The notes under the pieces were generated by a model, which did no database searches, was not told the origin of the DNA, and saw only the letters and a list, made by a program, of their open reading frames with translations. This document shows, piece by piece, positions 1-64,000 of a DNA stretch of 64,000 bases; position 1 is the stretch's first letter; every line of letters starts with the position of its first letter. Source of the DNA: Lachnospiraceae bacterium GAM79 (GTDB lineage Bacteria; Bacillota; Clostridia; Lachnospirales; Lachnospiraceae); the NCBI GenBank assembly GCA_003584705.1, contig AP018536.1, positions 248,001 through 312,000 on the forward strand, written 5' to 3'. The translations under genes were made by a program, and so were the position numbers.

Positions 1-1068
1 CTGTGCAAAAGCCAACACGGCCGGATCACGGCTGAACAACATCAGCAGAGGATGGCAAAAAGCAGTCACAAGTAATCCCCCTGCAAGGGTGACGATGCCG
101 GAACAGAGCGGTATCTGCCATGCACCGCAGCATAAACGACGGTAGTTCCGGGCACCAAGGTTCTGCCCGGCAAACACAGTAGCCGCAGAAGAATATGAAG
201 TAATGGCAATATTGGCAATGCCGCTGACTTTACCGGCAACGGAGCATCCGGCTACGAAGGTGGATCCCAGTGTGTTATAAAGAGCCTGAAGCAGCACATG
301 ACCGACAGAATAAAGTGCGGTATTCAGTCCGAGCGGCAAGCCGATCTTTAACATTTCATGAAGAATAGGAAGGTCAAAACCATGCGCAAAAACCGGAAAA
401 TTCATGGCAGGATAAGTATGACGGATGTAGAAGATGCTGAACATCCAGGACAGAAACAGTGAGGCAGCAGTTGCGATGGCAACACCGGTGACGCCCATTC
501 CCAAACCGGCAGTCAGTACAAGGTCCAGAACAATATTGGTAACGCAGGAAATGCCAAGAAATAACAGCGAGGAAGTACTGTTTCCCAGACCTCGTAAAAT
601 ACCTGCGTTAAAGTTATATCCCATATTGCCGAGAATGCCTAACGTTGTGATACGCAAATACACAATGGCATAGGGCATGGCATCGGCAGGCACCTGCATC
701 AGCCTGAGAAGGAACGGTCCGGCAGCTACGCCTAACAACGTAAGCGGCAGACTGGCAGCGTACAGAAAAAACACTGCGGTTTGTGCAAGCTTACGCAGTT
801 GATCGGCATCGGAGGCACCTGCCGCTTGTGAAATCAGGATGGATATTCCAGAACCAATGCCAAGAAAGATACACAAAAGAATCTCCAGTGGCTGGGAACT
901 TGTGGCTACAGCGGCCAAAGCGGATGCATCACAGAAATTACCGATGACCAAAGTATCAACGGTTCCGTATAACTGTTGTAAGATATTTCCGATGCAGATC
1001 GGCAATGCAAACTGTGCTGCGCGGCCTAAAATAGAACCTTGTGTCATATCGATTTTACTCATATTCAT
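1..1068 (-). CDS. MATE family multidrug/Na+ efflux transporter, 3' end outside window
   Basis: The reverse strand reads open from 1068 to the window edge (356 codons) with no stop, so the C-terminal part is missing. The protein opens MNMSKIDMTQGSILG and then runs through repeated hydrophobic helices. QLYGTVDTLVIGNF near residue 30 is typical of MATE exporters, which expel cationic drugs or metabolites in exchange for H+ or Na+. A second half begins with HEMLKIGLPLGLN near residue 235, matching the two-fold six-plus-six helix repeat of the family. Start 1068 is chosen because a GGGTG lies 7 nt upstream; an ATG two codons in is the alternative. It runs codirectionally with the GH28 gene behind it, but about 165 bp separate them, so co-transcription is uncertain. 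The substrate cannot be told. Confidence 0.9.
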   Translation of the reverse strand, partial: MNMSKIDMTQGSILGRAAQFALPICIGNILQQLYGTVDTLVIGNFCDASALAAVATSSQPLEILLCIFLGIGSGISILISQAAGASDADQLRKLAQTAVFFLYAASLPLTLLGVAAGPFLLRLMQVPADAMPYAIVYLRITTLGILGNMGYNFNAGILRGLGNSTSSLLFLGISCVTNIVLDLVLTAGLGMGVTGVAIATAASLFLSWMFSIFYIRHTYPAMNFPVFAHGFDLPILHEMLKIGLPLGLNTALYSVGHVLLQALYNTLGSTFVAGCSVAGKVSGIANIAITSYSSAATVFAGQNLGARNYRRLCCGAWQIPLCSGIVTLAGGLLVTAFCHPLLMLFSRDPAVLAFAQ

Positions 1069-1232
1069 TGACAATCACCCGCTTTGTAAAAATGGTAAAT
1101 ATTTAAATTGTAGAATGTAAAAATTCATCAGCTGATACTGGCTTGGTTCAGAGTCTATGCCAAAACTGTGTCCAGGGTTTTATGTTGAGAAAGCTTTCGA
1201 TGCTGCCGGTTATATTCTCTATTGTAATATAA

Positions 1233-2738
1233 TCATAATGTTGCGGAGTATCGGGATGTAGCTTGAGCCTCTTCCGTGTGCAAATTGGAAATTGTCAGTG
1301 CATCATATCTCGAAAGCAGAAGCTTCGCATTCGGCGGCAGTACACAGTCTGACAAAAGTACATTTTTGATTTTATGCCCAGGTGCAGTAAAACCATCAAT
1401 TTCAATGGGGGCAACGGATTCCACTGTGCCGTGCTCCTGTTTTTGTCCGGTCAGATGCAGCCGTTCAAAGCGAAAATCTTCAAAATAAGGCTGCTCTGAA
1501 GCAGGAATGCCGTCATCATTGTATGGAACAGAATGAATGAGCAGGCGGGGGAAGGTGCAGTCGCGTACAGTGACATTGCGCACATATCCGCCACGCTTAG
1601 GGGTTCCTTTGATTTCAATGCCATTGGAAGAGGCAGCTATATCGCAATCCCAAATTTGCACATCTGCAACACCGCCAGACATTTCACTGCCAATACAGAT
1701 ACCATGACCGCCGTTGCTGTGGCAGTCAAATACGCAGATATGCTTTGTAGGACGATTAATGGCATTACCTTCGGGATTCTTACCGGATTTGATGGCAACG
1801 GAGTCATCTTCGGTTTCAAATTCCGTTGCAAATAACGTGCAGTTTGTGGAAGAATCCGGGTCCCAGCCATCGCCGTTCCAAATACCGCCAGAGCGTAGCG
1901 TGCAGTGGTCAGTCACAATGTCATCACAGTAGATCATATGGACATTCCATGCTGCGCCGTTTTGTAAAGTCAGCCCTGTAATACGAATACGGGAGCAGTT
2001 GCTTAAATTAATAAGTCGTCCGCGGACACGTCCCGGAATGGTACGGTCATTCTCACAGGTGGCAACCAGTGCAGCATTTTGGGCAAGATATTCCCTGAGA
2101 TTCTCCCGTTCGATATCGATCATGCGCTCAGCCAGAACATGCCCACCGCCACTAATGGTTCCTTTCCCATAAAGCAGGATGTTTTCGCAATTTGCACCTG
2201 CGGTATGATCAAGCTGTCCGGCGTTTAAAAGACTGCGGTAACATTCCTGCTCCGTGCCTTCAAAACGGCTCCAGATACGAGGCAGATAATCTGTGGGGTC
2301 AGAACTTCCCTGTAAAACAGCATCTTTCTCCAGATACACGGCCATACAACTATGTAGATCAAGAGCTCCGGTCAGATAGATTCCGGCGGGAAAGTATACT
2401 TCGTCATTTGGTCCGCAGTCTGTAAAAGCCTGTTGGAGTGCGGCAGTATTCAGCGTTTTTCCATCACCCACGGCATTGTAGGGTTCTTCCGTTACATAGA
2501 TGCGGTGCCGTGCAGGTGAGGTACAGATGCGGATACTGCCGATATTGTAGACAGTAACACAATATTCAGTATTGGGTATCAATTCTGTGAATGTATAATG
2601 TGTCCGATTTGTGTGAACAGAATGTCCACCATCGAGAGAAACTTCATATACTGTGTCGGCATTGGCATTTTCCGGCTTATTCCAGAACACAGTTGCGGTG
2701 TTGGCAGTACAGCGTGCGGATAGTAAAACGGATTCCAT
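1233..2738 (-). CDS. GH28 polygalacturonase-like glycoside hydrolase
   Basis: 501 aa. About 90 N-terminal residues look like a fibronectin-III-type beta domain (AATVFW-like strands, then TEYCVTVYNIG). A right-handed parallel beta-helix follows. The family-28 catalytic signatures are present in order between residues 285 and 350: N-x-D in NGDGWDPDSS, the DD pair in EDDSVAIKSG, and the G-H-G in GGHGICIGSE. GH28 enzymes hydrolyse alpha-1,4-galacturonosyl bonds in pectin or rhamnogalacturonan. There is no signal peptide, so a cytoplasmic enzyme acting on imported oligogalacturonides is likely. The ATG at 2738 has AAGGAGG directly upstream; a longer reading from 2786 has no such site and overlaps the promoter. 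Exo versus endo action and exact substrate are not decidable here. Confidence 0.9.
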   Translation of the reverse strand: MESVLLSARCTANTATVFWNKPENANADTVYEVSLDGGHSVHTNRTHYTFTELIPNTEYCVTVYNIGSIRICTSPARHRIYVTEEPYNAVGDGKTLNTAALQQAFTDCGPNDEVYFPAGIYLTGALDLHSCMAVYLEKDAVLQGSSDPTDYLPRIWSRFEGTEQECYRSLLNAGQLDHTAGANCENILLYGKGTISGGGHVLAERMIDIERENLREYLAQNAALVATCENDRTIPGRVRGRLINLSNCSRIRITGLTLQNGAAWNVHMIYCDDIVTDHCTLRSGGIWNGDGWDPDSSTNCTLFATEFETEDDSVAIKSGKNPEGNAINRPTKHICVFDCHSNGGHGICIGSEMSGGVADVQIWDCDIAASSNGIEIKGTPKRGGYVRNVTVRDCTFPRLLIHSVPYNDDGIPASEQPYFEDFRFERLHLTGQKQEHGTVESVAPIEIDGFTAPGHKIKNVLLSDCVLPPNAKLLLSRYDALTISNLHTEEAQATSRYSATL

Positions 2739-2769
2739 AAAAATCCTCCTTTTCTTTTTTACTGCTTTC

Positions 2770-2798
2770 ATTGTAAAAAAAAGCACTGAGAATGTCTA
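2770..2798 (-). promoter_or_regulatory. Candidate sigma-A promoter of the GH28 gene
   Basis: Reading the minus strand, TAGACA (2798-2793) and TACAAT (2775-2770) are separated by 17 nt, each one mismatch from consensus. It lies about 32 nt before the ribosome binding site of the GH28 gene. Pattern only. Confidence 0.5.
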
Positions 2799-2901
2799 TA
2801 TCAATTATTTTCATTTATGTTAATAATTCCCTATTTACCCTATATCTGCTCTGTGATATATGAGATTCAATATAAATTTATCGAATATCAATAAAATTAT
2901 A

Positions 2902-2930
2902 TTGACATTCGTATCATAGAGTGATATGTT
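2902..2930 (+). promoter_or_regulatory. Promoter with overlapping dyad, DUF2975/HTH operon
   Basis: A perfect TTGACA at 2902-2907, a 17-nt spacer and TATGTT at 2925-2930 form a good sigma-A promoter. The spacer carries a dyad TATCA-tagag-TGATA (about 2912-2926) that overlaps the -10 box. That would suit autoregulation by the HTH protein encoded second in the operon, but this is inference. Confidence 0.6.
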
Positions 2931-2961
2931 AAGGCTACCAAGAAGGAAAGAGGTATTCATT

Positions 2962-3447
2962 ATGGAGAAGAGAGAGTTGTCGGAAAAGGAGCTGCGGGAG
3001 AAAAAGTTATCTTTGGCGAAGGGGACAAAGTACCTGCTGGATTTCATGTTCTATGCGGGAATCCTGGTGACGATAAGTCTGCCGTTTAGTCTCAAATACA
3101 TAGGAAAATATCTGGAGGCTGTGGAGGAACATTACTTTCCGGCAGTGATCATATTCGCCATTCTGGGCGTGCTGGCGTTATTGTTGATCAATGAACTGCG
3201 CAAGATGTTTGGCACGGTGCTTGCGGAGAACTGCTTTGTACCGGAAAATGTGGCGAGCCTTAGGAGAATGGGAGACTTAAGCTTTTTCATCGCGGCCATG
3301 AGCGCTGTGAGATGTGTGGTGTACCTGACCATTGCCATGCTGGTGATCATTTTGGTATTTATTATCGCAGGCATGTTCAGCAAAGTGCTGGCGATGGTAT
3401 TTGAAGAAGCCGTGCGCTACAAGAAAGAAAACGACTTAACAATCTAA
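2962..3447 (+). CDS. DUF2975 family membrane protein
   Basis: 161 aa from the ATG at 2962, preceded by AAAGAGG. A charged N-terminus is followed by four hydrophobic stretches (about residues 25-45, 55-75, 100-120 and 125-145), the layout of DUF2975 proteins. These are four-helix membrane proteins of unknown role that sit next to a small Cro/CI-type regulator, as here. The next gene starts 91 bp downstream. Family from pattern recognition; function unknown, with a sensory or regulatory partnership with the HTH protein inferred only from neighbourhood. Confidence 0.75.
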   Translation: MEKRELSEKELREKKLSLAKGTKYLLDFMFYAGILVTISLPFSLKYIGKYLEAVEEHYFPAVIIFAILGVLALLLINELRKMFGTVLAENCFVPENVASLRRMGDLSFFIAAMSAVRCVVYLTIAMLVIILVFIIAGMFSKVLAMVFEEAVRYKKENDLTI

Positions 3448-3538
3448 AAATTCAGTCACGAAGTGATAGAGCGTGTGATACGCGACTATGTAAATGACGC
3501 CGGCTGAACGGAAATTCAAAAGTAGAAAGGCATCTATT

Positions 3539-3766
3539 ATGGGAATCATTGTAAATCTGGATGTAATGATGGCAAAGCGGAAGATCAGCCTGACGGAACT
3601 GGCGAATCAGGTGGATCTGACACAGGCCAATCTGTCCATCCTGAAAAATAATAAAGCAAAAGCCATACGTTTCTCTACGCTGGAATCCATCTGCGAGGTG
3701 CTGCATTGCCAGCCCGGAGACATTCTGGAATATGTGGAAGATTCAAAAGAAGAGAAAAACAATTAA
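3539..3766 (+). CDS. Small Cro/CI-type HTH regulator (YozG-like)
   Basis: 75 aa. The whole protein is one helix-turn-helix domain: LTELANQVDLTQANLSILK is the HTH, followed by FSTLESICEVLHCQPGDIL, the closing helices typical of the HTH_26/YozG group. The start is the ATG at 3539 behind AGAAAGG; a longer ORF from 3494 would add 15 residues with no homology-like character. Predicted cytoplasmic DNA-binding repressor, probably regulating its own operon through the dyad in the 2902-2930 promoter. It pairs with the DUF2975 protein. Confidence 0.85.
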   Translation: MGIIVNLDVMMAKRKISLTELANQVDLTQANLSILKNNKAKAIRFSTLESICEVLHCQPGDILEYVEDSKEEKNN

Positions 3767-3788
3767 ATCCTGAAAGGGGGAGATCACA

Positions 3789-5471
3789 ATGCAGGAAAAT
3801 ACAGTAGTACAGGAAACAACTTCAGCAAATCAGGGACAGATATCCGGGCAGAATGTAGTCCGGGTGGTAGAAAAGACAGAGACTGCGGAGACAAAGCGCA
3901 TGAAGGAACATTTTAATTTCTTTGGACCGGTGACGTTTCTCTATGCCGTGTTCTATGCGTTTTGCATGTTTCATAACGGATCGGGAATTACCTTCCCTTT
4001 TTTTCTCGCAGGCACTTTACTGTATTTTGTCTTCTCGCTGTCAAAACTGGAGATTACCTTGAAAAGAGGAAGCACCTTTTACATGATCAGCATTCTGCTG
4101 CTGGGGATATCCACCTTCTGCACGGACGGATGGGCAATCATCAGCCTGAATAAGCTGGCGGTCTTTTTGCTGGTAATGTGTCTGCTGCTGAATCAATATT
4201 TTGATACGAAAAAGTGGAATCTGGGAAAATATGTGGGGAGTATCTGTCAGCTGATCGTTATGAGCTTCGGCGAACTGGGCAAGCCCTTCTCCGATGGCAA
4301 AGCCTATTTTCGTGAAAAGGGAAAAGTAAATAAGAAGGTATGGTATGGGCTGCTGGGAGTAGTGATCGCATTGCCTATTGTACTGATCGCTGCCGGACTG
4401 TTAAGCTCTGCCGATGCGGTATTCCGTAAGATGACAACGGATTTCATGAACTGGATCCGCCCGGGCAATATATTCAACGTAGTCATCAGGGTAACATTTC
4501 TGTTCTTTACTTCCTATGCACTGACTTCTTATCTGTGTAAGAGAAGCATCCCGGAAGAAGTGAAGGATCGCAGAAAGGGTGAGCCGGTACTGGCAATTAC
4601 GATTATGTCACTGCTGTCACTATTGTATCTGCTGTTTTCCGGTATTCAGATCTTCGGATTGTTCTTAGGAAAAATGCAGCTGCCGGAGGGCTATACTTAC
4701 GCACAGTATGCAAGAGAGGGCTTCTTCCAGCTGCTGGCTGTCAGCATTCTGAATCTGATCCTGGTACTGGTGTGCCTCAGCTTTTTTAGGGAAAGTAAGG
4801 TACTGAAAGTAATTATGACGATTATGTCATTATGTACTTTTATCATGATCGCATCCAGCGTAATGCGTATGATCATTTACATCCGGTATTATTATCTGAC
4901 TTTCCTGCGGATCTTCGTATTGTGGATGCTGGCGGTATTATTCGTCATGTTTATCGGAGTACTGATCAACATTTACAGGGAAAGCTTCCCTTTGTTCCGC
5001 TATGGTGTGGTGATAGTGACCGTGCTGTATCTGGCATTGTCCTTCAGCCATCCCGACTATATTATAGCCAGAGTGAATATTGCCAATGCGCCGGGTACAG
5101 ATGGTGCCGGCTGGGAAGAATCCGTGGCACAGGATTACGGAGATGATTTTTTCACCGGACCGTTTTTCCGGGGATCGGAATATAATGACTACTCTTATCT
5201 GAGTGATCTCAGTGCGGATGCGGCACCGGTCATTATTCCTTATATGGAGAGCCTGGGGTATGATTTTGGCGCCTATGAACTGGAGAACCCTACGGATATT
5301 ATGAGGGATGATACGCAGGCTCAGTGGTGGGGCGGTTATCAGCCGAAGGGATTCGGATATTATTACCTGAACCATAATAAGAAGCGTCTGGATCAGACAT
5401 CTCTGCGGACATTTAATATTTCCAGATATATGGCGCGGAAACAGATAGAGGCAAGAATCGATGGAAAATAA
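3789..5471 (+). CDS. Large multi-pass membrane protein, DUF4153/DUF4173 type
   Basis: 560 aa with AAGGGGGAGATC before the ATG. A soluble, Gln/Thr-rich N-terminus of about 45 residues precedes roughly 11 hydrophobic segments. A soluble C-terminal domain of about 140 residues (from NIANAPGTDGAG) follows, with many Tyr, Asp and Trp residues. The central block with YAREGFFQLL and YIRYYYLTFLRIFVLW is characteristic of DUF4153/DUF4173 membrane proteins, whose function is not established. It lies 22 bp after the HTH gene and overlaps the next gene by 11 bp, so all four genes probably form one operon. No catalytic residues could be recognised. Confidence 0.7.
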   Translation: MQENTVVQETTSANQGQISGQNVVRVVEKTETAETKRMKEHFNFFGPVTFLYAVFYAFCMFHNGSGITFPFFLAGTLLYFVFSLSKLEITLKRGSTFYMISILLLGISTFCTDGWAIISLNKLAVFLLVMCLLLNQYFDTKKWNLGKYVGSICQLIVMSFGELGKPFSDGKAYFREKGKVNKKVWYGLLGVVIALPIVLIAAGLLSSADAVFRKMTTDFMNWIRPGNIFNVVIRVTFLFFTSYALTSYLCKRSIPEEVKDRRKGEPVLAITIMSLLSLLYLLFSGIQIFGLFLGKMQLPEGYTYAQYAREGFFQLLAVSILNLILVLVCLSFFRESKVLKVIMTIMSLCTFIMIASSVMRMIIYIRYYYLTFLRIFVLWMLAVLFVMFIGVLINIYRESFPLFRYGVVIVTVLYLALSFSHPDYIIARVNIANAPGTDGAGWEESVAQDYGDDFFTGPFFRGSEYNDYSYLSDLSADAAPVIIPYMESLGYDFGAYELENPTDIMRDDTQAQWWGGYQPKGFGYYYLNHNKKRLDQTSLRTFNISRYMARKQIEARIDGK

Positions 5472-6780
5472 AGAAATGAATACGGAAAAAATAAAGTTTT
5501 ATAAAAAGCATCCGGTGTTGCTTGCATGGCTGATTTCTATATTTATCGGACTGGGCTATGCGCTTTTTACGATCATAGCCTCTGTTATTCATTATGAGCA
5601 AAGAGATTATGTATGGGAGATCATTAAGGCTTTTACAGAAATGTTTACTTGGGCAATTTTAATGGGAGCGGTACTGGTATTTCCTGTGGTGCTGACGATC
5701 AGCGAAGGAATCTGCCTGATCAGTGAAGCATGGGAACGTCCGGTGAAGGGAGCCTGGCTGTTTGACCAGCATGTATTTTGGCTGGGCGGATTCTATGAAC
5801 TTTGTTATTTGGGGTTGATTATGGATGTGACATCCGCTGACTGGCAGACGCAGTTAAGCAATTCCAATAAACATACACCGATTTACAGTGGTTCTATGGT
5901 TACTTTTATAGTACTCATTCTGCTGGCATTTATAGGGTATGAGATCCTGCAGAGCATTCCGCTTTGGAAGCTGCCGCCCCTTGTGACAGTCCTGTCGATT
6001 TCCGCAATGTACATGGGACTGTTAGAGCTGATCCTGTTCACAGTACAGATATTCAAGCCGACGATTTTGCTTGATGGATATTTGTTATTATTTCCACTGT
6101 GCTGTGTGCTGCTGGTGGTGCGACTGCTTCTGAAGAAAATACGGGAGTGGAATGCACTGGTGCAGAATGCGGAGGCGGAACACTTTGGGACGGGGAAGAT
6201 TTATCAGAATCCCATGCTGCGTTGGTGTGACAGCATATTGCGGAAGGCTGCATGGTGGCCGGTGCTGGGACTGGTATTGATGTTCCCACTGTTGGGGATC
6301 CTGATCGCAATCCTCATGCTGTTTGGGCAGGCACCGGATTCTGTGATTAAAGCATTCACGGAGACCAGCGACTGGAATCTGTCTCTCAGGCAGGCACCGC
6401 AGAATGTCATGTATGATGAACATTATCTCTGCACGGTAGCTGCCGGCGGTCATGAAAAGGTCGTAAAGCCTATCCGCCTGGGGAGGCGGCATGGGCATGA
6501 AGTCATTGTGAACCGTCAGTTGTGCATCGCCAATGCTTTTGAACAGGTGTTGGAAGAACGGACTCCCGGCTTCCACCGGGCACTGCGTCATTTTTATGAC
6601 ACTTACGGGTTCCCTGTGGCGAGACTGATCCACAGTAAATACACGGCGGATCTGGTGTATTTTATCATGAAACCTTTAGAATGGATCTTCCTGTGCGTGC
6701 TGTACCTGACAGACGCCCATCCCGAGAACCGCATTGCTGTGCAGTACACCGGGAAAACGGCGGCGCAGGTGGAAAAATAG
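5461..6780 (+). CDS. Multi-pass membrane protein, resembles DUF6688
   Basis: 439 aa, starting 11 bp inside the preceding gene, which indicates translational coupling. About seven hydrophobic segments occupy residues 20-290. A conserved-looking soluble tail follows, with YLCTVAAGGHEKVVKPIR, RHGHEVIVNRQLCIANAFE and FYDTYGFPVARLI. I associate that tail with DUF6688 proteins of Lachnospiraceae; this is memory of family flavour, not a search. Role unknown. The operon ends here at a hairpin terminator. Confidence 0.6.
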   Translation: MENKEMNTEKIKFYKKHPVLLAWLISIFIGLGYALFTIIASVIHYEQRDYVWEIIKAFTEMFTWAILMGAVLVFPVVLTISEGICLISEAWERPVKGAWLFDQHVFWLGGFYELCYLGLIMDVTSADWQTQLSNSNKHTPIYSGSMVTFIVLILLAFIGYEILQSIPLWKLPPLVTVLSISAMYMGLLELILFTVQIFKPTILLDGYLLLFPLCCVLLVVRLLLKKIREWNALVQNAEAEHFGTGKIYQNPMLRWCDSILRKAAWWPVLGLVLMFPLLGILIAILMLFGQAPDSVIKAFTETSDWNLSLRQAPQNVMYDEHYLCTVAAGGHEKVVKPIRLGRRHGHEVIVNRQLCIANAFEQVLEERTPGFHRALRHFYDTYGFPVARLIHSKYTADLVYFIMKPLEWIFLCVLYLTDAHPENRIAVQYTGKTAAQVEK

Positions 6781-6795
6781 TAAAATATAAATGGA

Positions 6796-6845
6796 AAAAG
6801 CTCTCCCTTCTGGATATAATAATATTTGAAAGGGAGGCTTTTTTA
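6796..6845 (+). terminator. Rho-independent terminator of the DUF2975 operon
   Basis: A hairpin pairs AAGC-TCTCCCTT (one bulged base) with AAGGGAGGCTT, followed by a run of T. It lies 16 nt after the stop of the DUF6688-like gene. Confidence 0.7.
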
Positions 6846-6894
6846 TATGATAAAAGTAAATTGAACTAAATCGGAATTTGGGGGAGGAAACAGT

Positions 6895-7404
6895 ATGAAA
6901 AAGATTATTGCAATGGTTCTTTGTCTTGTGTTGGTTTTTTCATTGGCTGGTTGTGGAAATAATGATCAAAGTTCAGATACGCATGATGCGAACTACGAAG
7001 AAGGTTATACGGCTGGCTACGAGGTTGGATATAATGATGGGAAGCAGCAAATGGCCGAAAACAAAAAGTACTTTGCACAGTTTTCGGGATCTTTTACAGC
7101 TTCCGTTGAACAACTCTTGCCGGATTACTTTGCGCTTCCGGGAAAAACGATTGCCGTAGTTCACTTCTTTCAGGATAAACCATTTTTACTTCGCTTTCAG
7201 GAAGATATGACAGGAAAGCTTGTTGAAGGAACGGTTTATGTGTTCGAGTTCAAGACATTTGAAGTTGAACTTCCGGCTGATGAGGAAAATCCAGATATTT
7301 CGGATTATATGTATTCAATAGATGTTACTAATTATAGAGTTGCGGAAGATAGCGAACTCGGGTTGGACAGCATAACGCCGACTGTTGAAATAATATCGAA
7401 GTAA
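6895..7404 (+). CDS. Small secreted lipoprotein of unknown function
   Basis: 169 aa. A lipoprotein signal peptide (MKKIIAMVLCLVLVFSLAGC) ends in the lipobox LAGC, so Cys20 is the expected lipidation site. A short segment of repeats (EEGYTAGYEVGYNDGKQ, a GY-rich pattern) follows, then an all-beta-looking domain of about 110 residues. GGGGGAGG precedes the ATG. Anchored outside the membrane; no family recognised. It stands alone between two hairpins, and its AT content is higher than that of its neighbours. Confidence 0.75.
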   Translation: MKKIIAMVLCLVLVFSLAGCGNNDQSSDTHDANYEEGYTAGYEVGYNDGKQQMAENKKYFAQFSGSFTASVEQLLPDYFALPGKTIAVVHFFQDKPFLLRFQEDMTGKLVEGTVYVFEFKTFEVELPADEENPDISDYMYSIDVTNYRVAEDSELGLDSITPTVEIISK

Positions 7405-7455
7405 GTAACCGGATTATTTAATAAGCAATCACCGTGGTAAATTATCATTTATAGG

Positions 7456-7505
7456 ATTGTCTTTTAAGGGGTAATTATACTATTACACTTAAAAGACAAT
7501 TCTAT
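7456..7505 (+). terminator. AT-rich perfect inverted repeat, possible terminator
   Basis: Thirteen bases at 7456-7468 (ATTGTCTTTTAAG) pair perfectly with 7488-7500 across a 19-nt loop, and TCTATTT follows. It lies 52 nt after the lipoprotein stop. Too poor in GC to be a strong terminator, but nothing else explains it. Confidence 0.4.
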
Positions 7506-7509
7506 TTAG

Positions 7510-7777
7510 ATATTAAAATATATTTATTGTCTAATTAGGAATTATAAGTTATACTTTGCGTATAAGTACATTTCACTTATGAAAATTTCTATGTCAGCGA
7601 AAGCTGATGTCCCATCCGATTCCCTAAATCATAGAACCAGGAAGAAGGGAAGAGGAAAACCCACACAGAAAGAAAATCAGTTGTATCAGAAAAACAGGTA
7701 AGTTATAATGTAGATATGGCGAAATCCTTTTATTTCCGGCGGTATCTATGATTACCTGACACAAAAGGAGGAAACCA
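7510..7777. other. Intergenic stretch with one promoter candidate
   Basis: No open frame of protein-like character was seen. A perfect TATAAT at 7704-7709 has TTGTAT 17 nt upstream (7681-7686), a weak promoter for the nuclease gene. The rest is AT-rich and unexplained. Confidence 0.4.
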
Positions 7778-8737
7778 TTGAATACGGAATTAAAGAGTGC
7801 AGTAATGGCAACAGACAGAGACGCCCAATACGATAACAGCGCAAAACGCCTGATAGCACATAAGATCATCCTGGCGCGGATCCTGGTGAAGACCGTGGAG
7901 GAATTTAAGGGGATGGATCCGCTCGAGGTAGCAGCACTGATAGAGGGACTTCCTTATATCAGCGCCGTGCCGGTGGAGCCGGGACTGACGAATGCGGTGC
8001 ATTTTCAGAATGGTCAACGCCTTGTTGGTTTTAATACAGAGAATCAGGAACTGAACGAAGGCCTGGTGCGTTTTGACATTGTATTTTATGTGCGGATGAA
8101 GGATGGCCTTTCGCAGATCATTATTAATGTGGAAGCACAAAAGGATGAACCCGGCGAATATGAGATCCTGAACCGGGCAGTCTTCTACGTGAGCAGATTG
8201 ATTTCTTCCCAGAAAGAACGGGATTTTGAGAATTCGAGCTACGATGACATCAAATGTGTCTATTCCATCTGGATCTGTATGAATATGGAGGAAAACACCA
8301 TGAGTCATATTCATCTGACCAAAGGAGACCTGATCGGCTCTTATGAATGGAAGGGCAATCTGGATCTGTTGAATATCATTATGATAGGTCTTGCGAAGGA
8401 ACTGCCGGAGCATGATGAGACCTACGAGCTGCATCGTCTGCTGGGAGCATTATTGTCCAGAGAGCTTACAGTGGACGAGAAGCTGGATATTATTGGAAAG
8501 GAATATGATATTCCATTAGAAGAGAATTTCAGAAAGGATATGAGTACTATGTGTAATTTGAGCCAGGGAGTTAAGGAAGAAGGTATCGCAATTGGGCGTG
8601 CAGAGGGTGAGGCAGGACTCATTACAAAAATGTATAAAAACGGTCTTTCAATAGAACTGATTGCATCTGCAACAGATAAAACAATAGAAGAGGTAAAGAC
8701 GATTATTGAGGGAAAAGAAAAATCCCAAGAGGCTTGA
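7778..8737 (+). CDS. Rpn family recombination-promoting nuclease / PDDEXK_2 protein
   Basis: 319 aa from a TTG start at 7778 with AAAGGAGG 7 nt upstream. RFDIVFYVR followed by IINVEAQKDE (around residues 98-127) supplies the D...ExQ core of the PD-(D/E)XK_2 nuclease fold found in Rpn proteins and once labelled a transposase. Such proteins cleave DNA and promote RecA-independent recombination. A C-terminal low-complexity segment (EEGIAIGRAEGEAGL) and a short helical region are typical of the family. It is a single gene with its own terminator. Multi-copy Rpn families are common in gut Firmicutes; copy number cannot be judged here. Confidence 0.85.
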   Translation: MNTELKSAVMATDRDAQYDNSAKRLIAHKIILARILVKTVEEFKGMDPLEVAALIEGLPYISAVPVEPGLTNAVHFQNGQRLVGFNTENQELNEGLVRFDIVFYVRMKDGLSQIIINVEAQKDEPGEYEILNRAVFYVSRLISSQKERDFENSSYDDIKCVYSIWICMNMEENTMSHIHLTKGDLIGSYEWKGNLDLLNIIMIGLAKELPEHDETYELHRLLGALLSRELTVDEKLDIIGKEYDIPLEENFRKDMSTMCNLSQGVKEEGIAIGRAEGEAGLITKMYKNGLSIELIASATDKTIEEVKTIIEGKEKSQEA

Positions 8738-8750
8738 GAATTATTACCGG

Positions 8751-8799
8751 AAAAAACGCGGGGATGTGTAATTCATGTTTATACATTTCTGCGTTTTTT
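8751..8799 (+). terminator. Terminator of the Rpn gene
   Basis: AAAAAACGC pairs with GCGTTTTTT, and an inner ATGTGTA/TATACAT helix extends the stem. It ends in a T run 14 nt after the stop codon. The A/T flanks could let it act on both strands. Confidence 0.75.
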
Positions 8800-8933
8800 A
8801 TGAAATGATAATTGAATAATAAATCGGAAGAGTTGCACGTGATGCAACTATGATGCAATGGTATGTTAAATTCTTTACTGTAATGGACGGGGGAAGCGTT
8901 CGGTTACAATAAATACATAAGGAGAGATACAAA

Positions 8934-9749
8934 ATGAGGGGCAAATTAATAGTTATCACAGGAGTTATGGCACTGGGGTTGTCTGCCTGCGGAGCACAGG
9001 GGAGTGATCCGGTGGGAGGGAGTAGTAGTTCAGAGGTTATCGGATCCGCAGAGGCTGCGGTAACGGAAGAGAGCACTTCAGAGACTGGTGAATCCATGGA
9101 AGCGACAGTATCCACGGAGACTGTTTCCGACACTACGGCATCCACGACAGGTCCTTCTTACGAAGATGAGGACGCATGGCTTCCCTGGGAAGATTATGGA
9201 GAATGTTCCAACACGGTAAAAGAATTCTACAATGATAATGAAGAAAAGACCTATTATTTCGAAATAGATGAGTTCTATTTTGCTGATGAAAAGTATGCAA
9301 AGGTAAATGATTATCTGCAGCAGATGTATGAGAATTACAGAACCCAGTATGAGGAGGAAGGGGAGAATCACACCGGAGCGTATGAGTTAGTGGATGAAAC
9401 TCTTTCCGAGGGACAGCGGTATGATGACAATTATCTGGTATTCAATGGCATTACTTTAGCGGATGACGAGTATGTCAGCCTGCATTTTAATGACACGGTT
9501 TATTATGCAGGAGCAGCGCATCCATTATCCTATTACATACCCGTGACGATCTCCGTTGCCACCGGCGAAGAAGTCACTCCGGAAGAAGTTTTGGGGAAGA
9601 CCTGGGACGAGATCCGGGCAGCAGGCTCTATTGAAGAAGAAAACGAAGAAAATTTTAATGCCGATTACGGCTTTTACATCACAGAGAAGGAACTGTGCTA
9701 TCTCTATCGCACGAATTTCTTTGTAGAAGAGATTCGGATTTCTCGGTAA
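8934..9749 (+). CDS. Lipoprotein with DUF3298/DUF4163 (RsiV-like) domain
   Basis: 271 aa with AAGGAGAG before the ATG. The signal peptide ends in LSACG (Cys19 lipidated), followed by a Ser/Thr/Glu-rich linker to about residue 80. From FEIDEFYFADEK on, the sequence resembles DUF4163 and then DUF3298, with YYAGAAHPLSYYIPV matching the GxAHPN-like signature. In B. subtilis RsiV these domains bind lysozyme; here there is no anti-sigma part, so only a cell-surface lipoprotein can be claimed. Confidence 0.75.
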   Translation: MRGKLIVITGVMALGLSACGAQGSDPVGGSSSSEVIGSAEAAVTEESTSETGESMEATVSTETVSDTTASTTGPSYEDEDAWLPWEDYGECSNTVKEFYNDNEEKTYYFEIDEFYFADEKYAKVNDYLQQMYENYRTQYEEEGENHTGAYELVDETLSEGQRYDDNYLVFNGITLADDEYVSLHFNDTVYYAGAAHPLSYYIPVTISVATGEEVTPEEVLGKTWDEIRAAGSIEEENEENFNADYGFYITEKELCYLYRTNFFVEEIRISR

Positions 9750-9759
9750 AGGAATCGGA

Positions 9760-9788
9760 TTGAACTGACAGGGCAAAAGAGGTATACT
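9760..9788 (+). promoter_or_regulatory. Candidate promoter of the 9818 gene
   Basis: TTGAAC (9760-9765), 17-nt spacer, TATACT (9783-9788), 30 nt before the start codon. Confidence 0.5.
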
Positions 9789-9817
9789 TATTTCCGGAAA
9801 CGAACGGAGGTACCGGG

Positions 9818-10411
9818 ATGGAAAAGTTTACCCCTTCAGAGCTTTGTGCAGACATTAAGATCTATGATTATAAGCAGAAAGTAAAATATGATGAGAAATC
9901 CCTGGTGATTTTTGAGAAAACAGGGAAAATGATAACAGCCGGAAAAGAGTGCGAAGGCATGCTTTACGCTCTTCCGGCTAATTCTATTGGTTTTTCTCCG
10001 ATCGTATTGGGAAGAGTCAGCGACTATACCTGTGCGGAAAAGATGCTAAAGCAGATGCTGTGCCGGTATCTTGGCAAGGCATCATTTACGGGATACGGAG
10101 AAGGGCTTATTTTTATTCACGAGAAGCTGAACGAAGTGGAAATGAAAGCCTATTTCGATCTTCTGTATCAGGCGGGAGCCAAAAATGTGGTCTATGCAGA
10201 TGAAAGCGTGAAAGGAATCCCGGAGGGAACTCCCTGGGAGGATGTGATCTGGGGAATGAAGAACACTTATAAAAATCTTCGTTTTGCCGTGGAGATTACG
10301 AAGGAACAGCCCATGGATTATCTCAGATATTCGCTGGCGGAGCTGGCAGAGAACTGTAAGCGGTGGGGGCTGGAAGAGGAATATAACAAAAGAGTAATGG
10401 AGATGAAATAA
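9818..10411 (+). CDS. Unknown protein coupled to the HD-GYP gene
   Basis: 197 aa with CGGAGGTACCGGG before the ATG. Mixed alpha/beta, soluble, no signal peptide or membrane helix. I do not recognise the family. Visible features are a Lys/Tyr-rich N-terminus, a central stretch with FSPIVLGRVSDYTCAEKML, and an acidic helical C-terminus. Its stop overlaps the ATG of the HD-GYP gene by one base (TAATG), so the two are almost certainly translated together and may work in one signalling step. Function not inferred beyond that. Confidence 0.7.
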   Translation: MEKFTPSELCADIKIYDYKQKVKYDEKSLVIFEKTGKMITAGKECEGMLYALPANSIGFSPIVLGRVSDYTCAEKMLKQMLCRYLGKASFTGYGEGLIFIHEKLNEVEMKAYFDLLYQAGAKNVVYADESVKGIPEGTPWEDVIWGMKNTYKNLRFAVEITKEQPMDYLRYSLAELAENCKRWGLEEEYNKRVMEMK

Positions 10412-11613
10412 TGGTATTAGATGTTTTAGGATTACTGTCAGCCTGTTCGTATGCTTTGGACTGTGTGGAGGCAGAACTGGTACATGTGTCTGACAAACAT
10501 GCGAAGCGTGTGGCATACATGAGTGTCTGCATGGCAGAGCAGCTGGGGATCAGCGATGAGAGCCTGCAGGATCTGGCAGCATGTGCCCTGTTGCATGATA
10601 ATGCACTGACACAGTATATTCAGGAAGAATTACATAAGGATGTTGCAAATGTTCCGCAAGCTTCTCAGGTAGGAATTCACTGTACCCTGGGTGAAAAAAA
10701 TATACAGAGACTTCCCTTCCATACGGATGTGAAGAATGTAATTCTGTATCACCATGAAAATGCCAATGGGAGTGGACCGTTTGGAAAAACATGGGAAGAG
10801 ATTCCGCTTTTTTCCCGCATCATTCATTTAGGCGATCTGTTGGACCGGGCGTACGGTGCAAAGGGCTTCACGGAGGATATTTTCAATAAAGCTTGTGGAT
10901 ATCTTCACAAAAATGAAGGAACCGTTGTGGACAAGGAATGTGTGGATGCTTTCCTGCAGGCATTTCCCCTGCCGCATTTTCTGACACTGGGAGAGGATAG
11001 CTTTGAGAAAAATCTGTGGGAGAAAATCCCCCGCATCAAACAGGAGCTAAGCTTCGCACAGATCAAGGAACTGGCCCGTTTTTTTGCACAGATCGTTGAT
11101 TACAAGTCACCCTTTACCAGCACCCATTCCATTGGTGTGGCGGAGGATGCGGAGCGCCTAAGCCGCTATATGGGCTTTGATGAAGAGACCGTGCAGAAAA
11201 TGTACCTGGCGGGCGCTTTACATGATATCGGAAAAGTGGCGGTAGGTAATGAGATCCTGGAGAAGCCGGGAAGGCTTACGGAGGACGAATTTGCTGTGAT
11301 GAAACATCATGCGGCATATACCTATTATATTCTGTCAGGCGTAGATGATTTTGACGAGATCCGCGACTGGGCGGCATTCCACCATGAGCGGCTGGACGGA
11401 ACCGGATATCCTTTCGGGAAGACCGCCGCAGAGCTGAACACGCAGGAGCGCATGATGGCCTGTATAGACATCTATCAGGCACTGACGGAAAGCCGTCCCT
11501 ATAAACAGGGCATGCCTCACGAAAAAGCTTGTGAGATCCTGCGGGATATGGCGAATAAGGGCTGGCTGGATGAAACGATTGTGAAACAGGTCGAGGATTG
11601 CTTTCGGGGATAA
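10411..11613 (+). CDS. Tandem HD-GYP protein, putative c-di-GMP phosphodiesterase
   Basis: 400 aa. The C-terminal half (residues 215-395) is an HD-GYP domain. HDIGK at about 271, a KHH helix, HHERLDGTGYPFG at about 324 and the RPYKQG segment supply metal ligands and the GYP loop. HD-GYP enzymes hydrolyse cyclic di-GMP. The N-terminal half repeats the plan in decayed form: LLHDNAL near residue 54 and HHENANGSGPFG near 112. The protein therefore looks like two HD-GYP units, one probably regulatory. No membrane helices or receiver domain, so input presumably comes through the first half or the coupled 9818 gene product. Confidence 0.85.
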   Translation: MVLDVLGLLSACSYALDCVEAELVHVSDKHAKRVAYMSVCMAEQLGISDESLQDLAACALLHDNALTQYIQEELHKDVANVPQASQVGIHCTLGEKNIQRLPFHTDVKNVILYHHENANGSGPFGKTWEEIPLFSRIIHLGDLLDRAYGAKGFTEDIFNKACGYLHKNEGTVVDKECVDAFLQAFPLPHFLTLGEDSFEKNLWEKIPRIKQELSFAQIKELARFFAQIVDYKSPFTSTHSIGVAEDAERLSRYMGFDEETVQKMYLAGALHDIGKVAVGNEILEKPGRLTEDEFAVMKHHAAYTYYILSGVDDFDEIRDWAAFHHERLDGTGYPFGKTAAELNTQERMMACIDIYQALTESRPYKQGMPHEKACEILRDMANKGWLDETIVKQVEDCFRG

Positions 11614-11674
11614 AAGATGTGAGGGCGATTATTGCAGGATTAATATGACGCAGATATAGGGAAGGTATAAAGAT

Positions 11675-12196
11675 ATGGACAACTTTATAGAAGCTTTGTA
11701 TGGACAACCGGAAGGAACTATTCCGGAGGAGTATGATTGGTTTGCTCCGCTGTTGGGTGATTGGGAGTTTGATTATAAAGATAAGTTTATAGATGGTGAT
11801 CATAACAGGCCACAGCGTCAATTAAAGGGAGAGTGGATCTTTAGGCGGGTATTGAACGGGATAGGCATTGAAGATATGTTCATATGTCCTTCCAGAGCAA
11901 CGAGGGAGACTTCTCCACAGCCGGATGGTGAGTATGGTGTTGGACTCAGAATATATAATTCAAAGACTCATTGTTATGATATGGTATATGCATGCAAGAG
12001 TAAATTTACAAATTTGTGTTTTACCATGGAAAATGGAATATTGACGGGAACTGTTCTGGAAAATCCCAATCGAAAATGGCGATTTGTGGAAAGAAATGAA
12101 AATACATTTCATTGGCAGAATATTACCATTCAGGAGAATGGTGACATTACTGTAAATTGTGAGGTTTTCGGGAAAAGAAAAAGCGAGGAAGCGTAA
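11675..12196 (+). CDS. Lipocalin-like small protein of unknown function
   Basis: 173 aa, soluble. LLGDWEFDYKDKF near residue 27 is a G-x-W opening typical of lipocalin-like or DUF1579-type beta-barrels. The rest alternates short beta-rich stretches (GEWIFRRVLNG, KWRFVERNENTFHWQNI). Ligand unknown. The ATG follows GGGAAGG. The acetyltransferase gene begins 3 bp after the stop, so the two are co-transcribed. Family assignment is by fold impression only. Confidence 0.6.
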   Translation: MDNFIEALYGQPEGTIPEEYDWFAPLLGDWEFDYKDKFIDGDHNRPQRQLKGEWIFRRVLNGIGIEDMFICPSRATRETSPQPDGEYGVGLRIYNSKTHCYDMVYACKSKFTNLCFTMENGILTGTVLENPNRKWRFVERNENTFHWQNITIQENGDITVNCEVFGKRKSEEA

Positions 12197-12199
12197 AAC

Positions 12200-12793
12200 A
12201 TGAACGTTATAGACATTATGAAGCGCCCTGCGGCCTATGCCAGTGGCTATGAAAATATCCCGGGAGAGGAACAGAACCGGGCAAAACAGCTTTGCTGGGA
12301 ATATAATAGAACGGCTCCGAGTGAACAGCAGAAGCGGCGGGAAATCTTACAGGAGCTTTTGGGAACCTGTCATCCGATGACAGGCATTGAACCGGATTTT
12401 CACTGCGATTATGGATTTAATATTCATACCCACGGACTTACAGTCATCAATTATAACTGTGTCATTCTGGATACCTCACCCGTCAATATCGGTGCGGGTG
12501 CATTTATCGCGCCCGGCGTCTGTCTGGCCTGCTCCGGACATGCGGTTGACCCGGGACAGCGCAGTCAGGGAATCGGTACTTCTGCACCCATCACGCTGGA
12601 AGAAAATGTATGGATCGGAGCAAATGCCACGGTCTGCGGTGGTGTAACCATCGGCGCGGGTTCTGTGATCGGCGCCGGAAGTGTGGTTACCCATGATATT
12701 CCGGCGGGAGTGATTGCAGCAGGCGTTCCCTGCCGGGTGATCCGTCCCATTACGGAGAAAGATAAGATCCGGCCGGAGGACATTCTTTTCTAA
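12200..12793 (+). CDS. Sugar O-acetyltransferase, hexapeptide repeat (Maa/LacA-like)
   Basis: 197 aa. The first 60 residues form the helical maltose/galactoside acetyltransferase cap (EQNRAKQLCWEYNRTAP). From residue 75 a left-handed beta-helix of hexapeptide repeats follows, with the catalytic-region signature CSGHAVDP containing the active His, then NVWIGANATVCGGVTIGAGS. These enzymes transfer acetyl from acetyl-CoA to sugars; length is normal for the family. Actual acceptor unknown. Cotranscribed with the 11675 gene. Confidence 0.9.
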   Translation: MNVIDIMKRPAAYASGYENIPGEEQNRAKQLCWEYNRTAPSEQQKRREILQELLGTCHPMTGIEPDFHCDYGFNIHTHGLTVINYNCVILDTSPVNIGAGAFIAPGVCLACSGHAVDPGQRSQGIGTSAPITLEENVWIGANATVCGGVTIGAGSVIGAGSVVTHDIPAGVIAAGVPCRVIRPITEKDKIRPEDILF

Positions 12794-12808
12794 AAAAGAT
12801 GACGATAG

Positions 12809-12855
12809 CCCCACTCTTGTGTTACTATGGTGGAAAATAATACAAAGGAGTGGGG
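12809..12855 (+). promoter_or_regulatory. Hairpin that would cover the next gene's ribosome binding site
   Basis: CCCCACTC (12809-12816) pairs perfectly with GAGTGGGG (12848-12855). The right arm contains the GGAG that serves the ATG at 12861, so a folded transcript would mask it. It may also act as a weak terminator for the acetyltransferase gene, but no T run follows. Confidence 0.35.
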
Positions 12856-12860
12856 AGAAT

Positions 12861-13457
12861 ATGTTTACAAAAAGGAGTTGGGAATCCTTTTATTCCGGTC
12901 TCATTATGGTGGGACTGGTATTTATGGTGTTCCCGGTTATTTATTTCTGCGGTGCGACAAAGGAGAAGCAGATCCTGCCGCCGCTTATCATGTTTCTGCT
13001 GGGTCTGGTGATCTTCGTGATTAGTGTTCACTTTTCTGTCAAATACCACAAGGAGAAAACGAAATACACCAAATATAAGATCGACAAGTCTCTGACCTAC
13101 ACATTCACCTTAACTTACGGGGATAAGGTGGAGACCGTCACGGATTTTTCCCAGATCGAATATGCCATCAAGTGGCTGGCGAAATACCGGACGGGCCATG
13201 TGGAGATCGCAGTCACGCCTACTATGGGAAGCCTGAAAAAGTTCTACATCTGCTACACCGACAAAGATCCGTACATTCACATGCTGATCGAGCAGGAGAG
13301 AGAAGACGGCGTGGGATATTGGGAAGAACGGGGAAATTCTTACAAGATTCCCATTATGACACTCGAGCGGCTCTATGTGAAACATAAGATGATTTCGTTT
13401 GATTACCTGAACCGCAGGGAGACTGGTGTGGATGCAAGGGAAGGACTGATCCTATGA
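12861..13457 (+). CDS. Two-helix membrane protein of unknown function
   Basis: 198 aa. Two membrane helices occupy about residues 13-32 and 38-58, followed by a soluble cytoplasmic domain of about 135 residues rich in Lys, Tyr and Thr. ATG 12861 is chosen over the longer frame from 12819, which starts inside the hairpin. The stop overlaps the next ATG by 4 bp (ATGA). Not recognised; together with the next two small genes it forms a cluster of membrane proteins. Confidence 0.7.
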   Translation: MFTKRSWESFYSGLIMVGLVFMVFPVIYFCGATKEKQILPPLIMFLLGLVIFVISVHFSVKYHKEKTKYTKYKIDKSLTYTFTLTYGDKVETVTDFSQIEYAIKWLAKYRTGHVEIAVTPTMGSLKKFYICYTDKDPYIHMLIEQEREDGVGYWEERGNSYKIPIMTLERLYVKHKMISFDYLNRRETGVDAREGLIL

Positions 13458-13681
13458 TGCAGCGCTGGCGGGAAAAACTGAAATATATAGAAGCCGGAAT
13501 GATCATCAGTGCGTTGATCCTTTTTGTGGCAACGTTGATATTCGGAGACAACCTCACGCTGGAAGTGATCGCATTTATAGTAGGAACCGTGTTGTTTTCC
13601 CGTGTGATCGAGCGTATGGATAAAAAAGAAATCGAGAAAATGAAACGCCAGGAAGAGGAAGAACTGAAAGATATTGTCTGA
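13454..13681 (+). CDS. Small two-helix membrane protein
   Basis: 75 aa with two hydrophobic helices (about residues 14-31 and 35-48) and a strongly charged C-terminal helix (ERMDKKEIEKMKRQEEEE). Translationally coupled to the preceding gene through ATGA. Unknown function; perhaps a subunit of a complex with the upstream protein. Confidence 0.65.
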   Translation: MMQRWREKLKYIEAGMIISALILFVATLIFGDNLTLEVIAFIVGTVLFSRVIERMDKKEIEKMKRQEEEELKDIV

Positions 13682-13722
13682 GAATAAATCCTGTTTCCCA
13701 AAGGAAGAATGATTGACACGGA

Positions 13723-13740
13723 GGTTAGCGAGTGCTAACC
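13723..13740 (+). promoter_or_regulatory. Short perfect dyad upstream of small-protein/LysR genes
   Basis: GGTTAGC and GCTAACC flank a 4-nt centre (GAGT). LysR regulators often bind dyads of this sort near their own gene, but T-N11-A spacing is not evident and a short RNA hairpin is an alternative. Confidence 0.3.
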
Positions 13741-13778
13741 ATAGGAAGAGATTTTGAAAACTTTGGGAGTGACAATAT

Positions 13779-13868
13779 ATGGATCTGGCATTCTGGCTGG
13801 CGATTGCAGCAGCGATCCTGTGCGTTGCTGTCGCCATTTACGGTGAAAGTAAAAAGGATAAAAAATAG
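13779..13868 (+). CDS. 29-aa single-pass membrane peptide
   Basis: ATG at 13779 with GGGAGTG upstream. The product begins MDLAFWLAIAAAILCVAV, one membrane helix followed by a KKDKK tail. It sits 8 bp before the LysR gene. Too short for family recognition, but start signal, composition and tight spacing argue it is translated. Confidence 0.5.
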   Translation: MDLAFWLAIAAAILCVAVAIYGESKKDKK

Positions 13869-13876
13869 GGAAAAGA

Positions 13877-14776
13877 ATGACACTTCAGCAATTAAAGTAT
13901 GTAATAACGGTAGCAGAGACCGGCACCATCACGGAAGCAGCCAACAGGCTGTATGTTTCACAGCCCAGTTTAACCAACGCGATCCACGAGTTGGAAAAGG
14001 AAATGAATATTGTTATTTTCAACCGGACCAACAAGGGGATCACGCTTTCCAAAGAGGGAGATGACTTTTTGGGATATGCGAGACAGGTGCTGGAGCAGGC
14101 GGCGATCCTTGAGGATAAATACAAGGGAAATCTCGGGGGCAAAAAACAGTTCTGCGTATCCACCCAGCATTATTCCTTTGCCGTCAACGCATTCGTGGAC
14201 CTGATCAAACAGTACGGGCAGGAAGAATACGATTTCAGCCTGCGGGAGACACAGACCTATGAGATCATAGAAGATGTGGCGCGTCTGCGCAGCGAGATCG
14301 GAATCCTGTTTTTGAATGATTTCAATGAAGCGGTACTCAGTAAGCTGTTGAAATCCCATGATCTGGAATTCCACCAGTTGTTTGTTGCCAGTCCCCATGT
14401 ATTTATCAGCAGAAAACATCCGCTGGCGGGTAACAGCATAATTACGAACGAAGAACTGGAAGAATACCCGTACCTGTCTTTTGAACAGGGAGAGCACAAT
14501 TCCTTTTATTTTTCAGAGGAAATCTTCTCTGATTTTGAACGCAGGAAAAATATCCGTGTGCGGGACAGAGCGACACTGTTCAATCTGCTGATCGGCCTGA
14601 ACGGTTACACCGTGTGCAGCGGCGTGATCGATAAAAAATTAAACGGAAAAGATATTATCGCCGTGCCACTGGCAGATGAGAGTGACATGCGGATCGGTTA
14701 TATCACACACAGAAAAGGAATGCTCAGCAGACTGGGTACTACCTACCTGGAAGCACTGCAGAAGTATTTAGGATGA
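13877..14776 (+). CDS. LysR-family transcriptional regulator
   Basis: 299 aa, normal family length. Residues 1-60 hold the winged HTH (MTLQQLKYVITVAETGTITE, then LYVSQPSLTNAIHELE). From residue 90 on is the two-lobed periplasmic-binding-protein-like effector domain. It is transcribed toward the methionine-synthase-like gene 120 bp downstream and separated from it by a strong terminator, so it probably controls rather than shares that transcript. Effector unknown; a sulfur or methionine signal would fit the neighbour but is inference. Confidence 0.9.
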   Translation: MTLQQLKYVITVAETGTITEAANRLYVSQPSLTNAIHELEKEMNIVIFNRTNKGITLSKEGDDFLGYARQVLEQAAILEDKYKGNLGGKKQFCVSTQHYSFAVNAFVDLIKQYGQEEYDFSLRETQTYEIIEDVARLRSEIGILFLNDFNEAVLSKLLKSHDLEFHQLFVASPHVFISRKHPLAGNSIITNEELEEYPYLSFEQGEHNSFYFSEEIFSDFERRKNIRVRDRATLFNLLIGLNGYTVCSGVIDKKLNGKDIIAVPLADESDMRIGYITHRKGMLSRLGTTYLEALQKYLG

Positions 14777-14778
14777 AT

Positions 14779-14818
14779 GGGTTGCCCATAGCTTTAAACT
14801 ATGGACAACCCTTATTTT
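14779..14818 (+). terminator. Strong terminator after the LysR gene
   Basis: GGGTTGCCCATAG and CTATGGACAACCC form a 13-bp stem with one mismatch and a 7-nt loop, followed by TTATTTTT. The extended upstream reading of the next ORF would start inside it, which supports the later start at 14897. Confidence 0.85.
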
Positions 14819-14826
14819 TACGTATT

Positions 14827-14854
14827 TTGCGGATTTCATCATTTCTCTTATAAT
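14827..14854 (+). promoter_or_regulatory. Promoter of the MetE-like gene
   Basis: TTGCGG (14827-14832), 16-nt spacer, perfect TATAAT (14849-14854), 42 nt before the start codon. No S-box or T-box leader fits between promoter and gene. Confidence 0.6.
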
Positions 14855-14896
14855 GAGGACAATTCAAAAAACGACAAAGAAATGGAGAGAATGACA

Positions 14897-16018
14897 ATGA
14901 GCAATTTACAGACACCTTTTCGCTATGATTTCGTAGGAAGTTTTTTAAGACCGGAGAAGTTGAAGAAAGCAAGAAGACAGTTCAATGAAGGAAAGATCGA
15001 TGCTGCGGCACTGAAGAAAGTGGAAGATGAAGCCATCACAGAGCTTGTGAGCAAGATCAAAGAGCTGGGCTATCATGTGATCACAGACGGTGAATTCCGC
15101 AGAGCCACCTGGCATCTGGATTTCATGTGGGGATTCGACGGCATCGGCCATACCCCTACCAAGACGGGACTTCCGTTCCACGGCGAGGCGGCCATGGTGG
15201 ATGATACCTATATTGTAGGCAAGATCGGACTGACCGGGGAGCATCCTTTTGTAGATCATTTCCGGTTTGTAAAAGCATTAGAGGATGAAAATACCGTAGC
15301 AAAGCAGACCATACCTTCTCCCGCCCAGTTTCTGGCACAGTTTACCATGCCCTTTAACCGAGGCTGCACAGAGAAGCATTATCCGAATGAGCAGGAACTG
15401 GTAAATGACATCGTGGCGGCCTACGGAAAAGTGATCGATGATCTCTATGCGGCAGGATGCCGGAACTTACAGCTGGATGACTGCACCTGGGGCATGTTCG
15501 CAGACAAGATCGGTCATACCCTGTACGGAACCACCAGAGAGGGAATTGTGGAGTTCCAGAAAGCCCACAAGGATATTAACGATAAGGTGATCGCCAATGC
15601 ACCGAAAGATATGATCATCAACACTCATGTATGCCGCGGCAATTTCCATTCCACCTACGCAAGCGAGGGCGCCTATGATTCCGTAGCGGATATCCTGTTC
15701 GGTGAAGAGAATGTGAACGCATATTTCCTGGAGTTTGACGATGAGAGATCCGGTGGTTTCGCACCTTTGGCTAAGGTGTCCGGAGAGAAAAAGGTCGTCC
15801 TGGGACTGATCACTACCAAGTCTCCCGTACTGGAGGACAAACAGGTTGTCATTGACAGAATCCATGATGCGGCAAAATACATTCCACTGGAAAGATTATA
15901 CTTAAGCCCCCAGTGCGGATTTGCTTCCTGCGAGATCGGCAACAAGCTGACCGAGGAAGAACAGTGGGCAAAACTCCGACTTGTGAAAGAAGTGGCGGAG
16001 GAAGTCTGGGGAAAATAA
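14897..16018 (+). CDS. Cobalamin-independent methionine synthase-like (YxjG/YxjH type)
   Basis: 373 aa, matching the short MetE C-terminal-domain-only proteins such as B. subtilis YxjG/YxjH rather than full MetE (about 750 aa). FVGSFLRPEKLKKA opens the barrel and ITDGEFRRATWHLDF is typical. Zinc ligands would be His and Cys of NTHVCRGN (about 243-245) and the Cys of SPQCGF (about 339). The family transfers methyl groups to thiols such as homocysteine; the real methyl donor for the short forms is uncertain. MSNL at 14897 is the start because GGAGAG lies 7 nt ahead. Single gene under its own promoter and terminator, beside a LysR regulator. Confidence 0.85.
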   Translation: MSNLQTPFRYDFVGSFLRPEKLKKARRQFNEGKIDAAALKKVEDEAITELVSKIKELGYHVITDGEFRRATWHLDFMWGFDGIGHTPTKTGLPFHGEAAMVDDTYIVGKIGLTGEHPFVDHFRFVKALEDENTVAKQTIPSPAQFLAQFTMPFNRGCTEKHYPNEQELVNDIVAAYGKVIDDLYAAGCRNLQLDDCTWGMFADKIGHTLYGTTREGIVEFQKAHKDINDKVIANAPKDMIINTHVCRGNFHSTYASEGAYDSVADILFGEENVNAYFLEFDDERSGGFAPLAKVSGEKKVVLGLITTKSPVLEDKQVVIDRIHDAAKYIPLERLYLSPQCGFASCEIGNKLTEEEQWAKLRLVKEVAEEVWGK

Positions 16019-16028
16019 ATAAACGTGG

Positions 16029-16066
16029 TTCCGGCGATTACCAGAGAGGTGGTCGCCGGAATTTTA
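16029..16066 (+). terminator. Terminator of the MetE-like gene
   Basis: TTCCGGCGA (16029-16037) pairs perfectly with TCGCCGGAA (16053-16061) and TTTTAATT follows. Confidence 0.85.
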
Positions 16067-16077
16067 ATTATATTCAA

Positions 16078-16106
16078 TTGTCTCATTTTTCTGGATAGGC
16101 TATAAT
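16078..16106 (+). promoter_or_regulatory. Promoter of the 16196 gene
   Basis: TTGTCT (16078-16083), 17-nt spacer, perfect TATAAT (16101-16106). An AT-rich leader of about 90 nt follows before the start. Confidence 0.6.
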
Positions 16107-16195
16107 ATACCTATGGTTATCCCTGTTTAACATTTTCTAAATGGGTATTTTTGAAATATTTTGAATATGAAAAATAATACGGAGGAAGCAAAAAC

Positions 16196-17095
16196 ATGAA
16201 TAAACAAACAGCCCATTACCATCTTCCCGGTCTGTTTGAATTCTATGAATTATACAGAATGTTCCTGCCGTTGTTTCGGGAGCATCGGGAATATTTTTAC
16301 GACTGGTGCGACATCGGTTCCATCTACGGAGCCCCGCCGGACTGCATCTGGGGAGGCGGCCGGGTCTCACTGGAGGATCACGACGCAGGAGAAGTGCTGG
16401 CACTGTTACAGGAATACGGGATCTCAGCACGTCTGACCTTCAGCAATTCAAAGCTTATCGAAGAACATCTTTCCGACAGAAAATGCAATGAACTCTGTGC
16501 CCTGTTTGCGGAAAATGCAACCCCGGAGAACGGCGTGATCGTCCACTCGGAGCTGCTGTTACAGTATCTGAAAAGTCATTATCCGGAGCTTTATCCGGTA
16601 TCCTCCACCACAAAAGTACTGACGGATTTTGAAGCGTTAAAAAAGGAAGCAGACAGAGAAGATTTTCGCTACGTCGTACCGGATTTCCGCCTGAACAAGG
16701 CTTATGAAAAATTAAATACGCTGACAGAATCACAGAAAGACAAAGTGGAGTTTTTGTGCAATGAGTGCTGCTATTTTGGCTGCAAGGACAGGAAGGAATG
16801 CTACGAAGCCGTCAGCCGCAGGAATCTGGGAGAGGAGCCGGATTTTAGTTGTACCTCACCGGGGGCGGAGGAGGGCTATCGTTTCTCCAAAGTTATGAAA
16901 AATCCCGGATTTATCAGTGTGGGAGATATTCAGAAGATCTATCTGTCTATGGGATTTTCCAATTATAAGATCGAGGGCCGAGGACTGGGCAGTGCACTGG
17001 TTCTGGAATTTTTACTGTATTATATGACGAAACCGGAGTACCAGCTGCAGGTCAGAGAAGAAATCTATCTGGACAATATGCTGGATCTGTTTTAA
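16196..17095 (+). CDS. Cysteine-motif protein, possibly peptidase-U32-like
   Basis: 299 aa, cytoplasmic, with ACGGAGGAAG before the ATG. The middle reads as an alternating barrel. At about residues 188-205 lies CNECCYFGCKDRKECYEA, which resembles the Cys-rich NE-x-C...C-x-x-R segment that binds an iron-sulfur cluster in U32-type proteins (UbiU/UbiV, YegQ). This likeness is from memory and the protein is shorter than most U32 enzymes, so the family call is tentative. Own promoter; no operon partners. Confidence 0.55.
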   Translation: MNKQTAHYHLPGLFEFYELYRMFLPLFREHREYFYDWCDIGSIYGAPPDCIWGGGRVSLEDHDAGEVLALLQEYGISARLTFSNSKLIEEHLSDRKCNELCALFAENATPENGVIVHSELLLQYLKSHYPELYPVSSTTKVLTDFEALKKEADREDFRYVVPDFRLNKAYEKLNTLTESQKDKVEFLCNECCYFGCKDRKECYEAVSRRNLGEEPDFSCTSPGAEEGYRFSKVMKNPGFISVGDIQKIYLSMGFSNYKIEGRGLGSALVLEFLLYYMTKPEYQLQVREEIYLDNMLDLF

Positions 17096-17118
17096 TTATT
17101 TGAGCCACCACCTCATAA

Positions 17119-17223
17119 ATGAGCAAAATCAGCTGCGTAGCAGATGGCGGCAGGGTCGTTGCTGTAGGAACTCTGGAGCAGATCAAGGCAGATGCCGACA
17201 GCATTACAGGAAAATATCTGTAA
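17119..17223 (+). pseudogene. Remnant of a UvrA-like gene (end of an ABC domain)
   Basis: A 34-codon frame ends in GGRVVAVGTLEQIKAD...ITGKYL and stops. This closely resembles the end of an ABC domain in excinuclease UvrA (family pattern GG-x-VVAxGTPEEI...S-x-TGxYL). Nothing upstream in this frame continues the homology, so it is a decayed fragment of a duplicate uvrA-type gene. Only about 25 residues support the call. Confidence 0.5.
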
Positions 17224-17231
17224 AAAATCAA

Positions 17232-17276
17232 AAACCCGGATACGGCAGAGGCATCCGCTCACCGTACCCGGGTTTA
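17232..17276 (-). terminator. Terminator of thioredoxin gene
   Basis: AAACCCGG...ACGG and CCGT...CCGGGTTT form a long stem. On the minus strand it is followed by TTTTTGATTTTTTA just after the thioredoxin stop. The plus direction has a poorer tail. Confidence 0.75.
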
Positions 17277-17288
17277 AAAAACTGATTT

Positions 17289-17609
17289 TTACAGAATCAC
17301 CTGCTCCAGCTTCTCACGGAAGTCCGCTTCGGACATGGCGCCGACGAAGTTGGCCACGGGTTGTCCGTCTCTGAAGATCACAAAATTCGGAATGCTTGCC
17401 ACGCGGTACTTCTGGGCGATGGTCATGTTCTCATCCACATTGATCTTGCCGACCTTTACTTTTCCCTCGTAAGCTTCTGCCAGCTTTGCCACGGTAGGGG
17501 CCATCATCTTGCAGGGATTGCACCAGTCTGCGTAGAAATCTACCAGAACGGGTAGAGGGGAGTTCAGAACTTCTTCCTCAAAATTAGCAACGGTAAACGT
17601 ATATTCCAT
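17289..17609 (-). CDS. Thioredoxin
   Basis: 106 aa, the classic single-domain size. The active site is WCNPCK (Cys30 and Cys33), a variant of WCGPC, followed by PTVAKLAEAYEGKVKVGKIN, and the cis-Pro loop is in VASIPNFVIF. Cytoplasmic dithiol reductant for ribonucleotide reductase, peroxiredoxins and others. Asn in place of Gly between the cysteines will shift the redox potential somewhat. AAGGAAGG precedes the ATG. Monocistronic, with its own terminator. Confidence 0.93.
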   Translation of the reverse strand: MEYTFTVANFEEEVLNSPLPVLVDFYADWCNPCKMMAPTVAKLAEAYEGKVKVGKINVDENMTIAQKYRVASIPNFVIFRDGQPVANFVGAMSEADFREKLEQVIL

Positions 17610-17676
17610 AAGTATCCTTCCTTTCTGTTATCTGTTGTTGATAGTATCTCAAAAATAAGATTCTATATTCGGGGCC

Positions 17677-18321
17677 TTATCTGTAAATAATATATTTGCA
17701 GATGGGATTGCCAACGGAGGAAAACTTTTCCTCGTATTCGGTCATGACGTTTCCCTCCATCAGCGCGGCATCGTTATGCAGATCGTAGGTGATCACCTGC
17801 GCTTTCCATCCGGCGGGCTCCAGTTCCTCTACTGCAAAATCAAACAACGGGCGGTTGTCCGTCTTGAATTCCAGCGTACCCTCTTTTTTCAGGATCACAT
17901 CATAGCGGGCCAGAAACTGTCTCGAAGGAAGTCTTCTCTTCGCATGACGGTCCTTGGGCCAGGGATCGGAGAAATTCAGATAAATGCGGTCCACTTCACC
18001 TTTTCCGAATACCTTATCGATGTCTTCTGCATCCATACGGATGAATTTCAGGTTGGGAAGCTCGTCCTCTTCCATTTTCTGGATCGCGCGGAGCAATACG
18101 CTGGAATATTTTTCAATTCCCACATAATTGATCTGCGGATTCTGCTTTGCAAGGGTATGTAGGAAACGTCCTTTTCCCATACCGATCTCAATATGGATCG
18201 GATGATCGTTTCCGAAAATCTCATGCCAGGTTCCGGGGCATGCTTCCAGGGTATCTTCCGGTACGACATAGGGACTTTCCGCAATAACTTCCCGGGAACC
18301 GGTAATATTTCGTAACCTCAT
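17677..18321 (-). CDS. trmB: tRNA (guanine-N7-)-methyltransferase
   Basis: 214 aa, normal length for TrmB, which methylates G46 of tRNA using S-adenosylmethionine. IHIEIGMGKGRFL is the SAM-binding motif (about residues 44-56), NYVGIEKYSSVLLRA follows, and YLNFSDPWPKDRHAKRRL is the hallmark DPWPK...RH-x-KRR substrate signature. ATG 18321 follows AAAGG; the longer frame from 18360 adds 13 residues without support. Divergent from the phosphodiesterase gene. Confidence 0.95.
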   Translation of the reverse strand: MRLRNITGSREVIAESPYVVPEDTLEACPGTWHEIFGNDHPIHIEIGMGKGRFLHTLAKQNPQINYVGIEKYSSVLLRAIQKMEEDELPNLKFIRMDAEDIDKVFGKGEVDRIYLNFSDPWPKDRHAKRRLPSRQFLARYDVILKKEGTLEFKTDNRPLFDFAVEELEPAGWKAQVITYDLHNDAALMEGNVMTEYEEKFSSVGNPICKYIIYR

Positions 18322-18380
18322 GGTAATCTCAGCCTTTCTTATAGTAATCTGTATTGTCAATGTACTTTATCTGAGAAAGC

Positions 18381-18410
18381 TTGTCAAGTCACAGGCCGGG
18401 GGATTATACT
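18381..18410 (+). promoter_or_regulatory. Promoter of the YfcE-type phosphodiesterase
   Basis: TTGTCA (18381-18386), 18-nt spacer, TATACT (18405-18410), 21 nt before the start codon and its AGGAGGAG site. Confidence 0.55.
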
Positions 18411-18431
18411 GGCAGTAGGAGGAGAAAATTT

Positions 18432-18980
18432 ATGAAATGGATGATTGCATCGGATATTCACGGATCGGCATATTACTGTCGAAAACTGTTGGAAGCATAT
18501 ACGGAGGAAGGGGCCGACAGGCTGCTTTTACTGGGGGATATTTTATACCACGGCCCCAGAAATGATCTGCCCAGAGATTATGCGCCTAAGGAAGTGATCG
18601 CTTTATTGAACGAGCGGAAAAATGATATCTACTGTGTACGCGGTAATTGCGATACGGAGGTGGATCAGATGGTTCTGGAATTTCCGGTGCTGAGTGATTA
18701 TTGTGTACTTGCGGAAGGGACGCAGGCAATCTATGCCACCCATGGACATATCTATAATGAGCAGAAACTGCCGCCATTGCATTCCGGAGATATTTTATTG
18801 CACGGTCATACTCATGTGCCGAAATGCGTTGTTCATGAGACAGAGCAGTATATCTGCATGAATCCGGGGTCCGTGTCGATTCCCAAGGAAGAAAGCTGGC
18901 ACGGATACATGATCTGGGAAGGCAAAAATTTTGTGTGGAAAGACTTCGACGGACAGGAACATTTACGGTATTCCGTATAG
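18432..18980 (+). CDS. YfcE/MJ0936-type metallophosphodiesterase
   Basis: 182 aa. Calcineurin-like metal-binding motifs appear in order: SDIHG (residues 7-11), GDI (about 38-40), RGNCD (about 77-81), ATHGH (about 105-109) and LLHGHTHVP (about 125-133). Members of this small family hydrolyse phosphodiesters with Mn2+. Physiological substrate unknown, though E. coli YfcE is the closest model. ATG 18432 has AGGAGGAG upstream. Ends before a perfect hairpin terminator. Confidence 0.88.
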   Translation: MKWMIASDIHGSAYYCRKLLEAYTEEGADRLLLLGDILYHGPRNDLPRDYAPKEVIALLNERKNDIYCVRGNCDTEVDQMVLEFPVLSDYCVLAEGTQAIYATHGHIYNEQKLPPLHSGDILLHGHTHVPKCVVHETEQYICMNPGSVSIPKEESWHGYMIWEGKNFVWKDFDGQEHLRYSV

Positions 18981-19050
18981 AGAATGACAGCGTTCGCAGA
19001 AGGTCTTAAAAAGAATTAAAAAATAGAGATAAGACTTTGGTTTTTAGGTA

Positions 19051-19094
19051 AAATGGTGTATGATAAAGAATGCGCATTATCATACACCATTTTA
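19051..19094 (+). terminator. Long perfect-palindrome terminator
   Basis: A 17-bp arm (AAAATGGTGTATGATAA, 19051-19067) pairs perfectly with its complement ending at 19093 across a 9-nt loop, and more T follows. It can act on both strands and lies between the phosphodiesterase and the carboxypeptidase start. Confidence 0.75.
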
Positions 19095-19122
19095 TTTTGA
19101 AGATATCAGGAAGGATTTATAC

Positions 19123-20826
19123 ATGCAGTTTTTCAGGCATTTTTCATATAGAAGTTTTTTAACCAGGGCAGTGATGGGAATCAGCGCTCTCTGCCTTTTT
19201 GCATCTCAGGGGCTTAGTGTCTCTGCTGCAACGATCAAAGAAGAGAACATCGCCCGCAATCAGGCACTGGCCATTCAGTCCAATGAAGTGGCAAACTGGC
19301 CTACGGGACCGGTAGTCAGCGCAGAATCCGCCATTTTGATGGATGCGGATACCGGAGCGATCCTTTATGCCAAAAATATCCATCAGCAGGAATACCCTGC
19401 CAGTACCACCAAAATTCTGACAACATTGATCGCATCCGAGCGCTGCAGCATGGATGAGATCGTGGATTTCTCCTATGATGCGGTACACGATATTGATCCC
19501 GGAAGCAACCATATCGCTATTGACCCCGGCGAGCAGCTGACCATGGAGGAATGTCTGAATGCCATTCTGATCCGCTCCGCCAATGAAGTTTCTTTCGCGG
19601 TAGCAGAGCATATTTCCGGAACGACCTGGCAGGACTTTGCACCGATCATGAATGAAAGAGCCAAGGAACTGGGGTGTGTTGATTCCAATTTCGTCAATCC
19701 CAACGGACTTCCCAATGAGGATCATTACACCAGTGCCTATGACCTGGCGATGATCGGAAGAGCTTTTTTTGCCAACGAAGCGCTGTGTAAAATGACAATG
19801 ACACATATGCTGCACATTTTGCCGTCGGAACGCCAGCCGGATGATATTATGGAAGTCAACAAGATGGAACTGATCCCCGGCGGTAAATATGCATATCCGT
19901 ATCTGGTAGGCTGTAAGACCGGTTACACCGATGTTGCCCGCAGTACACTGGTGTCCTGTGCGGAAAAAGACGGCATGAAGCTGATCTGTGTGGTCATGAA
20001 AGACGAAAATCCGAATTACTATGAAGATACAATCGCTCTGTTTGATTATGGTTTCAGCAATTTTCAGAGAGTGAACATTTCTCAGACAGAGACCAAGTAT
20101 AATATCGAGAATGCAGGATCTTTTTACAGTGGGAATGATATTTTCGGCAACTCCAAACCGATTCTGGAACTGAACCAGACGGACAGCATCACTTTGCCGA
20201 ACACCATCACCTTTCAGGATGCGGTGTCCAGTATTTCCTATGATAATACAGAACCAGGACAGGTGGCTGTGATCACTTATACTTACAATGATGTGGTACT
20301 GGGAACGGCATCCCTGGACTTTACGGCAGCGGAAAAGGGCAGTAGTGTCTTCCGGGAAAATACGGCAGAGACCACGGAGTCTGCAGAGGAAAGCGGTGCA
20401 ACCGATGAAACGCAGTCAGGCACAACGACCACAGAGGCAGACAATACAGAGACAACCGAAACAGCAGGAGATAACACCGGAAACAATGGTGGAATTCCAA
20501 CGGTTGCACAGGAGACATCTCCGGAGGAGGAAAACAGCACTTCCGGTGGTCCTGCGGTTATTTTCATTAATGTGGTAAAAGTATTTTTCTGTATCGTGGG
20601 AATTGCGGTATTGATCTTCCTTGCACTGTTATTACGTGCGTTTTTCAAGAATTATCATTTTGCCCACCGCAGTACCCGCCTGACCTGGAGATTTAACCGC
20701 AGAAGAAATCGTTCCAGATCCCGGTATCGTTCGGTGGATCAGGACCTTCGTAACCGACGCAAAGAAGCAATCCGACAGGCGAAAAAACGTCAAAAGCCCA
20801 AGAAGTCATCCCACTTTCGTGGGTAG
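19123..20826 (+). CDS. D-alanyl-D-alanine carboxypeptidase (S11, PBP5/DacF type) with C-terminal anchor
   Basis: 567 aa. Residues 1-37 are a signal peptide ending near VSAA. The peptidase S11 motifs are S-x-x-K in PASTTK (about 92-97), S-x-N in IRSANE (about 150-153) and KTG (about 264). The enzyme trims the terminal D-Ala from peptidoglycan stem peptides outside the membrane. After a beta-rich domain comes a Thr/Glu/Ser-rich spacer (about 405-475), one membrane helix (about 480-510) and a strongly basic cytoplasmic tail of RR/KR repeats. Start 19123 follows AGGAAGG, after the terminator hairpin. Confidence 0.92.
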   Translation: MQFFRHFSYRSFLTRAVMGISALCLFASQGLSVSAATIKEENIARNQALAIQSNEVANWPTGPVVSAESAILMDADTGAILYAKNIHQQEYPASTTKILTTLIASERCSMDEIVDFSYDAVHDIDPGSNHIAIDPGEQLTMEECLNAILIRSANEVSFAVAEHISGTTWQDFAPIMNERAKELGCVDSNFVNPNGLPNEDHYTSAYDLAMIGRAFFANEALCKMTMTHMLHILPSERQPDDIMEVNKMELIPGGKYAYPYLVGCKTGYTDVARSTLVSCAEKDGMKLICVVMKDENPNYYEDTIALFDYGFSNFQRVNISQTETKYNIENAGSFYSGNDIFGNSKPILELNQTDSITLPNTITFQDAVSSISYDNTEPGQVAVITYTYNDVVLGTASLDFTAAEKGSSVFRENTAETTESAEESGATDETQSGTTTTEADNTETTETAGDNTGNNGGIPTVAQETSPEEENSTSGGPAVIFINVVKVFFCIVGIAVLIFLALLLRAFFKNYHFAHRSTRLTWRFNRRRNRSRSRYRSVDQDLRNRRKEAIRQAKKRQKPKKSSHFRG

Positions 20827-20869
20827 TATTCCGAAGGGGAGATTTCCATACATTTTGCCCAGTTTGATT

Positions 20870-20899
20870 TTGACATATCAATGGGTACTATGGTACACT
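20870..20899 (+). promoter_or_regulatory. Promoter of the large TPR gene
   Basis: Perfect TTGACA (20870-20875), 18-nt spacer, TACACT (20894-20899), about 80 nt before the TTG start. Confidence 0.6.
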
Positions 20900-20977
20900 G
20901 AATAAGAAAAAAGTGGGGTAGTATACCCGGGGAAATGAGAAGCTTAGGATAAGAAAAGGTTAAGGGAGCGAAATACC

Positions 20978-23860
20978 TTGGATAAGAGTGAATATAAATT
21001 AAGAGCGGAAGAAATCAAAGACCTGATCAGCCGTGGGGAGTATGCGCAGGCTGCGGAGATTGCGGATACCATTGACTGGCGCAGAGTCAAAAGTGTTATG
21101 ATGCTGTGCACCATCAGTGACCTTTACAAGATCAATCGAAGATACGAGGATGCCAGAGATATGCTGCTTCTGGCATATGAACGCCGTCCGGGAGGAAGGA
21201 CGATCTGCTATTCTCTGTGCGAACTTTCCATTAAAATGGAAGAGTATGTACAGGCTATCGAGTATTACAAAGAGTTTGTGCAGGTAGCGCCCAAGGATCC
21301 CGGCAGATATATTTTGCAGTACAAATTATATGAGGCGCAGGATGTCAGTCTGGAAGAGCGCATTGCTGTTCTGGAAGAACTGAAAAAGAGAGATTACAGA
21401 GAAAAATGGGCATATGAGTTGGCTTATTTATATCATAGAGTAGGACTTGCTGCCAGATGTGTAGAGGAATGTGATGAGCTGATCCTTTGGTTTGGCGAGG
21501 GCAAATACGTTATCAAGGCAATGGAGCTGAAAATGCTCCATCAGCCGCTAACACCGGAACAGCAGGAAAAATACGATCATCGTTTTGACGCGCCCGGTAC
21601 GCAGCAGTATTCTCAGAATTATGCGCAGGATCCCGGTTATGGACAGAACGAAACTTATGATCCGAATCAGGGCTATGCACAAGACGGAAGTTACGACCCG
21701 AATCAGGGCTATGCACAGGGCGGAAGTTATGACCCGAACCAGGGCTATGCACAAGACGGAAGTTATGACCCGAACCAGGGCTATGCACAGGATGGAAGTT
21801 ACGATTCCAATCCGGACAATGTGCAGGAGGGGGCTTATGATCAGGTGATTGATGACACCAGAGTCTATGAACCGGTGCAGCCCCAACAGGCACCCGCGCA
21901 GCCGGCGGAAGATGATTTCGACATTCATGTGAAGACCATGGATGTGGGACAATATAATACGATCAATCTACAGGCAGAACTGGCAGCAGGCCTGCGGGAG
22001 GTACTGAGCGAGGATCATGCGAAGGAGACTTCGGATTCCATTACCCGTTCTATCGTGGCACCCATGATCGATCCTGGGGATTCCGATACGGAGTCTCTGG
22101 ACTATCCGGAGATTGCAGATGTCAGTGAAGACGATCTGGAGCCGGAGACGGAGCAGATGGAGAGCTCGGAAGTATTCTTTGGGGAGACCGGAGAAATCGG
22201 CGATCTATCACAGGTGCCCCAGGTAGAGACGGAAGAGATTCTGCCGGAAGAGCCTGTTGTTGCAAGAAGAACCGATGTAGTACCGGAGCTATCCGAAGTA
22301 CAGAAGACACCGGAAGTACAGGAAATCGTGAAGGAACCGGAAACACAGAAAGTACCGGAAGCTCCCGTAGAGCCACCCAAGGAACTGGCCGATGTGCTGG
22401 CACAGGAATCCGACGGTCAGATCAGCCTGGTAATGCCGGAGGCAGAGAGCATTGAGAAACAGATCACCGGCCAGATGAATATCGAGGATATTCTGGCAGA
22501 GTGGGAACGCAAGAAGAAGGAGAACCTGGAGAAGAGAGAAGAAGAGGTTCGCCAACATGTATTACAGCAGACCGGAGCCATGTTCACGGAGTTTGAACAG
22601 GCGGTAAGAGACGGATTGCTGGAAAAACTGGAAAAAGAAAAAGCTGCGGACACGGCAGATACCGTGGCAGAAGATACAACAGATACCGATGAGGTAGAAG
22701 AGCTGGAAGAGATCACGGAAGAGCCTGCCACAGAGGAACCCGTGGAAGAACTGACGGAGGCTGCTCCTGCAGAGGAAGCGGAACAAGAGCCTGTAGAAGA
22801 GCTTCCGGAAGAGGATACTGTAGAAGAACTCGCGGAAGAACCTGCATATGAGCCGGAAGCAGAAGAATTTGAGGAATCTGCGGAACCGGAAGCAGAAATC
22901 TATGAGCAGGAAGAAATCGTAGACGAGGAACAGGCAGAACCGGAAGGAGCAATGGATGACGAGTCTGTAGAGGAGCCCACGGCGGAAGCAGTAGAATCGG
23001 TAGATGAGGAAACAGCCAGGGAAGAGATAGAACTGACGGCTGAGGAAACGCCGGAAGCCGGGGAAGCACCGGAACAGCCGGAGCGCCCCGCAGTAGAGCG
23101 AGACAAAGCAAAGGTTCGTGCGCTTACCAGAGAAGAGAGAGAACTGTACGCACCCTTTATCCAGAGCAGATCTGCCAGAGAGCAGTTAGTCAAGGCCATT
23201 GATAATATCAGTCTGGCAGCCTACACCGGCAACGTGATCATCACTGGAGAAGAGGGTATGGATACCTTATCTCTGGCGAAGAACATGGTTCGCGAAATTC
23301 AGGCAACCGACAGCAATTTCTCCGGAAAAGTGGCAAAGATCTCTGGACATGCATTGAATAAAAAGGATACTGCAGATACCTTATCCAAGCTGAAAAACGG
23401 CGCGCTGATCATTTGCAAGGCATCCGAAATGAACGATGCTACGGCAAATGTACTTCACAAGGCATTGCAGCAGGAGAGTCAGGGAATCGTAATTATTCTG
23501 GAAGATACGAAGAGGGATATTGATAAATTCCTCGAGAAACATGAAAAATTGAGAGAGTGCTTTACCGCACGAATGGATGTGGAAGCCCTCAGCAATAACA
23601 CGCTGGTGGCATTCGGCAAACAGTATGCACGGGAGATGGAATACTCTATTGACGAACTCGGAGAGCTGGCGTTACATACCAGAATCGAAGATATGCAGAC
23701 GATAGATCATGTGGTTACGGTAGTGGATGTAAAGCAGATCGTGGATGAAGCGATCGCTCATGCAAATAAAAAGACATTGAAGCATTTCTTCGATGTCCTG
23801 TTTGCCAAGAGATATGACGATGAGGATATGATCATCCTCACCGAGAAAGACTTTGTATAG
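20978..23860 (+). CDS. Large TPR protein with repeats, acidic region and degenerate P-loop domain
   Basis: 960 aa from a TTG start with AAGGGAG upstream. Residues 1-200 are TPR-like helices. Residues 225-280 are tandem 12-residue repeats around YDPNQGYAQDGS. Residues 330-700 are intensely acidic, Glu/Pro-rich and probably disordered. Residues 710-960 look like an AAA-type alpha/beta domain, but the expected P-loop reads GEEGMDTLS, so the Walker Lys is missing; ALIICKASE may be the Walker B strand. It probably acts as a cytoplasmic scaffold, not an ATPase. The branching-enzyme gene starts 14 bp later. No specific function recognised. Confidence 0.8.
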   Translation: MDKSEYKLRAEEIKDLISRGEYAQAAEIADTIDWRRVKSVMMLCTISDLYKINRRYEDARDMLLLAYERRPGGRTICYSLCELSIKMEEYVQAIEYYKEFVQVAPKDPGRYILQYKLYEAQDVSLEERIAVLEELKKRDYREKWAYELAYLYHRVGLAARCVEECDELILWFGEGKYVIKAMELKMLHQPLTPEQQEKYDHRFDAPGTQQYSQNYAQDPGYGQNETYDPNQGYAQDGSYDPNQGYAQGGSYDPNQGYAQDGSYDPNQGYAQDGSYDSNPDNVQEGAYDQVIDDTRVYEPVQPQQAPAQPAEDDFDIHVKTMDVGQYNTINLQAELAAGLREVLSEDHAKETSDSITRSIVAPMIDPGDSDTESLDYPEIADVSEDDLEPETEQMESSEVFFGETGEIGDLSQVPQVETEEILPEEPVVARRTDVVPELSEVQKTPEVQEIVKEPETQKVPEAPVEPPKELADVLAQESDGQISLVMPEAESIEKQITGQMNIEDILAEWERKKKENLEKREEEVRQHVLQQTGAMFTEFEQAVRDGLLEKLEKEKAADTADTVAEDTTDTDEVEELEEITEEPATEEPVEELTEAAPAEEAEQEPVEELPEEDTVEELAEEPAYEPEAEEFEESAEPEAEIYEQEEIVDEEQAEPEGAMDDESVEEPTAEAVESVDEETAREEIELTAEETPEAGEAPEQPERPAVERDKAKVRALTREERELYAPFIQSRSAREQLVKAIDNISLAAYTGNVIITGEEGMDTLSLAKNMVREIQATDSNFSGKVAKISGHALNKKDTADTLSKLKNGALIICKASEMNDATANVLHKALQQESQGIVIILEDTKRDIDKFLEKHEKLRECFTARMDVEALSNNTLVAFGKQYAREMEYSIDELGELALHTRIEDMQTIDHVVTVVDVKQIVDEAIAHANKKTLKHFFDVLFAKRYDDEDMIILTEKDFV
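21655..21815 (+). repeat. 36-bp coding tandem repeats
   Basis: Just over four units of 36 bp encode the 12-residue repeat ending in YDPNQGYAQDGS. Units differ mainly at third positions, with one Asp-to-Gly change. In-frame, so copy-number change would alter the linker length without breaking the gene. Confidence 0.85.
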
Positions 23861-23874
23861 CGGGAGGCGCGGTC

Positions 23875-25779
23875 ATGACGAAGGAGAAGGTATTTATTTC
23901 CGAAGCAGATCAGTATCTTTTTGCCCAGGGGACCCATTATGATATTTACAAAAAACTGGGTGCACATCTGTCGGTGGAAGACGGCGTGCAGGGAGTCTAT
24001 TTCGGAGTATGGGCACCAAATGCAGCACAGGTGAATGTCATTGGCACATTCAATGAATGGAATGAGGAATCCCATCCCATGCAGAAGCTGGGAGAAGGCG
24101 GTATCTGGGGGCTGTTCATTCCCGGCGTGGAAGAGGGAACGATGTATAAGTTCCTGATCTATGCAAGGGATGGCAGAAAGCTCTACAAAGCAGATCCTTT
24201 TGCCAATTATGCGGAGTACCGGCCGGGTACGGCATCTATCGTCACCGATATTACAGGCTTTGACTGGAGAGATTCCAAGTGGATGGAAGCCCGGGACAAA
24301 AAGGATATGAATAAAGAGCCTATGGCGATCTACGAATGCCATATTGGTTCTTTTATGAAGCATCCTAACAACGGTACCGCCGAAGGATTCTACAATTACC
24401 GGGAGTTTGCGGACCGGATCATAGAATATCTGAAGGAGATGAAGTATACCCATGTAGAACTGATGGGTATTGCAGAGCATCCGTTTGACGGTTCCTGGGG
24501 ATATCAGGTGACCGGCTACTATGCACCGACCTCCCGTTACGGAACGCCGAAAGATTTCATGTACCTGATCAACGAACTGCACAAGGCCGGAGTCGGCGTG
24601 ATTCTGGACTGGGTACCTGCGCATTTTGCAACTGATGCCCATGGCTTGGCTGAATTTGACGGTCAGTGCATTTTTGAACATCCCGATCCCCGTCTGGGAG
24701 AGCATCCCGAATGGGGAACCAAAATCTTCAATTACGGCAAAAATGAAGTAAAGAACTTCCTGGTAGCCAATGCCTTGTTCTGGCTCAGAGAGTTCCATGT
24801 GGACGGCATCCGTGTAGATGCGGTGGCATCCATGCTATATCTGGATTATGGTAAAAAAGAAGGTGAGTGGCTGCCGAATAAATTCGGTGGCAACAAGAAT
24901 CTGGAGGCCATTGAGTTCTTCCACCATCTGAATTCTGTCATCCGTGGAACGTATCCCGGATTTGTGACAATTGCCGAGGAATCCACGGCGTGGCCGAATG
25001 TGACCAGCGATATCGGAGGCGAGGGATTAGGCTTCTCCTTTAAATGGAATATGGGCTGGATGCATGATTTCTGTGAATACATGAAGCTGGATCCTTTGTA
25101 TCGTAAGGGCAATCATTACGCTATGACCTTTGCCATGAGCTACAATGACAGTGAGAACTACATTCTGCCCCTGTCTCATGACGAAGTGGTACATCTGAAG
25201 TGTTCCATGGTAAATAAGATGCCAGGTTATACTGCGGATAAATACGCAAATCTGCGTGTGGGCTATACCTACATGTTCGGACATTCCGGCAAAAAGCTGC
25301 TGTTCATGGGACAGGATTTCGGACAGGAGCGTGAGTGGAGTGAAGAGCGCGAACTGGACTGGTATCTGTTAGGCGAGAAGCTGAATCAGGGCGTACATAC
25401 CTATGTAAAGGAACTGTTGGAACTGTACCGCAAGTATCCTGCAATGTATGAGATCGACAATACCTGGGACGGTTTCGAGTGGATGAATGCGGATGATGCA
25501 GAACACAGCACCTATTGTTTCGTGAGAAAAGGTTCCAGCGGCAAAAACAATCTGCTGTTTGTATTGAATATGACTCCGATGAAATGGGAGAATTATACCG
25601 TACCCGTGCCGAAAAAGAAGAAATATAAGCTGCTGCTCAACAGTGATGAGGAACGTTTTGGCGGCTGGGGCAATGAGATTCCCGCAGAGATCATGGCAGA
25701 GAAAAAACCTTACCATTACAAGGATTATTCTATCAGCTTTGATCTGCCCCCTTATGGAGCTGCTGTATTTCTGTTCTAA
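23875..25779 (+). CDS. glgB: 1,4-alpha-glucan (glycogen) branching enzyme
   Basis: 634 aa. An N-terminal CBM48 domain (FGVWAPNAAQVNVIGTFNEW) precedes a GH13 barrel with DWVPAHFA, the nucleophile Asp in GIRVDAVAS (about 315), the acid/base Glu in IAEEST (about 368) and the third Asp in LSHDEVVH (about 435). A C-terminal all-beta domain closes the protein. It makes alpha-1,6 branches in glycogen. GGGAGG precedes the ATG. No other glycogen genes are adjacent, and a clean terminator follows. Confidence 0.96.
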   Translation: MTKEKVFISEADQYLFAQGTHYDIYKKLGAHLSVEDGVQGVYFGVWAPNAAQVNVIGTFNEWNEESHPMQKLGEGGIWGLFIPGVEEGTMYKFLIYARDGRKLYKADPFANYAEYRPGTASIVTDITGFDWRDSKWMEARDKKDMNKEPMAIYECHIGSFMKHPNNGTAEGFYNYREFADRIIEYLKEMKYTHVELMGIAEHPFDGSWGYQVTGYYAPTSRYGTPKDFMYLINELHKAGVGVILDWVPAHFATDAHGLAEFDGQCIFEHPDPRLGEHPEWGTKIFNYGKNEVKNFLVANALFWLREFHVDGIRVDAVASMLYLDYGKKEGEWLPNKFGGNKNLEAIEFFHHLNSVIRGTYPGFVTIAEESTAWPNVTSDIGGEGLGFSFKWNMGWMHDFCEYMKLDPLYRKGNHYAMTFAMSYNDSENYILPLSHDEVVHLKCSMVNKMPGYTADKYANLRVGYTYMFGHSGKKLLFMGQDFGQEREWSEERELDWYLLGEKLNQGVHTYVKELLELYRKYPAMYEIDNTWDGFEWMNADDAEHSTYCFVRKGSSGKNNLLFVLNMTPMKWENYTVPVPKKKKYKLLLNSDEERFGGWGNEIPAEIMAEKKPYHYKDYSISFDLPPYGAAVFLF

Positions 25780-25813
25780 GTCCGGTTAAGAAATTATAAG
25801 AAACGACCGAAAT

Positions 25814-25853
25814 AAAAGATGAGTGTGACCAAAAGGTGCACTCATCTTTTTTC
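25814..25853 (+). terminator. Terminator of glgB
   Basis: AAAAGATGAGTG (25814-25825) pairs perfectly with CACTCATCTTTT (25839-25850), and more T follows. Confidence 0.9.
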
Positions 25854-25854
25854 T

Positions 25855-26006
25855 TAACTATTCAGAGACATGTAAATATCACTAAGGCCTCTTTGAATGC
25901 TTGTATTCGTAAGAGGATTTAGTGATATTTATAGGGCGATATAGCCTCAATGGGCAAAAGGAAAGTTCTGAAAGAGCGATTTTGCGAATGAGTCTCTGAA
26001 TAGTTA
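25855..26006. ncRNA. Candidate structured RNA or MITE-like element of nested inverted repeats
   Basis: The 15-bp outer arms (25855-25869 and 25992-26006, core AACTATTCAGAGAC) are perfect complements. Inside, 13 bp at 25873-25885 pair perfectly with 25919-25931. Within that helix CCTCTT/AAGAGG and GAAT/ATTC form a further hairpin. The remaining 60 nt (25932-25991) carry short GGGC/AGCC and CGATTTTGCG pairings. No coding frame. It lies between the glgB terminator and the first flagellar gene, so it could be a leader RNA, a free small RNA, or a small non-autonomous mobile element with 15-bp terminal repeats. No target duplication was seen. Confidence 0.5.
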
Positions 26007-26039
26007 TTTCAAGAGTTATTACCAGGAAGGACGACAAGC

Positions 26040-28916
26040 GTGAAGATAACATTTCAGAATCAGACGGTAACTGATACAGAAAATAGAACAGAAAGTATCC
26101 AGACGGAGAAAAATACCTGGGGCAGAGATAAAATACAGCGCAATAAAAAAAGTGTGAATGCAAATACTTTTGGAGCCGTATACGAGAGTGGGCAGATCCC
26201 AATGCCTGTGGGAAATGAAGAGAATAATAAGGGAAAATCCCTGATTGAACTGCAGCAGGATGCCGGGAACACCAATGTGGCATTACAGCAGGATTACATG
26301 ACACTACTGTCACATACTATGTCCCAGGAGGATTATGCGAAGGCTTGTGAGGACGGATTTGACCCCAGAGAACTGGATCAGGATACCGCAGTTACCATCG
26401 TGGACAGGATCAAAGCAGAACTGGTGCGTTCCGGACAGAACATTGCCGGATACACGGACGACATAGATCTGGACACCCTGGCGGCAGCTGTGGGCAGCGA
26501 TACACTGGCACAAAGTATTGAAGAACAGTTCCGGGCAACGGATATACCTCTGACTCCTGAAAATGTAGATGAATTAAAAACCGCCTGGGAGCTGGCATCT
26601 TCTCTGCAGCAGCCCCAGGAAGGCGAGGTCGGGTATCTTGTAGATAATGGATTGGAGCCGGAGATCTGGAACTTGTATGTGGCAGAGAACAGCGGTGCGA
26701 AAGTACAGCAGAATACCGTACCGCAGGAATTGCAGGACCAGATGGATAAGGTGATCACGGATGCCGGCCTGCCGGTCAATGATGAGAATCGCCAGAAAGC
26801 GCAGTGGCTGGTGGGAGCAGGTTTGCCACTGACAACGGATACCCTGCAGCAGCTGGCAGAACTGGATACGATTGACTATCCCGTCAGTGAGGATGCTTTT
26901 GCACAGGCAGCGGCATCGGCACTCGCGGAGGGGAAATCCCCTGTTCATGCGAATCTGGCACGGCAGGAAAATATATACGAGAAAGCCACAGAAATGGTAC
27001 AGGACTGGTTCTCGGATGCAAAATGGGATGTCACGGCGGAGAATCTGGCGGCCAGAAAACAACTGGAAGAGATCCGGCTGCGCATGACAGCGGAAGTGAA
27101 TGTGAAACTCTTACAGAGTGATTTTTCCATTGATACGGCCCCTATGGAGCAGCTGATCGAAGCACTGCGTAGAGCGGAGGCAGAAGTTGCGGATAAGTAT
27201 TTCCCCAACGATGCGGATGCCGTGGCAAAATATGAGACCTATACACAGACCGTACAGGTGACAAACGAACTGCCGGGACTGCCGGTCAGCGTGTTGGGAC
27301 CCTATAGCCTGGAACAGAAAGTTTCTCAGGAGACCGTGGCAGAATTTCACAGCGAAGGTAAGGCGTTGCAGACGGCCTATACAGAAGCAAATGAACGTTA
27401 TGAGACACTGATGACAGCCCCCAGAAGAGATCTGGGGGACAGCATCCGCAAGGCATTTTCCAATGTAGATGACATTCTGACAGATATGTCATTGGATAAA
27501 ACACTGGAGAACCAGCGGGCGGTCCGCATCCTCGCGTATAACCGGATGGAGATTACTGCAGAAAATATCGAGAGAGTCAAAGAAGCAGACAAACAGGTCA
27601 CTGCAGTGATTGAGAAACTGACACCGAAGAATGTATTACAGATGATCCGGGACGGCGTAAATCCGTTGGAGAAGACTTTTGGGGAACTGGAGTCCTATTT
27701 TGCCGAAAATCCTCAGAGTTATGAGGAAGAGGCGGAGGACTACAGCCGTTTCCTGTATCAGCTGGAACAAAAGAAAGATATCACGGAGAATGAGCGGAAA
27801 GCTTATATCGGTATCTATCGTATGGTACACCAGATTGAGAGAGAAGATGGTGCCGCAGTAGGCGCGGTGGTAAATATCGGCGCAGAATTGCAATTTTCCA
27901 CACTCCTGGCAGCTTCCAGGAGCAGAAGAACCTCCCATATGGACTGGAAAGTGTCGGATGATACCGGACTGACACAGGAAGTACGTTTATCGGAGAACAA
28001 TATTTCAGAGCAGATTTCTGTAGGGATGGCAAAAGAAATATTGACAGATGTGTCAGAAGACGCTGAGAGCAGAGACGCATATTATCAGGAATGTCTGCAG
28101 CAGATGCGGGAAGCGGTAGAGACCGAACCGGGAGCAGCACAAATGTTGGAAAGGGGAGAGGTAAATACCAGTACTTCTAACCTGCTGGCAGCTCAGGCTC
28201 TGCTGGAGGATCCGGCGGAACTGTTCAGCGACCTGCAACGCTATCGTAAGAAATACAACAAAGAGAAAGAAATACCTGTGGCGGCAACCGGAGGGGAGCC
28301 TGCCGGAACAGAAGCCTCCGGATTGTGGGAACAGCTGGATCAGCCGAATTTTGCAGATGATTACCGGACCATGCTTCAGGATGCTTTACAGGAGACAGAG
28401 ACGATCAGTCTGGAACAGGCAGAGAGCCATCTGGATGTGAAACAGTTACAACTGGTACACAAACAGCTGCGCCTTGCAGGAAATCTTCAGAACAGGCAGG
28501 AGTATTTCCTGCCGATGTATCTGGGAGACCAGCTGGCAGGAGTGCATCTTACCCTACAGCAGGGAGCCGGAGAGACCTCGGCTGTGGATATCCGGGTAGA
28601 TGCGGGAGACGAACAGTTGGAAGCGCATTTACAGGTCAACGGAGAACACATCGAAGGTTATCTCGTAGGAAATACCCCGGAAGAGGTTACGAAACTGGAA
28701 AAGACCTCCGATATATTCCTTGAATGGATTCAGACAGATACCTCTGCAGACTGGAAAGCGGAAAAGCTTTCTGTTGTCAGCTCCCGGGATATGACAAGGA
28801 TGGCTGCCGGTGAGACGCAAAATGCAGAAACAATAGAGAGCCGGGCAGATGCGGCGCAACTGTACCGCCTGGCAAAAGGATTCCTGCAGGCTGTCGCAGA
28901 CAGCAGCGGAAAGTAA
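26040..28916 (+). CDS. DUF6240 flagella-linked protein, FliK-like C-terminus
   Basis: 958 aa from a GTG at 26040 with AGGAAGG upstream. Mostly helical and Gln/Glu-rich, with repeated motifs around PLTPENVDEL and PVNDENRQKA that suggest degenerate internal repeats in residues 90-330. The last 130 residues (LPMYLGDQLAGVHLTLQQ and following beta strands, then QVNGEHIEGYLVG) resemble the C-terminal domain of hook-length protein FliK. No signal peptide. It lies 13 bp upstream of flagellin. I associate the N-terminal part with DUF6240, seen beside Lachnospiraceae flagellins. Role in hook or filament assembly is inference. Confidence 0.6.
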   Translation: MKITFQNQTVTDTENRTESIQTEKNTWGRDKIQRNKKSVNANTFGAVYESGQIPMPVGNEENNKGKSLIELQQDAGNTNVALQQDYMTLLSHTMSQEDYAKACEDGFDPRELDQDTAVTIVDRIKAELVRSGQNIAGYTDDIDLDTLAAAVGSDTLAQSIEEQFRATDIPLTPENVDELKTAWELASSLQQPQEGEVGYLVDNGLEPEIWNLYVAENSGAKVQQNTVPQELQDQMDKVITDAGLPVNDENRQKAQWLVGAGLPLTTDTLQQLAELDTIDYPVSEDAFAQAAASALAEGKSPVHANLARQENIYEKATEMVQDWFSDAKWDVTAENLAARKQLEEIRLRMTAEVNVKLLQSDFSIDTAPMEQLIEALRRAEAEVADKYFPNDADAVAKYETYTQTVQVTNELPGLPVSVLGPYSLEQKVSQETVAEFHSEGKALQTAYTEANERYETLMTAPRRDLGDSIRKAFSNVDDILTDMSLDKTLENQRAVRILAYNRMEITAENIERVKEADKQVTAVIEKLTPKNVLQMIRDGVNPLEKTFGELESYFAENPQSYEEEAEDYSRFLYQLEQKKDITENERKAYIGIYRMVHQIEREDGAAVGAVVNIGAELQFSTLLAASRSRRTSHMDWKVSDDTGLTQEVRLSENNISEQISVGMAKEILTDVSEDAESRDAYYQECLQQMREAVETEPGAAQMLERGEVNTSTSNLLAAQALLEDPAELFSDLQRYRKKYNKEKEIPVAATGGEPAGTEASGLWEQLDQPNFADDYRTMLQDALQETETISLEQAESHLDVKQLQLVHKQLRLAGNLQNRQEYFLPMYLGDQLAGVHLTLQQGAGETSAVDIRVDAGDEQLEAHLQVNGEHIEGYLVGNTPEEVTKLEKTSDIFLEWIQTDTSADWKAEKLSVVSSRDMTRMAAGETQNAETIESRADAAQLYRLAKGFLQAVADSSGK

Positions 28917-28929
28917 GGAGTAACAACAC

Positions 28930-30054
28930 ATGAGAATTAATTACAATGTATCGGCAATGTTATCCAACAATGCCTTATCTACCAATGATGACCTGCTGTC
29001 CAAATCATTAGAGAGACTTTCTTCCGGATTAAAGATCAATCATGCAAAGGATAATCCGGCAGGACTGGCAATGTCCAAACGTATGAATGCCCAGATCGAG
29101 GGCCTGTCCGTGGCAAACCAGAATGCTAGCGACGGCGTATCCATTATCGAGATTGCAGATGGCGCCATGACCGAGATCAGTGAGATGCTGCAGCGAATCA
29201 ATGAGCTCTCCGTCAAGGCTGCCAACGGTATAATGACGGATGATGACCGAGATACCGTACAGGATGAAGTAAAGCAACTGAAAGAGGAAATCACCAGAAT
29301 TTCTGACGTAACAGAGTTCAACGGACAGAAACTGCTGAATGGGGAGTACGATCTGAAGGGATATACCAACAAGCAGGAAGTTAAGGTGAACTACTATTCT
29401 ACCGACGTGCCGGTAAAAGAATATACCATAAAGTCTATACCGCTGACAAAGGATGCGGACGGCAATATTGTGCTGGACGGAGATGTGACGTTCGGAGATG
29501 GTTTCCCGGATGCGAAGACACTGAAGACTGAACTGAAGGATGATCTTTTGACCATCACCGGAGAAAACGGATTTGAGATGCGCCTTGATGTGAGCGGAAC
29601 TTTGAATGGAGCACAGACAGGAACAACGGTTCAGGATCTGAAGATCAATGCCACAGGTATCGGCGCTATGCGCTTACAGATCGGAGCTAATGAACATCAG
29701 GTGCTGGAAGTAAATATTCCTGCGGTTTCTTTACAGAATATGGGAATCGAGAATGTTGATGTCAGTACTGCAGAAGGTGCGGACGATGCCATTGATCGCG
29801 TAGACGGCGCCATCAAATATGTATCTTCCGTTCGAGGCAGACTGGGTGCATTCCAGAACCGTCTGGAATCTACGATCAACAGTCTGGATATTACCAGCGA
29901 AAATATGACTTCCGCATATTCCCGTATCATGGATGTAGATATGGCGGAAGAAATGACTTCTTATACGACTTATCAGATCTTGGCACAGGCAGGAACCTCC
30001 ATGCTGGCACAGGCCAACGAGAGACCGTCTCAGGTACTGCAGTTGTTACAGTAG
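28930..30054 (+). CDS. Flagellin, filament subunit
   Basis: 374 aa. Conserved N-terminal D0/D1 (MRINYNVSAMLSNNAL, LERLSSGLKINHAKDNPAG) and C-terminal D1/D0 (RGRLGAFQNRLE, ending QANERPSQVLQLL). A short variable middle (about residues 140-250) forms the outer domain. The segment LQRINELSVKAANG near residue 92 keeps the arginine- and leucine-containing TLR5 contact site. Exported by the flagellar type III system. Preceded by AAGGAG; no sigma-28 promoter was seen just upstream, so it probably shares the transcript of the DUF6240 gene. Confidence 0.96.
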   Translation: MRINYNVSAMLSNNALSTNDDLLSKSLERLSSGLKINHAKDNPAGLAMSKRMNAQIEGLSVANQNASDGVSIIEIADGAMTEISEMLQRINELSVKAANGIMTDDDRDTVQDEVKQLKEEITRISDVTEFNGQKLLNGEYDLKGYTNKQEVKVNYYSTDVPVKEYTIKSIPLTKDADGNIVLDGDVTFGDGFPDAKTLKTELKDDLLTITGENGFEMRLDVSGTLNGAQTGTTVQDLKINATGIGAMRLQIGANEHQVLEVNIPAVSLQNMGIENVDVSTAEGADDAIDRVDGAIKYVSSVRGRLGAFQNRLESTINSLDITSENMTSAYSRIMDVDMAEEMTSYTTYQILAQAGTSMLAQANERPSQVLQLLQ

Positions 30055-30083
30055 GAAAGTTCTGAATAAGAGGACATGGCAGA

Positions 30084-30551
30084 ATGACAAAAGAATGCAA
30101 ACAACAATTTACACTTCGGATCACACAGGCGAATTCCACGCAGTTGATCGTGATCCTGTATGAAATGACCTTACAATATCTGGCAGACGGAGAGCAGGCA
30201 GCAGATGATGCCGGACTGGCGGAAGCTGTTCATAGAGCCAGGGGATGTATCAAAGAGCTCCTGAACTCTCTGCACAGAGAATACAGCCCGGCAGGAGAGC
30301 TTTCCAGACTGTACCTGTTCTGCCTTCGCAGACTTGCTGTATGTGAAGTCCGCAGAGACCGCACAATATTGGAAGAGATTCGCAAAGTGATCGCACCTCT
30401 CTGCGATGCGTACAGGCAGATCCAGGATCAGGATACTTCCGGCCCGGTGATGAACAATTCTCAGACAGTATATGCCGGACTGACTTACGGCAGGAACCAG
30501 TTAACCGAAAACATGGCTGACCAGGGCACGAATCGGGGAATGTTGGTATAG
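30084..30551 (+). CDS. FliS-like flagellar export chaperone
   Basis: 155 aa with AGAGGA before the ATG. RITQANSTQLIVILYEMTL near the N-terminus matches the FliS pattern (T-x-x-P-x-x-LI-x-x-LYD), followed by helices with a Cys/Arg-rich middle. FliS holds the flagellin C-terminus until export, and the position 30 bp after flagellin fits. It is longer than typical FliS (about 130 aa), with an unstructured tail after residue 120 whose codons overlap the convergent DUF2508 gene by 51 bp. Confidence 0.75.
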   Translation: MTKECKQQFTLRITQANSTQLIVILYEMTLQYLADGEQAADDAGLAEAVHRARGCIKELLNSLHREYSPAGELSRLYLFCLRRLAVCEVRRDRTILEEIRKVIAPLCDAYRQIQDQDTSGPVMNNSQTVYAGLTYGRNQLTENMADQGTNRGMLV

Positions 30552-30797
30552 ATTTTTTTCCTGATCCGCCGGCTGCAGAGCGGCCAGCTCTGTGAGATGC
30601 TGATACCTTTTTTGTAACGCATTGATTTCATAAATATAACTGTCAATGAGATCACTTTCCAAAGCATTATCGAAACCCGCATAGGCGATTTCCAACGCCT
30701 GGCGGGTTTTTCTTATGGATTCTTTCAGATCTATGGGAGAGAAATCCTCTTCAATGATTTCCGGGGAGGCATCTGCCTGACTAAAAAAGATTTTCAT
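30501..30797 (-). CDS. DUF2508 (YaaL-like) protein
   Basis: 98 aa. LKESIRKTRQALEIAYAGFD and SDLIDSYIYEINALQKRY match DUF2508, small helical proteins that usually lie between recR and bofA. The ATG at 30797 follows AGAAAGGA; the long upward reading to 31067 is spurious. It faces the FliS-like gene and overlaps its 3' end, and is divergent from the BofA gene, an unusual arrangement. Function unknown. Confidence 0.75.
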   Translation of the reverse strand: MKIFFSQADASPEIIEEDFSPIDLKESIRKTRQALEIAYAGFDNALESDLIDSYIYEINALQKRYQHLTELAALQPADQEKNLYQHSPIRALVSHVFG

Positions 30798-30936
30798 AAC
30801 ATTAACCGTCCTTTCTGCTAACAGTATAGGAACAAAAAAGGAAAAATATACCTGACATGGAGGAAAACGGAAGACATTTTTACACGGAAAGAGGAATAGA
30901 TTAGGATAAAGAATTGTCGGGAATGCGAGAACAACA

Positions 30937-31209
30937 GTGGAACATCCGGAAAATTTATTATGGCTGATAGCAGTGGCGGCATTATTGCTGCTCATAAGCT
31001 TTTTGGGGAAAAAGGCAGAGTGGCTCCTCAATTTTGCATTGCGGGGCATTATGGGAATCATTTCCATTTATTTTATTAATATGGGTGTGACTTTCCTTGG
31101 ATTTACTACAGTGGTTGGAATCAATGCAGTAAGTATTTTGACAACGGGAATCCTTGGAATTCCGGGCATTGTGATGCTGTACGGGCTAAGTATTTATGAA
31201 ATATTATAA
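30937..31209 (+). CDS. BofA-family membrane protein
   Basis: 90 aa from a GTG at 30937. Two or three hydrophobic stretches end in VGINAVSILTTGILGIPGIV and YGL, the signature of BofA, which in Bacillus holds back SpoIVFB processing of pro-sigma-K in the forespore membrane. The ribosome binding site is weak (GGGAATG). Its presence hints at sporulation ancestry, but BofA-like proteins also occur in non-sporulating relatives. Confidence 0.8.
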   Translation: MEHPENLLWLIAVAALLLLISFLGKKAEWLLNFALRGIMGIISIYFINMGVTFLGFTTVVGINAVSILTTGILGIPGIVMLYGLSIYEIL

Positions 31210-31508
31210 AAAGGTGTTTTGACATGCGGAAAGCGTGTAAAATAGCGTATTTCATGATGACTGAAAATATGAAAAATAATTCTGTTTGTTAAAATGTACT
31301 AAAGTTTATCTTTTTACGAAAAAGGTATTGCCAGACGGAAAGTGAGCATTTATAATTCATCTTACAACCAATCGCGATGGTTGTTCAGAGCATCTTATAA
31401 GATCTTTTAGAATTTCTATTTTGGGATAGATTCATCCCGCATTACCAGAAGACTGATTTTGAATAGTTGGGAGGAAGGTGACGACAGGACTATACGCAGG
31501 AAAATAAT
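31210..31508 (+). promoter_or_regulatory. Leader of the chromosomal tad operon with two palindromes
   Basis: No ORF. An imperfect 21-bp palindrome centred on TCGCGA (31364-31384, arms ACAACCA/TGGTTGT) and a perfect 12-bp palindrome ATCTTATAAGAT (31392-31403) sit 8 nt apart, about 110-145 nt before the first tad gene. They could be binding sites for a regulator. No riboswitch motif was recognised. Confidence 0.35.
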
Positions 31509-32039
31509 GTGAAATCAGGAGAAGGAGATGAGATATTTGGGGTATTATGTATACTTTTGGCAATAGCTTGCTGTTTTGATTACAAAACGCACAGGATACC
31601 CAATTGGCTGATCGTATGCTGCATGTTTGCAGGCCTGGGGTATCGGTTGATCAGCGGCGGGCACAAAGGCGTTTTGGAATATCTGGCAAGTGCATTACTG
31701 ACAACGATATTACTTTATTTTGTTTTTTGGATCGGAGCCATAGGAGCCGGTGATGTTAAGATGTTGGGAGTCTGTGCCGGTTTTTTTCCCTGGAATAAAG
31801 TACTTTATTTTCTGTTTTTCGCGCTCATGATTGCAGCAGTAATTGCACTTTTCAAAATGTATCTGGAACGCAATATGAAAGACCGTTTGTACTATTTGGG
31901 AGAGTACTTATGGGACGTATTCCGGTGTGGAAGATGGAAACTTTATTTTGCCGGAGAACGGGAAGGTGCCGGAGCAGGGATTTGCATGGCGGGACCGGTG
32001 TTCTGCAGTGCATTGATGTATATGGGAGGAATGTATTGA
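31509..32039 (+). CDS. A24 prepilin peptidase (TadV/CpaA type), chromosomal tad operon
   Basis: 176 aa from a GTG with AGGA 7 nt upstream. Six hydrophobic segments. Catalytic aspartates lie in CCFDYKTHRIPNW (about residue 22) and in the GAGDVKMLG motif (about 80), the G-x-GD signature of aspartyl prepilin peptidases. It cleaves the leader of Flp-type prepilins in the membrane. First gene of a tad operon; its stop overlaps the next start by one base (TGATG). Confidence 0.88.
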   Translation: MKSGEGDEIFGVLCILLAIACCFDYKTHRIPNWLIVCCMFAGLGYRLISGGHKGVLEYLASALLTTILLYFVFWIGAIGAGDVKMLGVCAGFFPWNKVLYFLFFALMIAAVIALFKMYLERNMKDRLYYLGEYLWDVFRCGRWKLYFAGEREGAGAGICMAGPVFCSALMYMGGMY

Positions 32040-33043
32040 TGGAACAAAAGGAACCGGTTCTGGTTCTGTATGACCGGGAGGAAGAATACGCGCGGCTTTT
32101 TTCAGAATACCTGAAGAGGCAAAAGGAATTGCCCTGGCAGATCCATACTTATACCAGAGCGGAAGAACTGTTGGCGGGAGAGAAAAGCGGGGAGGTAACA
32201 ATGCTGGTGGTGGCGGAATCCTCCTGTGAGGAGGCATTGAACACATTACAGCCGACATGTCAGGCAATTTTAAATGAGAGCGGAACTCTCCGCTTTCATC
32301 AGTTTCCCAATATTAACAAATATCAGGAAGCGGGACAGGTGTGGAAGGAACTGTTGGCGTTGTATGTAGAGACGACGGGGATACGGATGCCGCTGTTATG
32401 TGCGGAATATAAGACCCGTTTTATCGGAATGTACTCTCCGGTTCACAGATGCCTTCAAAGTACGTTCGCATTGACTTTCGCACAGCTGATGGCAGAAAAA
32501 CATCCCACGCTGTATCTGAATTTCGAACATTATGTGGGGATCATAGAATTGCTTCCGGAGAGACAGAATCGGGATCTGGCAGATCTGCTCTATTTTTTAG
32601 CAGGAGATGAAGGAAAATTTCCTCTTCGCATGCAGACGGTCATTCAGAGAAAAGGCAATCTGGATTATATTCCACCCATGCGGAACGGACAGAACCTGTT
32701 GGGGATCACCTGGGAAGAATGGAGAAGTCTGTTCCAGAGGATCGAGGAGCTGGGGAAATACGAATATGTCATTCTGGATCTGAGTGAAAGCATACAGGGG
32801 CTGTTGGATGTTCTGCAGATGTGTATCAAAGTATTTACGTTGACCAGAGAGGACAAGATGTCACAGTGTAAACTGGATCAATATGAACAGCTATTGTCAC
32901 TATGCGAGAAAGAGGAAGTAAAGGGGAAGACCAGAAAGCTGAATTTGCCATACTTTCAGCGACTTCCCGTGGAAATGGAACAGTATACCAGAGGGGAACT
33001 GGCAGATTATGTGAGAAAAGAAATAGAGACATTGGAAGAGTAG
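32039..33043 (+). CDS. TadZ/CpaE-like protein with degenerate P-loop
   Basis: 334 aa. Residues 1-110 resemble a receiver-like fold (VLVLYDREEEYARLFSEYL). Residues 125-330 resemble the MinD/ParA ATPase fold of TadZ, but the P-loop position reads GMYSPVHRCLQS, lacking the GKT and Walker lysine. LYLNFEHYVG and YEYVILDLSE sit where Walker B elements fall. TadZ localises the Tad machine to a cell site. Start 32039 is defined by the TGATG overlap. The lost nucleotide site suggests a structural role. Confidence 0.7.
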   Translation: MEQKEPVLVLYDREEEYARLFSEYLKRQKELPWQIHTYTRAEELLAGEKSGEVTMLVVAESSCEEALNTLQPTCQAILNESGTLRFHQFPNINKYQEAGQVWKELLALYVETTGIRMPLLCAEYKTRFIGMYSPVHRCLQSTFALTFAQLMAEKHPTLYLNFEHYVGIIELLPERQNRDLADLLYFLAGDEGKFPLRMQTVIQRKGNLDYIPPMRNGQNLLGITWEEWRSLFQRIEELGKYEYVILDLSESIQGLLDVLQMCIKVFTLTREDKMSQCKLDQYEQLLSLCEKEEVKGKTRKLNLPYFQRLPVEMEQYTRGELADYVRKEIETLEE

Positions 33044-33059
33044 AATAGGAGAAGGACAA

Positions 33060-34277
33060 ATGGATTATTTAGAGCAGAGAAGAAAACTTCGTCAGATGGT
33101 ACAGGAAAGACTGGATTATGGAAGAGATTATACGGATGAAGAAGTGGAGGATACGATCGATGAAGTACTGATGGAGCAGGAAAGTCTGGAGTTATGCCCG
33201 GTAGAATTGCGGAGACGTCTGCGTAAGGAATTGTTTGATTCCCTGAGAAGACTGGATATTCTGCAGATTTTTGTGGAGGACAGCTCTGTTACAGAGATCA
33301 TGATCAACGGCATGGATCACATTTTTGTAGAACAGGATGGACAACTGCGGGAATTGGATCGAGCCTTTGATTCCGTGGAAAAATTACAGGATGTCATTCA
33401 GCAGATTGTGGCGGGGTGTAATCGCGTGGTCAATGAAGCGTCACCCATCGTAGATGCCCGGTTGAATAATGGTTCCAGAGTAAATATTGTCATGAATCCC
33501 ATTGCTCTGAATGGCCCGATCGTCACGATCCGGAGATTCCCGGACAAGCCTGTCACCATGCAGAAGCTGATCGGTCTGGAAACCATTTCGCTGGAGGCAG
33601 CCCAGTTCCTGGAGACACTGGTGAAGGCGGGCTACAACATTTTTGTCAGTGGAGGAACGGGAAGCGGCAAGACAACATTCCTAAATGTTCTGTCCGGCTA
33701 TATTTCGGCGGAAGAGCGGGTGATCACCATAGAAGACAGTGCGGAACTACAGTTGCAGGGTCTTCCGAATCTGGTTCGTTTAGAGACTCGTAACGGCAAT
33801 ACCGAAGGATGCAGAGAAATCGGAATCCGGGAACTGATCCGTTCGTCTCTGCGGATGCGGCCGGACCGGATTATTGTAGGAGAGGTCCGGGGACCGGAGG
33901 CTATCGATATGCTGCAATGCATGAACACCGGCCATGATGGGAGTATGTCCACCGGGCATGCCAACAGTGCCACGGATATGCTGGCAAGACTGGAAAATAT
34001 GGTCCTGATGGGAATGGATCTTCCGCTGATGGCTATTCGCAACCAGATCGCCTCGGGAGTGGATGTTATTGTACATCTGGGGCGGATCCGTGATAAGAGT
34101 AGACGTGTCCTGGAGATCACGGAGGTAGTAGGTTGTGAGAATGGAGAAATACGCCTGAATCCTTTGTATCAGTTTGAAGAGCTGGGGGAAAACAGTGAAG
34201 GAAAAGTGGTCGGCAGGCTGCGGAGAAAAGGAGAATTACTTCATGAAGGAAAGCTTAAGGCAGCAGGATTATCATAA
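33060..34277 (+). CDS. tadA: TadA/CpaF secretion ATPase, chromosomal tad operon
   Basis: 405 aa with AGGAGAAGG before the ATG. Walker A is GGTGSGKTT (about 199-207), preceded by the CpaF-type N1 domain (SSVTEIMINGMDHIFVEQ). RMRPDRIIVGEVRGPEA is the Walker B region and TGHDGSMSTGHANS the His box. It powers assembly of Flp pili from the cytoplasm. The TadB gene starts 35 bp inside its end. Confidence 0.94.
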   Translation: MDYLEQRRKLRQMVQERLDYGRDYTDEEVEDTIDEVLMEQESLELCPVELRRRLRKELFDSLRRLDILQIFVEDSSVTEIMINGMDHIFVEQDGQLRELDRAFDSVEKLQDVIQQIVAGCNRVVNEASPIVDARLNNGSRVNIVMNPIALNGPIVTIRRFPDKPVTMQKLIGLETISLEAAQFLETLVKAGYNIFVSGGTGSGKTTFLNVLSGYISAEERVITIEDSAELQLQGLPNLVRLETRNGNTEGCREIGIRELIRSSLRMRPDRIIVGEVRGPEAIDMLQCMNTGHDGSMSTGHANSATDMLARLENMVLMGMDLPLMAIRNQIASGVDVIVHLGRIRDKSRRVLEITEVVGCENGEIRLNPLYQFEELGENSEGKVVGRLRRKGELLHEGKLKAAGLS

Positions 34278-35010
34278 GGTTTTTCAGAAGCGGGGAGATT
34301 GCATACGGCTGTTGGCACAGACATCAGGGGTAGTTATATTTTTTGCCTGGTTTTTCTATCGCTCTATCTGGGCGGTTCCGTTATTGTTCCCTCTGGGGAT
34401 TCTCTATTTTCGCAGGTGCGTCAACAGACAGTGTCGGAAGAACAGACAGGAACTGACCATGCAATTCAAGGAATGCATCTTGTCTGTGGCAAATTCTCTG
34501 AGAAGCGGATATGCGTTGGAAAATGCTTTTCTGGAAAGCCGGGAGGATATACGAATGTTGTATGGTGAGCATTCCGCCATGTACCGGGAACTGGAACTGA
34601 TCCGCAGAGGAATGATACTGAATATCACGCTGGAAGAGTTGATCAGTGATCTGGCAGACCGGAGTGGCATTGAGGAAATTGAGCAATTTTCCGCTATTTT
34701 GAACATTGCCAAGAGAGGCGGTGGAAATGTCACGCAGATCATACGGACTACAGCAGAGGTGATCAGTAATAAAGTGGAAACCATGCAGGAGATGCTGACC
34801 ATGTTACAGGGGAGAAGACTGGAACAGAACGTGATGGAGATCATGCCGTTTGGAATTTCTCTCTATATCGCAGCCGCTTATCCGGGATATTTTGGAACGC
34901 TCTACCATAATGGAATGGGTATCATAGTGATGACACTCTGCCTTGCAGTCTATGCAGGAGCATATCTGCTGGGTGAGAAGATACTGGATCGGATCGAGGA
35001 GGAACTGTAG
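34243..35010 (+). CDS. tadB: TadB-type pilus assembly membrane protein
   Basis: 255 aa with AAAAGGAG before ATG 34243. Two hydrophobic segments near residues 25-55 are followed by a T2SSF domain (MQFKECILSVANSLRSGYAL, FSAILNIAKRGGGNV) and two C-terminal helices. Forms the inner-membrane platform with TadC. The frame overlaps the tadA end by 35 bp. Confidence 0.88.
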   Translation: MKESLRQQDYHKVFQKRGDCIRLLAQTSGVVIFFAWFFYRSIWAVPLLFPLGILYFRRCVNRQCRKNRQELTMQFKECILSVANSLRSGYALENAFLESREDIRMLYGEHSAMYRELELIRRGMILNITLEELISDLADRSGIEEIEQFSAILNIAKRGGGNVTQIIRTTAEVISNKVETMQEMLTMLQGRRLEQNVMEIMPFGISLYIAAAYPGYFGTLYHNGMGIIVMTLCLAVYAGAYLLGEKILDRIEEEL

Positions 35011-35016
35011 AAAGAG

Positions 35017-36390
35017 ATGATAGGTAAGAAAGGCATCCTGCGTTTTTTCTATAAGGTGATGATGGTCTGCTATAAAAAGCTACATTTGTGGAGAATTCCG
35101 ATACCTGGAAGAGATAAGGTGCAAGCGGATCTGAATCGTATGCACCCGGGAGAAAATCCGCAGGAGTGTGTGACAGACTATTATGTGACAAAGCTGACAC
35201 TTTCTGCAGTCATACTGATCGCTGGGATAATGCTTGCCATTACAATGCATTACAGCAGTCGGGAAAGACATATCCTGCAGAATCAATGGGTGTATCGGGG
35301 ATCTGGGGAAGAGGGCAGTCGGGAATACAGCATCACCGGACAGATGGAGGACGGCGAGAGATATTCTTTCCAGATGGAAGTGATGCCTCGCAAGTATAGC
35401 CAAAGCGAATTGGAGAATTTGTACGAGCAGTTTGGGAGAGAACTGCCTCAGTTGATCCTGGAGAAAAATGATTCTCCCGATGAGATCAGAGAGAATCTGG
35501 ATTTATCGGAAACGTATGAAGGATACCCGTTTCTGGTGAACTGGAAAAGCAATTCTACGGAAGCTGTTGAAGAGAATGGACAGATACATCCCGGGCAGGA
35601 GGATGTGCCTGTATTGTTGAGAGCGGAGATACAATACGGGGAATTTGTCAGAGAGACAACGGTTAAGGTAACAGTTGTAAAAAGGAATGAGACCCCACAG
35701 GAAAGAGAGAAAAGCAAGTTGTCGGAATTACTGCAGCGGGCGCAGGAGGAAGATCCGGAAAGTGAAAAAATCCAGCTGCCCACAGAAATTGAGGGCAGAA
35801 AAATTTCCTGGGAAGAAGATATTCCGGAGACTGGATGGAAGATTCTGGCGGGGGCTCTGTTGTTGGCGGCGGCAGTCTTTTTCTTCCAGGACAAAGACCT
35901 GCATGATCTGGTGGAGAAGAAAAAGCGGGAGGAACGTAGAAGTTATCCGGAAATCCTGCAAAAGCTGACACTGTATCTGGAAGCGGGATTGACGGTCCGG
36001 TCTGCGTTTTGCCGGGTTGCAGAAGATTACGAGAAGGAAAGAAAACGAGGGGGACGTTGCCGGGAAGCTTACGAGGAAATGCTGATAGCAACCCGGGAGA
36101 TACATATGGGAGTGCCGGAAGGGGCAGCATATGAGAACTTTGGGAAAAGGACAGGAGTCAGGGAATATGTCCGTTTAAGCACATTCCTGACGCAAAATCT
36201 GAAAAAGGGCAGTTCTACGCTTTTACAGCAATTAAAGGAAGAGTCTGTCCAGGCGGAAGAACTGCGGATACAGAATGCCAGAAAACTCAGTGAGGAAGCG
36301 GCGACAAAACTGCTCCTGCCTATGGTGATGCTGCTGGTGGTAGTAATGGTAATGATCATGGTGCCTGCATTTTCGAATGCGGGAATATAA
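35017..36390 (+). CDS. tadC: TadC-type pilus assembly protein with long extracytoplasmic insert
   Basis: 457 aa, much longer than the usual 290-320 for TadC. A membrane helix at about 62-82 is followed by some 190 polar residues (83-270), which must lie on the other side of the membrane before the next helix at about 275-295. The T2SSF domain is at 310-440 (YPEILQKLTLYLEAGLTVRS) and the last helix is Met/Val-rich (LLLPMVMLLVVVMVMIMVPAF). The insert is beta-like with Glu and Ser and may contact other pilus parts. Starts 6 bp after tadB. Confidence 0.8.
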   Translation: MIGKKGILRFFYKVMMVCYKKLHLWRIPIPGRDKVQADLNRMHPGENPQECVTDYYVTKLTLSAVILIAGIMLAITMHYSSRERHILQNQWVYRGSGEEGSREYSITGQMEDGERYSFQMEVMPRKYSQSELENLYEQFGRELPQLILEKNDSPDEIRENLDLSETYEGYPFLVNWKSNSTEAVEENGQIHPGQEDVPVLLRAEIQYGEFVRETTVKVTVVKRNETPQEREKSKLSELLQRAQEEDPESEKIQLPTEIEGRKISWEEDIPETGWKILAGALLLAAAVFFFQDKDLHDLVEKKKREERRSYPEILQKLTLYLEAGLTVRSAFCRVAEDYEKERKRGGRCREAYEEMLIATREIHMGVPEGAAYENFGKRTGVREYVRLSTFLTQNLKKGSSTLLQQLKEESVQAEELRIQNARKLSEEAATKLLLPMVMLLVVVMVMIMVPAFSNAGI

Positions 36391-36408
36391 GAAAAGGAAG
36401 GTATGGTT

Positions 36409-36513
36409 ATGGGAAACAACAAATTAAAATCATTTCGACAGTTTCTGACAGAAGAAGACGGAATGGGTACAGTGGAAGTAATACTAATCATTGTGGAAAT
36501 ATTTACCCCATAG
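36409..36513 (+). pseudogene. Truncated Flp-type prepilin, cut by foreign DNA
   Basis: ATG 36409 with AAGGAAGG 7 nt upstream encodes MGNNKLKSFRQFLTEEDG|MGTVE then VILIIV, a proper Flp leader with Glu at +5. After six hydrophobic residues it turns into EIFTP and stops. A Flp pilin should continue for another 12-15 hydrophobic residues plus a tail. From about 36496 onward the DNA is AT-rich and unrelated, so the pilin is broken at the junction of an insertion. Confidence 0.7.
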
Positions 36514-36576
36514 ACTACAGTATACATTATGTGGATATTGTAGAAAAGTGGAAAATATATTACTGTATAGACAGGA

Positions 36577-36888
36577 GTGTGTATGATGTACAATGGAGAT
36601 TGTGAGGTATACATAATTAGATATTTTAATGTATGGTTTTATTTATTTGCTAAAACAGAGACAGATAATTATAAGATTAAAATGCTAGGAGAACATATAA
36701 GTGCTGGTAATTCTATGAAAATGAAAGATATTCATTGGTGGTGTACCAGACATAGCATAAAGTACCAGATGGAATTTGAATACAGAAAAGAGTATCCAAT
36801 TCGAGCTAATATATGGAATTTTTATTCATACTGTAGATTTAAGTTGGCAATGTCTTATCCCAATAGTGGAAGAATGGGCCCAAAATAA
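36577..36888 (+). CDS. Doubtful 103-aa ORF at the left end of the AT-rich island
   Basis: AGGAG lies 6 nt before an ATG-ATG pair, but the product (rich in Trp, Tyr, Lys and Asn, with no hydrophobic helix of full length and no recognisable fold) could be a decayed gene or chance. The region is AT-rich, which makes long chance ORFs less likely. No family recognised. Confidence 0.3.
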   Translation: MCMMYNGDCEVYIIRYFNVWFYLFAKTETDNYKIKMLGEHISAGNSMKMKDIHWWCTRHSIKYQMEFEYRKEYPIRANIWNFYSYCRFKLAMSYPNSGRMGPK

Positions 36889-36986
36889 AACATGAAAGTG
36901 CAGATGGTATAAAAAAGGCAATTTTTTGTCCAAGTTGCTTCCAATATGTGGTATAATTGAAAAAAGTATTGGCAGGAGGGCTAAAG

Positions 36987-38021
36987 ATGGAAATTGTTTT
37001 TCAAACAATAAGAATCATTGATTATGAGAATAATGTTGTTTATGTACGGGATACGCCAGAAACATTTTCTGACTATGTGAGAACATTGATTACTTATATA
37101 AATGATAATTCCTCTATTAGAGAATATCATACACGGTCAGCTAATACAGAAGTAATAAGCTGTATTTTAGATATAGTAAAAAATCAGATAGATGCCAATT
37201 TTGTAACAGATAAAATGGATTTTATAGCTAAAAGACTGTTATTAAAAGAGCAAGAAGCACAAACTTCCGTGGCACATATGAATACAAATGTACAAAAAGG
37301 TAGTTTAATACAAGCTCTTATGTACGATGAAGAGATGGATGAGCATATATATTTGCTGGCTAAGGTGGAACATACCGATTTTGTAGACGATGAAGATTTT
37401 AGCTTTAAATCCGGATTTTCAAAAGATAAAACTAAACTTTGGAAGTCCTGTACTTTTAGAATTGACGATCCCAATGCAACTAATTTTTCAGCAAAAGTAT
37501 ATTCTAATAATATTGCAAAGTATTGGTATGATAATTTTTTAGAATTAGATCAAGTTGTAAGTGACGAAGTAAATACAGATAAAGCATTTCGTGCAATAGA
37601 TAGTACATTAAATAGAAATGTAAAAGGTATTGCACCAAGAGATCACACACTGCTTAGAAATACAATGATTACATATTTTAAGTCTAATGATTATATTGAT
37701 TATGACACTATGATTCAAAGTACATTGGAAAACTATAAACCAACGGAATTGGAACAAGATAAAATGGAAAAAGTATTAGAAAAGATACGGGAATTACCAG
37801 AGAAATACAAATTTGATAAGCAGTTTAACACGGTACCATCAGTTATAAATGCCCGTATTAGAAAGGTTTATGATGTTTGCCACGGTGTACAGTTAAGAAT
37901 AACGGATGCTATAGACGATTTTGATGAAACTATAAAAGCATATAGAGATAATGATGGAAATAGATATATACAAATAAAAACAGATAATGATTTGACATTT
38001 AGAAGATTTTCAAATAAATAA
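36987..38021 (+). CDS. NdpA/YejK-like nucleoid-associated protein, first gene of an AT-rich pair
   Basis: 344 aa, GGAGGG 6 nt before ATG 36987. Cytosolic, no membrane helix. The plan resembles the 37-kDa nucleoid-associated family: a mixed N-terminal half with LLAKVEHTDFVDDEDF, then FRIDDPNATNFSAKVYSNNI, AKYWYDNFLE, and a helical C-terminal half. The likeness is moderate and from memory. Codon use is far more AT-rich than in the tad genes upstream. The second gene follows 18 bp later, giving a compact two-gene operon inside an insertion; a role in phage or plasmid defence is inference. Confidence 0.55.
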   Translation: MEIVFQTIRIIDYENNVVYVRDTPETFSDYVRTLITYINDNSSIREYHTRSANTEVISCILDIVKNQIDANFVTDKMDFIAKRLLLKEQEAQTSVAHMNTNVQKGSLIQALMYDEEMDEHIYLLAKVEHTDFVDDEDFSFKSGFSKDKTKLWKSCTFRIDDPNATNFSAKVYSNNIAKYWYDNFLELDQVVSDEVNTDKAFRAIDSTLNRNVKGIAPRDHTLLRNTMITYFKSNDYIDYDTMIQSTLENYKPTELEQDKMEKVLEKIRELPEKYKFDKQFNTVPSVINARIRKVYDVCHGVQLRITDAIDDFDETIKAYRDNDGNRYIQIKTDNDLTFRRFSNK

Positions 38022-38039
38022 AACAAGAGGAGGGGGATT

Positions 38040-39536
38040 ATGCTTACAGAGTTGATTCAGGCAGCAACAATAATAGATAGTGTCGTTTCAGAAAGAATGA
38101 AAGTATATGAAGCCTCCTTTAAATTTGAGGTTAAAAATGCTCCAGAGTATGGGTATTTTTTGGATATCATAAATTCCGTTTCACAAAGAGATAAAATAAA
38201 AATAGTTTTGCAAGATGAAACAGAACAGGTTTATGATTTTTCATTAGGTAATGAAGAGGATTATAAGGGGTTTATTAACGACACATTAGAAGATGAAATC
38301 ATAAATGTTAAAGTAAAGATTGATAAGGAAGTGGTTAATAATCATTTTTCTATTTATGCATTTGATGAATTTGTTAAAGATATACTTTCTTTGTCTTTAG
38401 AAGAGGTTATGATTGCATTCTCTAATTTATTAAAACAGTCATCAAATTATTTAGTGTTTGACGTATATAGTCCCGTTGCAATGTTTGCAACTAAAACTAT
38501 GTTTTTTGTACCCAATGGAAATGGTATGGTAAATACTGAATTTAACAGAAAAAGAAGAATGGAGGAGTGCAGGGAGGTTTCATACTTTTATAATTTTGAC
38601 ATTTTTGAGGTGCTGCCGGATGATTTTAAAATTACGATTGATTACGAAAACAACCCATTAAGAGAAGTATTTCAAAAAATTATGGTTTTATTATCTATCA
38701 GTTTTATTGCAACATCATCCACAATAAGTAATAGTCAACTTAAAGGTATAATAAATGGTCAACGTACAATGGAATATTGTTGTAATATAAGTGAGCTACC
38801 AGATAACAAGATCTTGTACAGTATTTACAATTGGATTTATACAGATGGGAATCCAATTGATAAAGCAATCATTGTTAGAAACGTAATTAGTTTGCATTGT
38901 AAGTACGTTTCCATAACGGAAATCGATGAAAAAGTTATGGCTTCAATACAGTCTAATTATAACCTTTATTTAAAAGAAAATGTAAAGGCGTATTTAGAAC
39001 TAAAGAATAAAGTTGCGGAATTTATAAGCGATACCGTTTCAAGAACAGGAGAATATGCGACTGGATTATTAGATAAATTTAAGTCAAATATCATTGCTAT
39101 ATTTGGATTTTTGTTTACTGTGATTTTGGCTAATATAGTGTCAAATCAGCCATTAGATAATCTTTTTACAAAAGAAATTACTATTATAGTAGAATGTGTT
39201 TTACTGGGTTCTTTTGTATATTTAATAATATGTTACTGTCAATCACGTTATGAAATCAAAAAAGTATGGGACAGTTATGAACAACTTAAACTTAATTACA
39301 AAGACATATTAACAGATGAAGATTTATCAGAAATATTTGGTAATGATGAAATGTTAGAAAAAATGAAAAGCTCAATTCGTAAATCCGAAAAAATATATTT
39401 AAGTCTATGGATTATATTTTTGCTCGGATCAATTATTGTAGTTGAGAGTTTAAGTGTTTGTCCAGTATATCCTAATATATTAAAAACTTTGGAGTATATA
39501 TCAGAGTTGGCATTAAGATTTTCAATAAAAAAATAA
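38040..39536 (+). CDS. Three-pass membrane protein, second gene of the AT-rich pair
   Basis: 498 aa with AGGAGGGGG before the ATG. About 345 soluble residues, apparently mixed alpha/beta, are followed by a helical linker and membrane helices at about 350-370, 378-400 and 452-472, with a charged cytoplasmic loop between the last two. No family recognised. The build (long cytosolic sensor-like domain, membrane effector-like end) together with the paired NdpA-like gene recalls abortive-infection systems with membrane effectors, but no toxic activity can be read from sequence. A terminator hairpin follows 12 bp later. Confidence 0.6.
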   Translation: MLTELIQAATIIDSVVSERMKVYEASFKFEVKNAPEYGYFLDIINSVSQRDKIKIVLQDETEQVYDFSLGNEEDYKGFINDTLEDEIINVKVKIDKEVVNNHFSIYAFDEFVKDILSLSLEEVMIAFSNLLKQSSNYLVFDVYSPVAMFATKTMFFVPNGNGMVNTEFNRKRRMEECREVSYFYNFDIFEVLPDDFKITIDYENNPLREVFQKIMVLLSISFIATSSTISNSQLKGIINGQRTMEYCCNISELPDNKILYSIYNWIYTDGNPIDKAIIVRNVISLHCKYVSITEIDEKVMASIQSNYNLYLKENVKAYLELKNKVAEFISDTVSRTGEYATGLLDKFKSNIIAIFGFLFTVILANIVSNQPLDNLFTKEITIIVECVLLGSFVYLIICYCQSRYEIKKVWDSYEQLKLNYKDILTDEDLSEIFGNDEMLEKMKSSIRKSEKIYLSLWIIFLLGSIIVVESLSVCPVYPNILKTLEYISELALRFSIKK

Positions 39537-39547
39537 TTATTATATAA

Positions 39548-39581
39548 AATGGAGGCAAAATTAATGTTTTTTGCCTCCATT
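39548..39581 (+). repeat. Left copy of 34-bp target duplication, itself a terminator hairpin
   Basis: The 34 bases directly before the insertion sequence recur exactly at 41155-41188. Each copy is a hairpin (AATGGAGGCAAAA pairing with TTTTGCCTCCATT, loop of about 8) ending in T-rich sequence. This copy terminates the two-gene operon. Confidence 0.85.
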
Positions 39582-41044
39582 CAGACTGTAGACAAAATGG
39601 TTTCAGGGGCTATACCCTGAAACCATTTTGCTGTAATATCTCTAATTATGAAAACCATCTTTCTATAAAATAATGTATTAAGGGAGTTGTATTTCGCTCC
39701 CCATTTTTTCCGCCATTTCCATATCGCCATTTTCTTTAAATTCATGCACGCAAACAGGAGGTTTAGCTCCATTTTTATCTTGGCTATCCCTCGGTATTGC
39801 GTATAACGCATTCCATGCTTTTCTTTTGCATCGGCAAAGACTCGTTCAATTGTCTGCTTTCTCTGCTGATAGATTTCTTTTATTCCTTTGGTGTGACGGA
39901 TCTCTTCTACCTGCTCCATATAGTTTTCCCAGACATGCCTTGTAATTACTTTTACATGATCTTTGCTTCCGGTACACTGACTTTGATATGGGCAGTCTTT
40001 ACATTTCTTGCCGTCACTTTTGTATTCACGGTATCCCTCTCGATTTGTTGTTCGATAAGTCAATACCTGATGATTTGGGCATAAGTAGCAATCATAATAT
40101 TCATCATAAACATACTCATATTTCTTAAAAAACCCTTTTTTGGTCATTGGACGTTTGTAAGGCATGACCGGTATTTTCTTATCCTCGATTAACTGTCTGG
40201 CAATGGCTGGTATCTTATATCCGGCATCCAGTACGTAATAGGTTGCACCTTCAATTATCTTCATCCGTTTATAGAGTTCCCAGAAAGAGGTACTGTCATG
40301 AACATTTCCAGCAGTGACTGTGAAGTCCAGAATATAATTATTTTTGTCACAACAGGTATTGGCAGAATACGCAAACACCTGCTTATGCTCTCCTTTATGA
40401 AACCAACCGCTGTCTGGGTCGGTCGTACTGACTTTTCTTTTTCCTTCTTCTGGAAGTACTTCTTTTTCCTTGTGTGGCTTTTTACCGTGAGCTTCCCGAT
40501 CTTTTTTGATTTCTTCCTGCAACTCTTTTTCGTAATGTCGTGCCTCCTTCAAAAAGACCTGCTCTTCGTATTTATGGGAATTAGCATTTGCCTTGATGTG
40601 GGTTCCATCAATAAATACTTGTTCCATATCTAAAAATCCGCAGGCGTCGACTTCCGCAAGTACGCGGACAAATATTTTCTCGAATAATCCAGTTCCTTCA
40701 AAACGTCTGGAATAGTTCTTTCCGTAAGTAGAAAAGTGAGGAATCGATTCGTACATTCCATAACCCAGAAACCAGCGATAAGCAATATTTACTTCAATTT
40801 CCCGGATTGCCTGACGCATGGAAGGGATGCCAAAAATGTACTGCAGCATTGCGATTTTTACCAGGACAACGGGATCAATACTTTCACGGCCAAAGTCACT
40901 ATATAACTCTTTTACTTCATCATAGATGAAACTAAAATCCATTGCATCCTCTATCTTACGAACAAGATGATTTTTAGGAACTAGTTCCTCTAAACTGACG
41001 ATTTCCATTTGAGAACGCTCGGAATAATCCTTTTTCCCCATCAT
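39581..41044 (-). CDS. IS1182-type DDE transposase
   Basis: 487 aa. N-terminal DUF772-like domain (LVRKIEDAMDFSFIYDEV, FGIPSMRQAIREIEVN) and DDE residues in FIDGTHIKANANSHK, YYVLDAGYKIP and the C-terminal ERVFADAKEKHGMRYTQYRG; a Cys-rich CKDCPYQSQC segment lies between. The TGA stop is completed only by the T of the flanking target DNA, so the element relies on its target for the stop codon. AT-rich leader behind 41044 contains the promoter region. Confidence 0.93.
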   Translation of the reverse strand: MMGKKDYSERSQMEIVSLEELVPKNHLVRKIEDAMDFSFIYDEVKELYSDFGRESIDPVVLVKIAMLQYIFGIPSMRQAIREIEVNIAYRWFLGYGMYESIPHFSTYGKNYSRRFEGTGLFEKIFVRVLAEVDACGFLDMEQVFIDGTHIKANANSHKYEEQVFLKEARHYEKELQEEIKKDREAHGKKPHKEKEVLPEEGKRKVSTTDPDSGWFHKGEHKQVFAYSANTCCDKNNYILDFTVTAGNVHDSTSFWELYKRMKIIEGATYYVLDAGYKIPAIARQLIEDKKIPVMPYKRPMTKKGFFKKYEYVYDEYYDCYLCPNHQVLTYRTTNREGYREYKSDGKKCKDCPYQSQCTGSKDHVKVITRHVWENYMEQVEEIRHTKGIKEIYQQRKQTIERVFADAKEKHGMRYTQYRGIAKIKMELNLLFACMNLKKMAIWKWRKKWGAKYNSLNTLFYRKMVFIIRDITAKWFQGIAPETILSTV

Positions 41045-41154
41045 TGCCTGGCACCTGCCTTTTCTTTTGTAATTAATTTAATTATACCATTTAATATATG
41101 CAGAGAAAAGAAAAAGACAACCGCCCCCTTAGGAGGCTAGTTGTCTACAGCCTG
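39582..41154 (-). mobile_element. IS1182-family insertion sequence, complete
   Basis: 1573 bp. Ends are imperfect inverted repeats: left CAGACTGTAGACAA, right (complement) CAGGCTGTAGACAA, 13 of 14 matching. It carries one intact transposase on the minus strand and is flanked by perfect 34-bp direct repeats, so it looks recent and possibly active. Long target duplications are known for this family. Confidence 0.88.
39594..39629 (+). repeat. 15-bp perfect hairpin inside the IS end
   Basis: AAAATGGTTTCAGGG (39594-39608) pairs perfectly with 39615-39629 across a 6-nt loop. It lies in the last codons of the transposase, 12 nt from the IS end. It may block transcription entering from outside or be a transposase recognition structure. 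Confidence 0.7.
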
Positions 41155-41188
41155 AATGGAGGCAAAATTAATGTTTTTTGCCTCCATT
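41155..41188 (+). repeat. Right copy of the 34-bp target duplication
   Basis: Identical to 39548-39581, followed by TTTTAAG. Restores a complete terminator on the right side of the insertion sequence. Confidence 0.85.
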
Positions 41189-41213
41189 TTTTAAGAACTA
41201 TTAAGTTAAAAGT

Positions 41214-41258
41214 AAAAGGCAATCATGCTTTATTTATCAAAGTGTGATTGTCTTTTTT
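41214..41258 (+). terminator. Hairpin terminator before the conjugative-element backbone
   Basis: AAAAGGCAATCA (41214-41225) pairs with TGATTGTCTTTT (41245-41256) with one mismatch, then T-rich. It insulates the genes to the right. Confidence 0.7.
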
Positions 41259-41299
41259 GTGCTTAAAAACGGATGAAAATGTAAAGGAGGAAGAATACA

Positions 41300-41950
41300 A
41301 TGATTCGATTTATGAGTGATACACGTTATGCTGGGCTGGAAAAGGAAATGCAGCATATACCAGGATTTTGTCCAAGAAGGAGCGGAATGGTTATCAGTCA
41401 CCTTTCTGATTGTTTGGAGAATCAGAGAAGCCCATGTGAACGCCTTGTTACCGATTATGTCCCGTTTTATGAGCTTCTGGAGGTGTTGGCAGAGGAAGTG
41501 GCTGTCAGCACCTTTGTAAGCCGCGTGTGCCGTCTGACAGGGAGAGGAAACCCGCGATTTTTTGAAAATGGTCATAGAGAACGGTTTTTGGCTATGGGAG
41601 AGAAGTGTAGCAGAGCCATTGGAGAAGCAGCGACCTGTTCGGCAGTCTATCTTCTTTCCGCAGATCGATTTTTGTGTAGCAGAGCTTTAGCGGCAATTGA
41701 CCAGGAGGAAATTCATTTTTCCAAAATCCATATCCATGGCGTCGATTTAGATGGCTATGTTTTGTTTCATATGGCAAGGGATCTATATCAGGGAAGTAGG
41801 CATGTCCGTTTATCAGAACTTACAGATCCAGAGCTGGTCAGTGATAGAATATTTGAATGGATTATGACGGCCTGTGTGATTCGTAGGCATGGAATCAGAG
41901 TTTTACGAGAGGAGGAAAGAAGGATTGACAGGAGCAGAATTGGACAGTAG
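41300..41950 (+). CDS. Unknown protein, first gene of the conjugative-element backbone
   Basis: 216 aa with AAAGGAGGAAG before the ATG. Soluble, rich in Arg, Glu and Cys (FCPRRSG, CSRAIGEAATCSAVYLL). No family recognised. The next gene starts within its end. GC content returns here to that of the chromosome, marking the change from the AT-rich island. Confidence 0.6.
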   Translation: MIRFMSDTRYAGLEKEMQHIPGFCPRRSGMVISHLSDCLENQRSPCERLVTDYVPFYELLEVLAEEVAVSTFVSRVCRLTGRGNPRFFENGHRERFLAMGEKCSRAIGEAATCSAVYLLSADRFLCSRALAAIDQEEIHFSKIHIHGVDLDGYVLFHMARDLYQGSRHVRLSELTDPELVSDRIFEWIMTACVIRRHGIRVLREEERRIDRSRIGQ

Positions 41951-42488
41951 CAGTGAAAAAACAACGGAGCGTTCTGTGCTTCGGCTTTTTAGCCCTTTGA
42001 CAGCTATCATGTATGCAAAGGATGACTGGGGAGAGTTGGAGGAATGCAGTGAGGAGTTATTTCCATCTGAGTTGTGCAGCTATGAGACGGAAATTCTGGA
42101 ACAGATTGCAAAGGAGTACCTTCTGGAAGAAGGAGACAGAGGACTGGCGGTCTACTTGGATATTCCAGAATTAGAAGAAAAGATTTATAGTATGAAGCCT
42201 ACCGTGGAAGTCTGGCATGGGGAGTTATGGGGAGTTCTGGAAGTAGAAAGTCATAATCAGCTTTCTGAAAGAGAGATTGAAGCAGTAAAAGAGTACTGGG
42301 AAGGCCAGGAAAGTGATGGGTGGGGAGAGGGCTTTGAACAGCGGGGAATCAAAATTCCAGAAGGGGAACTGTATGTTAGCTTTTGGAACAGTGGAGATGA
42401 ATTCTTTCTGACCACAGAGGAAGGATTGAAAGGAGAAGAGCAGGAACCCGACATTCAGAAAGGAGGGATTTTTTTTGAAGCATTATGA
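41925..42488 (+). CDS. Acidic protein of unknown function
   Basis: 187 aa from a TTG at 41925 with GAGGAGG 8 nt upstream; an ATG 36 bases earlier lacks a site. Strongly acidic (about 25% Glu plus Asp), with LFSPLTAIMYAKDDWGEL near the start and a C-terminal YVSFWNSGDEFFLTTEEGL. Overlaps the previous gene by 26 bp. DNA-mimic antirestriction proteins are similarly acidic, but no such homology was recognised, so function is left open. Confidence 0.55.
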   Translation: MTGAELDSSSEKTTERSVLRLFSPLTAIMYAKDDWGELEECSEELFPSELCSYETEILEQIAKEYLLEEGDRGLAVYLDIPELEEKIYSMKPTVEVWHGELWGVLEVESHNQLSEREIEAVKEYWEGQESDGWGEGFEQRGIKIPEGELYVSFWNSGDEFFLTTEEGLKGEEQEPDIQKGGIFFEAL

Positions 42489-42612
42489 TAGAGAATTTTA
42501 TATCTTTCGATAGTTTAGTAACATGGAAGGAGAGCTGTATTTTTTGAATAGTATGAAGGAAGGTACTCGTCTGACTGTTTATAAGATGGAAAACGGTATG
42601 AATAAGGTGTAG
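42475..42612 (+). pseudogene. Small ORF interrupted by an in-frame amber codon
   Basis: A TTG at 42475 with AAAGGAGGG upstream reads MKHYDREFYIFR, stops at TAG (42511-42513), and the same frame continues as FSN-MEGELYFLNSMKEGTRLTV to a second TAG at 42610. Either a 45-codon protein broken by one point mutation or a 12-aa leader followed by a 29-aa peptide (ATG 42523). It overlaps the end of the preceding gene. Confidence 0.4.
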
Positions 42613-42625
42613 AGGAGAATAGAAA

Positions 42626-43618
42626 ATGACCTATGAGGAGTTTTTACAGTTAACAGAAAAGAATTTAAAACGATTTTTTCCGGAATCTTTTCAGGAGAGA
42701 AAAGTGGAAATCAGAGAGGTTTTAAAAAATAACAATATCAAATTACAGGGAGTATATCTGTCAGGTAGCCCAAGCTACACATCCGTTCCACTTTTATATC
42801 TGGAATCCTATTATCAGGAGCTTGAGAACGGAAAGAAGCTTGAAGATGTGTGGCAGAACATCGCTCGGGATTATCAGAAGTGTCAGGAAACGGCAATAAC
42901 CATAGATGGCATTTCCAGTAAAGAATGGGATTATGAAACCATAAAGAAGGGGTTGACCGTCTATGTCCGAAATGCACAGGAAAATGTTGATTTTCTTGCA
43001 GATTGTCCTCATGAAATACGTGAGGATCTGGCACTGGTTTATGGATTTCATGTGTTGGTGGACGGAGAAAAGGACGGAAGTGCCATTATCAATTATGACA
43101 GGCTGAAGTGGCTGGGAGTCAGCGAGGAGCAATTAAAGCAGGATGCCTGGGAAAACATGAAGCAGAGCAATCCTCCTTGTTTTTTGGATTTACAGGATAT
43201 GCTGGCAAAAATGTATTTTGACGAACCGGGAGATGTCAAGGCCGGTAGTTTGGAACATTTAGAGGATGTGGATCCCAATGCAATGATGTATGTTCTGACG
43301 AATTCAAATCAGGTTAATGGGGCGGTTTATATGTGTGATGAAGAAGTAATGTCTCTTATTGCAGAAAAGCTGGGATCAGATTTAATCGTGATTCCGTCAT
43401 CGATTCATGAAACGATTATTCTAAAAGAAACAGAGAATATGAGCGTAAGAGAATTGAATGCGATGGTAGAGGCAGTAAATGCGGAAGCCGTGAATCCACA
43501 GGAAAGGCTGGGGAATTTTGTTTACCGATTTGATAGGGAGGCCCAAAGACTGGAAAAAGCAGTAGAACAGGCAGAGGAGCTGGATTTTGAACCTGGGATG
43601 TCACCGGTATTTGCGTAG
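42626..43618 (+). CDS. DUF5688 family protein
   Basis: 330 aa. TYEEFLQLTEKNLKRFFP at the start, LLYLESYYQELENGKKLEDV near residue 57 and LTNSNQVNGAVYMCDEE near residue 225 with VIPSSIHETIIL match DUF5688, a family common on Firmicute conjugative elements and of unknown role. Cytoplasmic. RBS GAGGAGA before the ATG. Confidence 0.8.
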   Translation: MTYEEFLQLTEKNLKRFFPESFQERKVEIREVLKNNNIKLQGVYLSGSPSYTSVPLLYLESYYQELENGKKLEDVWQNIARDYQKCQETAITIDGISSKEWDYETIKKGLTVYVRNAQENVDFLADCPHEIREDLALVYGFHVLVDGEKDGSAIINYDRLKWLGVSEEQLKQDAWENMKQSNPPCFLDLQDMLAKMYFDEPGDVKAGSLEHLEDVDPNAMMYVLTNSNQVNGAVYMCDEEVMSLIAEKLGSDLIVIPSSIHETIILKETENMSVRELNAMVEAVNAEAVNPQERLGNFVYRFDREAQRLEKAVEQAEELDFEPGMSPVFA

Positions 43619-43668
43619 GACTCAGTTATATGTTTCATGAGTATTGTGGATGTTAGGAGGGATGCAGA

Positions 43669-44649
43669 ATCAACAGTTTTATTTCATGGGTTGGCGGAAA
43701 GAAAGCACTCCGCAGCCTGATTTACACAATGTTTCCGGCAAACTTTGATCGTTACATTGAAGTGTTTGGCGGAGGTGGTTGGGTACTGTTTGGAAAACCA
43801 CCAGATGACCGGTGTATGGAGGTTTATAATGACTATAACTCAAATCTGGCAAACCTGTTTTATTGTGTTAAGAACCGCACGGGGGCATTCCTTAAGGAAC
43901 TCGGATTTCTTCCGTTAAACAGTAGGGATGAATTTACAGTAATCCGTAAATTTATTGAAAAGCAGGAACCGGATACCCGATTTTTAATTGAGGAGTTGGA
44001 ACTTGCAGAGAAGTATTTGCTGCCGCCGGATTATGAGGAAGTGAAAAAAATCCTGCTGGAAAATGCAGAGGTAACTGATGTAAAACGGGCGGCTGCATTT
44101 TTTAAATTGATCCGGTACAGCTATGGAAGTGGTTGTACATCCTATAGTTGCCGTCCGTTTGATGTGCGGAACTGCTTTGACACCATTTGGCAGGCATCTC
44201 GCAGGCTGGCAGATACTGTAATAGAAAATAAAGACTTTGAGGCACTGATTCGGCAGTATGACCGGGATAGTGCCTTTTTTTATTGCGATCCGCCCTATTA
44301 TGAGACGGAAGGTCATTATGCAGTGGTATTCCGAAAAGAGGATCACAAACGGCTCCGAGACACTCTGACAGGGAGCAGGGGGAAGTGGATGGTCAGCTAC
44401 AATGACTGCGATTTCATCCGGGAACTGTATGCAGGATATTTTATTACAGCCGTTACGCGCATCAATAACCTGGCTCAGAGGTATGAGGAAGGTTGTGAGT
44501 TTCCAGAGGTCATTATTACCAATTATGATCCTGGTGAGAGGGAGCGGTTAAAACCAAGACAGCTGGATCTATTTGGAATGTGGGGAGATGGAGAAACGGA
44601 TCATTACGAAATCCGGGAAGAAATCTGTCCGGAAAGAGAGGTGCTATGA
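43669..44649 (+). CDS. D12-class DNA adenine-N6 methyltransferase with ATC in place of the start codon
   Basis: Catalytic DPPY in FYCDPPYYETEGHY, SAM motif EVFGGGGWVLF, and ISWVGGKKALR at the N-terminus make a full D12 (Dam-like) methylase that would methylate adenine in DNA. The frame carrying the N-terminal VGGKK motif has no ATG, GTG or TTG after its last stop. AGGAGG lies 8 nt before ATC (43669), where homologues I recall read M-NSFISW. The first ATG in frame is 43729, after the GGKK motif. Translation may be weak from ATC or give a shortened protein. Probably protects the element from restriction. Confidence 0.75.
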   Translation: MNSFISWVGGKKALRSLIYTMFPANFDRYIEVFGGGGWVLFGKPPDDRCMEVYNDYNSNLANLFYCVKNRTGAFLKELGFLPLNSRDEFTVIRKFIEKQEPDTRFLIEELELAEKYLLPPDYEEVKKILLENAEVTDVKRAAAFFKLIRYSYGSGCTSYSCRPFDVRNCFDTIWQASRRLADTVIENKDFEALIRQYDRDSAFFYCDPPYYETEGHYAVVFRKEDHKRLRDTLTGSRGKWMVSYNDCDFIRELYAGYFITAVTRINNLAQRYEEGCEFPEVIITNYDPGERERLKPRQLDLFGMWGDGETDHYEIREEICPEREVL

Positions 44650-44906
44650 GAACAGAAAACAAGAGAAAAACAATGGTGCAAAAAAAGGAAAACGGTGTCC
44701 TTTCTGTGCCTAGTGAACTGTTACTGACGGCTGGGATTCCGCTTGATTGTGATTTGATGATAGAAACAGTCCCCGGAGTGATTCTGATTGGTATTGAGGC
44801 TCCGGTACAGACGGTTTGCAAACCCTATCTGAAGGTGTTCGATGAGCTGGGGATTGAACCCAATGAAGTGGAGGCATTGATGGGAAAGGAGAAAAGGACC
44901 AGATGA
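44646..44906 (+). CDS. AbrB-like protein, first of a pair
   Basis: 86 aa, ATGA overlap with the methylase stop. VLSVPSELLLTAGIPLDCDL has the swapped-hairpin flavour of AbrB/MazE-type DNA-binding domains, weaker than in the next gene; the rest (PYLKVFDELGIEPNEVEALM) is helical. Probably a small DNA-binding regulator of the element. Confidence 0.6.
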   Translation: MRTENKRKTMVQKKENGVLSVPSELLLTAGIPLDCDLMIETVPGVILIGIEAPVQTVCKPYLKVFDELGIEPNEVEALMGKEKRTR

Positions 44907-45181
44907 GTAAACCGATGTATCGTTTAGTGGATGGAAAGGGACGTGTCTTGATTCCAAAATCTATGAGGGAAGCGGCAAAGCTGGAGTATGGGGATATTGT
45001 TTGTCTGGGAATGGCGGGTGGAAAAATTACAGTCCGGAAGGTAGAGGTTATCGAGGTGGGAGATCAGTCTCCGGAGGCAGTGGAGGCATATGTCCGTACT
45101 GCATTTCAGTTTATGCCAGATAGTCTCCGACTGGATCTGATCGGAGAACTGAGTAGACTGCTGCAGAAAAAGGAGGGGTAA
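44903..45181 (+). CDS. AbrB/SpoVT-type transcriptional regulator
   Basis: 92 aa, ATGA overlap with the preceding gene. LVDGKGRVLIPKSMREAAKL and YGDIVCLGMAGGKITVRK are a textbook AbrB domain (residues 7-50), followed by a helical tail. Predicted transition-state-type DNA-binding regulator; no toxin gene is adjacent, so an antitoxin role is unlikely. Confidence 0.85.
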   Translation: MSKPMYRLVDGKGRVLIPKSMREAAKLEYGDIVCLGMAGGKITVRKVEVIEVGDQSPEAVEAYVRTAFQFMPDSLRLDLIGELSRLLQKKEG

Positions 45182-45185
45182 GATC

Positions 45186-45746
45186 ATGCAGGAATTCACA
45201 GAAAAGGATTGTATGCAGACAGAAAAGGAGATATCTATCCAGAACCGGGTGGTGGTTCTTCCCTCAAAGGTATTACCAGAGCATTACACGGGGCAGCTTT
45301 TTTTCTGTACGAATATCCAGAAAACAGAAAATCCCAGACATTCCATTGCCCATTTGGTTTCTTTATCTACTGGGGAGGCATGGCACTGCTGGAACAGGGA
45401 TGTGGTTGGTGTGCTGCTACCAGAACTGTTGGGGGAAAAGGAACGGCTCCAGCTCTCCCAGATCCGTCCATTTGGGGCGCTGGATTTACATGGACATTCC
45501 CCAGAATATTCTGGATACAGTTTTCTGCCGGATGGACGCTATGCGTCAGGGGTATGGCTGGCAAATCCAGAGGAAGTATGGAGCTATGTAATGATGCAGA
45601 AGGACTACCAGTATCGGATTTTGATCTGCGACAGGGATGATTTTGCCGTACTGGAAATGTTAGAGGGAAGGATGATCTTTCCTGATGTGCAGAGTCTGGA
45701 ACAGTTTCAACAGGCACAGAAGGACGGGGGGATGGAGATGATTTAG
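45186..45746 (+). CDS. Unknown element-encoded protein
   Basis: 186 aa, AAAAGGAGGGG before the ATG, 4 bp after the AbrB gene. Soluble, mixed; contains NRVVVLPSKVLPEHYTGQLF, SIAHLVSLSTGEAWHCWNRD and HSPEYSGYSFLPDGRYASG. No family recognised. Probably part of the same accessory operon. Confidence 0.6.
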   Translation: MQEFTEKDCMQTEKEISIQNRVVVLPSKVLPEHYTGQLFFCTNIQKTENPRHSIAHLVSLSTGEAWHCWNRDVVGVLLPELLGEKERLQLSQIRPFGALDLHGHSPEYSGYSFLPDGRYASGVWLANPEEVWSYVMMQKDYQYRILICDRDDFAVLEMLEGRMIFPDVQSLEQFQQAQKDGGMEMI

Positions 45747-45762
45747 AAATGAGGGAAGGGAA

Positions 45763-46323
45763 ATGAAGCAGATTCAGATTGAAAATGGAGTGATCCGGTA
45801 TTATGGGAACCGGGTAGGTCGTGTGACGGAAGGATGTGCAGTAGTGGATCCCATGTTTCAGAATGAAGCATTAGAAAGCTTCCTGCGTAAGCAGAGGAAT
45901 ATCCAAAAAATTCAGTGGCAGGACGGGATCTACGACCGGTTGGCAAATAGTCAGGAAGATATGGAATCGGCAAAGGGGTTAAAAGATGTACGCATCTGGC
46001 AACTGAGAGGAGATGTGGATGTGCATATGAAGTTCCTTGCACTTTCCCAGATGGAGCAGCAATATGGCTCCCCCAAGCCGGATTTTTATATCAAAGTCTA
46101 TGAAGGGGCATCTGACACCAATGACCTGGAAGAACTCTATGATAAATTCCGGTATCATCCGCCGTCCGGTTATACAGGTCATGGGCTATCCATTAGTGAT
46201 GTGCTGGAACTCTATGATGAAACAGGGAGTTCCTTTTTTTATGTGGATCGCTATGACTTTAAGAGAATTGATTTTACAGAGTCGCAACCGGCGGAGGAAT
46301 TCATACACACCATGCAGTTTTAG
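45763..46323 (+). CDS. YodL-like domain protein
   Basis: 186 aa. The C-terminal YTGHGLSISDVLELYDE, then FFYVDRYDFKRIDF, matches the YodL-type domain common on mobile elements of Clostridia (G-x-SLS-x-SDVV...yyVD-x-x-GF). The N-terminal part (IQIENGVIRYYGNRVGRV) is unrecognised. Function unknown; such domains are often fused to antirestriction-like proteins. Followed by a hairpin. Confidence 0.65.
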   Translation: MKQIQIENGVIRYYGNRVGRVTEGCAVVDPMFQNEALESFLRKQRNIQKIQWQDGIYDRLANSQEDMESAKGLKDVRIWQLRGDVDVHMKFLALSQMEQQYGSPKPDFYIKVYEGASDTNDLEELYDKFRYHPPSGYTGHGLSISDVLELYDETGSSFFYVDRYDFKRIDFTESQPAEEFIHTMQF

Positions 46324-46348
46324 CAGGCAGTTTTGGCTGCCTGTTTGA
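46324..46348 (+). terminator. Short hairpin after the YodL-like gene
   Basis: CAGGCAG and CTGCCTG form a 7-bp stem with a 6-nt loop and TTTGACT behind it. The poor T run makes it a weak or partial terminator. Confidence 0.5.
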
Positions 46349-46410
46349 CTGAAATAGATCCAGAAAGGAACGGTTTATGAGCAGAAAAAAACAAAGGAGG
46401 AAGAATCAGT

Positions 46411-46737
46411 ATGCCAGATTTAGACGTTCGGATTACATCTATGTATCCACCAGGAGTACAGGGCGGGATCAGAGCCTATGCATCCGCCACAATCGCCGGG
46501 TGTTTTGCCGTCCGGGGAATCAAAATCGTCGAGGGAGGTAAGGATGGGCTTTTTATGTCTATGCCCAGTCGGAAAACACAGGATGGATACAAGGATATCT
46601 GTTTTCCTGTGACGGAGGAATTCCGCAACGAGCTGAAACAAGCGGTATTGGGAGCGTATGGAGAGGCACTGTCCATGGCACAGGCATCTACCTTACAGAC
46701 AGCACCCCCTCAAAATCCAGGGCAGAACATGGTCTGA
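46411..46737 (+). CDS. SpoVG-family protein
   Basis: 108 aa, AAAGGAGGAAG before the ATG. LDVRITSMYPPGVQGGIRAY, then VRGIKIVEGGKDGLFMSMPS and KDICFPVTEEFRNELKQAVL, are the SpoVG pattern throughout. SpoVG proteins are small site-selective nucleic-acid-binding regulators. On mobile elements a second copy may redirect host regulation. Short Gln/Pro-rich tail. Confidence 0.88.
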   Translation: MPDLDVRITSMYPPGVQGGIRAYASATIAGCFAVRGIKIVEGGKDGLFMSMPSRKTQDGYKDICFPVTEEFRNELKQAVLGAYGEALSMAQASTLQTAPPQNPGQNMV

Positions 46738-46785
46738 TTTAAGGGGTACAGAGAACAAAAACAGAAAATCAATGGAGGAGATCAA

Positions 46786-47025
46786 ATGAAGAATATTAAA
46801 AGACAGCTGGTAAATTATCGAAATGCAATGGTTATGCATATGTGGAACGTAAAAAACAAGCTTCAGGATACATCTGGTGAGGGATATGTGGACACAGCCA
46901 TTAAGATCCTGATCGCAGTTGTGCTGGGAGCACTGCTTCTGGCAGGTCTTTATGCACTGTTTAATGATACCGTACTTCCTACACTGGTACGCAGGGTGCA
47001 GGAAATGTTTGATTATAGCGGTTGA
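46786..47025 (+). CDS. Candidate Flp-like prepilin (DUF6133 type), element tad module
   Basis: 79 aa, TGGAGGAG before the ATG. A basic leader of 31 residues ends in SG, followed by EGYVDTAIKILIAVVLGALL: a G|E-x-x-x-D arrangement like the class III prepilin site (acidic residue at +5) and one membrane helix, then a short tail. Its place directly before a prepilin peptidase gene supports the call. The same GEGYVD motif recurs in the 55441 gene. Confidence 0.65.
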   Translation: MKNIKRQLVNYRNAMVMHMWNVKNKLQDTSGEGYVDTAIKILIAVVLGALLLAGLYALFNDTVLPTLVRRVQEMFDYSG

Positions 47026-47026
47026 T

Positions 47027-47485
47027 ATGGAGATCAGGATATCGCTGCTTCAGGCAGTACAGGCAGTGTTTTTTTTCTCGCTGCTTATTGCGGTTTCTGC
47101 CTGGGATCTTCGGTACCGGATTATTCCGGACCGATTCCAGGCAGGGATTGCCCTGCTTTCCTTTCTGAACTTTGCACCCAGACAGCTGTTTGGAGCTTTA
47201 GGGGCAGTGCCATACCTCATAGTTGCATTATTTTGCAAGAGGGAAGGTGGAATTGGCGGCGGTGATATCAAGCTGGCAGGAGCAACCGGCTTGGTACTGG
47301 GACTTCCTGCAAGCCTGACTGCTTCCTGTTTAGGACTGACAGGATTTGTGATGTATGGTTGTATGGTCTGCCTGTGGAATCGGTTCAAGGGAAAACGAGA
47401 TAAAGAAGCATTTCCTGTGGGACCGTTTCTGGCAGGAGGAGCGGCAGCCGTTTATTGTATGAGATTAGGAGGATGGATGATATGA
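47027..47485 (+). CDS. A24 prepilin peptidase of the element tad module
   Basis: 152 aa, starting 1 bp after the pilin stop. AWDLRYRIIPDRFQAG (first Asp about residue 22) and GGIGGGDIKLAGATG (second Asp about 79) hold the two catalytic aspartates of TadV/CpaA peptidases. Four to five membrane helices. Expected to cut the GEGYVD-type leaders encoded on the element. Overlaps the following small gene by 4 bp. Confidence 0.88.
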   Translation: MEIRISLLQAVQAVFFFSLLIAVSAWDLRYRIIPDRFQAGIALLSFLNFAPRQLFGALGAVPYLIVALFCKREGGIGGGDIKLAGATGLVLGLPASLTASCLGLTGFVMYGCMVCLWNRFKGKRDKEAFPVGPFLAGGAAAVYCMRLGGWMI

Positions 47486-47565
47486 AGAAGAAATTATGGA
47501 TCATGGTTTGTGTTGCAGTGCCGCTTACAATGATTGCGGCCATCATATACCACAACAGAAAATAG
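47482..47565 (+). CDS. 27-aa single-pass membrane peptide
   Basis: Begins in the ATGA overlap of the peptidase stop and encodes MKKKLWIMVCVAVPLTMIAA plus a short basic end. One membrane helix, no signal-cleavage site. Translational coupling argues it is expressed, probably as a small pilus-machine accessory. Confidence 0.5.
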   Translation: MKKKLWIMVCVAVPLTMIAAIIYHNRK

Positions 47566-47634
47566 GTAGACAGCAGTCAGTGGAACACTGGTTAAAAAGG
47601 AACCAAAATAAGGAAAAGAGTTGGAGGAGATGAA

Positions 47635-48495
47635 ATGCGATTTTTGAAAAACAGGACTGTACTTGGTGTGCTTTGCATCGTGCTGTCTTTAATCATCTGC
47701 TTTGCAGTTACACCATTGTTTAATAAGGCTATGAGTGAAAAGACGGAAATTGTACGTGTAGTAAAACCAATTTCAGTGGGAGAAGAAATTACTTCTGACA
47801 TGGTAAAGACCATAGAGGTTGGTAGTTATAACCTGCCAGATGATGTAGTAAAACATTCGGATACTGTGGTTGGGGCATTTGCATCTGCAGATTTGGCGCC
47901 AGGAGATTACATCCTGACATCCAAGATTGCAGAAGAGCCGGAGGCAGAAAATGCCTATCTCTATCATCTGACAGGAGAAAAGCAGGCAATCTCTGTTACG
48001 GTTAAGGCATTTGCCAATGGATTGTCCGGAAAGCTAAAGAGCGGCGATATTGTGTCAGTTATAGCTCCAGATTATAGAAAGCAGGGAAAAACGGTAATTC
48101 CTGCGGAGCTTCAGTATGTGGAGGTCATTGCTGTGACTGCAAACAGCGGATATGACGCAAATACGGGAGAAGAACTGGAAGATGGAGCGGATCGTGAGCT
48201 GCCTGGAACCGTTACCTTGCTGGTAACGCCAGAGCAGTCAATGATTCTGGCAGAGCTGGAGGCAGATGGAAAACTGCATTTGTCTTTGGTGTATCGTGGG
48301 GATGAAAAGAGTGCAGGGCAGTTTTTGGAAGCGCAAAACCAGATATTAACGGAACTGTATCCTCCAGAAGATATGGAAGGAGAAGCGGAAGAAAACGAGG
48401 CGCCGGATCACTCTGATAAGGAGCCAGAGGAAACCAAAGCAGAGGAGCAGGAGGAGTCCGAACAGGGCGAAACAGAGGAAAGCGAGGTGGAGTAA
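47635..48495 (+). CDS. CpaB/RcpC-like pilus protein with SAF domain
   Basis: 286 aa, TTGGAGGAG before the ATG. An N-terminal membrane anchor (residues 9-28) is followed by an SAF domain (VVKPISVGEEITSDMVKTIE, then ASADLAPGDYILTSKI) and a CpaB beta domain (SVTVKAFANGLSGKLKSGDI). Ends in an acidic disordered tail of about 45 residues. Chaperones or guides pilus assembly outside the membrane. The chromosomal tad operon visible here lacks this gene. Confidence 0.88.
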   Translation: MRFLKNRTVLGVLCIVLSLIICFAVTPLFNKAMSEKTEIVRVVKPISVGEEITSDMVKTIEVGSYNLPDDVVKHSDTVVGAFASADLAPGDYILTSKIAEEPEAENAYLYHLTGEKQAISVTVKAFANGLSGKLKSGDIVSVIAPDYRKQGKTVIPAELQYVEVIAVTANSGYDANTGEELEDGADRELPGTVTLLVTPEQSMILAELEADGKLHLSLVYRGDEKSAGQFLEAQNQILTELYPPEDMEGEAEENEAPDHSDKEPEETKAEEQEESEQGETEESEVE

Positions 48496-48498
48496 GCC

Positions 48499-49311
48499 TT
48501 GAATTTTCTGAAAAACAGTATTTTCAGCAGGGGAGCCGGGGACAGCTCTCCTGACTGGGAACCGGAAAATGAGAATCAAATGCTGGCAGTCTGGGGAAGT
48601 CCTGGATCTGGTAAAACCACGACAGCAGTGAAGCTGGCGGCGCGTCTTGCCATGCAGAAGAAGGATGTGGCTCTCCTTCTGTGTGATATGAATACACCGA
48701 TGCTTCCCTGTATCTGTCCTCCTGGAGACCTGGAAGAGGAGCATTCTCTGGGGAGTGTTCTGGCAGCAACCCATGTGTCGGAATCGTTGGTACGCCATAA
48801 CTGTATTACTCATAAAAAAATACGCCATCTAACGATCCTTGGAATGAGGAAGGGGGAAAATGAATACACATATCCACCTTACGAGCGGACACAGGCAGAG
48901 GAATTACTGCAGTGTTTGAGAAAGATCGCTCCCTATATCATCGTTGATTGTGGAAGCTGTATTGCCAATGACATTCTTTCGGCCATTGCCTTGATGGAGG
49001 CGGATGCAGTGCTGCGGCTGGTAAACTGTGATCTGAAATCCATCAGTTATCTTTCCAGTCAGCTTCCGCTTCTTAAGGACAGTCAGTGGGATGCAGAAAA
49101 GCAGTATAAAGTGGCCAGCAATGTATATCCCAATGAGGCCAGCGAACACATTGAACGGGTGCTCGGCAATGTGGCATTCCAGATCCCTCATTCCGAGGAA
49201 GTAAAGGCACAGGTTCTGGAAGGAAACCTTCTGAAAGAACTGGTGCTAAAGGACAGTAAGGGGTTTAGAAAAAACATGGAAGCAATCACAAAGGAGGTGT
49301 TCGGATGTTAG
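48499..49311 (+). CDS. TadZ/CpaE-like ParA-type ATPase of the element
   Basis: 270 aa from a TTG with GGTGGAG upstream. Intact P-loop GSPGSGKTTTAVKL (about residues 33-46), Walker A' VALLLCDMN and Walker B YIIVDCGSC. Unlike the chromosomal TadZ-like protein it has kept its nucleotide site and lacks a receiver-like domain. Positions the pilus machine. The tadA exon 1 begins 7 bp inside its end. Confidence 0.82.
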   Translation: MNFLKNSIFSRGAGDSSPDWEPENENQMLAVWGSPGSGKTTTAVKLAARLAMQKKDVALLLCDMNTPMLPCICPPGDLEEEHSLGSVLAATHVSESLVRHNCITHKKIRHLTILGMRKGENEYTYPPYERTQAEELLQCLRKIAPYIIVDCGSCIANDILSAIALMEADAVLRLVNCDLKSISYLSSQLPLLKDSQWDAEKQYKVASNVYPNEASEHIERVLGNVAFQIPHSEEVKAQVLEGNLLKELVLKDSKGFRKNMEAITKEVFGC

Positions 49312-49881
49312 GGGAAAGACGCAGCAAAGCCGCGTTTTCTGCGGGTTTTCCCGAAGCTGTTCGGGAAGAAACACGACAGGATTCTGGACATCTTACGGAG
49401 GAGATCATGGAAACGGAGGCTTCTTTGGATGGCTTGGATGGAGGGGAGGGGATAGAAGAAAACTTCCAAAATGATAGCCTGTCGGAACAGGCTTGTGAAG
49501 GACAGATGCATGGAAAGGAGGATATCTGGTCAGAAGAGGAGGACATAGAGGCTCCTTTGTGTACTCAAAAAACGGGAGGTCGTTCTCTCCGTACCCATGA
49601 CCTGTTTTTTGCATCGGAGGATGAAGGGCGTGACTTTCAGTCCGTGCTGCAGGAGATACAGGCGTATCTTTCCAAAGAATACAGTAATCTGGTAACCGGA
49701 GATGGAAACGAAGAAATAAAAGCACAGATCCGCCGATTTGCCGGGAAGTATATTCAGGATAACCGTATACAAGTACCGGGAAAAACCACGGATGAGCTGA
49801 TTGATGCGATTTATTCAGAAATGGCAGAGTTCGGTTTTCTCACAAAGTACATCTACGGGGAAGGAATCGAGGAGATCGATG
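49305..49881 (+). CDS. tadA: TadA/CpaF ATPase, exon 1 (split by group II intron)
   Basis: Codons 1-192 and the first base of codon 193. AAAGGAGGTG precedes the ATG. An acidic linker of about 100 residues leads into the CpaF N-terminal helices (LIDAIYSEMAEFGFLTKYIY) ending GIEEID. Unspliced, the frame runs 5 codons into the intron and stops. Joined to 52550-53622 the gene encodes 549 aa. Confidence 0.88.
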
Positions 49882-52549
49882 GTGCGACACGTTCCTAGCT
49901 GAAAAGGTTAGGCACTAAACGTAAGAATGTAACAAAGTTCGGTTTAGGAGAACTGATAATCCGATAGGTGGAATGATAGGGGAACGCCTTGAAACGCCTG
50001 CCTAAAACTGCGAATGGCATGATTGTGATTAAGCACAAGATTGTCATAAAGCTCGCTGAAGTCGCCTGTATGCACTTGCTAAGGTCAAAAAGGATACAGC
50101 AAAACCAAGCCAGAGGTGGCTGGGAGTGATAGGGCGGGGTCTATAAAATACCTATGGTTAGAATTCTACTGTAAAAAGGCAGTAGACGGCGAACCTTTGA
50201 GTGTACGGGTCTAAATCTCTAAACAGTCTAACGGCTGTGCTTGCAGAATGCAAGGTCTGTGAGGATTAGTAAAACTTGTTGATATGAAACTCCTTACACC
50301 GTTACAGGCGGTGTCAAAGCAGACAGGCTTAAAGAAGGAACCTAAGGGTATATATGTAAAGATAGGATTATCGGAACGTGGTAAGTCAGCAACGTGGAGG
50401 GCTTAATCCCTATGAAGCGTTAGCAGGGAAAACATTTTGTATAACCTGCTTTTATGTTGATGAAAGTAGTGGCACAGTACCGATGAAGCCGTGATAATAA
50501 GCGGTGGAGGGATAGCCACAAGTCAGTATTTACAGTAAAACACAACTTACAAACAGTTATGAAACTGCATAAGGTTCGAGTATGACTAAGAGAGGCAGGA
50601 TTTCCGCAATTAAGGAAGTGAAAGCCGACTTATGGCAACTAGAAAATCAAGGAAGAAACAGCGATTGAGAAACAATGAGTATTATGATACTCAGGCGATT
50701 TATGATGAACTGTATTCCAAAGCAAAAGAAAATCGGAGATTTACAAATCTATATGACCTGATTGTAAGCAGAGAAAATATATTGCTTGCATATCGTAACA
50801 TCAAAAAGAATAAAGGCAGTAAGACCAAGGGAGTCAATGCTACTACGATTCTGGATATTGGAAAAGACAATCCGGAGAGGTTAATCTCATATGTGCGAAA
50901 TAGAATGTCAAATTTTCAACCAATGCCAGTTCGTAGGGTAGAAATTCCAAAAGATAATGGGAAAGTACGACCACTGGGGATTCCGACCATGGAAGACCGG
51001 CTGATACAACAATGTATTAAGCAGGTTCTTGAGCCGATTTGTGAAGCCAAATTTTATAAACATAGTTATGGCTTCCGTCCGAATCGGAGCACTCATCATG
51101 CCATTGCCAGAGTGTTGGCACTGACCAACCGGCATAACTTTCAGTATGTAGTAGATATTGATATTAAAGGATTTTTCGATAATGTCAATCATGGGAAACT
51201 CATGAAACAGTTATGGAGCCTGGGGATTCAGGATAAACAATTGTTATGTATTATATCCAAGATGCTAAAGACTGAAATTAAAGGAATAGGGGTTCCACAA
51301 AAAGGGGTCCCGCAAGGCGGAATTCTCAGTCCATTATTATCTAATGTCGTTCTTAATGAGTTAGACTGGTGGATTGCAAGCCAGTGGGAGAACCATAAAA
51401 CCCACCACTCATATAAAAATCCGACAAGAAAATATGAGTTGTTGAGAAGGGGTAATTTAAAAGAAGTATTTATCGTCAGATATGCCGATGATTTTAAGTT
51501 ACTCTGTAAAGATAGAAAAACTGCCGAAAAGATGTTTGCAGCCACAAAACAGTGGCTTGAAGAAAGACTGGGCTTAGAAATCAGCCCGGAAAAGTCCAAG
51601 ATAGTAAATCTAAGAAAACGATATTCTGAATTTTTAGGATTTAAGTTGAAGCTTTGGAAGAAAGGTCAGAAATATGTGGTCAAATCCCACATGACAAAGA
51701 AAAGCAAAGAAAAATGCAAGAAAGAATTAAAACAGAAAATCAAAGTATTACAACATGATGCTATCGGTGCACGGGTACAGCAGTTTAATGCTACTGTACT
51801 GGGGTTGCATGGGTATTATAAGATAGCCAGTCATATCAGTAAAGACTTTGCAGAAATCGCTTTTCATGTCAATAAGAGCCTTTATTGCAGAACGAAATGT
51901 ATACGAAGTAAACGAGGTAATAAAAGCAGGGCATATGAACGCTTTTATGGAAAGTGTAAGGTAAAGCCCCTATTTATACAGCGGGTGGCACTTTATCCAA
52001 TCCATTACGTGCAGACAACTCCACCGGTATGTTTTTCGCAGGATATATGCAATTACACGGTGAACGGCAGGGAGAAAATCCATAAATATCTGCAAAATTT
52101 CAGTTATGATACATTGCAATATATCATGAAGAATCCTGTTCAGAACCAAAGTCTGGAATACAATGATAACCGGATATCACTTTACGTTGGACAACGTGGA
52201 AGGTGTTTTATTACAGGAGAAAAACTGAAAATATCAGATATGGAAGTACATCATAAAACCATGCGTTCGGAGGGAGGCACAGATGCATATAAAAATCTGG
52301 TGTTTGTTACTGGAGCAGTGCATAAGCTGATTCATACAAAAGAAGTAGAAACCATTGAAAAATACCTTGAATTGTTGAAACGAAAATCAATAGACTTCGT
52401 GAAGCTGAATAACTTGAGACGTTTAGTTGGAAATTGTGAGATTAGTGAGAATAAGTAAATATTGATGGAACGCCGTGTGAAATGAAAGTTTCATGCACGG
52501 TGTGGAGTGGGGGAAAATCCGGAGATAACTTCAAAGGATTACCTATCAC
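49882..52549 (+). mobile_element. Group II intron with maturase, inserted in tadA
   Basis: Starts with the canonical GTGCGAC and ends with CTATCAC. About 750 nt of structured RNA precede the maturase ORF. After the ORF comes a domain V-like hairpin (about 52472-52505: GCCGTGTG...GAAAG...CACGGTGT) and domain VI (GGAGATAACTTCAAAGG). Joining 49881 to 52550 turns ATCGATG+TATTAAAT into an open frame reading I-D-V-L-N-A-W-D-D, the CpaF sequence expected there, which fixes both ends exactly. Same strand as the host gene, as splicing needs. Confidence 0.93.
50632..52458 (+). CDS. Group II intron reverse transcriptase/maturase with HNH endonuclease
   Basis: 608 aa. RT blocks include GIPTMEDRLIQQCIKQVLEP, YGFRPNRSTHHAI, DIDIKGFFDNVNH, GVPQGGILSPLLSN and the catalytic YADD at about 284. 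Maturase X domain at about 390-470. A C-terminal HNH nuclease has CFITGEKL, EVHHKTMRSEGG and NLVFVTGAVHKLIH. All domains look intact, so splicing and retrohoming should be possible. AT-rich relative to the element. Confidence 0.95.
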   Translation: MATRKSRKKQRLRNNEYYDTQAIYDELYSKAKENRRFTNLYDLIVSRENILLAYRNIKKNKGSKTKGVNATTILDIGKDNPERLISYVRNRMSNFQPMPVRRVEIPKDNGKVRPLGIPTMEDRLIQQCIKQVLEPICEAKFYKHSYGFRPNRSTHHAIARVLALTNRHNFQYVVDIDIKGFFDNVNHGKLMKQLWSLGIQDKQLLCIISKMLKTEIKGIGVPQKGVPQGGILSPLLSNVVLNELDWWIASQWENHKTHHSYKNPTRKYELLRRGNLKEVFIVRYADDFKLLCKDRKTAEKMFAATKQWLEERLGLEISPEKSKIVNLRKRYSEFLGFKLKLWKKGQKYVVKSHMTKKSKEKCKKELKQKIKVLQHDAIGARVQQFNATVLGLHGYYKIASHISKDFAEIAFHVNKSLYCRTKCIRSKRGNKSRAYERFYGKCKVKPLFIQRVALYPIHYVQTTPPVCFSQDICNYTVNGREKIHKYLQNFSYDTLQYIMKNPVQNQSLEYNDNRISLYVGQRGRCFITGEKLKISDMEVHHKTMRSEGGTDAYKNLVFVTGAVHKLIHTKEVETIEKYLELLKRKSIDFVKLNNLRRLVGNCEISENK

Positions 52550-53622
52550 TATTAAATGCCTGGGATGATGTGGAGGTCCAGTATTCTGGTGGAGTGACAG
52601 AAAAATTGAAAGAGCATTTTGAAAGCCCCGAACATGCCATCAATGTCATTCGGCGTATGTTGCATGTGTCTGGAATGGTGCTGGATGATGCGAGTCCAAG
52701 CGTTCTGGGACATTTAAGTAAAAATATCCGTATTGCTGTACTGAAGACACCTCTTGTTGATGAGGATGTCGGGGTGGCAGCCTCGATCCGAATTGTGAAT
52801 CCCCAGAGCATGAAGAAACAGGACTTTATAAAGGGAGGAACGGCAACCAGTCAGATGCTGGATTTTTTATCGGAGTGCATCCGGTATGGAATCTCTGTGT
52901 GTGTGGCGGGAGCCACAAGCTCCGGAAAAACCACCCTGTTAGGCTGGCTTCTGACCACAATTCCGGACGGTAAGCGTATTTACAGTATTGAGAATGGTTC
53001 AAGGGAGCTGGCGCTGGTACGCAGAAAGGATGGGAGGGTAGTCAATTCCGTGATTCATACCTTGACCCGTGACAGCGAGAATGAGAGGCAGAGAGTAGAT
53101 CAGATTGCACTCCTTGATATGGCGCTACGCTTTAATCCGGACATTATTGTGGTAGGAGAAATGCGTGGACCAGAAGCGAATGCGGCACAGGAGGCTGCCA
53201 GAACCGGTGTTGCGGTTGTGACAACCATCCACTCCATGAGTTGTGAGGCAACTTACCGCCGCATGGTTTCCCTGTGTAAACGTGCTGTGGATATGAGTGA
53301 TGAGACTTTGATGGGATTTGTAACGGAAGCCTATCCGATCATCGCTTTCTGCAAACAGCTGGAAAACAAGGAACGCCGTTTAATGGAAATCATGGAGTGT
53401 GAGATTCTGGCAGATGGAACCAGACGATACCGTCCGCTGTTTCAATATCAGATTACGGAAAACAGGGTGGAGGATGGAAAGTTTGTAATTGTGGGGCACC
53501 ATAGACAAATCAACCCAATCTCGGACAGTCTGGCAAGACGGCTGATGGAGAATGGAATGCCGCAGGAAACGCTGGCAGGACTTTTGAATGTAAAAAAGGA
53601 TAGAGGGGAGGAGAATGAATGA
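52550..53622 (+). CDS. tadA: TadA/CpaF ATPase, exon 2
   Basis: Supplies the last two bases of codon 193 and the ATPase core: Walker A GATSSGKTT (about 313 of the spliced protein), FNPDIIVVGEMRGPEA as Walker B, and TTIHSMSCEATYRRMV as the His box. Secretion ATPase of the element's Tad pilus. A chance ATG-like frame from 52507 inside the intron is not a real start, since it would lack the N1 domain. Overlaps the TadB start by 4 bp. Confidence 0.9.
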
Positions 53623-54548
53623 CGGCGATTCAGCTATTGGCGTGTGCGGGAATGATCGTGGGTGTATTTTTACTGCTGGGAATGAAGCCAGTGGAGTTTA
53701 CGGACAGCCTGTTTGGATTTCTATTGAATCCAAAACGAAGTCTGCGGGAAGACATCAGGGAATCATCAGGAAGAAAAAAATCAGGGATTTTGCGCAGGGA
53801 ACTGGAGGAAGCACAGAACATCCTTCAAATGACGGGCAGGGGGAACCGGTTTTCCATCATCTGCGCAGTTGCTCTGGCACTGTTTTGCGCTGGGGGATCC
53901 ATTGCTATTTTGTTGGGAAATTTTTTCCTTGCTCCGGTGATGGCAGTGGGTTTTTTATTTCTACCATTCTGGTATGTGAAACTGACTGCCAATCATTATA
54001 AAAGGGATGTGTCTGCAGAACTGGAAACGGCGCTTTCGGTCATTACCACAGCATATCTGAGGACAGAAGATATTGTGACGGCGGTGGAGGAGAATATAGC
54101 ATATTTAAATCCTCCAGTGTCCAGAGTATTTCAGGATTTTCTTATCCAGATTAAAATGGTAAATCCGGATGTTCAGGCCGCCCTTCGGATTTTGCGGGGA
54201 AGGATTGATAATGAGGTGTTTCGGGAGTGGTGCGATGCGGTCAGTGACTGCCAGCATGACCGGAGTTTAAAGACTACACTGCCGCCCATCGTATCAAAGC
54301 TGTCAGATATGCGGAATGTGAACGCAGAACTGGAATACATGATTGCAGAACCAAGAAAAGAGTTTATGATCATGGTTGTGTTTGTAGTAGGCAATATTCC
54401 TCTTATGTATCTGCTGAATCAGGACTGGTATGATGTACTGATGCATACGGTACTGGGACAGTGTATTCTGGCTGCCACTGCGGCGGCTATTTTTATATCC
54501 GCTGGCTTTGTAGTGAAACTGACCCGTCCCATTGAATACAGGAGGTAG
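53619..54548 (+). CDS. tadB: TadB-type platform protein of the element
   Basis: 309 aa, ATGA overlap with tadA. One N-terminal helix, a basic cytoplasmic stretch, two helices at about 75-115, a T2SSF-like domain (ELETALSVITTAYLRTEDIV, WCDAVSDCQHDRSLKTTLP) and two C-terminal helices. Inner-membrane platform with TadC. More divergent from typical TadB than the chromosomal copy. Confidence 0.8.
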   Translation: MTAIQLLACAGMIVGVFLLLGMKPVEFTDSLFGFLLNPKRSLREDIRESSGRKKSGILRRELEEAQNILQMTGRGNRFSIICAVALALFCAGGSIAILLGNFFLAPVMAVGFLFLPFWYVKLTANHYKRDVSAELETALSVITTAYLRTEDIVTAVEENIAYLNPPVSRVFQDFLIQIKMVNPDVQAALRILRGRIDNEVFREWCDAVSDCQHDRSLKTTLPPIVSKLSDMRNVNAELEYMIAEPRKEFMIMVVFVVGNIPLMYLLNQDWYDVLMHTVLGQCILAATAAAIFISAGFVVKLTRPIEYRR

Positions 54549-54550
54549 CT

Positions 54551-55423
54551 ATGGAAGGCTTGTTATTTTTATTCGGGCTGTTTTTAGCTCTGGGACTTTT
54601 CTTTTTAACTGCGTCTGTTCTAAAGTTACCTACCATGGGTGCGGCGAAGGCCATGCTGGGTACGGTAAAACAGGAGCGGAAAGCGGCAAAGACATTGGAA
54701 ACTTATTTTATGATCCTAGCAGTGCGACTGTCTGGTTTCATCCGGATGGATGCATATAAGAGAAGCAGGATGCAGAATGTGTTAAAAGCCAGTGGAATGA
54801 ATATGACCCCGGAAGTGTATCAGGCGTATGCTCTGGTAAAGTCAGGCGCAGTACTTTTGGGGGCGATTCCCTGCATGTTCCTTTTTCCGCTACTGGTTCC
54901 TGTCGTGGTTGTGCTGGCCTTACTTCTTTACTTTAAGGAAAATCAGAAAGCGGATGAAACCTTAAAGGCAAAGCGGGAAGAGATAGAGGGGGAGCTTCCG
55001 AGAATGGTGGCGACTATGGAACAGGAACTGAAAGCAAGCCGTAATGTGATCGGTATGTTGGAGCGATTCAAGGGGAATGCGGGACCAGCGCTGACTGGAG
55101 AGTTAGATATCCTTCTGGCGGATATGCGTTCCTCCAATTATGAAGCGGCGCTGACACGATTTGAGGCAAGACTGAACTCGCCCATGCTGTCCGATGTGGT
55201 ACGTGGATTGATTGGTGTCCTTCGAGGGGATGACAGCACAGTGTATTTTCAGATGCTGGCTCATGATTTTAAGCAGATCGAACTGCAGAGATTAAAAGCA
55301 CAGGCACAGAAAATCCCTCCTAAGATCCGTGTTTTTTCCTTTGTCATGCTGGTATGTTTTCTGCTGACTTATTTGGCGATTATCTGCTATGTGGCATTGG
55401 AGAGCCTTGGAGGAATGTTTTAG
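54551..55423 (+). CDS. tadC: TadC-type platform protein of the element
   Basis: 290 aa, normal TadC length, 2 bp after tadB. N-terminal helix, helices at about 95-135, T2SSF domain (LPRMVATMEQELKASRNVIG, RFEARLNSPMLSDVVRGLIG) and a last helix FVMLVCFLLTYLAIICYVAL. Lacks the large external insert of the chromosomal copy. Confidence 0.82.
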   Translation: MEGLLFLFGLFLALGLFFLTASVLKLPTMGAAKAMLGTVKQERKAAKTLETYFMILAVRLSGFIRMDAYKRSRMQNVLKASGMNMTPEVYQAYALVKSGAVLLGAIPCMFLFPLLVPVVVVLALLLYFKENQKADETLKAKREEIEGELPRMVATMEQELKASRNVIGMLERFKGNAGPALTGELDILLADMRSSNYEAALTRFEARLNSPMLSDVVRGLIGVLRGDDSTVYFQMLAHDFKQIELQRLKAQAQKIPPKIRVFSFVMLVCFLLTYLAIICYVALESLGGMF

Positions 55424-55440
55424 ACAGGAAGGAGGAGAGG

Positions 55441-55851
55441 ATGAGGAGTCATCGTTTATGGAGAGCGTTGTCAGAAAGACGGGGCGAAGGATATGTGGAT
55501 GTGATCGTGCTGGTTTTGTGTGCGGTCATGGTGCTTGCCCTTGCCATGCGTGTGCTTCCGGTTTTTATTCAGAAACAGCAGCTGGATACCTTCGCTACAG
55601 AACTGGTGCGTGAAGCAGAGGTAAGCGGGCGCGTAGGTGCAGAGACAAGCCGCCGTGCCGCTGTGCTGTCGGAAAAAACAGGGCTTCATCCGGACATTTT
55701 ATGGTCCAGTCATGGAAGAATCCAGTTAAATGAAGAGGTTACCGTTACCCTGACGATGGATACAAATATCGGTCTGTTTGGCGAGTTTGCTTCTTTTCCG
55801 GTTACGCTTCGCGCACAGGCAGCTGGAAAATCAGAAGTTTACTGGAAATGA
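55441..55851 (+). CDS. DUF4320 family pseudopilin-like protein
   Basis: 136 aa, AGGAAGGAGGAGAGG before ATG 55441. A 14-residue basic leader ends in RRG, then EGYVDVIVLVLCAVMVLALA: the same G|E-x-x-x-D motif as in the 46786 pilin, one helix, and a beta-rich exterior domain. Likely processed by the element's prepilin peptidase and built into or beside the pilus. Family call DUF4320 from pattern. Confidence 0.7.
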   Translation: MRSHRLWRALSERRGEGYVDVIVLVLCAVMVLALAMRVLPVFIQKQQLDTFATELVREAEVSGRVGAETSRRAAVLSEKTGLHPDILWSSHGRIQLNEEVTVTLTMDTNIGLFGEFASFPVTLRAQAAGKSEVYWK

Positions 55852-55861
55852 GGTGGAGGGA

Positions 55862-56419
55862 TTGCGGAAACGGATGAAAGAGATACTGAGAGACAGGCGA
55901 GCCTCCTCATTTCCCATGACCATCGGGATTGTTCTTTCGCTGATTATTCTGATGTGTGGGATTAGTGAGTATTTCCGGCTTCAAGTCATTGCGGCAGGTG
56001 TGCGGGAAGCCGTGGAGGATGCTGTCATTTCCACAGTCAATGATAATTATGCAGGTGTGTATCATGGAGTCAGGGAGGGATATTCTGGCAGCTATGTTCC
56101 CTTTGGAGAGGGAAGCTGGGAAGAAGATCTGAATGAAGGGGACATTTATGATTATCTGGATGAAACCATAGGGACCCAATTGTCTGGCGGCAGGCATGTA
56201 AAGTATGCGGATACTGGAACTGCAATGGAGTTTGCCATAGATAGCCTGCAAGTGACGCTTCGGAATGCACCTCTGGCTCCATCGGATCCAGCCCATGCGC
56301 AGCGGTTTGAGGCAGATGCCATTGTTAGACTGGAGGTTCCAGTTCGGTTTGGCGGTCGGATTCTTCCATCCATGTGGATCACATTGAAGGTACAGGCTGG
56401 ATATACAGAGGTGTTCTAG
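55862..56419 (+). CDS. TadE-like minor pilin/membrane protein
   Basis: 185 aa from a TTG with GAGGTGGAG upstream; ATG 55874 is the alternative. One N-terminal helix (MTIGIVLSLIILMCGI, about 18-36) followed by an exterior domain with many Gly, Tyr and Asp. The order after TadC and the single-helix build fit TadE/TadF. Starts 10 bp after the preceding stop. Confidence 0.65.
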   Translation: MRKRMKEILRDRRASSFPMTIGIVLSLIILMCGISEYFRLQVIAAGVREAVEDAVISTVNDNYAGVYHGVREGYSGSYVPFGEGSWEEDLNEGDIYDYLDETIGTQLSGGRHVKYADTGTAMEFAIDSLQVTLRNAPLAPSDPAHAQRFEADAIVRLEVPVRFGGRILPSMWITLKVQAGYTEVF

Positions 56420-56500
56420 GGAATGACCTGGACTTTGAGAGGATTGTATAGTATGTTGTGCATAACAAAACAGAAAACAGGATAAAGGAGGAGCAGAATC

Positions 56501-57109
56501 ATGAAACTGACAGAGAAGATGAAAAAGAATCTGGCAATTTTGGGCGGCGTGCTCATAGGAATCGGCCTGATCGCTGCCATTGGAATGCAGTTTGGTCCGA
56601 AACCGTCCGGTGAAGATGTTCTGCCAGGAACAGGGGAGACGGAAACAGAATTGATTGTAGATCCTGGAGATTTTGAAAAGAAGGAAGAGGAAAGTAAAGT
56701 AGTATCCAGAGAAGAAGAGAGCCTTGTGATTCATCCAGGAATCGGAGAAAATCAGGAAACAGACACTCAGGCGGTGGACAGCCGGTCGCCACAGACTGAT
56801 CAGACAACGCAGAGTATTCAACCAAAACCAACTAAACCAGAACCGCCAAGCAAGGAGATCCTGACAGATCCAACACAAAAACCAGATGGTACAAAGCAGG
56901 ATACCCCTCCGGTTCCCGTGGATCATGAAGCGGTAGAAAAACCGTCCGAACCGGTAGCAGATCCGGAACAGCCGCAGGCAGGAGATACTTCCGGGAACCA
57001 GATCTATGTTCCAGGATTCGGCTGGGTAGAAAACCATGGAGGAGGAGGCTCTGGAACTGCAGCAGAAGATATGTATGAAAACGGGAATAAGATTGGCATT
57101 ATGGATTAA
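56501..57109 (+). CDS. DUF6550-like anchored protein with proline-rich spacer
   Basis: 202 aa, AAAGGAGGAG before the ATG. A membrane anchor (residues 11-29) is followed by a long Glu/Thr/Pro/Gln-rich spacer and a conserved-looking end with NQIYVPGFGWVENHGG and AAEDMYENGNKIGIMD, which I associate with DUF6550 on similar elements. Probably spans the wall and presents its C-terminal motif. A terminator hairpin follows. Confidence 0.65.
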   Translation: MKLTEKMKKNLAILGGVLIGIGLIAAIGMQFGPKPSGEDVLPGTGETETELIVDPGDFEKKEEESKVVSREEESLVIHPGIGENQETDTQAVDSRSPQTDQTTQSIQPKPTKPEPPSKEILTDPTQKPDGTKQDTPPVPVDHEAVEKPSEPVADPEQPQAGDTSGNQIYVPGFGWVENHGGGGSGTAAEDMYENGNKIGIMD

Positions 57110-57123
57110 GACAGAAAGAAGAA

Positions 57124-57150
57124 GCACCACATCAATGTGGTGTTTTTTCT
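57124..57150 (+). terminator. Terminator after the DUF6550-like gene
   Basis: CACCACAT and ATGTGGTG lie 2 nt apart and are followed by TTTTTTCTTTT. Splits the pilus operon from the large secreted-protein gene, perhaps only partly. Confidence 0.75.
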
Positions 57151-57205
57151 TTTCCCAGATACCAGGGAAGGAAACAAGGCTTCCTGTGGTTGGAAAGGAG
57201 GATAC

Positions 57206-58909
57206 TTGAAACAGAAGAAATGTGTGTTTTTCATAGTCTCAATCTTACTGTCTTTGATACTCTCCATCCAGGTTTATGCAGTAGGGGACGGAAATCTTGA
57301 TGGGGGAGGCGGAAGTATGGGACAGGGGACCAGTCAGAATTCCTGGTCACCGGGAAATGAAGGGGTGCGGGTTACTGTCATTCGGGCAGAGAGCCATGAT
57401 CCGGTAACAAGACCGATTGACTTAACAAACAAGCATCCGAATATTGCCTACTCCTTTGGGAAAGTCAGTAAAATGTCTTATACCAGAGGAAGTGCTTTGA
57501 TGATTGATACCAATCCATATGAGTATGTAAATCCGGCACAGTCTCTACCCAGAATCATCAGCTCGAAAAGTCTGGGGCAGGCAAATATTGAGCAGATTAA
57601 AAGTTATTTTACAGATGAACAGGTGGTGCGCAGCATTGCAGGACTGACTGGAATGGATTTTGACACACTGGTGGGAGGGGAGTATAGGCTCTTATTGGAG
57701 CCGATCAGTTTTCTTAAATTTCAAGGAACCCTGATTGCAGTTACAGCAACAGAGGCAGCGCTCTATGATGAGATGTTAAGTGGTGGGCTTCGTGCTGTCC
57801 TTCCAACAGTGGCATTTCAGAATCTACCACTTTCTATGTTTTTGGAAACACCGGATCTGGGATATCCGGCTTGGGGAGGTCCTACATCGGGAATCCGTTC
57901 CAACAGTGAAATAAAAAGTTCCCTGGGACTTGGCATTGTACGGTTTCGGGATGTGCCACCAGAGGAACCGGAGATCACGACCTATGATTATGAGTATAGG
58001 ACTAACACGGAAGTGATTACGGCAGTAGAGGTACGCGGAGGACAGAGTGATCCGGATCATCCGGTATCCGTAACATTTTCCGTAGGAGGAAGAAGCTACG
58101 AGGTGGGAGAGGTATATTATCCGTCCGGTGACAGTCAGCTGGCTTGGATCCGCTGGACAACACCGGAGCAGCCTCAGACTATGACGATGACCGTCCGTGT
58201 GCGGGGCGGAGGAGGAATAAGTAAAGGAACTCTTCACATCAAGGTTGTGGATCTGGATGAAAATCCACCGCCAGATCCCAATGCGGATGACCGGAATGAC
58301 GGGTTTACAAGACCTTCGGTTCCTTCCAATGCAGAAGTAACCTTTGCATCCTGGGGTGTGTGGAGGCCATGGTGGAGGGAATACTGGGTATGGCACAGCG
58401 GGGATGAGGATGATGACGGGTACTGGTGTGACCATGGCTGGTGGGAGTTTGACCTGGACCGATACTCCGCAAGCCTGACTGCAGATATGAGAATTACAAC
58501 CGATGAAAAGTCCCCTACCGCTACGGGAAGGACGATGAAATCCGGTTATGGATTCCAGGAAAAGGTAACAACTCATGTCAGCACCAATCAGAGTTCTGCA
58601 GTGACATCTGCGCAGAATGCGGTGACTTATTTTCCGGAATTTCAGTATGAGAGGTTTTGGAGGCTTTTGGAACGGATGAATGGCGGCTATGATATGACCC
58701 ATGAGTTTAAGAAAAATGGTTACAGTACCTATGAGAGGAGAACGCATTTTACACCAATTTGGTATCCGGATGGAAGCTATACGCCGTATACATGGTTGTT
58801 GGATTGCTGGACACCGGCTGGGATGCTTTCCATGAATCTGACCGATTCCATTACCATTGACGGAAACCTATGGAGTGACTGGCACATCGCACCGCAGAAC
58901 CCAGAGTAG
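57206..58909 (+). CDS. Large secreted protein, candidate pilus tip or adhesion protein
   Basis: 567 aa from a TTG with AAAGGAGGAT upstream. The signal peptide (KKCVFFIVSILLSLILS) ends in QVYA. A Gly-rich start is followed by about 200 mixed residues, a beta domain (VEVRGGQSDPDHPVSVTFSV), a Pro/Asp linker and a Trp-rich C-terminal region (WRPWWREYWVW, WSDWHIAP). No sortase motif or membrane anchor, so it is released or held by the machine. Unknown family. Placed between the tad module and the T4SS genes, suiting a cell-contact role. Confidence 0.7.
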   Translation: MKQKKCVFFIVSILLSLILSIQVYAVGDGNLDGGGGSMGQGTSQNSWSPGNEGVRVTVIRAESHDPVTRPIDLTNKHPNIAYSFGKVSKMSYTRGSALMIDTNPYEYVNPAQSLPRIISSKSLGQANIEQIKSYFTDEQVVRSIAGLTGMDFDTLVGGEYRLLLEPISFLKFQGTLIAVTATEAALYDEMLSGGLRAVLPTVAFQNLPLSMFLETPDLGYPAWGGPTSGIRSNSEIKSSLGLGIVRFRDVPPEEPEITTYDYEYRTNTEVITAVEVRGGQSDPDHPVSVTFSVGGRSYEVGEVYYPSGDSQLAWIRWTTPEQPQTMTMTVRVRGGGGISKGTLHIKVVDLDENPPPDPNADDRNDGFTRPSVPSNAEVTFASWGVWRPWWREYWVWHSGDEDDDGYWCDHGWWEFDLDRYSASLTADMRITTDEKSPTATGRTMKSGYGFQEKVTTHVSTNQSSAVTSAQNAVTYFPEFQYERFWRLLERMNGGYDMTHEFKKNGYSTYERRTHFTPIWYPDGSYTPYTWLLDCWTPAGMLSMNLTDSITIDGNLWSDWHIAPQNPE

Positions 58910-58955
58910 GGGGAGTTTTTGCAGGAAATTACACAGGAATAGGAGGAACATTTTA

Positions 58956-59291
58956 ATGAAAACAAAGAAAATCATAACATCTGTTTGTACAGCCGCAGTT
59001 TTCGCAAGCCTAATCTGTATGCCGGCATATGCGGCTTCCGGGGACGTGGCCGGGGCGATTGAGGGAACCTGGCAGACGGCATCCCAACAGATCAAAACAG
59101 TTGTCGATCATGTTGTATTTCCAGCCATAGATCTGATCCTTGCCGTGTTCTTTTTTGGAAAACTGGGAACGGCATACTTTGATTATCGGAAACATGGGCA
59201 GTTTGAATGGGCAGCACCGGCAATTCTGTTTGCCTGTCTGGTATTTACACTGACTGCACCGCTTTATATCTGGCAGATTCTTGGAATTTAG
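58956..59291 (+). CDS. DUF3852 family protein
   Basis: 111 aa with AGGAGG before ATG 58956. Cleavable signal (ending MPAYA), then a short linker and two membrane helices (FPAIDLILAVFFFGKL; AAPAILFACLVFTLTAPLYI). This is the VirB2-like topology of DUF3852 proteins found ahead of the VirB6-like gene on Firmicute conjugative elements. It may be the conjugation-channel pilin analogue. Confidence 0.8.
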   Translation: MKTKKIITSVCTAAVFASLICMPAYAASGDVAGAIEGTWQTASQQIKTVVDHVVFPAIDLILAVFFFGKLGTAYFDYRKHGQFEWAAPAILFACLVFTLTAPLYIWQILGI

Positions 59292-59301
59292 GAGGTATAT
59301 C

Positions 59302-60321
59302 ATGGGATGTTGGGGAATTACTGCGTTTGAGTCCGATGCTGGACTAGATGCCATCAGTCTCATACGGAAACATCTTCCGGAACAAGGGGATGTAGAACTC
59401 CGGCAGATGCTTGCCTGGCTGAAGGCAGATTCTTGGAATGCCCCTCCGGAAGTGTCAGAAGGGGTGTCTCATACAAGCCCAATGGCAGTGGCAGAACTAA
59501 TTGTAAAATTCCAGGAGAAGGATTTTTCTGCACTGGATGGAATCAAGGGGGATAAGAAGTTTTCCTCCCTGTCTTCTTTTACAGCATCGAAAGAATCCCT
59601 TCAGTGGGTAAGGGAATATCTGTCGGAAACTCTTTTTTACAGCCGTAAATGTGCAAAAGAGCAGGAGAAGTCGGGAGTTTTGTGGGGCGGCTGGTTTCAG
59701 GAACGGGATTGGAAGCACTGGCAGGCGCATATGGAAAAACTGATTGGAAGGATGGATGAACTGCTTACAAGAGAGGGAGAAACAGTTGCATTATGGACAG
59801 GAAGCATTTGCCAGAAGGCGGAACCGGGAAAAATAGCAGGAAAGAAAGAAGGGGAAGAACGTGAGAACCCACATAGGTCGGAGGAGGAAAGCATGACATT
59901 TTTTGAAAGGGAACTAAAAAAAATGTTTGGAACGGGAGCGAGCTTTTCAGAACCAAGGTTTGTCGGGAATTGTTGTTATGGAAGGCTGACGGATCAGATC
60001 CGTGTCAAAATCAACTTTCAGACAGGCATGGTTGCGGATCATTATGACCGATTGAAAGTGACCCTTTTGAATCGGAATGAAGGAACGATCGACAGCATGG
60101 TTGTGAAATTTGGAGATGTGTGGGGTCTGAAAAAAACGACTAATCCCAACTTCCGCGACGGGGTAAATCCCCATATCTGGTCCTATGGAAAGGAGATCGG
60201 CTGGTATGTATATCAGCCCGGAAAAGAGGATTATAAAGTACTCAGTGAAGCGGTAAAGACCTATCTGCAAGTGTTTCAGGAACCGGAGGAAGCTATGCAA
60301 ATGGGACAGAAGATGTGTTAA
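59302..60321 (+). CDS. Fusion: DUF4259-like N-terminus with conserved mobile-element domain
   Basis: 339 aa from ATG 59302 with AGGAGG. MGCWGITAFESDAGLDAISL recalls DUF4259 (MGAWG-x-x-x-F-x-ND). From about residue 198, TFFERELKKMFGTGASFS...FVGNCCYGRL starts a separate domain that I recall as a stand-alone protein on related elements. An internal ATG (59893) has GGAGGAAAGC directly ahead, so that domain may also be made alone (142 aa). Function unknown. Confidence 0.65.
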   Translation: MGCWGITAFESDAGLDAISLIRKHLPEQGDVELRQMLAWLKADSWNAPPEVSEGVSHTSPMAVAELIVKFQEKDFSALDGIKGDKKFSSLSSFTASKESLQWVREYLSETLFYSRKCAKEQEKSGVLWGGWFQERDWKHWQAHMEKLIGRMDELLTREGETVALWTGSICQKAEPGKIAGKKEGEERENPHRSEEESMTFFERELKKMFGTGASFSEPRFVGNCCYGRLTDQIRVKINFQTGMVADHYDRLKVTLLNRNEGTIDSMVVKFGDVWGLKKTTNPNFRDGVNPHIWSYGKEIGWYVYQPGKEDYKVLSEAVKTYLQVFQEPEEAMQMGQKMC

Positions 60322-60338
60322 GGGGAGGTGGTTAAAAC

Positions 60339-61241
60339 TTGTTTATCTGGGATTTTGTTGCAGACACGGTTCTGGGACAGATCATTGACTGGCTGTATGG
60401 TCAGATTGTTGGATTTCTGGGGGATTTTTTCATGCAGATGGGAAGCATGGGGGCTGAACTGTTCGAAATGAGCTGGGTACAGTCTGTTGTGCTTCTTTTT
60501 TATTATCTGGCATGGGCACTTTATGTGACGGGAATCGTAGTGGCAGCCTTTGAATGCGGAATTGAATATCAGAATGGCAGGGGAAGCATACGCGATACTG
60601 CCCTGAATGTAATCAAAGGATTCCTGGCAGCCAGCCTGTTTACGACTGTTCCAGTGGAACTTTATAAGCTCAGTATTTCACTTCAGGGGAGTTTTACAGC
60701 CGGTATTACAGGATTGGGAGAAGATATTGGGACAGTTGCGGCAGGGATTGTGCAGTCTCTTCAGGATGCAGCTACCTGGCAAGAAGCTGCCACATCTGGA
60801 GTTTTTGGTGGAATCGGAAGTATCAGCAGCCCGATTTTTATGATCTTTCTCTTGATCCTCATGGGTTATGCGGTAATCAAAGTGTTCTTTGCGAACTTAA
60901 AACGGGGTGGGATCCTGCTGATCCAGATTGCAGTAGGGAGCCTTTATTTATTCAGTGTGCCAAGGGGATATATTGATGGATTTGTTGGCTGGTGCAAGCA
61001 GGTAATCGGTCTGTGCCTGACCGCTTTTTTACAGGCGACGGTCCTGATCGCAGGTCTGATGGTCGTTAAGGATCAGGCACTGCTTGGTCTGGGACTTATG
61101 TTATCGGCAGGTGAGATTCCGCGGATTGCGGGGCAGTTTGGGTTGGAAACGGGAACCAAAGCAAATGTGATGGGAGCAGTCTATGCAGCGCAGGGAGCTA
61201 TGAACCTAACAAGGACGGTTGTGCAAGTGGTTTCTAAGTAG
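60339..61241 (+). CDS. VirB6/TrbL-like conjugation membrane protein
   Basis: 300 aa from a TTG with GGGGAGGTGG upstream. Starts with an amphipathic region (VADTVLGQIIDWLYGQIVGF) and has six to seven hydrophobic helices, the layout of VirB6/TrbL channel proteins of Gram-positive type IV secretion systems. Lies between the DUF3852 gene and the VirB3-like gene at the edge, the usual order. No catalytic motif expected. Confidence 0.8.
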   Translation: MFIWDFVADTVLGQIIDWLYGQIVGFLGDFFMQMGSMGAELFEMSWVQSVVLLFYYLAWALYVTGIVVAAFECGIEYQNGRGSIRDTALNVIKGFLAASLFTTVPVELYKLSISLQGSFTAGITGLGEDIGTVAAGIVQSLQDAATWQEAATSGVFGGIGSISSPIFMIFLLILMGYAVIKVFFANLKRGGILLIQIAVGSLYLFSVPRGYIDGFVGWCKQVIGLCLTAFLQATVLIAGLMVVKDQALLGLGLMLSAGEIPRIAGQFGLETGTKANVMGAVYAAQGAMNLTRTVVQVVSK

Positions 61242-61256
61242 AGAGGACGGTGAAGG

Positions 61257-61631
61257 ATGGAACGCAACAAACTGGTGTATATTGCATCTCCGTATTCTGG
61301 AGATGTTGAGCGGAATGTAGCATTTGCAAAGGCAGCCTGTCGTTATGCCATGAACCAGGGGGTTACGCCAATTGCCTCCCATCTGCTATATCCGCAGATG
61401 CTGGATGATGGAGTCCCAGAAGAGAGGAAGCTGGGAACAGATATGGGGCTTCGGATTTTGAAGGTGTGTGAGGAAGTCTGGGTGTGTGGAAGTGAACTGT
61501 CTTCAGGAATGGAACAGGAAATCCGTACAGCAAGGCAGCTTCAGATTCCGCTTAGACGGGTCAGCGAACAGGAGATTGGATGGGAACTATGTGAAGCACC
61601 GATACAAAAGGGAATGGAGATGGGCGGATGA
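61257..61631 (+). CDS. DUF4406/nucleoside 2-deoxyribosyltransferase-like protein
   Basis: 124 aa. KLVYIASPYSGDVERNVAFA is the substrate-loop signature of the DUF4406/deoxyribosyltransferase-like Rossmann fold, with ITPIASHLLYPQ-type and SSGMEQEIRTA segments also in place. Such small proteins are frequent on phages and conjugative elements next to methylases and may modify or hydrolyse nucleotides. ATGA overlap with the cytosine methylase. Confidence 0.75.
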   Translation: MERNKLVYIASPYSGDVERNVAFAKAACRYAMNQGVTPIASHLLYPQMLDDGVPEERKLGTDMGLRILKVCEEVWVCGSELSSGMEQEIRTARQLQIPLRRVSEQEIGWELCEAPIQKGMEMGG

Positions 61632-63352
61632 TGACACTGGGGAGCCTGTTTGACGGGATTGGAGGATTCCCTTTGGCGGCAGTTCACTGTGGAGGTGTGC
61701 CGGTATGGGCCAGTGAGATAGAACCGTTTCCCATGAGGGTAACCAAACTCCGGTTTCCAGATATGCTCCATGTAGGGGACATTACAAAACTGGATGGAGC
61801 AAAATTGCCGCCTGTGGATGTAATCTGCGGAGGCAGCCCCTGTCAGGATTTGTCAGTAGCCGGATTACGGAAAGGATTGGCAGGGGAGCGCTCCGGTCTG
61901 TTTATGGACCAGGTACGCATAGTAAAGGAGATGAGAGCAGAGGATGAAAGACGAGGGGTATCAGATGACTTTATTCGACCTCGATACCTCGTTTGGGAAA
62001 ATGTCCCTGGAGCATTCAGCTCCGCAAATGGAGAAGATTTCCGGGCGGTCATCGAGGAGATTGTCCATATCAAGGACAGTACCTGTCATGTGCCTCGACC
62101 TGACACCGGGCGCTGGGAATCTGCTGGGGCTGCCATTTTGGGAGATCAATTCAGCCTGGCTTGGAGAGTCTTGGATGCTCAATACTGGGGAGTCGCCCAG
62201 CGCCGCCGTAGAATCTTCCTTGTCGCAGATTTTGGAGGACTCACCGCACCAAAGATATTATTTGAGCAAGAACGCCTGCTTGGGGATCCTGCGGAGGGCC
62301 AAGGTCAGGGGAAAGGAGTTACCACCACAGCTGGAAATAGCTCTGCGGATTCAGGCGGGAGTAGAGTAGCAGAGGAAAAAGAGGTGGATATTTTTGCGTT
62401 TCATATTAATCAGAGGGAAGAAACGATCAACCTCAACGGAATATCCGGAGCTTTGATGGCAACGACCAATATGCAGATGCAGACCTTTGTGGCAGAGGGG
62501 ATGAGGAAGTTTGAAAGTGCAGAAAAAGAAGAAGAGTGTCTGAGCCTCAATGACCAAGGAGGAGAGCGTATGGATGTTTCGGTCGATGTAACAGCAACCC
62601 TGCGGGCAGGGATGAGTGGTCATCCGCCTCTGGTGATGGGCATCCAGCAGGGGGGTGCTGGGACAGAGAAAACTCCGGATCCAGCTCTTACAGAGGAGGC
62701 AGAAACCGGCGGGAACAATCAGCAGATTCTGTTTGAGAATCACGGGATTGATGCCAGATATACAGGTCCGCATGAGGTGGCCCCTACCATGTCAGACCGG
62801 TATGGAACAGGAGGAAACAATGTCCCACTGGTCTCAGATATGCCGGAGAGTTATTGTATTGCCGGAAATATCATTGATCGAGAAGTACAAAATGGAGGAA
62901 ATGGTCTGGGATGCCAGCCGGATATATCCTATACTCTTACGAGTGCAGACCGTCATGCAGTGTTCAGCCGCCAGAGAAGTGATGAATTTCTGCAAAATCG
63001 GGTAACAGCGACTCAGAGCGCCAGACAGCATAAGGATGCTACGGATCTGGTGTGTGAGCCGTATCAGAATACGGTAGGAACCATTGGATATACAGATCAT
63101 AAGGGGATTAATAATCAATATGTCAGCGAAGATAAATGTATTGTTGAGAACCGGAGACTGATCCGGAGGCTGACGCCTTTGGAGTGTGAACGGTTACAGG
63201 GTTTTCCGGATCACTGGACAGATATCCCTGGTGCCTCGGATAGTGCCCGTTACAAAGCTCTTGGGAATAGCGTAGCGATACCGTGTGTGGATTTTGTTCT
63301 CCGTGGTATCGCTTATTTTTTGCGGAAGATGAAGGAGGAGAAAGAACCATAA
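61628..63352 (+). CDS. DNA cytosine-5 methyltransferase
   Basis: 574 aa. Motif I LFDGIGGFPLAA, motif IV GGSPCQDLSVAG (catalytic Cys about 73), motif VI WENVPGA, motif VIII AQRRRRIFLVAD, and motifs IX/X RRLTPLECERLQGFPDHW and YKALGNSVAIP. Residues 230-500, between VIII and IX, form a long variable target-recognition region. Transfers methyl from SAM to cytosine, likely shielding the element from restriction. Translationally coupled to the previous gene. A second frame inside codons 112-247 appears to encode another protein. Confidence 0.93.
   Translation: MMTLGSLFDGIGGFPLAAVHCGGVPVWASEIEPFPMRVTKLRFPDMLHVGDITKLDGAKLPPVDVICGGSPCQDLSVAGLRKGLAGERSGLFMDQVRIVKEMRAEDERRGVSDDFIRPRYLVWENVPGAFSSANGEDFRAVIEEIVHIKDSTCHVPRPDTGRWESAGAAILGDQFSLAWRVLDAQYWGVAQRRRRIFLVADFGGLTAPKILFEQERLLGDPAEGQGQGKGVTTTAGNSSADSGGSRVAEEKEVDIFAFHINQREETINLNGISGALMATTNMQMQTFVAEGMRKFESAEKEEECLSLNDQGGERMDVSVDVTATLRAGMSGHPPLVMGIQQGGAGTEKTPDPALTEEAETGGNNQQILFENHGIDARYTGPHEVAPTMSDRYGTGGNNVPLVSDMPESYCIAGNIIDREVQNGGNGLGCQPDISYTLTSADRHAVFSRQRSDEFLQNRVTATQSARQHKDATDLVCEPYQNTVGTIGYTDHKGINNQYVSEDKCIVENRRLIRRLTPLECERLQGFPDHWTDIPGASDSARYKALGNSVAIPCVDFVLRGIAYFLRKMKEEKEP
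61965..62369 (+). CDS. Overprinted ORF inside the cytosine methylase (+1 frame)
   Basis: 134 aa wholly within the methylase gene. ATG 61965 has GAGGGG 6 nt upstream; ATG 61944 is an upstream alternative. The product opens MTLFDLDTSFGKMSLEHSA and ends with SLSQILEDSP...YYLSKNACLGILRRA. I recall near-identical motifs (SLSQILE, YYLS-x-KAC-x-GILRRA-x-RGKELP) in stand-alone phage and element proteins of unknown function. The SFGKMSLEHSA stretch is the shifted reading of WENVPGAFSS. Both frames look protein-like, which is unusual for a shadow ORF. Function unknown. Confidence 0.55.
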   Translation: MTLFDLDTSFGKMSLEHSAPQMEKISGRSSRRLSISRTVPVMCLDLTPGAGNLLGLPFWEINSAWLGESWMLNTGESPSAAVESSLSQILEDSPHQRYYLSKNACLGILRRAKVRGKELPPQLEIALRIQAGVE

Positions 63353-63462
63353 GATTGGTAGTTCTGCTTCCGTTTTCAGGTAATCTTTGTTGGGTATCGT
63401 CATAGCTATCTCATCTCTTTATGGATATACTTGGCTTGTAAAAACGAGGAAAGGAGAGTCAA

Positions 63463-63813
63463 ATGGAAGAGCGTAAGAAAAATTTATGCGCCATGATTCC
63501 AGAATCCCTGCATAAGAAAGTGCGGGAAGAACAGGAAGAATGGGGAATCAAGCTGAACGAGTATATGGAACGGATTCTAAAAGACCACTTTGAGAAGGGA
63601 GAAAGAGAGATGGCAAACGGAACCAGGACATTGGCATTTCAGGTATCAGAGGAGTTTTTTCAGAGGTTAAAAAAATACCTCAAAAAGACAGGACAGAGCC
63701 AGAAAGAATTTGTGATCGGACTGATTGAAGATGTACTTTCGCAGGAAGAACATTTAGTATCTGGAGAGATGCAGGAGACAGAGGGAAAGGCAGAACTTGA
63801 GGAAACTGAATAA
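63463..63813 (+). CDS. Tandem ribbon-helix-helix protein, possible relaxosome accessory
   Basis: 116 aa, AAAGGAGAG before the ATG. Two RHH-like units: NLCAMIPESLHKKVREEQEE with LNEYMERILKDHF, and TRTLAFQVSEEFFQRLKKYL with QKEFVIGLIEDVL. Acidic tail. Arc/MetJ-type DNA binding; on conjugative elements such proteins often bind oriT with the relaxase. Followed by a hairpin and then by T4SS genes. Confidence 0.7.
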   Translation: MEERKKNLCAMIPESLHKKVREEQEEWGIKLNEYMERILKDHFEKGEREMANGTRTLAFQVSEEFFQRLKKYLKKTGQSQKEFVIGLIEDVLSQEEHLVSGEMQETEGKAELEETE

Positions 63814-63830
63814 GAGGAAGGATCGAACAT

Positions 63831-63868
63831 ACCGCCGGCAGAGCTTCATCATGCCGGCGGTTATTATT
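63831..63868 (+). terminator. GC-rich hairpin after the RHH gene
   Basis: ACCGCCGGCA and TGCCGGCGGT form a perfect 10-bp stem with an 11-nt loop; TTATTATTTG follows. The imperfect T run suggests partial termination or attenuation before the T4SS genes. Confidence 0.65.
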
Positions 63869-63881
63869 TGGAGGTGATCGG

Positions 63882-64000
63882 TTGTATATTTATCCGGACC
63901 ATTTGAAATCAAAAGCAACACTTTGGTTATGGCAGCTTCGGGACATTGGGATTCTTGGTATTTGCGGATTGGTCTCCATTTTAGCAGCTACGCAGGCGGG
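63882..64000 (+). CDS. VirB3/PrgI-like T4SS subunit, 5' part only
   Basis: TTG at 63882 with GGAGGTGATC just ahead. The visible 39 residues begin YIYPDHLKSKATLWLWQLRD and lead into a membrane helix (IGILGICGLVSILAA). This opening is typical of the small membrane protein encoded just before VirB4 on Firmicute conjugative elements. Cut by the window edge; the VirB4 ATPase is expected next. Confidence 0.65.
   Translation, partial: MYIYPDHLKSKATLWLWQLRDIGILGICGLVSILAATQA

Follow-up and report, generated by a model that had tools for sequence, protein, structure and literature searches.

A conserved gene nested in the +1 frame of C5-cytosine DNA methyltransferases probably carries a displaced segment of the enzyme

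In this study, which was based on a 64,000-nucleotide stretch of the genome of Lachnospiraceae bacterium GAM79 (hereafter, the window) and on comparison with its homologues, we describe a gene, designated ov, that lies in the +1 frame inside the gene of a C5-cytosine DNA methyltransferase (MTase). Judged from sequence comparison, ov is a real and conserved protein-coding nested gene, and its C-terminal block is probably not foreign sequence but the enzyme's own segment following motif VIII, encoded in a different frame. On this evidence, the MTase chain would lack a segment that its single-chain kin carry at that place, and the nested open reading frame (ORF) would hold it. We therefore consider a two-polypeptide MTase, in which the displaced segment is supplied in trans by the nested gene, to be the probable explanation. 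The features are listed in Table 1.

Table 1. Positions in the window of the MTase gene, the nested gene ov and their parts.
Feature	Coordinates	Strand	Basis or remark
C5-cytosine DNA methyltransferase (MTase), 574 aa	61628..63352	+	motifs I-VIII, TRD region and IX-X in one frame
Shine-Dalgarno-like AAGGAG, 13 nt before ATG 61944, within MTase codons KEM	61925..61930	+	Shine-Dalgarno-like site frequent across loci
Nested +1 gene ov, 141 aa, likeliest extent	61944..62369	+	ATG in 37/47 rows, +1 register, synonymous constraint
Shorter version of ov from the first-pass annotation, 134 aa	61965..62369	+	GAGGGG 6 nt upstream; ATG in only 10/47 rows
MTase motif VI (ENV), beneath the 5' half of ov	61997..62005	+	E124, N125 and V126 invariant in 7 sequences
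MTase motif VIII (QRRRR)	62198..62212	+	strong synonymous constraint starts directly 3'
MTase-frame stretch out of frame relative to the displaced segment (IFLVADFGGLTAPKILFEQ...)	62213..62375	+	no match to the post-VIII segment HMM
C-terminal block of ov	62217..62345	+	alignment of its first 30 residues (62217-62306) to the segment that follows motif VIII in L308-type C5-MTases
MTase motifs IX (RRLTPLECERLQGFPD) to X (GNSVAIP), MTase frame	63164..63283	+	sequence reading

The host gene was assigned to its family by Pfam DNA_methylase (PF00145; E 3.7e-47) and TIGR00675 dcm (E 1.6e-44). These models, together with the motifs read in the sequence, place motifs I, IV, VI, VIII, IX and X in one chain; positions 252-320 of PF00145 match window 63032-63304. 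The region upstream (window 58857-61631), which holds genes for DUF3852 (with a weak likeness to TrbC), TrbL_5 and DUF7768, is the conjugation module of an integrative element, and the MTase may shield the transferred DNA from restriction. The same genome has two further nested copies, at 40255-40653 (L248) and 3062468-3062821 (L249) of contig G000:C1, which show 50% and 46% identity in the matched stretch, respectively, and which both lie in +1 inside an MTase; a TrbL-like ORF, judged by eye, adjoins the first of them.

The first-pass annotation had described a 134-codon +1 frame at 61965-62369 over MTase motifs VI and VIII with GAGGGG (61953-61958) as its ribosome site, and both are present. 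Its open stretch runs from 61935 to 62369, and an ATG does stand at 61965, but the conserved start is rather that at 61944, which is probably the true one. In the 47 rows of the start region, which are those with a TLFDLD-type start and of which four (the window, L247, L250 and L142) are the window gene or near-identical copies, the codon at 61944 is mostly ATG, whereas that at 61965 is most commonly CTC (22 rows); because of this, the longer extent was adopted. Two of the product motifs named earlier, MTLFDLDTS and SLSQILEDS, were recovered as described, while the third, given as KACxGILRRA-like, actually reads KNACLGILRRA. The spacing between the AAGGAG and the ATG at 61944 is long. Across the loci, an ATG was found within 30 codons after the upstream stop in 224 of 228, and the first ov ATG had a Shine-Dalgarno-like site (a match of at least 4 nt, 4-13 nt upstream) in 201 of these 224 compared with 18% of random positions, a count in which the loci found with the ov profile (L007-L086) are included beside the MTase-selected ones. 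Thus, ov has a conserved start and ribosome site of its own, with the Shine-Dalgarno-like site lying within conserved MTase codons, for which reason this signal may partly be constraint on the MTase.

Homologues were collected with the N-terminal 111 aa of the MTase as query (window 61628-61960, of which 17 nt are shared with ov), and the best 80 loci from genomes and the best 80 from viral contigs formed the MTase-selected set of 160. Retention of the +1 frame among methylase homologues, which had been named earlier as a check, was observed in 149 of these 160 loci, with an ov match downstream in +1 in 76 of the 80 genome loci and 73 of the 80 viral loci; the 149 include L160, in which ov hardly overlaps, and four rearranged Chakrabartyella piscis loci, in which the block is fused to the MTase. 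Among the 11 exceptions, the contig ends inside ov in five (L193, L196, L204, L216 and L217), L158 is a truncated gene, L195 has a shifted frame, ov stands apart in L162 and L168, and insertions interrupt the MTase at the ENV codons in L107 and L128. Judged by eye, these insertions resemble a group II intron that carries a reverse transcriptase. In all 18 of the annotated loci that were first fetched from the phage and plasmid matches, ov was in +1 of the annotated MTase start.

Such proteins, described in the first-pass annotation as occurring on phages and conjugative elements of Firmicutes, are not confined to this phylum: the +1 register was verified in P1, in Vibrio phage CP-T1 and in phages of Caulobacter, Sinorhizobium, Mycobacterium and Pseudanabaena. 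With ov as tblastn query, at least 132 phage records gave a match, P1 among them along with phages that infect Firmicutes, Vibrio, Sinorhizobium and Mycobacterium. The P1 ov likewise matched at least 132 phage records, some of them from phages of Caulobacter, Roseobacter and Pseudanabaena, and at least 531 plasmid records. A standalone ov without an MTase was looked for among the classified loci, drawn from the matches listed, and none was found.

Phage P1 dmt holds ov in +1 with a 157-aa product, which probably starts at base 66728 of record AF234172, 7 nt after a GGAG; only dmt is annotated there in the record viewed. P1 Dmt shares the nested +1 ORF with the window MTase and differs from it by an additional Dam domain. 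According to PMC12707154, P1 dmt is needed for packaging in Dam-minus hosts, which concerns its Dam activity. A DNA match to the P1-type ov was present in 493 of 5426 complete Escherichia coli genomes, of which 488 cover at least 80% of ov, and among the 40 matches listed the sole annotated feature is the MTase. On P1-like plasmids, 18 of these 40 listed matches break off at position 406 of the P1 ov query, which is 474 bases long, and the ov tail and the following target recognition domain (TRD) may therefore be exchanged together.

When synonymous codons were shuffled within the MTase gene, the ov span remained open in 0 of 300 shuffles (window), 5 of 300 (P1) and 2654 of 40500 (135 genes). 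The openness of the frame alone is moderate evidence; shared register, synonymous constraint and motif conservation decide that ov is coding. Strong excess synonymous constraint over the ov segment, the other check that had been named, was found. Synonymous identity at conserved amino acids (197 sequences, 8424 pairs) was 0.84, 0.81 and 0.90 in codons 196-240 compared with 0.31-0.50 in codons 1-105; it jumps at codon 196, just past motif VIII, while codons 116-195 are mildly and unevenly constrained (0.28-0.87). Pooled over 135 full-length nested genes, it was 0.378 upstream, 0.605 in codons 113-247, 0.662 in codons 148-247, and 0.385 and 0.376 downstream of ov, the sets for this measure and for the codon-position tests including ov-profile finds (L007-L086) besides the MTase-selected loci. 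A similar comparison of P1 with four diverged relatives gave 0.61-0.66 over ov and 0.26-0.47 elsewhere, the three closer relatives being uninformative.

Additionally, in codons 148-247 the first position changed more than the third in all eight of the pairs nearest to the window, with the reverse both upstream and downstream. In L094, for example, change at the three positions was 0.15/0.09/0.46 upstream, 0.28/0.12/0.15 in codons 148-247 and 0.15/0.08/0.55 downstream. Such a turnover is expected under +1-frame selection because the third positions of the MTase are the second positions of ov. In far pairs pooled, the turn was small, with first- and third-position change of 0.417 and 0.396 in codons 148-247, and 0.381 and 0.429 in codons 113-247. 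Both frames, MTase and ov, are under purifying selection, and the proposal that the two frames co-evolve agrees with the synonymous constraint over ov and with the invariant MTase motifs. An origin of the conservation in the MTase protein alone was rejected on the codon-position pattern, which shows +1-frame selection.

The likeness of the ov block to an MTase segment came from L308, a single-chain MTase encoded in the genome from which the window is taken, in which the sequence after motif VIII reads TCLGDILEKKVDPKYTISERLYEGHKRRKEEHKRKG. Against a profile of nine L308-like MTases, which were chosen as L308 kin after the motif in L308 had first been noticed by eye, the ov block gave an hhalign E of 4.3e-5 with a probability of 69%, and none of 200 column shuffles reached its score (34.1, maximum of the shuffles 18.5). 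Against L308 alone, E was 0.0025 (probability 12%), and against 23 mixed single-chain MTases it was 0.016 (probability 3%) at the same place. The homology spans 30 columns. The pattern of the segment was seen in six of 29 single-chain MTases; because of this, and because the set was chosen as L308 kin, the word "canonical" fits the L308 type and not every C5-MTase. An HMM of the post-VIII segment exceeded 5 bits in 134 of 178 ov ORFs of nested loci and in 19 of 39 ov ORFs of split loci, and in none of the 178 and 39 corresponding MTase frames; in the nested-type frames, window included, an L308-type segment in the MTase's own frame was thus not found. As single sequences, the ov proteins of the window (2.6 bits) and of P1 (-0.1 bits) score weakly, and the homology claim therefore rests on profiles.

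AlphaFold2 predicts residues 101-140 of ov with a pLDDT of 82-94 and places helices at 109-122 and 128-138. The N-terminus is modelled with a pLDDT of about 45-56 up to residue 100 (56 for 91-100); the prediction is not confident for residues 1-92, and this part stays unordered in the model with the C-half attached (beta mean pLDDT 41.7). Sequence searches of the PDB, one with the full-length protein and one with its block, gave no match, and Foldseek with the low-confidence model gave a best E of 3.5. A gene overprinted de novo with an unrelated function was dropped as an explanation, since LxDILExxVDxKYxxS-like text follows motif VIII both in loci of the family phrog_16143 and in L308. As for the origin of ov, its C-terminal block resembles old MTase sequence; the N-terminal part of about 90 aa may be overprinted, yet it is kept in copies that hardly overlap. 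Of the 121 ov proteins, 61 are hit by the family phrog_16143 ("DNA methyltransferase", 139 positions), with a best E of 9.7e-10; the window protein matches it only at E 0.019. When 291 genomes were searched, the six highest-scoring hits of this family proved to be +1 ORFs within a second, divergent MTase type. The family bears this label only, with no description as a nested gene or a displaced segment, and it appears to be the nested partner rather than the enzyme.

The first-pass annotation had offered the roles of partner, inhibitor and antirestriction factor for the second product, and that of a partner is the best supported. An independent regulator or anti-restriction protein, which would bind the MTase or DNA without restoring a missing segment, seems unlikely to us. 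A small separate product with a basic helical block, the mobile-element setting with a TrbL gene alongside and the shortness of the homology would all suit such a protein, but the block resembles the MTase's own segment, and ov accompanies the MTase in the classifiable loci and shares a chain with motifs IX-X in 43 loci. Moreover, no Pfam, NCBIfam or PADLOC family matches more than two of the 121 ov proteins; the PADLOC matches came from six models with one protein each (best E 0.0093), none of which we count as a match to a known anti-restriction or defence protein, and nothing that points to an inhibitory or antirestriction role was found in these three collections.

A profile search of 290 loci and the window, together with a reading of the frames, revealed several architectures. 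In 182 loci ov is nested and motifs IX-X are in the MTase frame, which without four fused C. piscis chains leaves 178 loci, window included. In 39 split loci (38 without the frame-shifted L195), the chain with motifs I-VIII (alpha) stops and ov continues in frame into the TRD and IX-X, overlapping alpha by a median of 371 nt; 36 of the best 80 MTase-selected genome loci are of this type. In four separated loci (L160, L162, and L168 and L013 of one contig), a protein of ov and the C-half overlaps alpha by only 28-52 nt; together with 16 loci in which the C-half is in a third ORF, these make up the 20 loci of HMM class "C". No C-half was in reach in 28 loci, and 22 were unassignable, 17 of them owing to reading of the plus frames only (16 lie on the minus strand) or to a short contig. 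A tree of 109 columns requires six architecture changes among 116 labelled rows (shuffled mean 31.9). It is poorly resolved: the columns are few, and stars mark 16 of the 122 inner branches.

The separated copies keep the N-terminal ov motifs (L168 18.1, L160 15.7 and L162 7.6 bits; none of 1000 shuffles in each case), and the +1 frame over their alpha has 6-9 stops. The ov N-terminus therefore looks like protein sequence in its own right, as its motifs are kept where motifs VI-VIII no longer dictate the DNA. In the four copies of C. piscis (L091, L093, L115 and L117), a short insertion has brought motif VIII, the ov block and the C-half into one frame, and ov as a whole is no longer present. 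Across the loci, natural variants occur in which the block is joined to the C-half, stands apart from the MTase or is joined to both halves. Broken MTases were also seen in Mycobacterium Omegavirus (L295-L297 and L006), where they consist of short CDSs; in one of these records, with an HNH gene inside, the intron boundaries could not be set.

These architectures also bear on a programmed +1 frameshift after motif VIII into the ov frame, which would give one chain with motifs I-VIII, the post-VIII segment and, where they are in that frame, the TRD and IX-X. It would explain why strong synonymous constraint begins at codon 196, right past motif VIII, and in the 39 split loci it would yield a chain resembling that of C. 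piscis. However, a hybrid with all the motifs would not arise in every architecture, since in nested loci the shifted chain would end soon after the segment, without the TRD and IX-X: the ov stop lies a median of seven codons past LPxxLxxAL in the 126 loci with this pattern. Furthermore, the ov start and its Shine-Dalgarno-like site are conserved, the hardly overlapping loci cannot use a shift and yet keep ov, and the alpha frame of split loci ends 219-271 codons after its start region, beyond the place where the shift would be needed. A frameshift is, in our view, rather improbable.

Very improbable is a frozen relic, in which two old compensating frameshifts left the stretch out of frame and ov is made but dispensable in nested loci: the C-half did switch between the ov and MTase frames in the six changes of the poorly resolved tree, but over the block ov is under purifying selection in the Firmicutes loci and in the P1 group. 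That no second protein exists, and that the conservation has its source in the MTase protein, in a DNA site or in RNA structure, can hardly be entertained, for although openness alone is reached in part of the codon shuffles, the eight near pairs carry the mark of +1-frame selection, the hardly overlapping copies keep the protein sequence and ov continues as the MTase C-half in 39 loci.

In the two-polypeptide MTase that we favour, ov would be translated by internal initiation on the MTase mRNA, from an ATG preceded by a Shine-Dalgarno-like site. The product would carry near its C-terminus the short helical segment that in L308-type chains lies between motif VIII and the TRD, and the MTase chain would be made without this segment because that stretch is translated in a different frame. 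Most likely, the small protein would dock onto the MTase between its catalytic and DNA-recognition lobes and may thereby restore the segment in trans, giving an enzyme of two polypeptides whose activity or specificity would depend on it. We infer that ov is translated in vivo, that it binds the MTase and that it is required for activity or specificity.

Split C5-MTases are already known, and the nearest systems are M.AquI and M.EcoHK31I. M.AquI is a two-polypeptide C5-MTase, as is proposed here; unlike in M.AquI, beta here starts far upstream, in another frame over alpha, with an extra N-terminal region, and most of the classified loci, including the window, keep IX-X in the MTase chain with only ov apart. 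The beta chain of M.EcoHK31I is reportedly encoded in another frame inside alpha. According to PMC3404938, M.EcoHK31I consists of two polypeptides, of which the small one carries a conserved element, motif IX. The displaced element here is instead the post-VIII segment, and the likeness is one of description; a conserved MTase element stands on a second ORF in the window type, and in the 39 split loci the ov ORF encodes the C-half. For fragments of M.SssI, about 4% of the full activity is reported. In the open-licence PMC literature searched, no description was found of a long +1 gene that holds the post-VIII segment and is nested in MTases of phages and mobile elements from several phyla.

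The wider claim, which we put forward only tentatively, is that these are widespread obligate two-chain MTases in which the segment that joins the lobes has been displaced into a nested out-of-frame gene and acts in trans, and that how much each frame is translated relative to the other could determine when or where the element methylates DNA. A conserved gene lies inside P1 dmt and its relatives, and in the record rows viewed it has no separate annotation. Should ov prove to be a required subunit, cloned MTases deprived of it, through recoding for instance, would lack activity or be misread. The natural series from nested through split and separated to re-fused forms is a study case for an enzyme segment that moves between frames and polypeptides, and ov is an inexpensive system in which to study long gene overlaps in bacteria.
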